Notes under the pieces: generated by a model
Databases searched by the model: none
What the model was told of the DNA's origin: nothing
The model's input: the letters and a program-made list of their open reading frames with translations, nothing else
Shown here: one piece after another, positions 1 through 64,000 of the stretch
Layout of the letters: every line of letters starts with the position of its first letter
How positions within the stretch are numbered: the first letter of the stretch is position 1
Assembly (NCBI RefSeq): GCF_028583425.1
Contig: NC_072801.1
Span: 20,418,001-20,482,000, forward strand
DNA length: 64,000 nt
DNA from: Eublepharis macularius
Taxonomy: Eukaryota > Chordata > Lepidosauria > Squamata > Eublepharidae
Reading direction: 5' to 3'
Position numbers and translations under genes: made by a program

Positions 1-677
1 TTGAATCTCCACTGATTAGTTGTTCAAACACTGTTTTCTCCCTTAATCTGCCATCTTCTTTGGATAATTGTTCTTTGAGTTTGGACACCATTTGACAATA
101 CATCAACCATGAGGTATTTTTTTCTTGAGCATGAATTTGTTGCCATGTTTTTATATTTTCTTGCTTATCCATCATATATTCATAGTTTACATAATATTTT
201 ATTTTTTGTAGTAGCCTAATAAGCATCTGTTGGTGACCCATTTCATCTTTTTTCTTCTTGTAAACACCTCACAGGGTGTTTGTTGTTGTAGGGATAATAA
301 TAGCATACTTTGTAAACCGCTCTAAGTGGGTGTTAAGTCGTCCTGAACGGCGGTATATAAATAGAATGTTGTTTTTGTTAATATTTTAAATCTCATTCTC
401 AGTTTCTTCTCATTCCCTACAAAATCATTTACTGTTTTCTGCTACTTCTTTAAAAAAATTTCATCTATACGGATTGGCAGCATTTTAAATAAGACATTCA
501 GTTTTGGTAATATATTCATTTTAACAGCTGAGATTCTCCCTAACCATAAAATATTTAATTTTTCCCATTTTTGCAGATCTTCAACAATACTTGTCCAACC
601 TTTTTGATAATTGTCTTTATATAAATTATCGTTTTGTCCTGTGACATTTATTCCCAAATACTTGAAGGTCAGTCCTA
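1..677 (-). mobile_element. L1-like LINE, ORF2 C-terminal fragment
   Basis: Minus-strand translation around 442-677 gives a segment with YLGIN, the spacing LYKDNYQKGW, then WLGRISAVKMNILPKL. This is the typical region just after the reverse-transcriptase core of L1 ORF2 (family knowledge). The minus strand of 1-229 continues with WLMYCQMVSKLKEQL, like the later L1 ORF2 C-terminal part. The two pieces are split by a SINE at about 230-386. No complete ORF2, endonuclease or poly(A) tail is seen, so this is a dead 3' fragment. The element runs off the left edge. Confidence 0.8.
230..386 (+). mobile_element. tail half of GTAGTGGTTAAG-type SINE inside L1
   Basis: CACCTCACAGGGTGTTTGTT, then GGGATAATAATAGCATACTT and the ending TATAAATAGAATGTTGTT match the 3' half of the better-preserved copy at 41516-41763. 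The tRNA-like head is missing, so it is 5'-truncated. It interrupts the L1 fragment and is therefore younger than it. Confidence 0.75.
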
Positions 678-683
678 TATACG

Positions 684-833
684 ATCACTGTGGCAGCAGC
701 TCTCCAGGGTCTCAGACCAGAGATCTTTCGCTTCGCTTATTACCTGCTCTTTCTAACTGGAGATGCTGAGGATTGAACCTGGGGCTTTTTTGCATGCAAA
801 GCAAATGTTCTGCCACAAGAACATGGCCGCCTA
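684..833 (-). mobile_element. Sauria-type tRNA SINE, partial
   Basis: Read on the minus strand it has the B-box-like GGTTCAATCCTCAGCATCTC and the body that ends CTGGAGAGCTGCTGCC, as in the other SINE copies here. Family knowledge: Sauria SINEs are tRNA-headed squamate SINEs mobilised by Bov-B LINEs. Confidence 0.8.
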
Positions 834-844
834 GTGAAACCCAC

Positions 845-1010
845 ATGAAGCTGCCTCACCCTGAATCAGACCACTGGTCTATCAAGGTCAGTCTTGTCTA
901 CACTGACTGGCAGGTCACATCACTTACAGCCTGGTTCTTTTAACGGGAGATGAAAGGGGTTGAATCTGGGACTTGGACCAAAGCAGGAGCTCTGTCACTA
1001 AGCCAGTGCC
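845..1010 (-). mobile_element. Sauria-type tRNA SINE, diverged
   Basis: Contains ATGAAGCTGCCTCACCCTGA and ATCAAGGTCAGTCTTGTCTA, the reverse-strand 3' body of the SINE, followed by a weak head. It is more diverged than the neighbour at 684-833, so probably older. Confidence 0.7.
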
Positions 1011-3090
1011 ATTCCTACAGAGTTACTCCAAAGTCCACAGGTGTTATTGGACTTAGACTGGAGTTAACACTGCATAGGATTGCACTGCCCGAGTCTTGCA
1101 GAACAATAGTAAAGAGCTGAAATGGAAGAAGAACAGCTAGGGATGGAGATGCCCAGCCTTGTCACGGAATAGCCATGACACACAGGCCAGTTTGCATATG
1201 CTCAGGCACAACAGAAACCCAGGGAGCAAATGATACAAAGGCTGTTTTAGGCTACTGATTGAGGTATTTTGATTCCGTATGGATGATCTTTGATACTAGT
1301 TCCACAGTATAGCTCTGCCTTGGACCTTGGACTTCATATCTTCTTTGGGACACATCAATTCTGGCTGCATTTAGCTATGGCAGGGAACATTCAGATGTAA
1401 TCCTCTGCAGATGATGATCCCAATGCTTAGACCTGGACCCTCCAAACCACCCCCACCCCATTTTTCTTCTGTTAACCAAGGCATGAGTAGCCCCCTTCTT
1501 ACAGCATTGAAATCAATAGTGTTGACTATGATTTTGTCCATAGAATTTAATGGTCTGTAATGTTTTCATCTCACCCTTCCTCCAAGGAACACGGTGGTGG
1601 AGAGTGTCGTCAAATCATAGCTGACATGGTGACCCCAGTGGGGTTTTCATGGCAAGAGACTAACAGAGGTGACTTGCCAGTGCCTGCCTCAGCAACCCTG
1701 GTCTTCACTGGAGGTCTCCCATCTTCACTGGAGGTCTCCCACCAAGGCCAACTCTGTTTAGCTTCCAAGATCTGACAAGATCAGGTTTGCCTGGGCTTTT
1801 CAGGTCAGCACCAAGGGCCATAAGGCAGCATATATTTGTCTCTTACTGCACAACTTCCATAATAGGTTATGTTAGGCTAAGTGGAAATGAGGAATGGACT
1901 GTGCGTAGAATCCTCCATGGTTGAGTTTGACTATGTGGATCCCTGATTCCAAACTACACCATATAGGCTGCTCTTAATTGGAGATGTGTTTCCTAACAGC
2001 CTGGAATCCAAATGATGCCCCTGGGAGCTAGAAAGAGGAGCAGAAAAATACTTTGCATCCCAATTTTTCCATTTGTATTGAGACAATGACACAGCTGACT
2101 GAAGGTGAAGCACCTTGGCGTGTGAGGTCTCTCTCTGGAATGGAGACTTGCTGCAGGGAAGCTGCTTGCCTCTGTTGTGTTCTGTTAACACAACACAACA
2201 AATTTTGCAAGCACACTCTTACTTTCCCTATGTGCCGACATCCAATGGAAACCCTGCAAGCATTACTGCTGGACTGTCTACTCAGGGAAATAGGGCAGTT
2301 GGAGCAGCCTATCTCAAAATGCAGCCGTATCTACAAATGAGACCAAAAGAGAAAGGGACTCCAACTCACACTCTGACAATTTGGCTGGTTTTCAACTATT
2401 GGACTGGAAGACAATGCAAAAACAGAAACCCTGCCTGAAGCCACAGATTGAAAAAAGCAATCTCACAGAATTCTCGGTCTGCACCGATGGCTTTCTTCCT
2501 GTATCAGGGAGCTAAATTCATTGGAATTGAAATGACTTGGTAATTTTGAAGTTAGATTTATGCTGCAGCAACAGTACCACCTTATCTGTCATCTAATTTG
2601 CTCCAGTTCAAGCCCACAGAGAGCCATCATAGGCCTCTAAGCAAAGGGTTCCCTGTGGAGCCCCCTCACACCGTTCAGACATAACCCAGAAATGATATGA
2701 AATGACAATTAGTTGGCATTAATAGGCTAATAAATGGCTGTATATACACCATACATTTTTATTCCTTCTCTTATATTTATACCCCTCCCTTCCTCTAAGG
2801 CACACAGGTTCTTCCTCTCCCACCCCACCCATTTTATCCTCATACCAACAATGTGAGCTTTGCTAAAGTGACTGATAGGTCCAAGGTTGCCCAGCAAGAT
2901 CTACGAGTGAGCAAGCCCTCTTTCTTGTTCATCTTACACTTACAACCACCCTCTGGGGTAGGTTAGGCTGAGATACAGTGGCCTGGCCACAGTCTCCCAT
3001 TGAATTTTGTGGCTGAAAAGGCTCTGACCCTTGATTACGACCCTTCTCCAATTTACATGCACATAATCAAAGTCTTAGTAGAAGCTAGTT
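1011..3090. other. non-genic stretch
   Basis: No conserved coding frame, RNA gene or clear repeat ends were recognised. Short open frames here have no family resemblance. A 22-bp local duplication occurs near 1708-1740. Around 2758-2830 lies a CCCTCCC-rich stretch like the ends of LINE/SINE 3' tails seen elsewhere in the window. Confidence 0.5.
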
Positions 3091-3225
3091 TTAGGGAGGT
3101 AGACACGTTGGTCTGCAGTAGAACAGCAGGATTTGAGTCCCGTGGCACCTTAGAGGCGAACATGATTTTTTAAGGGTATATCTTTTTGAGAGTTACGGCT
3201 CCCTTCTTCAGATACAAAGAAGAAG
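3091..3225 (+). repeat. interspersed repeat, 'GTTGGTCTGCAGTAGAACAG' family
   Basis: Shares GTTGGTCTGCAGTAGAAC and a 'TTGAGTCC…TGGCACCTT' core with the copy at 49353-49510. The family name is not recognised with certainty; it looks like a SINE or LINE 3' tail. Confidence 0.6.
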
Positions 3226-3675
3226 CTAGCTCTGAGATTTCAACCTAACTGTGCAAAGCATCCTCATACTCCGGGCTATCCAATGGGCAATAAAATACTA
3301 CCCTCTGGTTTCACACCTGCAATCATTAATGGGTGATAGCATCCCCACTTCCAAACATCAGCATAAATTGAAAAGTGGAAGAAAATCTACTTTTTTACAC
3401 CAAGAAGTGATAGAATCCCAAAGAGATAGGATGGCCAGCATCAATCCCAACTACAGGAGGGGGATACCACTGTTGAATGCAAACCATGTGCTTTTGTAAA
3501 GGTCTCTGCATGACAACAATCAGGCACATCAAAGTTCTACCTAGTCGTATCCCTCCTATGCTACTTTTCTGCTTTTGGGGAGTAGTTTACACAGGACGAA
3601 GGAGGCTGTGATCCACTGCCTAAAATCTGGTTTAAAAACCTATACCTAGTGTTCCTCTGTGTTTAAGGTGATTTC

Positions 3676-3885
3676 AACACACGAGAAGCTGCCTTACTAA
3701 ATCAGAGCATCGGTCCACCAAGGTCAATGTGGTCTACTCAGACTGGTAGCAGCACTCCAGGGTCTCAGGGGGAAGGAGGTCTTTCACATCACCTACAGCT
3801 TGGTTTTTTTTAACTGGGGATGCCAGGAATTGAACCTGGGAACTTCTGCATGCAAAGCAGAGGCTCTTCTACTGCGTTTCAGCTC
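3676..3885 (-). mobile_element. Sauria-type tRNA SINE
   Basis: Minus-strand head has GCATGCAGAAGTTCCCAGGT, then TTCAATTCCTGGCATCCCC, followed by the usual body (GACCCTGGAGTGCTGCTACC) and the tail toward 3680. It is nearly full length. Confidence 0.8.
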
Positions 3886-4739
3886 AAATATACAATATAA
3901 AAGACAGAAAAAGAGTTTTTTAAAAACCATAAAAATTATACTTTAGATTATACAGACCATAACGATTTATGGCTCAAAGGGGTCCAGTGCCCAAAGATAG
4001 ACCCATAAAGTAAGCTCGTGATACTGATTCACTCTGAAGGGAGGGGGCTTTCCAAAAGACAACGACCTGAGAAAACATAAGCAGAAAAACAGCCATTTTG
4101 ATGCATGGGTCCATCCAGGTTTGGAGAGATCTGGATTAAAACCCCAACTCTCCCAGATGCTTATTAAGATGATCTTGAGGCAGTCACCTCTCTCTGAGCT
4201 TAGCCTTCCTCACAGGGATGTTGTAAAGATAAAAGGAGTTGGGGCGGCTCCGTACGCCATTCCTGAGCTCCTCCAAGGAAAGGCAGAATAGTCTGTTAAT
4301 GAATAAGAGTTTGAATCCCCCCCAAGCAATTTTTGACTCAGCCCTCTCATCTTAGTGGAGGCAGTCTGGGAAGAGAGAGGGTTGGCTGGATAGGAAATAG
4401 GTCTCCCACCTTGCAAGCAAAACTATTACAGGGCTCCAAGCCGAACTAGCTCCCATGCTTCAGAGGTGACACTTTCCCACCCAGCGAGCTGATGGTAGCC
4501 GTCTCCTTGCCTGTCGGCTTTGCCCTGTGGGGGTGCAGAGAGCAGATACAGCCAGAATCTTTCACAGATGCTTTCTAATAAGGCAGCCCCGCAGCTGCAA
4601 CAGCGAAAGCAGCTCCTATCGGGAACACACAGAGGCAGCTCGGAGAATGGCAGCATCCTCAAAGCATCTCCCTGAACACCGTCCTTCTTTAGCATGAAAC
4701 ACCCGCCCGCTGTGGATAGGGCAGAGGAGAAGTTGAAGG
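3886..4739 (+). other. sequence upstream of the MCHR1-like gene
   Basis: This region should hold the 5' UTR and promoter of the receptor gene at 4740. I see no convincing TATA box and no CpG island. An in-frame TGA lies at 4734-4736, immediately before the proposed start codon. The long minus-strand frames here look accidental. Confidence 0.4.
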
Positions 4740-4824
4740 ATGGAATTCCAGATTAACCACACCCTTGGCATGAATGACTGTACCCCTAACATCTCTAAGA
4801 CGGAGCAAAACTTTTCCCACAATG
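4740..4824 (+). CDS. MCHR1-like receptor, coding exon 1 (extracellular N-terminus)
   Basis: An ATG at 4740 sits in a strong context (AGGATGG, purine at -3 and G at +4), six bases (TGAAGG) after the start of an in-frame TGA. It opens 28 codons plus one base and ends exactly at a GTAAGT donor (4825-4830). The peptide has four glycosylation sequons (NHT, NDC, NIS, NFS), as expected for the outside tail of a peptide GPCR. Phase 1 matches the acceptor at 6043-6044: G plus GC makes one glycine codon. Human MCHR1 also has a short sequon-rich first coding exon followed by an intron (family knowledge). A second in-frame ATG at 4770 is a possible alternative start. Seen: start, sequons, donor and phase. 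Inferred: that this exon is used. Confidence 0.85.
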
Positions 4825-6044
4825 GTAAGTGCGCTCAACGGGGAGGCACAATTGAATGTAGAAAAAGATTGCCTATGGGCTCTGATTTCTCAGTGAGGGA
4901 GAGAATATATCAGCTATAAATGTATCTGCTATGTTTAAACAAGCTAGGGTAGTGTAGCGCACTCACTGCCTAAAGACTGTAGAGGTTCTGGGTGTAAACT
5001 CTTCCTCAGTCACCATGATGGCCCAGTGCCAGTAATCTCTCAGGCTAGCCTACCTTGCAGGGTTGCTAGGAGCTTTAGATGGAGGAAGGAAGAACCATGT
5101 ACAGAGCCCTGAATTCTTTTGCGGGGCAGGGGGATGACAACAATAGAATTGAAAGTGTGACAGGCAATTGCAAGGTGGAAAGAGATTCGAGCTCCTTTCT
5201 GCACCTTTCGTTATTCTGAGTAAAGAGCTCTCTTTCCTACATAGATTTCAGGATACCTTCTATTTCAGTTCCCTTTCCGTTTCAGATATAGCTCACAGCC
5301 GCTGGAGAATTTGTGTACAATAAGTTTGCTAAAAGTACCTGTGTGTGCATTAGATGTATAGCTTGCCCTCTGGAAATGGATCAGGGACAACAGTGGAGAG
5401 TGTACAACAATGTGTGCAACAATGTGTGTGTGTGTGCACAATGTTTTGCCTTGCTTCGTATATCTTGGTGTATTTCCCTATGCACATCAAAGCATTTATA
5501 CCATATGTGTGTGTCTGAAATGCATTTTTTAACATAAACCCTGTGCTATCTTCTTAGCAATGTCTCAGAGCGCCAAGGATGCAATTCGTGCTCCTTCTCT
5601 CCCCTAAGCAACTTGCACAAGTACAAGTGTCCCTGTTCCTCATTCTGGCCCCAAACCAAGAGCACGTTGATCAGGTTGACTCCTACTTGCTCTTCTCTCA
5701 AGCTCCAGGTGTACAGGCAGAAGTGCCCTCTATCCCAAGGGAGAAGGTATTAGCACTAACCTTAAGCTTGAAGGCTGCCAAAATGTTTGCCGAGGATAAT
5801 GCATCCTCAGAATGAAACGAGCTTGCCAGAGCTAGGACAGGTTGTGTGGGTTTTGCTGGGTAGTATTGTTATTGCGGACTGTATCTATTTTATGCAGAGT
5901 GCACTGCTGGCCTAGCAAGGTAGTTAAGGAATTGAGCGATGAGTCAGACCATGCTGGTTTTGGTAACCTTAGATTTGCTGACATTTCAGCACACTGATTG
6001 CAGATGTCATCAACCAAATCCTGTCTTTGTTCCCTCTTTGGCAG
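4825..6044 (+). other. intron of the MCHR1-like gene
   Basis: Starts GTAAGT and ends in a pyrimidine-rich tract CCTGTCTTTGTTCCCTCTTT followed by GGCAG. It contains a short GT-rich microsatellite near 5412-5436. Open frames inside it, including the in-frame extension that starts at 5939, are intron sequence and not receptor N-terminus. Confidence 0.8.
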
Positions 6045-7042
6045 GCGAACTTAGCCCGGTGACCTATTCTGTCTTCATCATGCCAGCCCTCTTTGGCATC
6101 ATTTGCCTGCTGGGCATCATTGGGAACAGCCTGGTGATCTGCACTGTTTTTAAAAAATCCAGCCCCAGCAGTAGCGTTCCCGACATCTTCATAATCAACC
6201 TGTCGATGGTGGACCTGCTCTTCCTCCTAGGCATGCCCTTTCTGATCCACCAGCTTTTGGGCAACGGAGCCTGGCAGTTTGGGGAGACTATGTGCACCAT
6301 CATTACTGCCCTGGATGCTAACAGCCAGTTCACCAGCACCTACATCTTAACCGCCATGTCCATTGACCGTTATCTGGCCACGGTGTACCCTTTCACTTCC
6401 ACCCGCTTCCGGAAGCCTGCCGCAGCTATCTTGACCATCTGTGTGCTCTGGGCTCTCTCCTTCCTCAGCATCACCCCCGTATGGATGTACGCACAGCTCA
6501 TTCCCTTGCCTGGCGGGATTCTGGGTTGTGGGATTCAGCTGCCGGATCCTCAGCGAGACATCTACTGGTACACACTCTACCAGTTCTTCCTGGCTTTTGC
6601 CATTCCTTTTGCTGTCATCACAGTGGCCTACAGGAGGATTCTGATCAGGATGGCCAGATCCTCACAAGCATTGACCGGGCAGAGATGCACAAGGCTCCGC
6701 ACCAAGAAGGTGACCCGCATCGCCATCGCCATCTGCTTGGCATTTTTTGTGTGCTGGGCCCCCTTCCACGTGCTGCAACTTGTGCAACTGGCCATGCACC
6801 AGCCCACCCTACCGTTTTACTATGCCTACAATGTAGCTATCAGCATGGGCTATGCCAACAGTTGCCTGAACCCTTTCATTTACATCTTGCTCGGACAGAA
6901 CTTCCGCAGGCGGATCGTGGTCTCTGTTCAGCCTGCGGGTTTGGGAGAGGACACCTCTCAGAACCGGCTCAAAAGCGCACGGGGAGAAGCCAGCGACTTT
7001 GGACAGCCTCTGCTGCACTTGGTCTCAGTATCAGCCAGATAG
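6045..7042 (+). CDS. MCHR1-like melanin-concentrating hormone receptor, exon 2 (seven-TM core)
   Basis: Together with exon 1 this gives a 360-residue class A GPCR, close to the 353 residues of human MCHR1, acting at the plasma membrane as receptor for melanin-concentrating hormone. Seen (spliced numbering): TM1 about 38-64 with GN at 55-56; NLSMVDLLFLLGMPF with D85 (2.50); conserved C112; D119 in ALDANSQF, the position that in MCHR1 binds the ligand arginine (family knowledge); DRY at 136-138; GCGIQLPD in loop 2 giving the disulfide partner; basic RLRTKKVTR before TM6; CWAPF in TM6; NPFIY in TM7. Family members differ most in the tail, and here the tail ends LLHLVSVSAR with no palmitoylation cysteine. 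The match is far closer to MCHR1 than to MCHR2. Because ANKS4B and CRYM are neighbours, it is probably not the orthologue of human MCHR1 but a paralog, so no symbol is given. No frameshift or missing core motif: it looks functional. Confidence 0.95.
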
Positions 7043-7865
7043 AGAAGGGGATAATGAGGCAGCTTATCATTTGTGGTCCATTTTGCTATCTAGTTTAAAT
7101 CTGCACCTCCCAGAAATCCTCCCCTCCCCTTAATGTCCTCCCACAAATGTTGGCTTGAATGTTGTGAACTGGAGGACGGGGGCTGATCTTAGCCCCTCTG
7201 GCCACCTGACCTCTTGAGAATGAAGTTTTTTTAAAAAAATGGATATGAGCTTTTGGGAGTCACAGCTCACTTCTTCAGAAGAAGTGAGCTGAAGAAGTGA
7301 ACTGTGACTCACAAAAGCTCATACCCTACCACAAACTGTGTGAGTCTTATAGGTACTACTAGACTCTTGCTCTTTTCTACTGCTACAGACAGACTAACAC
7401 GGAGACCCATCTTGATCTAAAGAAGAATAGTAATGGTACTCTATGCCAAATTATTATCTCCAATCTGTGTGTTTAAAAAGAGAACACAAACCTATACCTG
7501 GAGCAAGTATTCTTTATGAAATACATGAATAGCAGAAAGACTCTCAGTCATCATCTGCTGTATGATACAGAAAGAACATTTCAGACGTGGCATCTCGCCA
7601 AGTCCATAAATTCTCACACTGATTTCAACCTTGCCTTCTCATTTGTACATTTGTTTGGTCCTTAAATAGCAATCGCTGCATGTGTGTAAGATTCAACTGC
7701 TTTTATTTTTTGCAGCTAAAATTGCCAGAGCTCATCTATGGAAAGATACCAGGCAAACTACAAGACAGTGGTGTTTCTTCAGTGTGGGGGAGTAAATGGA
7801 TAGACAGCATGATATTAAAAAAAAAATATTGGACATGTACCATCTGTCAGTAAATTACTTAAGAG
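7043..7865 (+). other. 3' flank / possible 3' UTR of the receptor gene
   Basis: No AATAAA lies close after the stop at 7042. The first good candidate is at 8185-8190, so either the 3' UTR is about 1.1 kb and contains transposons, or a weaker signal is used. Confidence 0.4.
7225..7415. repeat. fold-back interspersed repeat, 'GTGACTCACAAAAGCTC' family
   Basis: TATGAGCTTTTGGGAGTCAC and its inverted counterpart GTGACTCACAAAAGCTCATA flank AGCTCACTTCTTCAG and its mirror, then CTCTTTTCTACTGCTACAGA and ACAGACTAACACGGAGACCC. Two copies of the same tail are joined head to head. The tail wording is shared with repeats at 11645, 12805, 15093 and 46190. Confidence 0.65.
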
Positions 7866-8028
7866 CAGGGCTTTTTTTCAGGGGGAACGTGGGGGAACGG
7901 AGTTCCGGCACCTCTTGAAAACACTCGGCAATAGTGCTTGAAAATATGATTTCAAAGAATCCCGTGTGTCTCTTCCTCATTTCCCTCTTGAGAGTTCCGC
8001 CACCTCTTTTCCCAGAAAAAAAACCCTG
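7866..8028. mobile_element. hAT-like MITE, CAGGGCTTTTTTTC family, short core
   Basis: Ends CAGGGCTTTTTTTC and AGAAAAAAAACCCTG are flanked by the 8-bp duplication CTTAAGAG on both sides (7858-7865 and 8029-8036). An 8-bp duplication is the hAT hallmark. The core with ATGATTTCAAAGAATCCCG matches the copy at 9831-9997 but not the long hairpin core of the other copies. It has no coding capacity. Confidence 0.9.
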
Positions 8029-8184
8029 CTTAAGAGTACCCCTTTAAGCGTTATTAAACTCTGTTGGCAGTATTTGTATACAATGCTGTGAAATTTGATG
8101 TGTAAACCATTTACTTTTATTAAGCCTTTGGATTCTTTTCCTTTGAATATGGTGTTATATGTGATGTATTAAAGCATTATCTTG

Positions 8185-8190
8185 AATAAA
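8185..8190 (+). terminator. candidate poly(A) signal AATAAA for the MCHR1-like gene
   Basis: AATAAA lies in a T/A-rich non-repetitive stretch (…TTATCTTGAATAAAAAGGAT), 1.1 kb after the stop. It is the nearest canonical signal on this strand, but use is only inferred. Confidence 0.4.
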
Positions 8191-8574
8191 AAGGATGATA
8201 AAAACACGTGAACTATGAATTAGTAACTTAATGCAGAACAGTCTTGTTGGAATTTTAAGTCTGGTTTGAAGCCATTTGACACATACCTTTTTCTACCTAG
8301 AGAAAAATTCTTCCTCGCTGAATATAAAAGTTTTGAGATGGGGCTCTTTTTATTTCTCTGCACGTCTGAAATTTCAGTTACATTTGAAGAAAGAAAAACA
8401 ACGGATTCTCATATGGGAAATTACCAGAGCAATGATTCTGGGATAACATTCCAGCAGGGTATGATAGTTTCAGATGGGCAGCAATATAAGTCCAGTGGCA
8501 CCGTGAAAGAATTTATTCCAGCAGAAGATTTTGTGAGTCAGAGCTCACTTCATCAGATCACATATAGAGTTGCC

Positions 8575-8954
8575 CAGGGCATTTCCCCCCAGAAAAGAGG
8601 TGGTGGAACTCAGTGGGTTGCCAGCACAGGGGGCAACTCTTGGCGGGAGGTGGTGCCCCTGGTACCACTTATGTCCATGCAAAGTGCGCACACATTCCCA
8701 GGACCAATGACGTCACTTTGGGCCAGCTGGAACAAGGGGGTAGTTTTTAAAAGTTTAAATCGCCCTTGGCAAAAATGGTCACATGGCTGGTGGCCCAGCC
8801 CCCTGATCTCCAGACAGAGGGGAGTTTAGATTGGAGTGGCGCGGACGACAATCAAAACTCCCCTCTGTCTGGAGATCAGGGCGCAGGCCATGTGCCCATT
8901 TTCAAGGGGTTCCGGAACTCCGTTTCACCGCGTTCCAGCTGAAAAAAAGCCCTG
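8575..8954. mobile_element. hAT-like MITE, CAGGGC family, long hairpin core
   Basis: Begins CAGGGCATTTCC and ends GAAAAAAAGCCCTG with 8-bp duplications GAGTTGCC (8567-8574 and 8955-8962). Inside, CTCCAGACAGAGGGGAGTTT and its inverse AAACTCCCCTCTGTCTGGAG form a long hairpin. The duplicated target is part of an older TAGGGTTGCC-type element, so this is a nested insertion. Confidence 0.9.
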
Positions 8955-8962
8955 GAGTTGCC

Positions 8963-9155
8963 AACCTCCAGGTAGGAGCGGAAGGTCTCCTGGAATTACA
9001 GGTGATCTCCAGATTACAGATCAGTCCACCTGAAGAAAATGGCTGGTGTGGAGGGTAGACTGTATTTCATACCCTGCTAAGATTCTTTCCACCCCCAGGC
9101 TCCCCTCTCCCTAAATCTCCAGGAATTTCCTGACCCAGAGATGGCAACCCTCATC
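8963..9155 (+). mobile_element. TAGGGTTGCC-family hAT-like MITE, old, interrupted at its 5' end
   Basis: AACCTCCAGG, CTCCTGGAATTACAGGTGAT, AAATCTCCAGGAATTTCCTG and GGCAACCCT follow the order of the intact copy at 40437-40665. The left tip, GTTGCC, is the target duplicated by the element at 8575-8954. Confidence 0.75.
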
Positions 9156-9639
9156 CATCATATTGGTCTACTTGTCAGGGCTTTTTTTGTTTTTGTCTTT
9201 GTCGGCTTTTGCTGCAGTGAGCAGGGCTGCCACCGCCCGCACCACCCCCATCAGGCAGCTCAGGCAGAGATCAAGGGCACATGATAATCTTGCATTTCTA
9301 CCTGTTTGCTCATTTCCATGCTATGAAGTTCAGGGCAGGGTCGAATGCAAAGTTGCCACTCGCTTGCGGCAGCCAAGTCAGTAGGCATAGAGACCAACAC
9401 CTCTTCCTAAGAAATTACACCTCCATTCCCCCCCCCTCCCCAACTTCTGGACCACAATGTAGCAGAAAGCTTACAGAGTATCAGCATGTGTTAATCATTT
9501 AACAAATATATTTGATGCTCTTTGTTAATCTCTTGTCAAAATAAAAATAAAACAGAAGTCCAGTGGCATTTTAGTATAAGCTTTAGCATTCCAGTATAAG
9601 CTTTGGTGAGAAGCCAGTACACTGCAGTACAGGCTTTGG

Positions 9640-10012
9640 GGAGGGGCCATGACTCCGCCGAGCACCTGCTTGGCATGCAGAAGGTCCCCGGTTCAATCTC
9701 TGGCATCTCCAGCTCAAAGGATCAGGTGGTAGGTGATGTGAAGGACCTCTACATAAAACACTGGAGTGCTGCTGCCCACCTGAGCCGCTAATACTGACCT
9801 TGATGGACCAATGGTCTGAGTCAGTATATGCAGGGCTTTTTTTCTGGGGAAAGAGGTGGCGGAACTCTCAAGAGGGAAATGAGGAAGAAACATACGGGAT
9901 TCTTTGAAATAATATTATTTTCATGCACTATTGCCGAGTATTTTCAAGGAGTGCCGGAACTCCGTTCCACTGTGTTCCTGCTGGAAAAAAAGCCCTGAGA
10001 ATAAGGCAGCTT
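9640..10012 (+). mobile_element. Sauria-type tRNA SINE carrying a nested hAT MITE
   Basis: Head with GCATGCAGAAGGTCCCCGGT and TTCAATCTCTGGCATCTCC (B box), then the body to ACCAATGGTCTGAGTCAGTA. The SINE tail AAGGCAGCTTC resumes after the MITE at 9831-9997. Confidence 0.85.
9831..9997. mobile_element. hAT-like MITE, CAGGGCTTTTTTTC family, short core
   Basis: Ends CAGGGCTTTTTTTCTGGGG and GGAAAAAAAGCCCTG. Flanks AGTATATG and AGAATAAG are a decayed 8-bp duplication. The core is the short type, in reverse orientation to 7866-8028. It lies inside the 3' end of a Sauria-type SINE. Confidence 0.85.
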
Positions 10013-10024
10013 CAACTTTGTGAT

Positions 10025-10223
10025 CTAGAATTGCCAACTCTCAATTGGGAAATTCCTGAAGATTTTAGAGGCGGAGCCCGAAGAGGGCAGGCTTTGGGAA
10101 GAGACCTCAGCCAGGTATAATGCCAAAGGGACCACCCTCCAAAGCAGCCATTGTTTACAAAGGAACAGCTGGAGATCAGTTGAAATTCCAGGAGATCTCC
10201 AGGCTTCACCTGGAGGTTCATCA
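10025..10223 (-). mobile_element. TAGGGTTGCC-family hAT-like MITE, diverged
   Basis: Contains GAATTGCCAACTC, TTGGGAAATTCCTGAAGATT, AAAGCAGCCATTGTTTACA and CAGGAGATCTCCAGGCTTCA in the family order. The ends are worn and I cannot define the duplication. Confidence 0.7.
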
Positions 10224-10645
10224 TACAGAGAAACGAAAAGGCATTCTTATCCAAGTCTGAGGGAAATAACAGTTCTGAACCATATTATGTTCCTAATGGG
10301 GGAGTATCAGAATAATCCCCCACTTACTTTAATGGAAAGATTTCATTCCCTGTCATTAATGATGCATTATCTACTTTGATTATTGCCAGCTCATATTGTA
10401 ACAACTAGGACAGCATTATTATTAAAGCAGTCATTTTAACTCTACAATGTCTAGTGACATCAAAGCAGGAGGGGACCATCTATTACCAAGAAGCTGGGGG
10501 AGAATTCTCACAACTGTTTTTGTTCTTACCCCATGTCTGCAAAGAGCAGCTTCTAATTGAGGCCCATTTTCGTAGGCAAGGCTTAAATTGACTTTGAATA
10601 TCTAACAGACTGGTATGAGCATTTGATTGCTGTTAAACTTAGAGA

Positions 10646-10830
10646 CTGGGGGCTCAGGGACAGAACAGCTGCTTTGCCTGCAGAAGGGCCCAGATTCAGC
10701 CCTTCGCATTTCTGTTTAAAGGATCTTTGGGACCAGGTGCTAAGACTGACTCTCCTCTACCTGAGACTGAGTTGCTGCCAGCCAGGACAGGCAATATCTT
10801 GAACTTGATGGACCAGTGCTTTGACCCTTC
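10646..10830 (+). mobile_element. old Sauria-type tRNA SINE
   Basis: GGGGGCTCAGGGACAGAAC, TGCAGAAGGGCCCAGATTCA and TGAACTTGATGGACCAGTGC keep the SINE order, but with many changes. Confidence 0.65.
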
Positions 10831-11056
10831 TTACATTCATTGGGGAGAGAGGCATTATGTTGCAAATGAGCATTCTCACCAACGTGAGGTACATATTTGC
10901 ATTCTCTTAACCCAAATGATGTGATTTAAGCCTTGTATATGGAAATACTCATATGTTCAGCCACCGGGGCATTGCAGACAATCTCTCTCTTTGTGGTAAA
11001 CCACAGAGGCAGGGATCTTTCAGCACAGGATGTGTTGGTGGCATATCCATGGTTAG

Positions 11057-11464
11057 TAGAGATGGGCACGAACCGGAAAAAAATGAACTGTGTGGTTCAT
11101 GGTTCATCGCATTTCACAAACCACGAACCACAAACTTTCATGAACCTGCCCCGGTTCATGAACTGGTTCATTTGGTTCGTGAAAACATCACATCTGGGTC
11201 AGCAAATCATCGGTTCCGGGTCAGCAGAAGGTCACTTCTGGGCCAGCAGAAGGTCTGCAGAAAGTCCATCCCGTTACCTAGGAAACTGATTGATTGGCAC
11301 TAGACTGTCCGCAGTGACAAACCAAAAAACAAATCAAATGAACCAGCCTAAAGTTCATAGCGGTTCATTAGAAATGGGCTCTGACAAACCGGCAGTTCGC
11401 AAACCACGAACCAGCCTGATTCGTGCCAAATTGTGGTTCGTATTTTGGTTTATGCCCATCTCTA
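11057..11464. mobile_element. hAT-like non-autonomous element, TAGAGATGGGCACGAACC ends
   Basis: Ends TAGAGATGGGCACGAACC and GCCCATCTCTA, with perfect 8-bp duplications ATGGTTAG (11049-11056 and 11465-11472). The interior is full of subterminal repeats of GGTTCATGAAC and ACGAACCA on both strands, as expected of hAT transposase sites (family knowledge). No transposase frame. The perfect duplication argues for a fairly young insertion. Confidence 0.9.
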
Positions 11465-11644
11465 ATGGTTAGTAACAACACCTTTAAATAAGCTGCTTTC
11501 ATATAAGATCGTGAAACAGTGGGGGCATTTTCACCCATGTTGTTTAACCTGATCTTCGCACATCTTTGCATGTCTGAATCAAATGTACATTTGATTTAAA
11601 ATGTCTCTCTTTGGGCCTTTTGATAGTATATTGCAGTCCAATTA

Positions 11645-11775
11645 TTAAGCAAACTTCATCTGACGAAGAGAACTGTGATTCTCGAAAGCTTATGCTACAG
11701 TAAAGTTGGTTAGTCTTAAAGGTGCTACTGGACTCTTTTCTATTTTGCTACTACAGACTAACATTGCTACCTCCT
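11645..11775 (+). repeat. interspersed repeat, 'AAAGGTGCTACTGGACTC' family
   Basis: CTCGAAAGCTTATGCTACAG, TAAAGTTGGTTAGTCTTAAA, GGTGCTACTGGACTCTTTTC and ACTACAGACTAACATTGCTA match copies at 12805 (inverted), 15093 and 47267. Confidence 0.75.
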
Positions 11776-12804
11776 CTGGATCTATTCAACACACCCCGCA
11801 CTCATGTTTGTACAAGACCCCCTTTTCCAATCAAGCTCAACCAGCAAGCTGATATAAAACTCAACAATTCTAGGTGACTCCTCCCACATAAATGGACTGG
11901 CATCATTTATCAGCCATTGAAACATGATGGCTGTTAAAGAATTTTGGCACAGTTCACCTATGTTCCAAGGCTATCAAGAACAGTCTTGCTGGCATATCCT
12001 TATCCCCTTTTCCTGTTGTTACCTTTGCAGAATGGCTTGTTAAAACGTGGCTCATCCAAGTGTTTCAGGGCTTAGCTCACTTCCCAAGGTCTGAGTTAAG
12101 TCTGAGTAGATAACAGATGCATCTTGTGTCCCTTGTGGGTGCAGATAAACACATGCACATTAACATTAAAACAGTTTTACATCTCAGCCACTGCAGCTGA
12201 GGATGTCTGTTTCGAACTACTCATAATCTTCATGTTCAGCACGAGTATCTTTAGCCAAAAGAACAAACAAATTTTTGGCTTTCAGATCAGTGGGATACCA
12301 GTTACTAGAGTAGATAGAGTACCTTGGCTGCTCCCTGTCAGTATGCCAGTCCCAATATTATACTGCCTGCAGTGAGTTCCGAAATCTGGTTTTCAGTCTG
12401 GTTCCTTGACAGCAATCAAACATAATTGCTTCTACTTTTATGCACAATGCAGGTGCAAAAAAGGGGTTATTTTAGCTGAACACTTTCATGATGGCAGCCT
12501 TTGACAGACTTTGTGCAGAAACTGTTATTCCAAAAGGGCGCCTGATGCTTCTATCCGAGTACCACTGTTTTCATCATGAACTCCAGTATGAATGGTAACT
12601 AATGAACAATGATACCTCATATCTTATTGGAAGAATTCCAAAACTTCTTGGAAACGTGATGGTGTGTGATACATCAATTGGACAGAAAGCTTTATCCCAA
12701 CCATGAAACATGCTTCAGGACCCACAGAGGAACAACTGGAAATCAGCACTGGCAAAATTCACAAGCTTTCTGATGGCATATCAACACCCATCAGGATACA
12801 AAAT

Positions 12805-12895
12805 CAAAAAGAGTCCAGTAGTACCTTTAAGACTAACCAACTTTATTGTAGCATAAGCTTTCGAGAATCACAGTTCTCTTCGTCAGATGCATGGA
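12805..12895 (-). repeat. interspersed repeat, 'AAAGGTGCTACTGGACTC' family
   Basis: Reverse-oriented copy: AAAAGAGTCCAGTAGTACCT, TTAAGACTAACCAACTTTAT, then GAGAATCACAGTTCTCTTCG. It is truncated relative to 11645. Confidence 0.75.
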
Positions 12896-13036
12896 GGGCA
12901 AGAAGAAACTGGTCAGATATATAGGTGGAGAGGGGAGGGAGGAGTAGATGCAAACAGTAGCATCAGGATACAATCTCAGATCAGACCCCTGGGAGGATGA
13001 AGTTAAAAACAAACTAAGGACACATATGAACACACA

Positions 13037-13215
13037 CACATGCAAAACTGCCTTATGCTGGATCAGAACCTTGGTCCATCAGTCGGTATTTTCTACTCAG
13101 ACTAGTAGTGGCTCTTCAAGGTCTCAGGCCTTTCACATCACCTGCTGCCTGGCCCTTTCAACTGGAGATGCCGGGGATTGAATCTGGTACCTTCTACATC
13201 TTCCGCTGAGCCTGC
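13037..13215 (-). mobile_element. Sauria-type tRNA SINE
   Basis: CTGCCTTATGCTGGATCAGA, then CTCAAGGTCTCAGG and ACTGGAGATGCCGGGGATTG, ATTGAATCTGGTACC give the minus-strand SINE in order. The A-box region is poor. Confidence 0.75.
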
Positions 13216-15090
13216 AACCTCCTCTCTCTTTTTCAGAGAAACTTCTCTCACAGGTTTGCTGTAAGGATAACATGGAAAAGGGAAGAATGTTAGAAGCCCC
13301 TTTGGAACCCATTGGAAAGAAAAAGCTGGGCCTAAATAAATAAACGTCTTAAATAAATAAATAGTCCAGGCCCACGCAGGCTCACCTGAATTCACCCCTC
13401 AGAGTTCTACTCATGGACAATCCCTGAAGTTTTCCTTAACCAAACATAGAGTAAACCTTCGTTCAGGCTAGGAGAGAAAAAAACGGAGAGAGAACAAATC
13501 TCTCCCTGCCGGTCTCAACTAAATTTATCTATATGAGACAAACAATGGCAGCAATCGATAGCTGCTCAGCCCGGATGATGAAAGAATCTCCTTTCACTCT
13601 GGTCACCTTACAGTTATATTTAAAAAGATATTTGCTGGTTGTGGAGCATGTCTGAATTTTCTTTCTTCTTTTACAAAAACAAGGTGAAGGGGGGATTGTG
13701 TTTCTTTTATTTTTTTTATACGTTTTTTTTTACTCATCCCACCCCTCAACCACACTAGCACATGAGGAGAATGTGGGGGGTGTTTTTTAAAATTATGTTT
13801 TTGTTTTCCGCTGACAACTTATACATAAGAACCTTTTTAAAGCAACTTGCATGGCTTGGTTTATAGTAAGCTGAAGTCAGGCAAGTCTTCAGTCTATAGC
13901 ATGGTACAAATATCCTAACGGAAGTCCATTGAAGGTCAATGTAGTGTGGGTACGATGCAGATTCTTGGGTTACAAAAAATCTCTAGTCAGCCATGAAACA
14001 CTGTTGGGATTTAGCAAGTGTTTCCGTTTCAGTCATGAAAGAGTTAAACCGTTTGTGTTACTTAGTAAACTTGTTTGCATGTAACCACTTAGGCTTCGAA
14101 TAAAGATTCCCGCCATAGAAAGGGGAGTCTCTAAGCATAATGAAGTAGAATTAGGATTTTCTATTGGGCAACCTGTTTATTGGGGGGGGGGGGCAATTGA
14201 GTGATGCCATATTCTGAAGTTTTATTGCTCTTTGTCCAGAGTTACTCAGAGTCTCTCAGTCTTAAGATACCTTTTCTAGCAAGATGTAGTCAGTCTAGCA
14301 ATTTATTATTTTCATCCAATGTAACCCTATTTTTATCCTTTATGTAGTAAAGTATTCTTACAGGGCTATACTGGAGTGTGTGTCTGTTCTCATTAATTCC
14401 ATGAACAATCTTTGCCTTAAACTCTGCAGATTTTCCTACAAACTCACTTGGTGGTTCTTGGGCCAATCACTATCTCTGTATCTAAACTACCTCATGTGGC
14501 TGTCCTGAAGATAAAACCAGGTAAGGGGAAATTGTTTGTGTCAGTCACCCTGTACTCCTCAGAATACAAATGTAATAAATGAAAACTGGCAACAGTAAGT
14601 GAAGGAGTGGTGGTAAAAATGGGACCAGCTGTACCCGTTTCATTTTCAGCTTGTCTGCTCTTCTTAATGGCCAAACTACATGTTATAGAATGATATCCTT
14701 GTCTAATGAATATGGTATTTGGAAGAGGATAATATCCATGTGTTGACATAATTACATGACCTTCAGTATGTGGGGCAAGCGCTCGTGCACACATTCCAAC
14801 CTGTTCTTAATCTAGCCACCTAACGAAATAAGGGTCACTCACAATACATTACCCTATAGAACAGTGAGAAATTGCCTCAGAAGTTATTTTCCACCTACTG
14901 TTCCACTGTAGGGCAGGCATCAGCATTTTTTCTAAGAGGTACCTTTCATGGCAGGGTGCTTAATATATCCAGCAGATCAGAGAAAAGAAAATTTGGTTAC
15001 AAGAGACACACACACAGCTCCCCCACCTCTAGTTACTTGCTGGAAAACACGGTGTACAAATAGGATACACATGATACAATCTCTTTCTAA
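13216..15090. other. non-genic stretch
   Basis: No gene or RNA was recognised. It holds A/T-rich simple sequence near 13335-13365 and 13700-13790 and a G run at 14180-14191. Open frames here have no resemblance to known families. Confidence 0.5.
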
Positions 15091-15092
15091 AT

Positions 15093-15297
15093 AGAAAAGA
15101 GTCCAGTAGCACCTTTAAGACTAACCAACTTTACTGTAGCATAAGCTTTTGAGAACCACAGCTCTTTTCATCTCATTTGACAAAGAGAGCTGTAGTTCTC
15201 AAAAGCTTATGCTACAGTAAAGTTGGTTAGTCTTAAAGGTGCTACTGGACTATTTTCTATTTTGCTACTACAGACTAACATGGCTAACTCCTCTGAA
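15093..15297. repeat. head-to-head pair of 'AAAGGTGCTACTGGACTC' repeats
   Basis: The left arm AAGAGTCCAGTAGCACCTTT…GCATAAGCTTTTGAGAACCA is mirrored by TTCTCAAAAGCTTATGCTAC…AAAGGTGCTACTGGAC, with the short spacer around TCATCTCATTTGACAAAG. The arms agree at nearly all positions over about 85 bp. The right copy alone carries the ACTACAGACTAACATGGCTA extension. Confidence 0.8.
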
Positions 15298-15820
15298 TCT
15301 CTTTCTAGTTTTGCTTAAAATGCATAAAGATGTAGGCATCGGCACCTAGCTTCACATCCTTTGGTGATCTGAAGCTGTTTTACAGTCATAATCAAAAAGC
15401 CTCCTTTTTGAAAAATCCAGACAATGAGGTGCTAAAAGATATTTATTGATTCCTGTTGCTTGCAGCCAACTTCCCTCCACTCCCTCTATGAGGCTTGATC
15501 CACAGCATGTTTAAGCCTCAATCCTTGAATTTCAGCTCAGTTTGATCCTACTGATATTTCCGCAAAAGAAGCTGGCTTAAATCGAAATGGGAGTGTTGAA
15601 GTGGTTTGGAGAAGGAAGAATAGTACAACACACTGAGACAGAAAAATCAAAGAGAGATAATAGTCAGTTATAATAACCCATAACAATATGTCCAGATGAC
15701 AGATGGAACAATCATTTAGATTAATAGCGCTTGTCTCTGTCCTTCCAGAAACCAGCCCATTGCATGGAGCAAGCTTTCCTTTGTCTTCTAAATGGAGTAT
15801 GTAAAACAAAACCAGACAAA

Positions 15821-16032
15821 GGCCGTTTCCACACAGCTTACCTGAAGCTGGGCCATGGCGCAACGTTGCGGATCATGCTGGGGAAAACGCGAAATATCGC
15901 GTTTTCTCGTGCGAGTTTTGCACGATGTTGTGCAAAACTCATGCAAGAAAACACAATATTTCGCATTTTCCCCGGCATGATCCGCAACGTTGCACCACGG
16001 CCCGGCTTCAGGTAAGCCGTGTGGAAACAGCC
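15821..16032. mobile_element. palindromic DNA element, GGCCGTTTCCACAC ends
   Basis: Ends GGCCGTTTCCACACAGCTTA and CCGTGTGGAAACAGCC with a 3-bp duplication AAA (15818-15820 and 16033-16035). Nearly the whole 212 bp folds back on itself: GATCATGCTGGGGAAAACGC pairs with its mirror, and GAGTTTTGCACGAT with GTGCAAAACTC. CpG-rich and non-coding. The superfamily is not settled; 3-bp duplications suggest PIF/Harbinger-like or a relative. Confidence 0.85.
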
Positions 16033-16062
16033 AAAGTCTTGCAACACCTTGTACGTGCACAT

Positions 16063-16258
16063 CTCAAGCCATTGTACACAGAGTCAAATCATGGGTCTAT
16101 CAGGGTCAGTCTTGTCTACTCTGACTAGCAGCCACTTTCCCTGGTCTCTAGCAGTCCTTTCACATCTCTTACTACCTGATATTTTTAACAGGAGCAATAG
16201 GGATTTGAACCTAGGAGTTTCTGCATGCAAAACAGAGGCTTTACAACCAAGCCACATT
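16063..16258 (-). mobile_element. Sauria-type tRNA SINE
   Basis: AGAGTCAAATCATGGGTCTA, TCAGGGTCAGTCTTGTCTAC and, at the head, GGGATTTGAACCTAGGAGTT, CTGCATGCAAAACAGAGGCT. Full-length layout on the minus strand, old. Confidence 0.75.
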
Positions 16259-16466
16259 AAAGATGTACAAAGCAGATGTAAAGATGTAAAAAGCAGAATG
16301 CCTATATTTATTTGTACCAGGTTTCTGAGCCAAACTGATGACTAAGCAACAAGACTGATTTACAATTCCAAGTTTTGGAGGATCCCTGACCAAGATGTCT
16401 TCAAGTTGCCCCCGCCCCGCCTCCGTGGGAGCCATTTTGGGACTGCTCCTGCCTTCCATGGTATCA

Positions 16467-17398
16467 AGGGTTGCCAGCCTCCAGGTGGTGGCTGGAGATG
16501 TCCCGGAATTACAACTGATCTCCAGGTGACAGAGATCAGTTCGCTTGAGAAAATGGCTGCTTTGGAGGGTGGACTCTTTGGCATTATAACCTTCTGAGGC
16601 CCCTCCCTTCCCCAAACCCCACTCTCTCCAGGCTCCACCCCCAAAATCTCCAGGAATTTCCCAACCTGGACCTGTGTGAGGATCCTCCCTCACTGGCGCC
16701 CTCTCCTGATGGCCTGCCATCCTACCAGCTCTCCAGGCAGGTGTCTTCCGGCCTCAGATGGGCAGGGAAGGGGGTTGCACCACCTTGTTCCTTCTCCTGC
16801 CCTGGGAGTAGCAACACACTCCAGCTGTCTCTCCCTGCAAAATCCTCCTCTGCCTTCACAGGAACCTGAATTTAAAGGCCTCTCCTGGCCCCCACCTCCC
16901 TGGCTCTGCCCCCAATCGTCACCCCGTCTCCCTGACTGGCCCTGCTACCAGCCTATCTGATAGGAGAGCTGGGTAGACTCTGCAGTCTCCTGGCCCCACC
17001 CACTCCATCCCTGTCTAGGGTGGGGCATTTGGTCTGCTCACTGCCTGGCTCACCCCTGCTGCTTCTGAACCCTCCCCAGTGGCTCCCTTGGCCTCTTGGG
17101 GCCTGGGCCTGCCTGGCTTGTGCTGATGGCACCCTCCTGTGAGCCTGGATGAAGTGGAGCCATCTGGGCAACTGCAGGAGACAGGTGAGTCTGCTGAGTG
17201 GCTGCAGGCTGTTCCCCAGCGTTGTGCCTGGGCGTTGGCTGCAACTGGCCTAAGGGCGAGAGAGGCCTGGAGGGGCTCCTGCAACTGAGGTACTTCCAGA
17301 GGCTGCGCTGCAGGGCCTAAAGGGGGTGTCTGCTGCTGCAGGGCTGGTGGTGGAGGTGGACAAAAGGCCGGTGTCGCCAGACAACCTGGCAACCCTAG
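16467..17398 (+). mobile_element. TAGGGTTGCC-family hAT-like MITE, split by a 712-bp insert
   Basis: The left end AGGGTTGCCAGCCTCCAGG and the right end CTGGCAACCCTAG are flanked by TGGTATCA and TGGTATCC (8-bp duplication, one mismatch). The family body runs to CCCAACCTGG, then foreign GC-rich DNA, and the family resumes at ACCTGGCAACCCTA. Confidence 0.8.
16670..17381. mobile_element. 712-bp GC-rich insert of unknown type
   Basis: Bounded by CAACCTGG on both sides (16662-16669 and 17382-17389), an 8-bp target duplication. No terminal inverted repeats are apparent. The minus strand has a long glutamine/proline-rich open frame, but it overlaps the family end and shows no known domain. Possible hAT derivative with captured DNA, or a truncated retroelement. 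Confidence 0.6.
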
Positions 17399-17406
17399 TG
17401 GTATCC

Positions 17407-18334
17407 ATTTTGTAGCAGTGCCCCCTACCCTTCCTGAATATTGCAAAACATCCCCACAGGCTCAACAAAACTGGGGGCCACTGGGGTGGAGAAGGAAACC
17501 TGATCATATCAGCAGAAGACAAGTAAGTTGGAAACTCATCCAGGAAATTAGAAGACTGGAGCTGATCAGCTTGTACCCTCTGTCTTGTTTAGCAGGGAGG
17601 AAAAAATGCATTAGCAAAGGGCCTGGAAGATGGTGCCATGTGGGTGGTAATCCCCTCCAGCAACATTTTCAGTTTCTTTTGAGATTACAAACAATCTCAA
17701 GTGCTCACTGTGTTTCCTCAAGTGTAGAATTCTGCCTATAAGTATGTAAGGCAGGGAGAGTGGACAGCAGCAAAACTCCCCCCCCCCCCCTCTCAGCAAT
17801 CGCTATGCTATTATGTTGCAATTTGACCATTATCTGGAAAAGCTACACAAAACCAGCAGTATTATCTACGATTTGTGTAATATCGACATGGCCTGGGGGA
17901 ACTTTTGTGTGCACAATGTATGAAAAGACTGTTTAGCATCTTGCTACCATCAGAAAGTGACTGTAACCTGTTCAAATCAGAAATATCAAAAGCCAACATC
18001 TCCCCCCCCCCCCCGCCTTCTGGTACTCAAATACTTAGAGCCGATATTTAGCTCTAAAGCTCAAACCCCTAGAGCTGGAAGATACAAGCACCTTACTGTC
18101 AAAGCAAGAAATGAAAGAGATTTACTTCTTCCCCCTGAGATGAAATATTTCAACTGCTGCAGTTCAAAGAACTTCAGAATGACTAATGAGAGTCAGAAAG
18201 AACTGGAGTGAAAACTTGGAATTAGATGAGTGCACCAAGGGCTTGAAAGTTCCAGGTGTATTTAAGAAAAAGGAACCATCGTGAATTACTGTTTACAGAA
18301 CAGGGTGATAGAGGTGGTGGAATTTGAGACTATG
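17407..18334. other. non-genic stretch
   Basis: No gene or repeat ends recognised; poly-C runs at about 17777-17790 and 18001-18014. Confidence 0.5.
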
Positions 18335-18575
18335 GGCCAAGCTAGAAATGATGAATTACACTTGAATGGCAAGTGAACAGACTGACGTGTATTCCTCCCT
18401 TTTCACTAGAGCTCCACGTGAGTCAGTTCACTTGCCATTCAAGTGTAATTCGTCACTTGTAGCTTGGCTCGTAGTGACTGAATGGAGCGCAAGTGGAGCG
18501 CTAGTGAACAGGGAGGAATACGTGTGAGTCTGTTCACTTGCCATTCAAGTGTAATTCATCATTTCTAGCTTGGTC
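18335..18575. mobile_element. GAGCCAAGC-family element, diverged, with duplicated arm
   Basis: GGCCAAGCTAGAAATGATGA at the left and CATTTCTAGCTTGGTC at the right are inverted ends. In the middle TCACTTGTAGCTTGGCTC is a third copy of the end. Arms contain GGCAAGTGAACAGACT and its mirror. Flanks show no clear duplication. Confidence 0.7.
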
Positions 18576-18893
18576 TAAAGTTAAGAAGATGGCGGTCACA
18601 TTTGTGAACATGTCCCAGTGGAAAGGGTCCTTCCAGGATGTAATCTACCAGCCCTACCTAGACCATTGCTTCATTTCATTTAAGACTTTTTTAAAAAAGG
18701 ATTTTAATTTTATGTTTTTTCCATTTCATGAACAGAGCTTTGTTTTCAGGTAAAGTCTGTTTTTTTAAAAAAAAGTCTTTAGCTCTTAAGACAAAGTGCT
18801 TAAACAGGGCAAAGGATTTGCTGGAGGGATAGCTAGCATCCTCAACCTTACTGTCCTTACACCATATTGCATATGCATACCTGGGCCGATTCC

Positions 18894-19466
18894 AGACGGG
18901 CACAAATAAAGTGAGTGCTTTCGCTTTTCCAGTGACCTCACTCATAAAAACCCGTAATGTCCCGTCCCTGCTTACCTCCGGTTCATGGCGCTGTGTTGCG
19001 CTCCAGAAGCGGACGGTGTGAATGCCGTATTGCGGGTTTGCACACTTCTGGACGCTTCGTCGCCGTGGAGAGGCCCTCCCCTTTCCCTCCTTCCTTTGCC
19101 GGCCGGCCGGATACAATATTCCCTTAATGTTTTTTTAAAACCGAACTGCGCAAATGCACACAAATGCACAAATGCACAAAAGTTGACGCTGCGTATTCGC
19201 ATACCTGCACATTTGCGCATTTGCGCAAAACACGTAAACAATTTTTTTTTAAAAAAACAAATGCAAACTAATGAAGGCCCCCGACGTCAACTGTGACGGG
19301 GAGGAAACAACCAATCCCGGGTACCTCAGTTGGCCGTGCGAACATCCGGAAGCGGGATGGCACGGCACGCTGCGAGACAAAGCGGATGGAGACGAAAGTG
19401 AACGTGTGGCCAGTAAGCGATTATTTCCGCAGAAAAACCGCAATTTCTGGCCATCTGGAATCGGCC
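18894..19466. mobile_element. DNA element, GGCCGATTCCAGACGG ends
   Basis: Ends GGCCGATTCCAGACGGG and CCATCTGGAATCGGCC, with a 3-bp duplication CTG (18891-18893 and 19467-19469). The 573-bp interior is CpG-rich and has GCGCAAATGCACACAAATGC mirrored by GCACATTTGCGCATTTGCGC. End style and duplication length resemble the palindromic GGCC family, so it may be a longer relative. No transposase frame. Confidence 0.75.
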
Positions 19467-19469
19467 CTG

Positions 19470-22114
19470 CTCAGCATCTCCAACAGAATACTTCCAAGAC
19501 AAGGTCTTTGGGCACAGGCTGAACCATCCACCCCCGCCCCCAAGACCTGCAAATTCGTATGTGCAACTGAATTCTTCCCCTTCAAGGAGTTTGGGGGGAT
19601 GACTTCCCCTGTGATGATGTCACCACCACTCTTCTCTCCACCTTCTGGCTTTCCTTGAAAATATTTGCAGCCTAAACTACAGGAGAAGACTGCCCAAAGC
19701 AAAAAGCCTTCTTTGTTTGCTACATGGAATGAGCTCTTCGAATAGTGAATCATAAAAAGTTAGCATTTTCAAAGGACAAGGTCCACAAATTCTAGCACTT
19801 CGTTCCGTACAATATGCAGAATACGCTTCAACAAACAGCAGCATGTTAGTAAGCTTGATTCAGCTGCAACAGAGAGAACAAGGGTTTGCTTCTGGGAGAA
19901 CAATCATCGGTGGCAGAGGCATACATTTACATACCTGACCCATTCCGAGAATTGCTTCTGTTAGGACACAAAGTATTTTAAGACTAATGCATGCTGGTGA
20001 GTGTACATGGTCAGACACCAATGGACCTCCACAGTCTCATTTGTGGTTTTTTTAGCAGTATAGGTTCAGCTTCTAGCTGCAAACAAAAGCGTGCAGACAG
20101 GAGGCATACATACATGGTGTAAGCCATTAATCCCCAACACGGGACCTATGAGGTCCTGAGTGGAACTGAAAGAAGAACGAACTTCAGCAAACTGAAACAA
20201 AACGACGTTCCTTCCCTTATACAGAAGAGCTAGTCCCTGCCCCATAGAAGCCACTGTGGGGAAAGTGTCCACTACCTTCTTTTAAAAATTCTAGATTCTG
20301 TAGGGTGAATGGGGTTGGGGACAACGTGTATAAGTAGTGCATGCTTAGCAAAAAAAAAACCCTGTTACATACTGGGTATAGTAAACATGTGTGCAAATCC
20401 AGAAGGTGCCCAATAACTATCCTCTTAATGTGATCAAAACTCTGTTAAGTAATGCCTAATTGGTGGCAGGATGACACCAATGCTAAACAACATACATAAC
20501 AGCAAGATTAGGATCAAGTGTGTAATCTGCCTAAACTTTCATGCCATGCTAATAAGTCTTAATAGGATCAAACAACTTCCTGAATAAGCTTTTTACATTG
20601 CAATAGACTCAGGGTTGTACTTCCCCCTCAAGCAGCTGAAATCAAAACTCTCATGCCAAGATCATATATATTCTATTTGCAGAAGGGCAGGTAATTTACT
20701 GCCAATGTGGATCGGCCAGAGGACTGGCCGTCACAGACATATACCAAGTACCTGCTGGCTTCTTTCAAGTATAGTCAGCCTAGTCCAGTCAGGCTTGACT
20801 CACATATCGTTCAACATGCCAGGGATAGGCATGTCTGTCAACAAGAAGCTGCCCAATGTTTGCAACCTAAAGGAGGGGGAGGGTGAAACCACACGAGTAG
20901 GACAATTAACAAAAATCAGTGCATAAATAAATGAAGGAAGGAAGGAAAGAAGGAAGGAAAGAAAGAAAAATCAAGTCAATTTATATTGGAGCACAAAGCT
21001 CTCCTCCAAATCAAGAATTTTTTCACACATGAAACAAATTAACATTGTAAAGCAAGAAGCATCCAGTAACCATACACAAGGTGCAAACAAGATACAAACA
21101 GGAAGGCGTCCAACAGGTAAGCTTCCAGTATGGTAAGTATAGAAACGTCTTAATATAATCCTAAATGTCTCTATATTTCTTTACAGGTGGAGGCGGAGCA
21201 AGGATGGCACAACTTGCGTCGCCCAACAGCAGCCCCAGCTTCAGTCTGGTGTTTCGTGGATACAACCTCTTCGGGGGCGAAAACTTCCACCACGCAACAA
21301 TCAAACAGTTAACAATTGACAGCACCATGCAATACAGTCATGGTGTATACCTTTTGGTATACTTTGAGTAGGCACCTTTTTTATTTACAATGTTTGCAAC
21401 CTGCCAGAATACAGTACCAGGTCTCAGGGTGACCCGTGACCTTGGCCTCATTTGTAAATGAAATCAAGTATTTAACACTGGAGAGCCCCACCCCCACCCC
21501 AGAGAACACTAGTCCCCACAGCCACCCTTGGAACTGGTCACGACTTGAAGACCCAACAATGGTAAAGGATATTTTGCTCAAAAAAGTCAAGGGGGAATAT
21601 ATAAACCTTTCCGTTTCAACCTGCAGAAGACTGGGATGGATTTCTTGGCTCTTTCCTGGCAGCTTGTTAAAATGTTTGTAGTTTCCCTGTTTCCAAGATT
21701 AGACACACGCTGATCTTCCTTAAAGTTCTTAATTACCTCTGTCTTGCCTTCTTGGTGCCTATTTTTCACTTAGGGCCCATTTTTTACTTTCAATAAAGAA
21801 GCAGGCAGTTATGATTAGAGAAGATTCCTTAGAAACAGCTTTGAACAGACTCTGCATCTTTGCTTATTAGCAATATAGACTGCGTGGAACTTACAGAAGC
21901 CTCGCATTGATTAGACAGGGAAACAGCTCCTCAGGAATCAAGACGACCCCTTCAGCAGACCTCATTAGATGGTCACCAGGGGCAAAGATGAAAATCTATG
22001 ATTCCAGTCTTTTAAAAAAAGATCTAAATGTGCACAGCTTTTCACCAGTCTTGCTAAGGGCCAGCTGAATCATCTTTCAACATTTTATGGGAAGAGGAAG
22101 CATCTAAAGCACCT
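19470..22114. other. non-genic stretch with a purine microsatellite
   Basis: Nothing gene-like was recognised. A GAAG/GAAA simple repeat lies at about 20931-20969. Open frames near 21165-21681 lack family resemblance. Confidence 0.5.
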
Positions 22115-22122
22115 ACTGAGAC

Positions 22123-22349
22123 TAGGGTTGCCAGCTCCAAGTTGGGAAATTCCTGGAGATCTGAGGTGAAACCTGGAGAAACCTGGAGAAAGTGGGGTTT
22201 GGGGAGGGAAAGGACCTTGGTATGGCAACATTCCATAGAGTCCACCCCCAAAAGTAGCCATTTTCTCCAGGTGAACTGATCTCTGTGGCCTGGAGACCAG
22301 TTGTAATTCCAGGAGATCTCCAGCCACTACCTGGAGGCTGGCAACCCTA
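22123..22349 (-). mobile_element. TAGGGTTGCC-family hAT-like MITE, intact
   Basis: Ends TAGGGTTGCCAGC and GCTGGCAACCCTA with a perfect 8-bp duplication ACTGAGAC (22115-22122 and 22350-22357). The body has GTCCACCCCCAAAAGTAGCC and CCATTTTCTCCAGGTGAACT. Very similar to 32333-32551, suggesting a recent shared source. Confidence 0.92.
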
Positions 22350-22357
22350 ACTGAGAC

Positions 22358-23772
22358 AGGGTAAAGAAAGGAATAGCCAGCCAAGGCCCCAAAACAGTCC
22401 ATTGATCAGGTAAATGAGACATTTCTCCCCAATAGCATCTCAGCAGGGCATATGATGCTAAGAGGAGGAAATCCCACCCAGCTAGTTAGGACAAGATGAT
22501 AAATAGGCACCCCCTTTGGACTGCAGGCCAGCTTTGAATGCTCCATCATACGCCAAAATTTCTGCAAACAGAGGCCAAACAGTGCACAGAGGAATCTTCT
22601 ACCCCTATTTGTTTGCAGGCCTGGTTTCCTTTCCTTAGAATAGAGGGCAGCATTTCCAAAAGCAAACTTTTGTGATCACCCATCTGAAATCTTTTCTAGC
22701 AGCTCAGCATTGCAGTAACCCCCTCCATTCCTATTTTATTCTCCAGCATGCATGAACCGTGCCTGGCCAGTCCATCACCCGAAGCAGCCCTTTTCTTAAA
22801 CCCAGGAAAAGGAGTGGCTAGGATTGTACCAACTTTAAGCAGAAAAGGTGTCAGGTTTTCAAACAAGCAAGTCTATGGCAGCCTCTAATACGTGGATATT
22901 TCTCCTCGTTTTAGCCACAGCTACAGAAAAGTCCATTAATATATTTTTGCCTAGATTCATGTGAATGGCAATAAAGATGGAATTCATGAAGAAAAGCGGC
23001 TTCTCTTCCTTTTATCAGCAACACACTTTGCTCAATGCAAAACAAAGTGCAAGATCCCCTTCACCGTAGCTAGCTTTGGGGCAATTCTTCTGCCAATCCA
23101 AAAAGAAAACCTTGATCTTGGCCCCCGAGCAGCTATTAAGAATCAGAACCAAGTAAGCTGGGTCAGTTCCTAACACACACTTTGGGGACAGCAGGCTGAT
23201 AACGCAAGGGGAATGCCTGCTTTATTGGCAAGCCTCAAGTCCCGAGCATAGAGCTGAAAGCTTTATTAACCTACTAATACTTCCACCTAAAGGTGCTCTA
23301 GGCACTTGACAATTTGAGAGAGATTGCAAGCTGCCAGCAGAGACTTGCTTTAATACTCACTTAACTTTGAGACACTTGGGAATAAAGAATGCATGCTCCA
23401 CAAAGCAAGCCAGCATTTAGAGGCTACATCAAACCAGACAGCCGCATTTGCACACTTCTCTATGCCAGTCAAGTCATTCCAAAACTAGGAAAACTTCAAG
23501 CAGCAAGGCCTACAGCTCGACAGTGCTGCCTAATTTATTCTATGAGACTTCCAGGCTTTGATTTCCTTCCCCGCAAGGCAATACTTTGTTTATGGTTTAT
23601 TTTCTCAAGGGTATATCCTGCTTGGCCAATGATATCCTCATAGCTACCAATAAAGCTCCATTTGGTTTGCAAAAAAAGGGGGGGTGATCCTTCCCCCCTC
23701 CCTGCTGTAGACAATCACTATTGTTAAGTGGTGGCAGCAGGTAAGGATGGCAGTTGTTGTGGCTTGCCTCTG
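22358..23772. other. non-genic stretch
   Basis: No gene, RNA or defined repeat seen. Confidence 0.5.
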
Positions 23773-23780
23773 GGAGCAGC

Positions 23781-23950
23781 CAGGGCCGGATCAATGGCGG
23801 GGGGGCAGGGGGGTAGTCTGCCCCCGGTGCCGCCAAAGAGGGGGCACCAGGCACAGCTACCAGCCCCAGGAGCGCATGGCGGCAGAACAGCATGCACGAG
23901 TGGCCGGTCTTCGGTTGCCCTGGGTGCTGGCAACTGTAGATCTAGCCCTG
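23781..23950. mobile_element. hAT-like MITE, CAGGGCCGGATC ends
   Basis: Ends CAGGGCCGGATCAATGG and GTAGATCTAGCCCTG, with a perfect 8-bp duplication GGAGCAGC (23773-23780 and 23951-23958). The GC-rich interior resembles 28662-28894 and 31640-32130 in wording (GCGCATGGCGGCAG). Confidence 0.85.
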
Positions 23951-23958
23951 GGAGCAGC

Positions 23959-25020
23959 AGGACAATAGATTTCCTTACACCAACAGTTCTCACACTATTG
24001 GATTGGAACTCAAAAACGCATCCTGAGCCTTGCAGGCAGGTCACAAGGCAGGGCGAGTTTTCATTTGCCTGTGCATTGTATTCTAAGCAGCTACTAATTA
24101 ATGCTTGCTACTCAGCAATGCTTTGATAAACAAGGGAAAATGCAGTTCATACGTCTTAACTGATATAGGATTCTTGTATTTAAGTTGGGAAGGGGGGAGA
24201 AGAGTGTGGAGATTTTTGCTCCCAAAGCAGTTTGTTTAGAAGCTGGTCCCTTTACAAAGGAAGCTTTTGTCCTACAAGAATCGGCAAACAATTACTATTC
24301 ACCCAGAAAGGAGGAAGTTGTGGCGTATGTTTCCCCCCAACATGCATGTGAAAAGCAGAAGAACTCATTCTCACATTATCCAGGGAGACCAACTTCTAGT
24401 CCATCACTTAACTGGAGGGACAGGTGCCTCTGAAGACTACACTCTTGACTGGAGCAAACATAACAGTACTTTCTGAACTTGCATATAGGAAAATACATCT
24501 CTTAGAACACCAGATTCCCTCCCCATCCAGCAGGCTTCTGCTGTTAACTGTGTGCCTGACAAAGCCATAGACTACCCTTTTGATCTTGCTGCAGATGGAA
24601 GTGCTAACAAGCTCGCTGCTGTGAGTAATGCCATCTCTACAGCAATTGGTTCCAATTACATTTGCATCCATCTTTGGGATGGCAGGACCATCATGCTTAC
24701 GGGGCACAATCTCGATCAATTCCAGTTTTGTTACTGTAGAGGAATTTGACAAGAGCTACAGGCAGCAGTGTAGTTCAGAAACAATGAAGCAGCCAAGCGC
24801 ACCCCATTTGTTATTAAATCCAACAGCTATTTTGTCTTCTGGGACAGGGCTAAGAGAATCATCTCATATTTTATTCTGTTTTTATGACCCACACTTGGCT
24901 TCCTAAAAGAGCTCAAAAGAATTGAGGTGGAAGTTTAAGCAACCCTCCTAGCATGATGGAGCACTCAACTGCTTCTCATCCTGTCTCTGATGGAGACGCT
25001 CATAACAGAAGCTTTCAGCC
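23959..25020. other. non-genic stretch
   Basis: No gene or clear repeat recognised; open frames on both strands look accidental. Confidence 0.5.
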
Positions 25021-25023
25021 TAA

Positions 25024-25373
25024 GAGCCAAGCTACAAGTGATGCCTGACACAGGTTGGACACTTGTCAGCTCCCCTCAAGTTTTGATGGGAAATGTAGGC
25101 GTCCTCGTCTTGTAGCTTGGTTCTCCATTTAATTGAAGTTTACAGAGCGGCAGTCTATGGGAGGGAGAACATGCGGTCAGGAGGGAAGTACAGGTGTCGG
25201 GCTCTTGACAGGCATCCCCTTTCCCCTCTGCTGGGTGTGTGTGTGGGGGGGGGGGGTTCTGTAAACTTCAATTAAATGGAGAACCAAGCTGCAGGACACC
25301 TACATTTCCCATCAAAACTTGAGGTAATATGACAAGTGTTCAACCTGTGTCAGGCGTCACTTGTAGCTTGGCT
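25024..25373. mobile_element. Harbinger-like MITE, GAGCCAAGCTACAAGTG ends
   Basis: Ends GAGCCAAGCTACAAGTGAT and TCACTTGTAGCTTGGCT with a 3-bp duplication TAA on each side. The inverted arms contain CAAGTTTTGATGGGAAATGT and its mirror, and a second inverted pair AATTGAAGTTTACAG. Related copies at 35220 (TTA) and 62396 (CTA) also have 3-bp duplications, which fits PIF/Harbinger. Confidence 0.85.
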
Positions 25374-25787
25374 TAAGACTGCACAAAACAGCAACCGAAT
25401 GATCCAGGGGGCTAGAAGCAACTGTACTGTGAGGGTTGGTTAAAGCTTAGTTAGTTAGTTAGTTCAGCTTAACAGCCTATAGGTCATACATTATAATAAA
25501 GTTTAAGAATTAAAAATAACAGCTAAAGACAAGGTTGCCATGTCCACAATGCAACTTTTGCAAAGGCTACTCAGTAACAGTCTTCTTAATTTTAAGGAGT
25601 CAGGAATGTTCAAATACTTCAGTAGCCTTTTTTAAAGGAATCTCTCTCTGGTTAGTTCATGCTTTGGACAGTGAAAGAAGGTATGGGACAGCAAGTCAGA
25701 GGAGTTTGTCAGTGAGTTTGAAGGAGTGAGTCAGCAAGTTTGAAGGATTCCCTTCAAAAGGACGCTGCACAAAAATGCTCCCTGCTC

Positions 25788-26035
25788 CAGGGCTTTTTTT
25801 CAGCAGGAACGCGGTGGAACAGAGTTCCGGAACCTCTTGAAAATGGTCACATGGCCGGTGGCCCCGCCCCCTGATCTCCAGACAGAGGGGAGTTTAGATT
25901 GTCCTCCGGTGCGGAGGGCAATCTAAACTCCCCTCTGTCTGGAGATCAGGGGACGGGGCCACCAGCCATGTGACCATTTTCTCCGAGGGCAACTCACTGA
26001 GTTCCACCACCGCTTTTCCCAGAAAAAAAGCCCTG
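25788..26035. mobile_element. hAT-like MITE, CAGGGCTTTTTTTC family, hairpin core
   Basis: Perfect 8-bp duplication CCCTGCTC (25780-25787 and 26036-26043). The core CTCCAGACAGAGGGGAGTTT, then AGATTG, is mirrored by CAATCTAAACTCCCC…TCTGGAG around a loop of about 16 bases. The whole element is a 248-bp fold-back. Confidence 0.92.
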
Positions 26036-26254
26036 CCCTGCTCTATGTGGGAATTAAATATTTTACCCAGTTTGACCTGCCTCGTTACCTTAGTATGCTG
26101 GTAGTTCCAATACCGAGGCAGTCATATAGGATTGCATGTTGCAACGCATTGCTGACAGCTCTGATGAAGGGCTGTTTCCTCGAGACACCCTCGGACCAGC
26201 GCTTCTGTGATTGGCCTTTGGCTGAAGTTGGTTAAAGCCCTTAAGGCTGTTTAT

Positions 26255-26822
26255 CTAAGAAAAAAATTAGTAAGGGGAGACATGATAGGGATCTCTTCCC
26301 TCCATAGTTAACTTGAGGCACTTGCTGCCACAGGATGTGGTGATGGCCACCAACTTGGAAAGCTATAAAAGGGGAGTGGACAAATTTATGTAGAACAGGG
26401 CTATGAACGGATACTGGTCATGGTGGATATCTACAACCTCTAGCACTAGAGGCAGCAGGCCACAGTTGATGGAGAGCACAGGCAGGATAATTTTATTTTA
26501 TTTATTTATTTATATCATATTTGTATTCCGCCCTCCCCACAAGCGGGCTCAGGGCAGATAACAACCTTAAAATCATTTAAAAACATTCCATATTAAAACA
26601 TAAAAACATCATATAAAAATAGCAGCACTTTTTGCCTAGTGGCAGCAGTACAACTATTAACAAGGAATACAGTAGTACAACTAGATATAGCAGCACAGTA
26701 ACATGTTGCAGTCACCCTGCCTGTTGACTTCTTAGAGGCAACTGGTCAGCTGCTTTATCACAGAATGCTAGATTGGATGGGCCTTTGGTCTGATCCAGCA
26801 CGGCTCTTCTTATGTTCTTAAA
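26255..26822 (+). mobile_element. CR1 LINE 3' end, interrupted
   Basis: GGGGAGACATGATAGGGATC, CTGCCACAGGATGTGGTGAT, GGCCACCAACTTGGAAAGCT, then after an insert TTGGTCTGATCCAGCACGGC and TCTTCTTATGTTCTTA are the order of the vertebrate CR1 3' coding end and UTR (family knowledge). No frame is intact. Confidence 0.85.
26488..26705 (-). mobile_element. SINE-type insert in CR1
   Basis: TTATTTATTTATTTATATCA then GTATTCCGCCCTCCCCACAA and GGGCTCAGGGCAGATAACAA; the same wording recurs at 32155-32235 (CCCTCCCCACAGATGGGCTC). The A/T-rich left end is the tail, so it reads on the minus strand. It splits the CR1 copy. Confidence 0.7.
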
Positions 26823-27120
26823 CAAGAGGAAGAATGGCCTTGAGGAGCCGAATCCAGACAAGATGTCTGGCTGCTTCCAGTTTTCTTGAGACATGGCAAT
26901 TGAAAGCATTTGGGGAAAGGAGGGAAGGGGACACAGAGCCAAGGTCAGATCTAGGCACGATGCAATAGATTTCCACCTTGAGATGCTTGAAAGAAGGGTG
27001 GAACTAAGCAAAACTCTTCCTCATTTATGTCTGTGGCCTCTATTTTGTTCAATGAATGCCATCCTTGAGATTAACGGTCTAACTTGGGAGCCTCTGGTTT
27101 TGGGGAACCACCTGCTGTGT

Positions 27121-27400
27121 ATTGTCGAGGGCTTTCATGGCCGGCGAACGATGGTTGTTGTGGATTTTCCGTACTGTATAGCCATGGTCTTGGCATTGTA
27201 GTTCCTGACGTTTCACCAGCAGCTGTGACTGGCATTTTCAGAGGTGTAGCACCAAAAGACAGAGATCTCTCAGTGTCAATGTGCGGAGAAGATGTTAGCA
27301 GGTAATTTATATCTACTCAGGTAGGTGGGTTTGGGCTGAGTCATCCTGTAAGAACTACAATGCCAAAACCACGGCTATACAGCCCGGAAAATCCACAACA
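27121..27400. mobile_element. retroelement with inverted ends, possibly Penelope-like
   Basis: Flanked by a perfect 14-bp duplication ACCACCTGCTGTGT (27107-27120 and 27401-27414), a length typical of target-primed retrotransposition. The left part TGTTGTGGATTTTCCGTACT, GTATAGCCATGGTCTTGGCA is mirrored near the right end by CCACGGCTATACAGCCCGG and AAAATCCACAACA. Inverted or tandem ends without coding are common in Penelope-like elements, but the family name is inferred from memory of similar reptile repeats. Confidence 0.75.
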
Positions 27401-27414
27401 ACCACCTGCTGTGT

Positions 27415-28660
27415 CTTGATCCATGATTCTTCCAGCTGTGAAGGACCTATTGCTAGTGCACCAGTGTAGAAAGCACAAGGGGACCACTCCCTATTGCCTT
27501 TCTGCACCTGCCTACTCCAATAAGATGAGCTGGCTGGCTAGATGAACTGAATCCAACCAGTGAATGCCTCCATCTTTTGCACAGGCTCCTTCAAGACTCA
27601 GCAGCAGAGTGGATCCAAAAGCTTTTGGCAGAAGCTTAAAGCATGTAAAGGTTCTGGTATTCAGGCTCAAGGGGCACCAGCTGTAATGGAAGCTGTTTCA
27701 TCACCTGCCAACCTTATGTAACTAGGATGCTCTGAAGCAGCTCAACCAGATGATGGTGCATTTTCTGCAAACAGAGAGTCCAGTATGCTTCAGAGCTTCC
27801 TCAAGCTATTATTCCAGCACTATAGAGATAACATTTTTGGGCTACAAGACTTTCAAATCAGCTTAGAAATGGTCTAAGCAGTAAGATGTGTTTTGCTCTC
27901 ATTTTATTCACTTTGCTTCTTTTGGATTTTGAAGAGAGCTGGTATTATAACTGCTCTGCCACAGAAGCTCATAGGTGACTTTAGGCCGCACATTCTGAGC
28001 ATAACCCACTTCACAGGCTTACTGTTAGGATAAAATAGAGGAGAGGAGAAGTATGTGAGATGCTTTGGGTCCCCACTGGGGAGAACAGCAGTGTATAAAT
28101 GAAGTAAATAAAATGTTCTTCCAGATTCTGCTAAAACAAATTTTTACTCTCACACACAACTATGATGGACACCTTGCTTAATTTCAGTGAGCAGGTTACA
28201 GCTTGCCTAACATGGGATATAATCCGACTTCAGTTATGTTATGCAGGATTCTTTTCCAAAGCGTCTCCCATCTGCTGTACAGCAAAAGTTAAGGAGCTAC
28301 ACGCCTTTCAGGAAGACAAGAATCTACTAGTTGAGCACATGCATAGGGAGTAGGACTATTACTGAACACCCCCTCTCCCACTACCAAGGAATGGCCATTG
28401 CATGGCAAATTCACACAGCCAAGAGCCTAGGATCTGGAGAGGTTGAATGCTACTGACCACATAGCCTCGGGCTGTGTTCCACGCTTACCTAGCAGTGCAT
28501 TTTGTTCACAAGGGCACTCTGGGTAAGTAGTCATGGTTGTTTCTTCACCATGGAAGTTGAAACTCAGTTTGAGCGAGGAAGCGTAGAGCTGAATGCTTGG
28601 ACAGCTGTCATCTCTGTAGAGTTGTAACAAAAGTTAACTGTTGTCAAATGCTTGCATTCC
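27415..28660. other. non-genic stretch with SINE tail remnant
   Basis: Near 27985-28110 CACTTCACAGGCTTACTGTT…GATAAAATAGAGGAGAGGAG…TATAAATGAAGTAAATAAA is the 3' tail of the GTAGTGGTTAAG-type SINE. Nothing else recognised. Confidence 0.55.
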
Positions 28661-28661
28661 A

Positions 28662-28894
28662 TGCTGCCACCCGTGCTGCTGCTGGAGGGTTGGGACCATG
28701 CAGCAAGCTGGCCACCCCGTCAATGCGACAGGTGCCCAGAGTGGCACGAGCGGCCTCCAGCCCTCCCGCGCAGCTGCCAGCACTGCCGCCAGAGGGCCAG
28801 GAGCATGTGCTCCCAGCCAGCAGCCTCTCTGGCGCCTTCTGTTTGGCAGTGCCTGGGGCAAGTGACCCCCCTGCCCCCCATAGATCCAGCCCTG
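28662..28894. mobile_element. probable hAT-like element, worn
   Basis: The right end CATAGATCCAGCCCTG matches the CAGGGCCGGAT family of 23781-23950. Flanks TGCATTCC and TGCATCCC could be an 8-bp duplication with one change. The left terminal repeat is not recognisable, so the left limit is uncertain. Confidence 0.5.
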
Positions 28895-29770
28895 TGCATC
28901 CCTGACAATAATAATCTGTATACCTTTTCTTGTTTTGCTGTGCTATTTTCTAATTTCTGTAATCTAGTCTTATATGGTTCTCCTTAATTAGATTGTTAAA
29001 TTTTTTAAAATGCACTTCAAGTCTCGGTGAGAAAGGCAACCTACGAATAAAGTGAATTATGAATCAGAGACCAGAACCAGTGAGCATCATGAAAGAGACA
29101 ATTTAGCAATGACATGCAACCCCCGCCACCAACTGCTAGGCAAATCATTCTCGGCCCCTTTCTCGTTTCACATGGGAACAACCCTGCCCTACCTTAAATG
29201 CATTTCCCTAACCTTAACCTTTCATATAAATGTGCAAAACTGGCTTCCTTTCTGGACAGACTTCAATCAAACCCATAAAAATTTAAAAACCGTATTAACT
29301 CAACAAAAATGGGTTCTGCTACTCAGCTGGGTAAGACAGACTGAAAGAAGTAGTGTGCAAAGGTTCAGCCAACAGCTCAGATTAAGAGAACTGGCAAACA
29401 AGAACGTTCAGCCCTTGGTAGAATGCTGAAGGATTACCAAGAAAGAATCCTTTGAACACTGAACACGCTCCATAAAATGTGATATTTTTCCGGTGAACGG
29501 TTTTATCACTTAGCTTTCCTCCGGGGGGAAAGGAGAGCTAGCAAGCTATGCCTCCCTCTCAAGTACCTTTCTGATATAATTTAATTTCAGCGATACCCAG
29601 GAAGAGGGCTGGTTAGCTGAACGCCTGATCAACCCTGAATTGCCAGATAGCACCTCAACCATTCCTGCTGGGTGCACGGATTCACAGCCGTACAAAGGAT
29701 CTTAACTCCTTTGTTGGTTTTTAGAAGGTAAGATCATGAGTGGGCTTTTGAGCGTTGCTGGCAGCACACA
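28895..29770. other. non-genic stretch with LINE tail
   Basis: AGTCTCGGTGAGAAAGGCAA, CCTACGAATAAAG near 29021-29060 resembles the tail at 56650-56725. Nothing else recognised. Confidence 0.5.
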
Positions 29771-29771
29771 C

Positions 29772-30113
29772 GAGGCTGCCTTACATTGAATAAAATCCTT
29801 GGATTATGGTGGTCAGTATTGTCTACTCAGACTGGCAGCAGCTGGAGATCCTTCACATCACCTACTATGGCCATTTTCACACTGCTTACCGGTCATGGAA
29901 CATCGCGCCGAGCTCCTGGAATGACAGCATCTTCCTGGCACGATTTCGTGCGAGAACGACAGGAAGACTGTCATTCCGGGAGCTCGGCGTGATGTTCTGT
30001 GGCCGGTAAGCAGTGTGAGAACAGCCTATCTGATCCTTTCAGATGGAGATGCTGGGGATTGAATCCGGAACCTCCTGCGCGCCAAGCAGATACTCTACCC
30101 ACTAAGCCACGTT
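29772..30113 (-). mobile_element. Sauria-type tRNA SINE split by a palindromic element
   Basis: The SINE body (GGTCAGTATTGTCTACTCAG, CAGACTGGCAGCAGCTGGAG, CTTCACATCACCTACTA) breaks at 29868 and resumes at 30027 with TATCTGATCCTTTCAGATGG and the head with GGGGATTGAATCCGGAACCT. The insert is 29869-30026. Confidence 0.85.
29869..30026. mobile_element. palindromic DNA element, GGCCATTTTCACAC ends
   Basis: Ends GGCCATTTTCACACTGCTTA and TAAGCAGTGTGAGAACAGCC, 3-bp duplication TAT (29866-29868 and 30027-30029). The arms mirror each other through CATCGCGCCGAGCTCC and AGTCTTCCTG-type pairs. The empty SINE site can be rebuilt from other SINE copies (…CACCTACT…TGATCCTTT), confirming the 3-bp duplication. 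Confidence 0.88.
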
Positions 30114-30349
30114 CCCTCCACATCGTTAACAGTCCCTCTTCTAGCTCTATGTCATTGTTCTATTTCTCCAAGATTGCTTATGTATTATTGTGAGCTGGTT
30201 AGAGAAAACGTGAGCTGGAGAAAAAATAGGTTAACAATATTTAATAAAATTAGAAATGTCAGAATGTCCCGTTGGCCTATATGCACTCTCAGTTATTGTG
30301 ACGTAGAGCAGTTTGGATGGACAGTGATAGTTTAGTAATTAGACCTTTC

Positions 30350-30897
30350 TAGGGATCCCAGACCCCTGGTGGGGGTGGGGGATCTCCCACCCCCGCTCCC
30401 CACACCCCTCCCCCACTTATATGAGCAGCGGAGGGGGGGTGAGCACCTTCCTTGCATGCTCCCTGCAGCACAGCGTGCTCCCATGTGCCGCAGCTTCTGG
30501 GATTGGGCCCGTTTTGGCTTGGATCAGGGCCGCTGCGGAGCGCAGGAGCACTCCTGCGCTCCGCAGTGCTCAAAACGGGCCAGATCCATGGCAAAACGGG
30601 TCAGTTTTCAGCAGCTGCAGTGCACAGGAGCGCTCCTGTGCTCTGCAGCGCCCCAAAATGGGCCCGTTCTGCCGTGGATTGAGCCCGTTTTGAGGTGGTG
30701 CGGAGTGCAGGAACACAGTGTCTCAAAACCAGGCCTGACCCAAGGCAGAACGGCCCGTTTTGGGCGCATTCTGCAGCGTCCGGCCGCGCAATGACATCAC
30801 CCCAAAGTGACATCATCGTGCCTGTGGTACCTCTCCACAAAGGTAAGTGCCAGGCCCCTGTCCCTCGCCGGGAGATTGAGGGGGCCAGGCAGCCCTA
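30350..30897. mobile_element. hAT-like non-autonomous element, TAGGGATCCC ends
   Basis: Perfect 8-bp duplication GACCTTTC (30342-30349 and 30898-30905) around TAGGGATCCCAGACCCC and GGGCCAGGCAGCCCTA. The interior is GC-rich with many AAAACGGGCC-type repeats on both strands and the near palindrome CGGAGCGCAGGAGCACTCCT. The long open frames reflect low complexity, not a gene. Confidence 0.85.
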
Positions 30898-31639
30898 GAC
30901 CTTTCCCCTGAAGAGATTATATGCAGTTAGAAGCTGGATGCGTTTCTCATCCTGTGCTTGAAATTCAATTGGCAGGATAATCTATCAGTTGATGGAGGTG
31001 GGAAGCAGCAACCCTTTACTGCCACCAGTTTGTTCCCAATCATTTGCTCATCCAGAATCACTGGGCCGGCAGCAGTCAGGGACTTGTCCACCTTTCTTTC
31101 AGTAGACTCCATTTCCATGCATTAAAACCCAAATATGCCCAATCGGGTCTCACTCAGTTTAAGAAATCAATCTTGTCAACTGTTTGGCTATGAACTGCAA
31201 CATTTGACAATGTGTTAACATCTGTTAAGCAGACAACAAGCCAGTGACAGCCGTAGTTAGACCATTAGGAATTTGCTCAGAACTAATGCCAACTCAAAGT
31301 CTGTTACAGAGAATAGCCTCTGTGCCGTGTCCTGCAGATCCTTGGGGCAGTCATATTTAGAAAAAACATCTTGAGAGGTATCATAGTTGGCCAACCACTG
31401 AAGAGGTCAACTAAGAGGCATACAGCTCCTATGAATGAGGAATTGCTATATTGCTGAGTTTTTAGAGCTCATCTACACACAACCAGGGTGGCTGGGAAGG
31501 AGGGAAGAGATCTACACGAGTTATCTGACCATGGGGGAATCTTGAAGAGCACAAGAGTGAGCAACACCAACTCTGCTACTTTACAACAAGCAGTTGAATA
31601 CAACAAGAAATTAAGAAGTGGGAAGCTGCACAGTGGTTA

Positions 31640-32130
31640 AGTGCAGAGCCAGATCTAGGATTCCTGGCGCCCGGGACAACCCAAGTCTGGCCACCCTTCG
31701 CACGCGCTCCCATCACTTCATGACATCATCACGCAGGGCAGGCATGCCACCAGCGGAGCGGTGGTAGCGCCGGAGGCTGGGAGGCCACCCATGCCACTCA
31801 CCTGCCCCACTGAGGGGGCAGCCGGCTTGCCGCACGCTCTCTGTCCTGATGGACAGGCGAATAGCGTGGGCAGCCTCCCAGCCCTCCGTGCCACTTGCTT
31901 GCCCAGCAGGACAGGGAGCATGCGGCAAGCTGGCCACCCCCTCAGCGGGGCAGGTGAGTGGCGTAGGCAGCCTCCCAGCTCTCCGTGCCACTCGCTTGCC
32001 CAGCAGGACAGGGAGTGCGTGGCAAGCCGGCCGCCCCCTCAACAGGGCAGGCAAGTGGTGCGGGTGGCCTCCCAGCTCTCTGTGCTATTCGTCTGCCCAG
32101 CTGAGGGGGTGGCCACCTCACCCCATTCAT
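31640..32130. repeat. GC-rich tandem repeat, ~90-bp units, in an hAT-like context
   Basis: Begins CAGAGCCAGATCTAGGATTC, like a CAGGGCCGGATCTA end. From about 31765 to 32100 units with GCAGCCTCCCAGCTCTCCGT, GCCACTCGCTTGCCCAGCAG and GACAGGGAGTGCGTGGCAAG recur about three to four times. The right limit of the element is not found. Open frames are a product of the repeats. Confidence 0.6.
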
Positions 32131-32154
32131 TGGGAAACAGGAAGTAGCTGGAGA

Positions 32155-32235
32155 TTTATTCATTTATTTATTAATTTTATTCGATTTATACCCCACCCTC
32201 CCCACAGATGGGCTCAGGGCGGCTGGGATGGGAAG
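32155..32235 (-). mobile_element. SINE fragment
   Basis: TTTATTCATTTATTTATTAA, then ATACCCCACCCTCCCCACAG, GATGGGCTCAGGGCGGC, same family as 26488-26705. Confidence 0.6.
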
Positions 32236-32332
32236 CTGCACATACCAAAGGTTTTCACTTGGCAGGAATGGTTGTTCTCAAGTTCCTTTGGAAGCTGGAG
32301 CTGTACTTTATCATTGTGACAAGATGCTATAC

Positions 32333-32551
32333 TAGGGTTGCCAGCTCCAAGTTATGAAATTCCTGAAGATCTGGGGGGTGAAAACTGGAGAAAGTGGGGT
32401 TTGGGGAGGGAAAGGACCTTGGCATGGCATAATTCCATAGAATCCACCCCCCAAAGTAGCCATTTTCTCCAGGGGAACTGATCTCTGTGGCCTGGAGACC
32501 AGTTGTAATTACGGGACATCTCCAGCCACTACCTGGAGGCTGGCAACCCTA
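32333..32551 (-). mobile_element. TAGGGTTGCC-family hAT-like MITE, intact
   Basis: TAGGGTTGCCAGCTCCAAG to GGCTGGCAACCCTA with perfect duplication TGCTATAC (32325-32332 and 32552-32559). Confidence 0.92.
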
Positions 32552-32559
32552 TGCTATAC

Positions 32560-33250
32560 CTAGGAGAGGAAATTGTGGTGCTAGGTATGTTACCATCAAG
32601 TGTTCTACAATTTATCTATTACTCTGAAAAACAACATTCTCTGTTCATTATACTTGTCAATGCTGATAGGAAGTTAAATGAAGAAGTAATTGGATTTTGC
32701 CTACGACGTGTTAAATTGCTGTACATGACATGTACACACTCCCACCAAAACTTCCTACACCATCAACCTCAGTGGGGATGAGTGTTGCCTAGGCAAGCAT
32801 TTGAAGGCCAGTAGAGTTAGTTCTGCTATGTAAATGTGCTGTGGCTTGGCTAATATAACTCTCAGTTGGTTTGGCAAACTTCTGAAAGGCCAAAATAGCT
32901 CTATTTAAGGAAACTAATAGTTTCAAATATCACTGCATTTGAAATTCACAGATGCTTTACCATCCTGTTGAGAGAACTAGAGTTGAAAGTGAGACTACAC
33001 CTATGCTAGCGGAAGAACAATTCAAGAAAAAAAAATCTATCAGTTATTTTTTGGATTCAAGGAGGTTAAGGATAGGCATTGATAATGAGTACTATTCACT
33101 TAAGACAGAAGTTTAAATACTCCATACTAATGAGGATACTTGTTACCATCCCAAGTAATCTGCCTTTCAGAATTATTGTCGAAGGATAACCCAAGCTTTT
33201 TTTCTTAAAAAAAGGACAGAATCAGACAAAACTGATAGGCAGCGGTATAT
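32560..33250. other. non-genic stretch
   Basis: Nothing recognised. Confidence 0.5.
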
Positions 33251-34200
33251 GATTTTTACTGTGCAGTCTGTGGTAATGGACATGATATGGGGTTGTATGG
33301 TCAATTTTGGGTGACCCTATGTAAAAATCCAGAGGCTCCATGAGGATTTGCCTTGGAACAATGTTTATGAAGATCTGTGCCTTGGAACAATGTTTATGCA
33401 CTGTGGCAGCGCCATGCAGTGGTGGATTCATGATTTTTTTTTTTGCTGCAAACTATGCTTATGGGAATGACATGGCATTATATGGTGAGTCTGGGGTGAC
33501 CCAATGTACAAATCCTGAGGATCCATCAGGATGTGTACCTCGAACCCATGTTCTTGCACCATTGCAGCCCAATGAAGCAGTGGGTACATGGTTTTTGTGG
33601 TTCAGTCTGTCTGTGGATATGGACATAATGTGGGATTGCATGGTGCATTTGGGGTAAAAATTCAGAGGATCCATGAGGATCCATGCTTTTGAAGTACATT
33701 TTTGTCCTGTGTCTGTGCCACAAAGCAATAGGTGCATGATTTTTATGGTGCAGTCTGTGGTAATGGGCATGATATGGGGTTGTATGGTCAATTTTGGGTG
33801 ACCCTGGCTGTTTCCACACTACTTACCTTCATCCGGAACGCTGTGGAACGTTGCGAAAAAAACATGGAAGATAGCATCTTCTCGCGTGAGTTTTGTGCGG
33901 TGTCGCGCAAAACTCATGCAAGAAGATGCTATCGTCTGCGTTTTTTCTGCAATGTTCTGCAGCGTTCCGGATAAAGGTAAGTAGCATGGAAACGGCCCCT
34001 ATGTAAAAATCCAGAGGCTCCATGAGGATCTGTGCTTTTGAAGCACATTTTCTCGCCATGGCAGTGCCACCGCGGATTGGTGGGTGCCTGGTTGTTTTGG
34101 TGTGGTCTGTAGACTAGGACATGATCTATAATATGATAGCTTTTTTGTTTTGTTTCAATATAAAAATCATATGAGGATCCATTTAAAATCATATGGGTCC
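33251..34200 (+). repeat. tandem array, five units of about 150-180 bp
   Basis: Units start near 33251, 33432, 33591, 33738 and 34091. Each has a form of TTTTTATGGTGCAGTCTGTG, then GGACATGATATGGGGTTGTA, AAAATCCAGAGGCTCCATGA, and a closing GCAGTGCCAC…GGTGCATG. Units 1 and 4 are closest to each other. Unit 4 carries a palindromic DNA element at 33806-33997. The last unit is incomplete. Confidence 0.8.
33806..33997. mobile_element. palindromic DNA element, GGCTGTTTCCACAC ends
   Basis: Ends GGCTGTTTCCACACTACTTA and CATGGAAACGGCC with duplication CCT (33803-33805 and 33998-34000). Unit 1 of the surrounding array (33309-33325, GGGTGACCCTATGTAAA) shows the same site without insertion. Arms mirror over nearly the full 192 bp, with GAGTTTTGTGCGGTGTCGCG near the centre. 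Confidence 0.9.
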
Positions 34201-34990
34201 GATTTTTACCCACTCCCCAAGCTTTCCAGCGCCCTCCCCAACCACACATGGGCAGTGCATCTCCTGCCTGTAGGAAGTCTCCAATTAGCGCCTGATGGGG
34301 ATTTGCCCACCACGTGTTCCTGGCCCTGATTCCCCTCTGCAATGGTAGGTGTGTGACTATTAGGCTAGAAGCATCTTTTTAAAATGAGCTACCAGCACTG
34401 ACACTGCGGTGTGCTTATCTGCGGCTCAAATTCTGTTGCTTCTTCAACAGCAGGATTGATAGCTCAACAGGATTTTATTCCCTAAGTAAATGGCACAAGG
34501 GGGGATTTACTTGCGAGCAGGCTACGAGGTTGCAAGTGGATTGCAGCCAGATCTTATACACACTTACTTGGAAGGAAGCCCCCCTCTGCTCCTTCCAAAT
34601 CGGGGAACTGCAGAGGGCAGATTGATGCCTCGACTGGAGGAATGTTTCTGTATTCAAAGGACAGATAAGCAGAAGTGGAATGTGTATTTATTTTATTTAA
34701 CTCCTTACTTATTCAGAAGTAATGGCCTTGAATTATCCCCAGCGTGCCATCCAATCACAGGTACCTCTGGAAAGGTCTTACCGTGTTCAATGTTTATCCC
34801 CAAAACAGTGTGGGGATGGGTTTACAGACCAAGCGCTTAACGCTGCAACCTTAACTGTAGAAAGCACACTGACTTCAGTAGGGCTTGCTTCCGAGTAAAA
34901 CTCCATCGGACATAAACCCATTTTATGCCACACCGAGCAAGACTTGAGAGGCTTCAAGCATTTGAGGTGTAATGAAATGGTTACCAGGGG
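34201..34990. other. non-genic stretch
   Basis: No gene, RNA or clear repeat recognised. Confidence 0.5.
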
Positions 34991-35089
34991 TGAAATGAGT
35001 GCCAGTTGCTGTTAATCTGCCTTTAAAGAAAGGGGAGGAAATGTTCCCCATGAGGTCTGATGGGCTGTGGGGCCAGGGAGAGTCCTGCA

Positions 35090-36010
35090 GGAATCTTGGT
35101 GTGGGACGCCCTTCTTCCTGGACTACAACTCCCAGCTGCCCTGGGCCAAGAAAGGGCGGGAACAATAAGAGGTGGAGCCGGAATGGAGAGACTCAGCCTA
35201 TCCTGAAGGAAAAGAGTTAGAGCAGAACCACAAGTGACAAAAGGCACAGATTGGACACTGGTCAGCTTCCCTCAAGTTTTGATGGGAAATGTAGGCAGCT
35301 TGGCAGAATGTTGGACAAGTGACAGTTGAAAAGTCCATTGGACAGCAGTCAGAGAGCCAAGCTGCAAGACTAGGATGCCTACATTTCCCATCAAAACTTG
35401 AGGGAAGCTGACAAGTGTCCAATCTGTGCCTTTTGTCACTTGTGGTTCTGCTCTTAGTTAGTCTCCTTCTTAGTTGAAGAAGGAGAGGCTCCTGCTGCGG
35501 GCTGAAACTCGGGTGCCTGGGCCCTAAATGTGGAGGGCCTTGGAGGCAGCAGAAAGGAAGTAAAGGGTGAACCTTCCCTCAGACCACCCGCCCCCCTTAA
35601 GGTAGAGGAGGGAACAGTGTGGTAGGGAAAGCAGACGGTGGTTCTCTTCAGTTTGATTTTCTGCCCTATGAGTTCTGAACGGGGTGGGGTGGGGTCTACC
35701 CCAATGTGTTGTGCCTTTACCTGCTTTGTATGTAGTGCTCTGTATATAGTTATTAAATTATACTTTTTTGGAATATAAAGGACCTTGTGGTGCTCTGACT
35801 ACGTAAGCTCTCCCACTTGGCATGCTACAGGAAGGGAGGGAGCCCAGGAGAACTGATCAGGCCAGACCTTGGTGGGTTGCCAATTCTCCAGGGCCCACCC
35901 AAAGATTGGGGAATTCACTTCCCAGTAAGGAACCTCAGCCAGAGGGGTCTCACTGCCCCTCAGTCAGGTGGTGTACAATTCAGTGAGTGGTGGCAGCGAC
36001 GAAAGTGAGC
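35090..36010 (+). other. possible fossil LTR of a retroelement
   Basis: GGACTACAACTCCCAGCTGC, TATATAGTTATTAAATTATA and, at the right, GAGTGGTGGCAGCGACGAAA look like parts of a Gypsy-type LTR followed by its leader (pattern memory only). No internal coding region is seen, and no terminal duplication was found. If real it is a solitary, broken and old fossil. It is interrupted by the element at 35220-35453. Confidence 0.3.
35220..35453. mobile_element. Harbinger-like MITE, GAGCAGAACCACAAGTG ends
   Basis: Ends GAGCAGAACCACAAGTGAC and GTCACTTGTGGTTCTGCTC with 3-bp duplication TTA (35217-35219 and 35454-35456). The arms share CCTCAAGTTTTGATGGGAAA with 25024 and 62396. Terminal bases differ from GAGCCAAGC in both ends together. 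Confidence 0.85.
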
Positions 36011-36891
36011 CACACCCACCAGGGACGGTGGGAGGTGGATAGCGGGGCAAGCAGGCCATTGACGGTGGCTCAGTTGCCCGGACTGAGAGCCAGCGCCCGT
36101 TCCGCCACATGAGGATTGCACATTCTACTTTGAAAAAAATACATATCTTTCCAATTTTCGGTTTGGCTTATTTATTTTCTGAACTCAGAATGGTGAACAG
36201 TAATATGCAAAAATTGCCCGCCCATCCTGGGAAGTCACCTTGCAAATAAGAATGAAGACAGGCCAGCTGTGTTCCCGTGACTATCTAACTCGCAATACTA
36301 AGTCCTATGAATGCAGCTTCTACTGAATCTAACCATTGGTCCATTTAACCCTGTGCTATATACTCCTGGCTATGCAACATGTGCAGCTGTTATGTAATTT
36401 TTGACTTTGTGTGGAAGGAGGGATTTCTTCATTAGGGTCAGATGTTCCGAGAACTATAATTCCCAGCGTACACTGGGAAGGGAGGAATAATACAATTCCA
36501 TTGACCTCTGTGTGTATTTGTGCGTGCACTCCTGCTCGTTTGTTTATTTTAGCAACACTTTTAGCAACATGGGGGCTGATTCAGAAGTTACTCTATATCC
36601 TTCTCTGCCCCGTACCTACTCAGCTATGTAGATTATTTGTAAGCAATCTCAATGCTCTTAATAAATTCGACAACTTTATCTTGTTGGGCATAGTCTTTTC
36701 CCCAAATGCTTAAAAGGGTCTCCCTAATGAGGATAGGGGCTACTTATTCAGAGATATACCTGTTCTTTTGCAGCCAACAGACTCTGTTATGACAATTAAA
36801 ATAACAACTCAGATTCTATATCCTGGCCTTTTGATCCCAGTGTTCACAGATTATTTTCCTCCTCCATATCTGGGTGTGCATGTGTGTGTAT
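36011..36891. other. non-genic stretch
   Basis: Nothing recognised apart from possible leader sequence next to the putative LTR. Confidence 0.45.
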
Positions 36892-36899
36892 ACCCAGAT

Positions 36900-37350
36900 T
36901 AGGCTTGCCAGTCTCCAGGTGATCAATACTACAAACAGTCCTATGTCATAAACAGTATCACTCTTAAGGGCTTCCCTTAAGAGTGATACTGTTTATGACA
37001 TAGGACTGTTTGTAGTATTGATTGTATAATTTACTCTGATAGACTTGTTCTAAATACACCTTTTGATATTTTCCTAGTTAGTCGGTCACGGCTTATGTTC
37101 TTTCGTTTCTATCACGTGGCTCTCTCTTTGGGGCTTATCTTAGTCTCCAGGTGATAGCTGGAGATCTTCCGGAATTACAACTGATCTCCAGGCAATAAAG
37201 ATCAGTTCCCCTGGAGAAAATGGCTGCTTTGAAGGGTGAACTCTATAGAATTATACCTCTCTGAGGCCCTTCCCCTCACCAAACCCCATCCTCTTCAGGC
37301 TCTGCCCCCCAAATCTCCAGGAATTTTCCAACCTGAACCTGGCAACCCTA
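36900..37350 (+). mobile_element. TAGGGTTGCC-family hAT-like MITE carrying a retro-insert
   Basis: Duplication ACCCAGAT (36892-36899 and 37351-37358) surrounds TAGGCTTGCCAGTCTCCAGG and CCTGGCAACCCTA. The family sequence breaks after AGTCTCCAGGTGAT and resumes with a second copy of the same 14 bases at 37142. Confidence 0.9.
36924..37141 (-). mobile_element. retro-insert with a perfect 47-bp snap-back hairpin
   Basis: Target duplication AGTCTCCAGGTGAT (14 bp, 36910-36923 and 37142-37155). Positions 36924-36970 and 36974-37020 are exact inverse complements, separated by CTT; pairing runs two bases into the target. The rest (37021-37141) is single-copy in this window: GATAAGCCCCAAAGAGAGAG on the minus strand. 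No poly(A) and no recognised family. The duplication length points to LINE machinery; the hairpin suggests the cDNA folded back and was copied on itself. Confidence 0.8.
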
Positions 37351-37399
37351 ACCCAGATGTGTGTGTCTTTTGACTACAGATTCATTTCTTACATCTAAC

Positions 37400-37716
37400 C
37401 AGGGCTTTTTTTCTGGGAAAAGAGGTGGTGGAATTCAGTGATGGAACCCAGGACCGCACAATGATGTCACTTTGGGTCAGCTGGAACAAGGGGGGAGTTT
37501 TTTAAAGTTTAAATCGCCCTTGGCGAAAATGGTCACATGGCTGGTGGCCCCACCACCTGATAGAGGGGAGTTTATATTGCCCTCCGTGCTGCTGCATGGA
37601 GAGCAATCTAAACTCCCCTCTGTCTGGAGATCAGGAGGTGGAGCCACTGGCCATGTGACCATTTTCAAGAGGTGCCGGAACGCTGTTCCACCGCATTCCT
37701 GCTGAAAAAAGCCCTG
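37400..37716. mobile_element. hAT-like MITE, CAGGGCTTTTTTTC family, hairpin core
   Basis: Duplication CATCTAAC / CATCTAAT (37392-37399 and 37717-37724). The left arm carries ACCGCACAATGATGTCACTT and GGGTCAGCTGGAACAAGGGG, also seen at 54378 and 63715. The core is the AACTCCCCTCTGTCTGGAGA hairpin. Confidence 0.92.
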
Positions 37717-37724
37717 CATCTAAT

Positions 37725-38401
37725 GAAATGGGATGAACCCATAAATGCTGGTGGCACAACCAATCTTTTAGTGTTAAGGTGTCACACAAGTCCTTTCTCA
37801 ATTGTCTAAGCAGTTGAGAACCAATAATAAAATATAAACCAGTGAATTATCAGTCTGGGAATCCAAATTCATGACAAAACCCACCAATGCATCCTTGTAC
37901 AAGCAAACTAGAAATGGGAGAAAACAATCTGTTAAGTTTCTATAATGCATCTAACAGTTCTAATTCACGGTTTGTGCTGCTTGCTCTTCTCAGTCTGAAG
38001 TGATTTTGGTTTCAGAACATCTTTTCAAAGGGAAAAAAAGAAAAAAAGTTCTATTTGGGAGGCTCCAGGAGATCACAGCTTCCGTTCAACACTTCAAGAG
38101 AAAAGAAGACTTTCTCTTGGACGCAAATGTAGCTTGTTTCTGGCTCAGGGAACTATAGTTTTGTGATGGGCCAAGTCAGAAGGCCTTACAAACTCTTGAG
38201 AGGGAATTTAGGATGAATTTGTTTGATCTTTTCTAAAGGGCCCGACCAAACTCATTAAGGCCTGTTATTTCTTCTTGCAATTGGCTCAGTTGCTGCTTCT
38301 GCTAAAATGGACACACCAAGACTGGATTGGAATTCATCCCTACCACAGTACCATTGCTTACCCAGGTATTTTAACTAGAGGACAGGATGCAAGCCACCCA
38401 T
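37725..38401. other. non-genic stretch
   Basis: Nothing recognised. Confidence 0.5.
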
Positions 38402-38409
38402 CCTCAAAG

Positions 38410-38628
38410 TAGGGTTGCCAGCTCCAAGTTTGGAAATTCCTGGAGATTTTGGAGATGGAGCCTGGAGAAGTTGGGGTTTGGGGAGGGGAAGAACCTCCGC
38501 AGGGTATAAATCCATACAGTCTACCCACCAAAGCAGCTATTTTCTCCAGGGGAACTGAGCTCTGTGACCTGGAGATCAGTTGTAATTCTGCAAGATCTCC
38601 AGCCACCATCTGGAAGCTGGCAACCCTA
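38410..38628 (-). mobile_element. TAGGGTTGCC-family hAT-like MITE
   Basis: Duplication CCTCAAAG / CCCCAAAG (38402-38409 and 38629-38636) around TAGGGTTGCCAGCTCCAAG and GCTGGCAACCCTA. Confidence 0.9.
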
Positions 38629-38714
38629 CCCCAAAGGCACCTACTCTGTATGCTAATGAGAACCTGTGTGGTAGTGCAGCAGATTACAAGAGACAAGTCC
38701 TAGGTTCAAAGCCT

Positions 38715-39326
38715 GGCCCTAACACTCACTGGGTGGGTGTGTGGCACTCATTCTGCCTCAGGCTAGCCTACCTCACAGGGTTATCTTGAGGAGAAAGAGG
38801 GGAGAGGCCTTGCTCAGCCATGAAACTGGTGAGTGTGTCACCCTACCTCAGCATGGCGTATCTCACCTGAGGAAACAAGAGGATTGCCAGCTCCTAGTTA
38901 AATTCATGGAGGTTAAGGGGGTAGAGCCTGGAGAGAGGGCCTCAGCAGGGTATAATATCATAGGGTCCACTCTCCAAAGCAGCCATTTTTTTCCAGGGAA
39001 ACTGATCTCTGTTGCCTGGAGATTAATCACAATTCTGGGAAATCTCCAGCTATGACCTGGATGCTGGCAACCCTAACAAAGGTCTTGCTCAGTCATAAAA
39101 CTCATTGGATGATTTTTAGCCAGATACTGTTCCTTAGCTTGGCCTACCTCACAGGGTTGTCCTGAGGAGACAATGAAGAAGAGAGGCCCCGCTCAGCCAT
39201 AAAACGTACTGGTTGATTTTTTAGCTAGCGACTTAGCTTGGCCTACCTCACAGGATGTCCTGGGAGCCAGTAGGGAAGAGATGCCTTGCTTAGCCATTAA
39301 ACTCACTGGGTGATCTTTGGCTAACC
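38715..39326 (+). repeat. tandem duplications of a SINE tail, ~100-bp units
   Basis: Units open with CTCAGCCAT(G/A)AAAC-like sequence at about 38814, 39090 and 39196, and with CTTAGCCATTAAACTCACTG at 39288. They contain GCTTGGCCTACCTCACAGG, the 3' part of the GTAGTGGTTAAG-type SINE. One unit is interrupted by the MITE at about 38880-39076. Confidence 0.7.
38880..39076 (-). mobile_element. TAGGGTTGCC-family hAT-like MITE, diverged
   Basis: AGGATTGCCAGCTCCTAGTT to ATGCTGGCAACCCTA in family order. Flanks AAACAAG and AACAAAG are only a weak match. Confidence 0.75.
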
Positions 39327-39543
39327 TAGGGTTGCCAGCTCTAGGTTAGGAAATACCTGGAAGTTTGGGGATGGAGACTGTGGAGGGTGGAGACTGGGGA
39401 GGAAAAGGACCTCAGTGGGCTATAATGCCATAGAGTCCACCCTCCAAAGCAGCCATTTTCTCCAGGGGAACTGATCTCTGTCATTTAGAGATCAGTTGTA
39501 CTCCCAAGAGATCTCCAGGCTCCAACTGGAGGCTGGTAGCCCA
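39327..39543 (-). mobile_element. TAGGGTTGCC-family hAT-like MITE
   Basis: TAGGGTTGCCAGCTCTAGG to GAGGCTGGTAGCCCA; body CACCCTCCAAAGCAGCCATT. The duplication is decayed. It ends about 400 bp before the ANKS4B start codon. Confidence 0.8.
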
Positions 39544-39752
39544 TGGCCAGCCACACTACCTCAGCCTGGTCTACCTCACCTATTTTCCTCCGTCAGTCAA
39601 GCATTGGAAAGCCTGAAACCAGGTGCAAGGCAGATTAGAAATAAAATAAATAATGATACATCTGCTTGCTGGTGCAGGGTGCAGTGGGAGGTTCATCATA
39701 GCTGCACGTAATCTAAAACAGACAATGACACATGGAATAATAGGAACGCTGA

Positions 39753-39856
39753 TTTATGAAGCATAAACCATTCCTTGCCAGGAGGCTAATGCCAGCGACC
39801 TTTGCCTCCTCATTTCTGCTCCAGCTGGCACCTCTATTTTGTAATCATTAATTAAC
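39753..39856 (+). promoter_or_regulatory. candidate ANKS4B proximal promoter with HNF4-, CDX- and HNF1-like sites
   Basis: Within 190 bp before the start codon lie GATTTATGAAG (CDX-like), CGACCTTTGCCT at 39796-39807 (reverse AGGCAAAGGTCG, close to an HNF4 direct repeat) and AATCATTAATTAAC ending at 39856 (HNF1-like; one half-site perfect). Human and mouse ANKS4B are expressed in gut, liver and kidney and the gene is a reported HNF4A target (literature knowledge). The sites are matches by eye only. Confidence 0.4.
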
Positions 39857-39941
39857 TCTGTGTGTTGCGGAAGCGTGTGGAGGTTGAGTTCAGTTGCCAC
39901 TCTGCGTGAAAAGACGATTCTGCCTCAGGGAGTGCTGAAAG

Positions 39942-40105
39942 ATGTCCACCCGGTACCACCAGGCAGCCATGGACGGCAACCTGGAATTGCTGAAAGAAGC
40001 CACTCGAAAAGATCTCAACACGGCTGACACAGATGGGATGACACCCACCTTGTTGGCTGCTTATCACGGACACCTGGAGGCAGTGGAGGTCATTTGCCGA
40101 AGAGG
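39942..40105 (+). CDS. ANKS4B: ANKS4B exon 1 (first ankyrin region)
   Basis: Starts [20 protein letters not shown], nearly the same opening as human ANKS4B, and continues through [20 protein letters not shown], a canonical ankyrin repeat. The ATG has A at -3. The exon is 54 codons plus two bases (GG), ending at a GTGAGT donor at 40106. Phase 2 joins exactly to the acceptor at 45001-45002, making the RGGDPDKCD junction found in the family. Confidence 0.95.
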
Positions 40106-40436
40106 GTGAGTTTGGGGCCAAAATATAAGGGAGAAATTGAAAGCCTGGAAATATTAACCTTTCTTCCTTTTTTTTTTTAAATTGTTTTGAGATTGGAAGA
40201 GACGATCTTCGTAAAATAACACCACTGGAGACAGTCACAGTTGTATATTATGTTGACTAGACTAGGCCTTGACCCCATTCCCCCTTCTGGAAGGAAATTC
40301 ACATTTCTTTAATTGAATTGAGGGGTGAGGAGGTTATTCCTTCTAACAAAGATAGTATGTCATTGGGCAGGTATCCTGTCTCTCTTCATGATATACCAGA
40401 GGGCCTTCTGATCTCTCCCATATTATGGAGAGAAGG

Positions 40437-40665
40437 TAGGGTTGCCAGCCTCCAGGTGGTGGCTGGAGATCTCCTGGAATTACATCTGGTCTCCAGGCCA
40501 CAGAGATCAGTTCACCTGGAGAAAATGGCTACTTTGGGGGTGGACTCTATGGAATCATGCCATGCCAAGTTCTCTTCATTTCCCAAACCCCACTTTCTCC
40601 AGGTTTCTCCAGGTTTCACCCCCCCAGATCTCCAGGAATTTCCCAACTTGGAGCTGGAAACCCTA
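40437..40665 (+). mobile_element. TAGGGTTGCC-family hAT-like MITE, intact
   Basis: Perfect duplication AGAGAAGG (40429-40436 and 40666-40673), ends TAGGGTTGCCAGCCTCC and GGAGCTGGAAACCCTA. It carries a short internal duplication TTTCTCCAGG like the copy at 22123. Confidence 0.92.
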
Positions 40666-40698
40666 AGAGAAGGCCACGCATACTAGGGATACATAAAG

Positions 40699-40905
40699 AT
40701 AGAGTGATATAGTGGTTAAAGTGCTAGGCCAGGATCTGGAAGACTGGGGTTCGGATCTCTGCCATAGAAGCTCATTAGGTGCCCTTAAGCCAATCGCACC
40801 CTCTCAGCCTAACACACCTCACAAGGTTGTTGTTATGAGTATAAAATAGAAAAGAAAGCCACTTTGGGTCCCAGCTGTGGAGGAAGCTAGTGCATAAATA
40901 CATTT
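40699..40905 (+). mobile_element. GTAGTGGTTAAG-type tRNA SINE
   Basis: GTGATATAGTGGTTAAAGTG (A box region), GGGGTTCGGATCTC (B box), CACCTCACAAGGTTGTTGTT and TTTGGGTCCCAGCTGTGG in SINE order. Confidence 0.75.
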
Positions 40906-41346
40906 TGTTCAGGTTTGTTTCCAGCTTGTTTTGTTTTTTTAATATTTTATATTCTTTTTCTTTACCACATACATTTTGCCCGTTTGGATCGCCCTTTATT
41001 CATTTCAGTGGGAAATAAGTTTTTTATCTATAACTTTGCTATTTCTATACAGTTAGGACAAAACAGCCAGGGACTGGATCTTGAGGAATCACCCCACCAA
41101 ATTTCAGACAGATAGGAGAAAGCATCCCTGTTCTCTAGGCAATTAAAATTTTTGCCTCCTGAGTACAGGAGCAAGAGTGTTGCAAGAACAAGTTTTCCCT
41201 CCTTTCCAAGGATCTTTAAACGGGAGCGGGAATGTCCCTTTCTAAACAAAAATGGAGCATGCAGGCAGTTTAACGTTCTTCTGAACTGAATCTTAACATC
41301 GGCTTTTGTGTATCCCCCACCCCCACCCCAACTATGCAAGCAAAGC

Positions 41347-41510
41347 ATAGAGTGGCATGGTGGTTGGAGTGACTAAAATCTGAGGGACCCAGTTTGAATC
41401 CCCCTCTACCATGGAAGCATGCTGGGTGACCTTCAGCCATCACTCTTTCTCAATGTAGTCTACCCTGCAGGGTTGTTGTGAGGATAAAGGAAAGAGGAGG
41501 AGGGAGGAAC
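41347..41510 (+). mobile_element. GTAGTGGTTAAG-type tRNA SINE, old
   Basis: GCATAGAGTGGCATGGTGGT, CCCAGTTTGAATCCCC, GGGTGACCTTCAGCCATCAC and CAGGGTTGTTGTGAGGATAA. Confidence 0.7.
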
Positions 41511-41515
41511 AATAT

Positions 41516-41763
41516 TGCCAGTCTGGTGTAGTGGTTAAGAGTGCAGGACTCTAATCTGGAGAACCAGGTTTGATTCCCCCACTCCTCCACTTGAAGCCAG
41601 CTGGGTGACCTTGAGTCAGTCACAGCTTCTAGCTCTCTCAGTCCTTGCAGGGTGTTTTGTTGTGGGGATAATAATGATATACTTTGTAAACCGCTCTGAG
41701 AGGGTGTTAAGTCATCCTGAAGGGTGATATATAAATTGAATGTTGTTATTATTATTATTGTGA
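41516..41763 (+). mobile_element. GTAGTGGTTAAG-type tRNA SINE, near full length
   Basis: Head GCCAGTCTGGTGTAGTGGTT, B box GGTTTGATTCCCCC, middle CCAGCTGGGTGACCTTGAGT and 3' end ATATAAATTGAATGTTG followed by a TTA-repeat tail. Best copy in the window and reference for the others. Confidence 0.85.
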
Positions 41764-44590
41764 GCCACTTTGTGTCCCCATTGGGAAGAAAGGTGGGGTA
41801 TAGAGTTTCCTCTGTTATCCCCACAGGACTGCTGTATTGCCTGTCACTGTCAGGTGGCAAAGCCTGCCCCTTCCTGTAGCCCATCTGCACAGCCCAGCCT
41901 ACCTGCTTGCCAGGGGATGCCAGGCAAACTTTGCTCCTGGGTGCAGCCTCCAAAATAGCTCATACAAAGACCTGTGCTTGCAGGAAATCAGAAGTCATTG
42001 AGGCAAGTTGTGTGACAAGTGCTTTAAACATTCAAAAGTAATGTGGAAATGCCATTGTTATTGGGTGCCCGTCTATTTTCAAAAATATGCTTTGTATAAA
42101 ATGCATTATTTATATCTGGGACAGGGGAGATGAGCAGAGGAATGCTGGAAAGCACGGGGATGTAAAGAGCAGACGCTGGTAAAAGATGGTTTCATTTCTG
42201 GCTTTTAGGCACAGCACGTAATCTTATTTGCTGTATTTTATTGCCAATTACATTGACCTTTAGACAATGTGATTGCTTTTCCTAACTTAACAGGACTGTT
42301 GCTCTGTGGTTAGAAACATAAGCTTCACAGAGTCTGTCCCTTATTTGGTGGGAGACAAAATTTAGCTTATAAAGTGGCTAGCTTCCATCTAGGCTTTATT
42401 GGGCAGGGCTCACTTGACTGTATCTGCATAAAAAATCCCTGCCTATAGCAAATTAACATTGCAGGAATAAGGCTAGGCTACAATCCTTCTTACTGTATGC
42501 CTAGTTCTCACTGAAATAGCAGACCTCTGTGTGGGCTGTACCACTTCAGACTGTATTTGGTATGTTTACAAAATTAATCTCTTCATGTAGAAAATTAGCA
42601 TCTCAGGGAGACAGCAACCAGCCTAACGCTACTCAGCAAGCTTTTTGACAGTGTTGGGATTTCAACTCAGGTCTCATCAATGAACATAGAACCCACTCAA
42701 CCCCAAATTCTGTTGAGGTACAGAGGGTCTTTCTTTCAAGGAAATATGCATAGTATTGATCTGAATATCTTTTTCCTTTACTGCCCCCAGACTTTATAAA
42801 AGGAAACATATTTTTTAAAAAATTCTGATTTTTTTATAATCCACAGAAATTATTTTTTTCCAGAACTCTGAAGTAACACTGTTATTTGCAAATGTGTTTC
42901 AATTTTTGAAAAGCAATTTTTAACAAAAAAAAAAGTTTAAAAGCAAAGGGACTTGGCGAGTGGGGGTGAGGAAATGAATTCTGTCAATTAAATGAAAGGG
43001 CAGTAAAGTTTAAGTATATAGAGCCAGTACTCTTTTCCCAATAATGAAAATACAAGAGGCTGCCATGGATACAGCCAGCATGTCTGGAAGCAATTGAAGG
43101 CAACACTTTTGGCCCTTATTTTTTAAAAAAACCCACAAATTGGTCTGCCTTATTGCCAAAGGGGAGAAAAAGGGAAGAGACAAGACCTGGCTTGTGGGCA
43201 GATAAATCTGTTGGTGGAGGAATAACCAAGCCATTCTCGGTTCCTGCATTTTAGTGATGTGGTGGAGCACCCCGCAGTAGGTGTGCGTAGTCAGTAAAGA
43301 GGGGAGATCTCTTGATATATGCATGGGTCGATTCCTACATTACAAATTCCGGGTGGCTGGTATGTGAACATGAACTTCTGTGCTGGAAACTCACTGCCTA
43401 AGCATGAGAGCCTGATTTTGTTGGGGACTGATTTTGTTGAAGCCTGATTTTGTTGTCACATGCAGGAAAGAAGGGGTTTAAAACTCTCCACCCTTTTCCT
43501 GATCTGAAATGGTCCTGGGAGCCATTGTTTGCCTGTCAGGGAAATTTAAATGAACTGGTTGGCCACAAATATAAGTCTCTCTACACAAGAACTTTTCCCC
43601 AAGTACTGCAGTCCCCCTTCAAATCAGGCCCTTGTGTGCCTGGAAGCTGAATCAGATTAGAACTGTAGGCACATGCTTGATCCAAAATCCTCACAAAAAC
43701 CATGTAGACTTTGCACTGTGTGAGTACACAGGAGTAGAACTTGGCCCCTGGTTCACACGTGCAGGAGAATGAGCTTCTAGGATGCTGAGTTGGTAGAAGG
43801 GAATGCACTTGGAAGATACCAGGTCTGAATATTCCTTCTCATCAAAAAAGCTCCATGCAGTTAGAAAAATAGCACTTCAGGGACGGTGATCCTGCCCCTT
43901 GCCTTTGCTTGCTCTGCTGGCTTTCTGTCTGCAGGCAGAGCTTAAAGACTCAGGATATAATATTCAACAATAAGTCTTCATGGACTAGAGACATGAAAAT
44001 TTCTACTGGAATAAAATCTTGCTGGACTTTAAGGTGCCACAAGACCCCAGCTTATTGCATTTTTTTGCTACAACAGACGTAGTACAGGCGTCTCTTGGGA
44101 ACTTGAGCCTTGAAGGTCATTTGAAAACCTCAGCCAGTACAAAAGCCTGCATTTTAGATATCATGCAGAGACGCTGATTTTATAACTGTTGCATGGACTG
44201 CTATTTTATTTCCAAGTACAATTCAAGGTGCTGGTTTGGACCCTTAACGCTCTTCACAACTTGGGACACTGATGCCTGAAGGACATGTCATTCCCTTTAT
44301 GGGACCCCTTCAAATTACTCACAAAAACATTGCTAGAAAATTAGCACAGCAGAAAACTGGCTAAGCAAAAACCTATGTCCATGTTTTGGATTTTTTTTTT
44401 ATGTGCAGGAGCATAAACATTTAATGCCCCTACTACCTGTACCCCTCAGTTATACAGGGGCACTTTGCCACCTCATTCTGGTATGTGCATGTATCTCATC
44501 CCCAATGTGGTACCTATGCATGCCACGATGCCCTTCCAACACCTTTCCTGGTGCCCAGCAAGAGGTTTTAGTAAGTGGACCAGGGCAGGT
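41764..44590. other. intronic stretch without recognised features
   Basis: Apart from a short fragment near 44000-44070 resembling the 'GGTGCCACAAGACCCC' LINE/SINE tail, nothing was identified. Confidence 0.5.
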
Positions 44591-44596
44591 AGAGTT

Positions 44597-44670
44597 TGAT
44601 GTAGTGGTTAAGAGCAGCAGGACTCTGGATAACGGGGTTTGATTCCCCACTCCTCTGCTTGCCTCATGAC
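44597..44670 (+). mobile_element. head fragment of GTAGTGGTTAAG-type SINE
   Basis: TTTGATGTAGTGGTTAAGAG and GGGGTTTGATTCCCCACTCC preserve A- and B-box regions; the 3' half is missing. Confidence 0.7.
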
Positions 44671-45002
44671 TCATGTTCCAGTATTTTTCCATCTCCAGCC
44701 AGAGTTGGGAACTGTTCTGCTTAGCCAGGCAGCACATCCGGTGCGTGAAGCACATGAGGGGAAAGGCTTATGGTATGTCCATATTCATAAGCTGTTCTTT
44801 CACTGTGAGGGAGGCGATGACTGCTAACGATAGGGGTTACACTCTCATGGTCAAAAAGGTTAGGGACCCATGTTGTAGAGGAACCTGGATCTTAAGTTTC
44901 ATGCTACAGCAACTTTGCTGACCTTAAGCCCCCTTCCACGCTAGAAGAATGGCATTCTAGGTTTCTTACTCTCTTGCTATCTCATGTGTTGTGTTTTCTC
45001 AG

Positions 45003-46071
45003 GGGGGATCCAGACAAATGCGACATTTGGGGCAATACCCCTCTCCACCACGCAGCCTCTAATGGTCACATCCATTGTGTTTCCTTCTTAATCAACTTTG
45101 GTGCCAATATCTTCTCCCTTGATAACAACATGCGCTCTGCTCTGGATGCAGCGGCCAACAGGAACCAGTACGAATGTGTCCAAATCCTTGACAATGCTGC
45201 TACTGAGCAGGGCATCAAAAACCCCAAAAGAGTCTCCCGTCTGAAGGCCCATGCACAGCGTGACGTTCAGAGGCAGATTCGAGAATGTGAACGACGCCAA
45301 GAGAGGCATGAGCATGAAATGATCAGACATTACAACAAGACGCATGCCGAAAGAGAAACGCCCACCCGGACACGTGTGTCGAATTTTTTTACCACCCGCT
45401 CACTAGGGGCCCTACCCAAACATTTGAAGGACACCTTCAGGCTAAAGACAAAAAAGAAAGAGGAGGATTCAGAAGACCTGGACACAGGGAGCAATAACCA
45501 AGCAAAGGACATTCCAGTTGGCCGAACCACTGTGATGGACATGTTCAGTGAAAACGAGGAGGAAGAACCAGAAAACCTGGGCAAAACCAGCGTTTCTGAA
45601 GATGGTCAGGTAGAACAAGAGTCCATTTTTAACCGTCCAGGTCTTGGTAACATTGTTTTCCGAAACAACTTGGCCACTGGCATAACCGCTGCTCCTGTGT
45701 TGCCTGAGAAAGAAGAGATCAGTTTCCAAATACCGGATGAATTGTTTCAATTCAAAAGGTCGGAGGTGGCCAGTGACCCAGATTTGGAGAATGTTCCTGA
45801 GGAATCTTGGATCGAGGAAGAAATTGGGTGGGATGATGGCAGCACAGAGACCACCCCCCTCGAAGTCTTTCTTGCATCACTGGAGCTGAATGAATTCCTT
45901 CCTATCTTGATGAGAGAAGATACCGATTTAGAGACTCTCATGCTGTGCTCTGATGAAGACCTCCAGAGCATACAGATGCAGCTGGGTCCAAGGAAAAAGA
46001 TCCTCCATGCAGTAAACAGAAGGAAGGAAGCACTGGCAAAGCCAGGCAAGGCAGAAGACACCAAGCTGTAA
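45003..46071 (+). CDS. ANKS4B: ANKS4B exon 2 (ankyrin repeats, central region, SAM, PDZ ligand)
   Basis: With exon 1 the protein has 410 residues (human about 417). ANKS4B (Harp) is a cytoplasmic scaffold that binds harmonin/USH1C and myosin-7B in the intermicrovillar adhesion complex of enterocyte and kidney brush borders (family knowledge). Seen: ankyrin repeats through about residue 130 (GNTPLHHAASNGHIHCVSFL, then NFGANIFSLDNN); a basic coiled stretch with QRDVQRQIRECERRQERHEH; RPGLGNIVFRNN; an acidic middle; SAM domain about 339-399 (TPLEVFLASLELNEFLPIL … LGPRKKILHAVNRR); and the terminus EDTKL, a class I PDZ ligand. The closest alternative, USH1G (SANS), is longer and differs at the start. 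No disruption. Confidence 0.97.
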
Positions 46072-46091
46072 CTTATAAAGCTCCTTGTTGC

Positions 46092-46097
46092 AATAAA
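46092..46097 (+). terminator. ANKS4B: poly(A) signal of ANKS4B
   Basis: AATAAA 21 bases after the stop codon (GTTGCAATAAATTTC). A very short 3' UTR; transposon sequence begins about 100 bp later. Confidence 0.75.
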
Positions 46098-46189
46098 TTT
46101 CTGCACTAAGATATTGTAGTTTAGTGGTCCTAGTGTTAGATTTTGACTAAGCAGATTTGGCATCAAACCTTCTGTACCTATGGAGGAGA

Positions 46190-47390
46190 TAGATCCAGAG
46201 GAGTTAGCTGTGTTAGTCTGTAGTAGCACAATAGTAAAGAGTCCAGTAGCACCTTTAAGACTAACCAACTTTAGTGTAGCACTAGTAACAAAGCCGATTG
46301 TGGGAATAAATACAATGGGATCTAGAAAGGGGTGGGCAGGCAGGCAGGCATTGACACCTGCTCCATGCCTGAACCCGGCCGGGCAAAGGGGGTCATTGAC
46401 ACCTGCACGGTGCCTGATCCCGGCTGGGTGAAGGGAAAGCAGGCATTGCCTCCTGCTCCACACTTGATCCTAGATGGGTGAAGGGGGGTGGGCATTGCCT
46501 CCTGCTCCATGCCTGATCCTGGCCAGGTGAAGGGGGGGGCAGGCATTGCAACCTCCTCCATGCTTGATTCCAGCCGAGTGATGGGGAGGCAGGCATTGCC
46601 TCATGCTCCACTCCTAATCCTGGGAGGGAGAAGGGGGAGCGGGCATTGCCACCTGCTCTGTGTCTGATACCGGCCAGGTGAAGGAGGAGCAGGCATGGCC
46701 ACCTGCTCCGTTCCTGATCCTGCCTGGGTGAGGGGGGGACTGGGCATTGTCTCTTGCTCTGCTCCTGATCCCACCTGGGTGGTGGGAGGCAGGCATTGCC
46801 TCCTCCTCCACTCCTGATCCTAGGCTGGAGAAGGGAGAGTGGGTCTTGCCACCTGCTCCATGCCTGATCCCAGCCGGGTGAAGGTGGCAGGCAAGCATTG
46901 CCATCTGCTCTGCTCCTGATCCCCGCTGGATGATGGTGGGGGGCGGGCATTGCCCCCTGCTCCATGCCTGACCCCAGCTAGGTGAAGGTGGGGGCAGGCA
47001 TTGCCATTTGCTCCGCTCCAGATCCCAACTGGGTGAAGGCGGGGTTGGACGTTGCCACCTGCTCTGCTCCTGATCCCAGCTGGGTGAAGTTGGGGGACGG
47101 GCATTGCTACCTGCTCCGCTCCTGATCCCAGCCTGGGCTTCCCACTGCTGCATGCTCTCAGAGGGGCGGGCTGCCTCTTCTGGGCTTCCCTCCACAGGAG
47201 CGCCCCCTGGAGGCACACCAGGGTAGGAAGTGAGTTGTCTGGAACACAGTTAGCCTTTTATATAAGAGGATAAGTTTTCGAAAGCTTCAGCTCTCTTGCA
47301 TCTGAACGAAGAGAGCTGTGGCTCTCGAAAGTTTATGCTACAATAAAGTTGGTTAGTCTTAAAGGTGCTACTGGACTCTTTACTATGGGG
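46190..47390. mobile_element. composite: repeat arm, ~50-bp minisatellite, inverted repeat arm
   Basis: The left arm 46193-46285 (TTAGTCTGTAGTAGCACAAT, AGAGTCCAGTAGCACCTTTA) and the right arm about 47267-47385 (GAAAGTTTATGCTACAATAA, AAAGGTGCTACTGGACTCTT) are inverted copies of the same family as 15093-15297. Between them lies a minisatellite. Flanks CTATGGAGGAGATAG and CTATGGGGAGATATAG may be a decayed duplication. Confidence 0.65.
46347..47140 (-). repeat. minisatellite, about 16 units of ~50 bp
   Basis: Each unit begins GGGCATTGCC-like and continues ACCTGCTCC(A/G)…CTGATCCCAGC and a G-rich tail GGGTGAAGG. Units are 48-52 bp and differ at many sites. Long minus-strand frames with repeated SGWDQ-type peptides are by-products of the unit length. 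Confidence 0.88.
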
Positions 47391-47399
47391 AGATATAGG

Positions 47400-47850
47400 A
47401 GGATTAGACATTCTTTTAAAGAGTAGATGTATTCATTAGATTTTTCTTTTTAAAAAACTATTTTTCAGAATGACAAACCAAACAGATCAAGAAATACACC
47501 TGGAAATCACTGTTTTGTTTCATTAAAATAGTTTCTGGAATGGTGAACCAAATCTAGGAAACCAAATTACACTGACACAGTCCCACCAAAAAGTCTGTGT
47601 GTTTCGTTTCAGTTTTTATCTCACAGTGGCAGCAGCATTTTGTTTTCCATAATGACATTGACCATTTGGATCCCTAGGAGAGACAGCCCTTACATTATTA
47701 GCTAGCTATAACAACATCCTTCGATGTTACTCCATCTGTGACGACTCCCAGGGTGTCCCGGCTGCTGGCTTTAACATTTAGGAATGGGTGTTCCACTGTG
47801 ACGCCATAATGGATAGGCAGGTGATCTCCTATTCCAAATTCTCCCCATGG
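47400..47850. other. non-genic stretch
   Basis: Nothing recognised; may belong to the LINE that follows. Confidence 0.4.
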
Positions 47851-47859
47851 TTTAAACTT

Positions 47860-48135
47860 TTCAAGAAGGACCATGTTAGAGCGCCCTATCTGGTCAACAT
47901 CCTCCCTCACAACCTCAGAACAGCTTTTACCTCAATTCGGTTCCAACTATGCCCACAGCGCTGCTAGCTGGGCACTATGCCAAAAGACCTCAAGCCCTCC
48001 GCTGCTGTATTTGTGGTGCTCGCGTTGTGGAGGATTTACCACACTACCTACTATCCTGCCCACTTTATGCAGAGCCAAGGAATAAATCCATAGAAGAGTT
48101 TTTAATTGGTTTAAACTCCTCTTCAGACTCTTGAG
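47860..48135 (+). mobile_element. LINE ORF2 C-terminal fragment (CR1/L2-like)
   Basis: A frame around 47949-48134 has CCICGARVVEDLPHYLLSCP, that is C-x2-C … H-x5-C, the cysteine-histidine motif at the end of the reverse-transcriptase protein in several non-LTR families (family knowledge). In another frame just upstream NILPHNLRTAFTSIRFQ fits the preceding segment, so the copy is frame-shifted and dead. Confidence 0.65.
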
Positions 48136-48139
48136 AAAT

Positions 48140-49350
48140 TGTTTTTTCTCCTGTCTGACTCTGCTGCATTTGTTTCTTATAGTCTCTCTCTGTTCGCCTT
48201 AGCAGCCAAGAAAATCCAGGCTAGAGTTGTTTCCAGAGACAGCAGTGGTTTTATCTGACTGGTATTTTCTGCCTGGATCATTTTAATCATTTTCATCTTT
48301 TAATATTTGTACATATGTTTACATGCTAGAGTGTTTTATTTGTATGGATTGTATTAACTAATGCAGTCGGCTGGAAAGGGAATGTGCGCAATGCACATGA
48401 GTGAATCTTTTTTCTCTCCATTGCTATCCAGGTAATGACATTGTCTTGTCTCCCTGCCAATCAAGTCCTTGCAAGGGGATACTGCTTTCCACCAATTGGC
48501 TTCAGAAACTTTTGGAAGGGGCAATGTGCAGACTTCAGTCATAGGCTGCAATTCTTAAGTCACTTCTCTGGGAGTAAGCACTATTAAATAACATGGGAGT
48601 TATATCTGAGTAGACCTTTTTGGGGAGCCCCTCCTGAATTCTGTAAGCTATTTGACTACTTTGCTCTTTCAAAAACAATCCTGCCAGCCTTCAGCAGCAG
48701 GAGAACTTATAGAAAAATCACAGGTCTTTTTAGGCTGGGGTGGGGGGATTCAGACAACCGTGCTGCCTGCCTGCACCTGGATGGTGGAAAGTGGCAGCAA
48801 TTAATGCAAGAATACACCCTCATCATGGGAACAAAACTGCAACGCACAAAGAAACATGGCTCCAACAGGAAACAGCAGAATGCAAAGGTTATAATTTATT
48901 GGCACTGTGGAAAAATTAAAAAATTGAACATAAAGCAGGATTGTTTTTAATGTTGCTGCCACACTACTACCTCTCTGCCAGTCAGTTTCCTGCGATAGTG
49001 TGCACCTGCTGACACGTGCCTTCTTCAGGGTCAGTTGTTGTGTGTGTAGTGTAACTGACGAAAAACTCAGATCAATGGTTTAGAAGGAGGACTGTGTTCG
49101 GTGTGGTTTTGGTGCTGTGAAATACAAAAACAGCTGCCTAAAGAGCCTGGAAGCCCTCATTGCAAAGAATGGGGCCGAAACTCACGATAGCGAAAAAACT
49201 CAAATGCATTATATCCAAGCCAGCTATGCCCCATCTGAAAAATTAGTAACAACAGTATGCAGTTCCTTCAGAAACTTCGGATCCAAAACTGAAATGGAAT
49301 TTTTTTCAGTGCACACTTCTAATAGCAAGATTTTTAAAAAAATATGAAGA
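48140..49350. other. non-genic stretch
   Basis: Possible LINE 3' UTR to about 48360; otherwise nothing recognised. Confidence 0.45.
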
Positions 49351-49352
49351 CA

Positions 49353-49510
49353 GTTTCAGGTAGACAGCCATGTTGGTCTGCAGTAGAACTCAAGTGCAGT
49401 AGCACCGTAAAGACCAACAAGATGTCCAGATGAAGGGATCTTTGACTCTCAAAGGTTTATACACTGGAAATCTGGTTGGGCTTTAAGGTCCTACTGGACT
49501 CAAATCTTGC
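49353..49510 (+). repeat. interspersed repeat, 'GTTGGTCTGCAGTAGAAC' family
   Basis: CAGGTAGACAGCCATGTTGG, TCTGCAGTAGAACTCAAGTG and TTTAAGGTCCTACTGGACTC parallel 3091-3225. Confidence 0.65.
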
Positions 49511-50470
49511 TCTTAAAAAATTCTTCTTCCATAGAGCTTAAGGTAGCATACGGTTCTATCTTCTTTTTATCCACAGAATTCATATTTTGTTGCATAGCTA
49601 TGGAGTCTCCACCCCCACCCAAGTAGGCAGAGTCTGTATTCCTTTCATCATCAGTGAGTGAGGATGATGGACACTTTAAACAATGATACTAGCATGACAC
49701 ACTCACATCCTCATAATACTTTGCTGTGTAATGCTCCAGGCCATTAACATAACAAAATATAAGGCTCAGGTTGCATTCTGTACAAGTGTATGGATGCGCT
49801 TTGAATTGACAACGAGAGCTGCAAGTTCCAGCAATTAATTGATTTTAAATCTCTTGAGCCATTAAGGAACTGCTGCTGCTTAATCAGGCAACAGGGCTTT
49901 TTTCTTTTTCTTTTTACTGTCAGTTGTTTTCACTCTAAGTAATAATAAATATATAGACAGAAAGTGTCTTGTTGGGAGAGAAATTCCTCCTCCTCTTTCA
50001 TGCAGGAAAGAATACATCTTCTGGGTTGCTACATCTACAAATAAAAAATAGCTCTTTCTTGCAAAGTGTTGCTTTATTCATAGGCAAATGTAAGCAGTTT
50101 TCAGCAATCAATTGCAATTCATACAATTAATCAACTATGGAATGACACTCTACTTAAAGTACATCAGCTAATGTTTACTCCAAGCTCTTATGTTGGGGGA
50201 TTGATCTTGGATTCCTAAACATGTAATTTAGCTGAATAAAAGATGCTGTGGGGCAGATCATGGAATGAGCTGTGACATTGGGAAGGCAAGGTACACTCCC
50301 CCATGACATTTCCTGAATAAAAAATGTCCCTCTTTGGTCTGCTTTAAGCCCAAATTAGACAAAAAAGCTAGCTGGCTGTTATGCCTGCCTACCCCCATTT
50401 AAAGTAGTTCTAGAAGATGGGTTGTTGTTTTTAAAGCAGCAACATTGCAGAGATATTACAATGACATAAA
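49511..50470. other. non-genic stretch
   Basis: Nothing recognised. Confidence 0.5.
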
Positions 50471-50473
50471 ATG

Positions 50474-50672
50474 TGGGGGAGGGGCAGTGGCTCAGTGAGA
50501 GAGCATCTCGTTGACACGCAGGAGGACACAGGTTCAATCCCCAGTCGTCCAGTTAAGACCATCAGGTAGTAGGCAATGTGAAAGACCTCTACCTGAGACC
50601 CTGGACAGCTACTGGAACTGCCCTGGATGGACCCAGGGTCTGAATCAGTATGAGGCAGTTTCATGTTCAGTG
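50474..50672 (+). mobile_element. Sauria-type tRNA SINE
   Basis: GGGGAGGGGCAGTGGCTCAG (A box region), CAGGTTCAATCCCCAG (B box), AAAGACCTCTACCTGAGACC and TCAGTATGAGGCAGTTTCAT. Complete layout. Confidence 0.85.
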
Positions 50673-52273
50673 TTCCTCGAGAAGAGCAGCAAAAGCACTT
50701 ATATGGCATGGAATTGTTAACCTTGGAAAGATAGTTTCTGTGCAACATGGAAGCTTGTGTACCACTGGAACAATAAAACTTGGTGCAGAAGTTCTCATGT
50801 GAATAGTTTTATTCTCTGAGCAAACTCGGGGGCAACTTTTCCAATGGAATTACAAGGGGAACCTAATAGGCAACTTGAAGCAGTTTCAGCTGAGACTACC
50901 CTGTAGCCACAAAAAAAACATTCAGTGAGTTATGTTAGCCATCCCTACCTTTAGAGTAAATCATCCCCCCAACCAAGTAATAAATCAGGGCCTTTTTTGT
51001 GGAAGGGCAACTTTTGATTAAGAAAATAGTTAACTTCTCCACTGGAATTGTGGCTGAATGCAGATCTCATTCACACAATGCACACAAGCTGCCGCCTCAG
51101 CAAAAATCCACACCTGGTTAGCCAAATCTAGGCCCGAATATGCCTGAAATTCATGGGGAGGGTCATTTACAGCACCTTCCCAAAAACAGTTACTCCAGTC
51201 TAAGCCCATTGATTTCAATGAGCTTCAACTGGAGTGGATTGCAGTGTTAAGTCTGAAACTCTGCCCTACAACTGGCTCCTCTGATTGAGTTCCCCAAAAG
51301 CAATTTTTGCACTATTTTTCCAGTGCTTTGAAGTCATGCAAAGAGCCACCCTCTATCATAATGCAAAAAGTGAACAACAGAAACACCATTTTAACCACCC
51401 AAAGATGGCCAAACACTGCTGCCCTGGTTAGGTCAAACCACTCTGCACTTGGGGCTGTTTTTGCATTCCCAACCCCCTGCCTTTCCCAGCTCATTTCTCT
51501 CTTACGAGATTCAAGAAATGATAATCAGAGGAACTGAGATTTAGTGGCTTGTGGGTTATGTGAGAGAGGAGAGGTATAGGTACAACCACACAAACACTCA
51601 ATCTGTGTTGGTGAAATTTGGCTAAGGCAGAAGGGCATCGTAGTTGTTTTTCCCCAAATATGTATCATCCTCTGAGACAATGTTGGAAGTCATCAACTGT
51701 ACCTCCAGCCTTTTTGGCACTGGAGAACTCAGGCCAAGGGCATACTTCCAGTTGGCAAGCCCAGTTTTCTATCATACTGGAGAAAATGCATTGCTATGTC
51801 AGCAGTCTCTCATTTGGGGCAAGGGAATTGAGTTCAAGCATCCCACTTGGTCTTGCAACATCGTCACATTCTTCAGGGGCTGTCATAGCGCCATCCCCAA
51901 ATGCACCTGACTTTTCCATGTCACATCCTTTAAGCCTGTTTAAATAAATTCACCCTTCAGCTGACATCTTTCCCTCAAATCACAACGACCTCTTAAAGGG
52001 GTTAAGATCTGTACCGCTTTAAGCCACAGAAAGGACAAAAGGTGAGTACCTACCAAACTATACAGAAAAAGAAATTGTGTCTATTGTTACAAAAGCAATT
52101 CAATTCTTTCCTAAGGGGGGGGGCTATTAATTTTCCTCAAGGCAAAGACATTTTTAAAAAAGAAGCAAAGGTTACAGCCATTAATAAGATGCTCAACTCT
52201 TCTCATCAAGAAATTGTAGTTTAGCTACCAGCTGACAAAGCTGATTTGCTGGGTTCTCCCACAGCTCTTCCTT
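50673..52273 (-). other. region downstream of CRYM, including its 3' UTR
   Basis: The CRYM 3' UTR must begin at 52273 and run leftward. I cannot find a canonical AATAAA close to the stop on the minus strand; the first I noticed is at about 50810-50817, which seems far. The rest is unrecognised. Confidence 0.4.
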
Positions 52274-63015
<10,742 letters not shown>

Positions 63016-63289
63016 CTTTTGAAAAGGGAGAATGCCAAGTAGAAGTAAAATAACTCAGCAGGACACGTTTATACCACACACTTTTCCTTGTGCAGAACAA
63101 GATCAACAACTATCCATCCATCCCAATTTCATCCTGCTCCCCCTCTAAGGCTTATCCCACATTTTATCATTACCACCGTCTTGCCAAGTGGGTCAGACTG
63201 AGAAGGCACAGCCAGTCTGAGGTGACCTGAAGGACTTCAGTACCAAATGAAGATTTGCACTCAGATTTTCACTACAATAGGAGAAATTT

Positions 63290-63455
63290 TGCCAACAGTC
63301 TCGATAACTTGAGATAGGTGGACTCTCTGTTGAAGTTCCTCAATCAGAGGTTGGACAACCAGCCCACCAGAAACACTCCAGCTCTGGATTTCCTGCACCG
63401 AACAGGGGGTTGGCCTAGATGGCCTCTGAGGTCCCTTGCAACTCCAGGACTGTCT
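63290..63455 (+). mobile_element. CR1 LINE 3' end
   Basis: GGTGGACTCTCTGTTGAAGT, AATCAGAGGTTGGACAACC, GGTTGGCCTAGATGGCCTCT and GAGGTCCCTTGCAACTCCA are the classic CR1 3' end wording (family knowledge). Severely 5'-truncated. Confidence 0.8.
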
Positions 63456-63714
63456 GGCCATTGCACAGGAGCCAAATTTGCATGCCAAGGACAGCACAGC
63501 AGGCCTTGTTTGAGTCAGATGAGGGCAGAGGAAATGTGGAAGGGAAACGACATCTGAGGGGCTTGATCGTTGGCAGCTGACCACTGTAACACCAATCTAG
63601 GAACATGAACACCAAGCAGCAATGGGCTCACAACAAACCACTCCCATCCAGGACAAAGAAAAATTATGACTGCTAACATTACATGGATCAAAAAACGTTT
63701 GGCAGACTCAAAAG

Positions 63715-64000
63715 CAGGGCTTATTTTCTGGGAAAAGAGGTGGTGGAACTCAGTGCTGGAACTCAGGACCGCACAATGACATCACTTTGGGTCAGCTGGA
63801 ACAAGGGGGGAGTTTTTTTTAAAGTTTAAATCGCCCTTGGCGAAAATGGTCACATGGCCGGTGGCCCCGCCCCCTGATCTCCAGACAGAGGGGAGTTTAG
63901 ATTGCCCTCTGCGCTGAGCAGCACACAGGGCAATCTAAACTCCCCTCTGTCTGGAGATCAGAGGGCGGGGCCACCAGCCATGTGACCATTTTCAAGAGGC
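63715..64000. mobile_element. hAT-like MITE, CAGGGC family, runs off the window
   Basis: Starts CAGGGCTTATTTTCTGGGAA, contains ACCGCACAATGACATCACTT and the hairpin CTCCAGACAGAGGGGAGTTT / AACTCCCCTCTGTCTGGAG. The right terminus lies outside. Confidence 0.9.

What the first reader, a model, noticed from the sequence alone, without database searches (positions are those of the whole stretch)
36910..37155. Retro-insert with a perfect 47-bp snap-back hairpin and 14-bp target duplication inside a MITE
Positions 36924-36970 and 36974-37020 are exact inverse complements with a 3-base spacer. The unit sits between two copies of AGTCTCCAGGTGAT and splits a TAGGGTTGCC element that has its own 8-bp duplication. 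Ordinary twin priming gives an inversion, not a perfect palindrome. This looks like a cDNA 3' end that folded and primed on itself during integration. The source RNA is not recognised.
Basis: partly seen in the sequence, partly recalled or inferred. Interest (0 to 1): 0.8.

Follow-up and report, generated by a model that had tools for sequence, protein, structure and literature searches.

The report
Penelope retroelement copy ending in hairpin
A short piece of a Penelope-like retrotransposon was copied into an older mobile element with part of itself mirrored into a perfect hairpin, and its relatives in the same genome often hit the same 14-base site of that element, which suggests that this Penelope family chooses its landing sites by sequence.

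Summary
In detail: arms 36924-36970/36974-37020 are exact inverse complements (49 bp with two bases shared with the target), between 14-bp duplications, inside a hAT-like MITE with its own 8-bp duplication. The source is identified: 36968-37141 is the 3' end of a low-copy Penelope-like retroelement (RT and GIY-YIG stretches) with 39 insertions counted in the same genome. Relatives carry GGGCTTCCC or close variants where the hairpin turns. Mirrored, head-to-head ends occur in 14 of 39 insertions, a structure already in print for Penelope elements. In 12 of those 14 the mirrored arm starts in one narrow zone; here it starts elsewhere, at a 2-bp match to the target, so cDNA snap-back is favoured over two-strand priming, not proven. 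The unexpected result is the target: 17 of 39 insertions lie at one site near the MITE end, and 12 of 16 two-ended targets fit GCY-N13..15-RGC (10 of them N14, the duplicated bases). The papers I searched showed no such target for Penelope elements; the two endonucleases described there prefer AT-rich DNA.

The parts
36892..36899 (.). 8-bp target duplication ACCCAGAT of the host MITE, left
37351..37358 (.). 8-bp target duplication ACCCAGAT of the host MITE, right
36900..37350 (+). hAT-like MITE (TAGGSTTGCC ends), split by the insert; hAT is inferred from the 8-bp duplication
   Evidence: 10 intervals of this family in the window; 9 other copies run through the insertion point
36907..36909 (+). 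left half GCC of the target motif GCC-N14-AGC
36910..36923 (+). 14-bp target duplication, left copy; its last AT also pairs with 37021-37022
36924..36967 (-). mirrored arm: antisense copy of Penelope-like sequence (with 36922-36923 and 36968-36970 it forms the 49-bp left arm)
   Evidence: relatives diverge from it upstream of unit position 1
36968..36976 (+). GGGCTTCCC, turn of the hairpin, present or nearly so in relatives
36968..37141 (+). 3'-terminal segment of a Penelope-like element (unit 1-174), ending at the tail end point
   Evidence: 42 matches in the own genome; best relative 91% identical
37142..37155 (+). 14-bp target duplication, right copy
37156..37158 (+). right half AGC of the target motif

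Best explanation
The insert is a 5'-truncated copy of the 3' end of a Penelope-like retroelement (PLE). Its endonuclease cut a hAT-like MITE at GCC^N14^AGC, which later gave the 14-bp duplication. The bottom-strand end primed reverse transcription at the element's tail start point (unit 174), and synthesis stopped at unit 1, after copying GGGCTTCCC. The cDNA end GGGAAGCCC folded back (CCC on GGG, 3-base loop), copied itself for about 46 more bases and was joined to the top-strand target end through a 2-base AT match, leaving a perfect palindrome. Shown: source, multi-copy family, GGGCTTCCC in relatives, duplication, empty site, target motif. Inferred: the cutting, the priming, the fold-back and the order of steps.
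For: Source repeat in the own genome. RT stretch (RVT_1, E 1.5e-11) and GIY-YIG stretch upstream of the matching 3' part in one copy. Two end classes, unit about 131-147 and 162-175, like the PLE tail (PMC11167929). Relatives read GGGCTTCCC, GGGCTTCCT or GGGCTCCCT at the turn. The mirrored arm here starts at unit 55 beside a 2-bp AT match, not in the zone used by 12 of 14 mirrored copies. Snap-back by other retroelement RTs is documented (PMC11371274, passages), and self-priming was proposed for PLEs (PMC3846280, passages).
Against: GIY-YIG score is below Pfam's cut-off (19.4 against 22.6 bits). Three-base GGG:CCC pairing would serve end-joining of two cDNAs equally. Near-palindromic centres also occur without a natural self-complementary turn (L043, L006), so the centre is weak evidence. 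No other mirrored copy here clearly needs snap-back. No hammerhead core was found.
Confidence: 0.6

Rival explanations
1. Two-strand (twin) priming. Both target ends primed cDNAs on the PLE RNA, both stopped near unit 1-9, and the two cDNA ends were joined through GGG/CCC; the top-strand cDNA started aberrantly at unit 55 via the AT match.
For: The anole PLE protein cuts and extends both strands in vitro (PMC11167929). In 12 of 14 mirrored copies the antisense arm starts in one narrow zone, and in L008, L045, L054 and L080 it reaches further 5' than the sense arm, which self-copying cannot give.
Against: The start at unit 55 is unlike those 12 copies; in vitro starts are described as not homologous to the cut DNA.
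Confidence: 0.28
2. A canonical mirrored copy (arm from about unit 137) later lost about 82 bp of its arm by a microhomology-mediated deletion beginning at the target duplication.
For: Long palindromes are deletion-prone (general knowledge); AT microhomology is available; L043 has a short arm and no duplication was found there with the three words tried.
Against: The breakpoint would have to fall exactly at the edge of an intact 14-bp duplication.
Confidence: 0.09
3. The palindrome is an assembly or sequencing artefact.
For: No reads could be examined.
Against: It is confined between exact target duplications, and 14 of 39 insertions of the family have mirrored ends of varied geometry.
Confidence: 0.03

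Closest known systems
Endonuclease-containing Penelope elements of the rotifer Adineta vaga (PMC3846280, passages read)
   Same: Inverted 5' terminal repeats in head-to-head order, palindromes at the inverted junction, short target duplications, an optional tail of about 31 bp on one end; self-priming proposed there
   Different: Duplications of 8-10 bp there, 13-16 bp in most copies measured here; the passages read give no sequence-specific target
PAc, Poseidon of Anolis carolinensis (PMC11167929, parts 1-2 of 4 read)
   Same: RT plus GIY-YIG, two internal RT start sites that explain the tail, cuts and extends both strands
   Different: Cuts AT-rich DNA (ATT), carries a hammerhead ribozyme, no difference in start site between strands; here the target is GC-anchored and palindromic, no hammerhead was found, and the two ends differ in start zone
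Twin-primed 5' inversions of human LINE-1 (PMC12016303, passages read)
   Same: Inverted 5' part, target duplication, overlapping cDNAs in some insertions
   Different: Overlaps there have median 12 bp (quartiles 4-17); here the mirrored arm is wholly contained in the sense part (about 47-49 bp), and there is no poly(A) tail
Snap-back 5' junctions of R2 proteins (PRINT, PMC11371274, passages read)
   Same: The cDNA 3' end primes further synthesis on itself before the 5' junction forms
   Different: Engineered R2 proteins at human rDNA, not a natural PLE insertion

Membership tests
Penelope-like element (endonuclease-containing) | Reverse transcriptase domain in the source element | tested here: met
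   RVT_1 E 1.5e-11 on a 311-aa stretch of L009; relatives in Anolis and Xenopus. That the RT is of the telomerase-like Penelope type is recalled from motifs, not tested by a tree
Penelope-like element (endonuclease-containing) | GIY-YIG endonuclease domain downstream of RT in the same element | tested here: inconclusive
   PF01541 E 0.0014, 19.4 bits, below the 22.6-bit cut-off; RT and GIY-YIG stretches lie in one locus, separated by what looks like a nested insert
Penelope-like element (endonuclease-containing) | Two 3' end classes about 30-40 bp apart (tail) | tested here: met
   Ends at unit about 131-147 and 162-175
Penelope-like element (endonuclease-containing) | Head-to-head inverted terminal repeats | tested here: met
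   14 of 39 insertions
Penelope-like element (endonuclease-containing) | Hammerhead ribozyme motif (reported in PAc and other PLEs) | tested here: not met
   No Rfam hammerhead at E up to 1 in L002-L008; no core pattern (recalled) in 7 of 7 loci scanned. Not held to be essential for insertion in vitro (PMC11167929)
Sequence-specific retroelement | Recurrent insertion at one sequence beyond chance | tested here: met
   17 of 39 at one MITE site, P about 2e-15; 7 of 8 two-ended sites outside the MITE fit GCY-N13..15-RGC
Sequence-specific retroelement | The element's endonuclease makes the cut | not testable with these tools
   Needs protein and DNA in vitro
LINE-1-type retro-insert | Poly(A) tail and TT/AAAA-like nick | tested here: not met
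   3' end is ...GGGGCTTATCTT and the nick context is GCC/AGTC

The most novel reading that the evidence does not exclude
This PLE family has a sequence-specific, symmetric target. A dimer of its GIY-YIG endonuclease cuts N^RGC on both strands of GCC-N14-GGC, leaving 14-nt 3' overhangs. Both ends then prime reverse transcription at two different fixed RNA positions (no-tail and tail), which yields the family's head-to-head copies. An abundant hAT-like MITE supplies the perfect site near its end and acts as a safe harbour. Snap-back is a minor side route, seen in this window.
Probability: 0.6. Interest if true: 0.65.

Novelty: new variant of a known kind. Interest (0 to 1): 0.5.

Why it matters
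The mirrored end is an instance of a structure already reported for Penelope elements. The family behind it adds two testable things: a compact palindromic target with a natural hot spot, in a class whose two endonucleases described in the paper read prefer AT-rich DNA (PMC11167929); and geometry (either arm can be the longer one, with different start zones on the two sides) that points to priming on both strands as the usual origin of head-to-head copies, a step of the Penelope cycle that PMC3846280 leaves open.

Tried and rejected
Rfam: no family reached its gathering score in the insert. The permissive scan listed mainly miRNA models, far below their cut-offs, as a perfect hairpin would. 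Exact scans of viral contigs with three stretches of the insert: 0 matches in 3 scans. tRNA: none in the insert. Mitochondrial, snRNA, LTR strong-stop and RNA-virus origins were considered from recall and dropped once the Penelope source was found. An open frame MFFRFYHVALSLGL at about 37096 is not an ORF start in L002, where a stop follows, and is not claimed. The L003 duplication suggested looks spurious in context and is not counted.

Bias: the first genome search used a query that contained MITE flanks, so target counts rest on the insert-only searches. Two weak MITE matches (L020 and L042, 12 and 15 bp, E 0.049) were judged noise and not counted as MITE. The RGC distance range (9-17) and the motif were chosen after seeing the first flanks. 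Truly out of sample are only L076 and L080: 2 of 2 lie at the MITE site (L076 read on one flank, L080 on both).

Full report
OBSERVATION. Arms 36924-36970 and 36974-37020 are exact inverse complements with spacer CTT. Two further bases pair outward, so the arms are 49 bp and AT is shared between target end and insert. The only other perfect inverted repeat of 15 bp or more (spacer up to 10) in the window has 16-bp arms. AGTCTCCAGGTGAT flanks the 218-bp insert. The host MITE has its own 8-bp duplication ACCCAGAT, and 9 other MITE copies in the window run through the site without an insert.

SOURCE. A 400-base query in the window's own genome (2.24 Gb, 72 contigs) found a repeat matching window 36968-37141. 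The insert-only search gave 42 matches from 48 candidates, 40 scored; a query from another copy gave 41 matches from 54 candidates, 40 scored, with two new insertions, L076 and L080. I count 39 distinct insertions, mirrored pairs counted once: 37 from the 38 loci (L015 and L050 are two ends of one element) and the two new ones. This is a lower bound.

One copy (L004, read further upstream as L009) has a reverse transcriptase stretch of 311 aa (RVT_1, E 1.5e-11) and, after what looks like a nested insert, a GIY-YIG stretch (E 0.0014, 19.4 bits, below Pfam's cut-off of 22.6; positions). RT relatives include Anolis carolinensis and Xenopus proteins (1038 hits, 120 listed). RT plus GIY-YIG is what PMC11167929 (parts 1-2 of 4 read) gives for canonical Penelope-like elements. 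The clade was not resolved, and no hammerhead was found.

ENDS. In unit coordinates (1 = 36968, 174 = 37141; for relatives taken from the best-matching copy, so approximate) the 3' ends fall at about 131-147 or 162-175. The gap resembles the 30-40 bp PLE tail, which PMC11167929 explains by two internal RT start sites.

MIRRORED COPIES. 14 of 39 insertions have head-to-head ends: L001 (window), L002, L006, L008, L012, L013, L015/L050, L018, L038, L043, L045, L046, L054, L080. Most others were read only over about 0.5-1.5 kb on a side, so 14 is a lower bound. In 12 of 14 the antisense arm starts at about 131-147 (a few bases less where duplicated bases overlap the arm) while the sense arm ends at the tail (162-174). 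The exceptions are the window copy (55) and L043 (about 36; no duplication found with three words tried). In L008, L045, L054 and L080 the antisense arm reaches further 5' than the sense arm; a self-copied arm cannot outreach its template, and the reverse order fails too because the tail lies outside the antisense arm. These copies point to priming on both target strands. Against a simple match to the anole enzyme, PMC11167929 reports no difference in start site between strands in vitro.

THIS COPY. Relatives read ACCGGGGCTTCCC, ACCGAGGCTTCCC or close variants at the turn, while the window reads TTAAGGGCTTCCCTTAA. A cDNA ending in GGGAAGCCC could fold with a 3-bp stem and 3-base loop and prime on itself. 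Its mirrored arm starts outside the usual zone, at an AT match to the target. I put snap-back at about 0.6 and aberrant two-strand priming at about 0.3. The same GGG:CCC pairing would serve both, and L043 and L006 have near-palindromic centres without such a turn, so the centre alone cannot decide.

TARGET. 15 of 37 insertions and both new ones, 17 of 39, lie at one site within about the first 28 bp of the MITE; L007 is in a degenerate copy and L055 rests on a 14-bp match. L001, L002, L003, L006, L007, L008 and L045 have the window's orientation, L015/L050, L019, L044, L051 and L080 the opposite; for L037, L053, L055, L056 and L076 only a no-tail end was read, so orientation is open. MITE covers 3.4% of the window and 2.3% of 65.4 kb of loci away from the insertions: P about 2e-15. 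Among the 15 elements, right flanks 330-1000 bases out share no similarity over 200 nt, so they are not one duplicated locus.

Empty sites show what targets share. GCY-N14-RGC is met in L001, L002, L008, L012, L013, L018, L046 and L054 and, read by eye, in L011 and L080; spacing is N15 in L038 and N13 in L045. One half is off in L006 and L007 (GCC-N14-GCC) and in L020 and L015/L050 (GAC-N14-GGC), read by eye. That is 12 of 16 two-ended sites with both halves. In the window copy N14 is exactly the duplication. Of the 8 two-ended sites outside the MITE, 7 fit (not L020). In 16 single-ended, non-MITE insertions RGC lies 9-17 bases past the end in 13, against 22.7% expected (P 1e-6; range chosen after seeing flanks; misses L011, L016, L058). 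L011 is in both sets.

LITERATURE. Six searches of the held open-access library and the passages read gave no palindromic GC-anchored target or MITE hot spot for Penelope-like elements. Most subscription papers are not held, and PMC8557442 was not available. Passages only were read of PMC3846280, PMC12016303, PMC11371274, PMC4640811, PMC8869645 and PMC12910113; other papers were seen as listings.

VERDICT. The insert is a Penelope-like 3' fragment with a mirrored end, a known structure of the class, probably reached here by a rarer route. The family's target specificity is the part worth following.

Noticed in passing
5936-7042 (+), 44896-46071 (+), about 59331-59657 (-): Open frames that look like a melanin-concentrating hormone receptor, ANKS4B and mu-crystallin (names recalled from the translations, not searched), suggesting a vertebrate genome, probably a reptile.
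   Followed up: no
30044-30116 (-): tRNA-Ala (GGC) by ARAGORN and Rfam; two weaker Rfam tRNA matches at 3815-3886 and 55992-56061 lie just above the cut-off.
   Followed up: no
L020 and L042, 3' flanks: Two insertions share a similar flank of another, non-MITE repeat (AACTTGAGTAATGGCTG / AACTTGGGTGATGGCTG) at about the same point: a possible second hot spot.
   Followed up: no
L011 and L020, about 340 bases upstream of the unit: Both copies begin at nearly the same 5' point (TGTGAGCGAGCCRTCATT), and L002 and L008 reach about the same distance, suggesting a defined RNA 5' end and short units of about 510 nt.
   Followed up: partly
L043:1340-1510: A second hairpin copy (turn CTGCCCTA-GAGT-TAGGGCAG) with a short antisense arm and no duplication found: a comparison case for the window copy.
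   Followed up: partly
L009, sense 2061-2361 and 8338-8884: The peptide VEDLPGCQGRPLVALRK occurs on both sides of about 6 kb between the RT and GIY-YIG stretches, as if a nested insert brought a long duplication.
   Followed up: no
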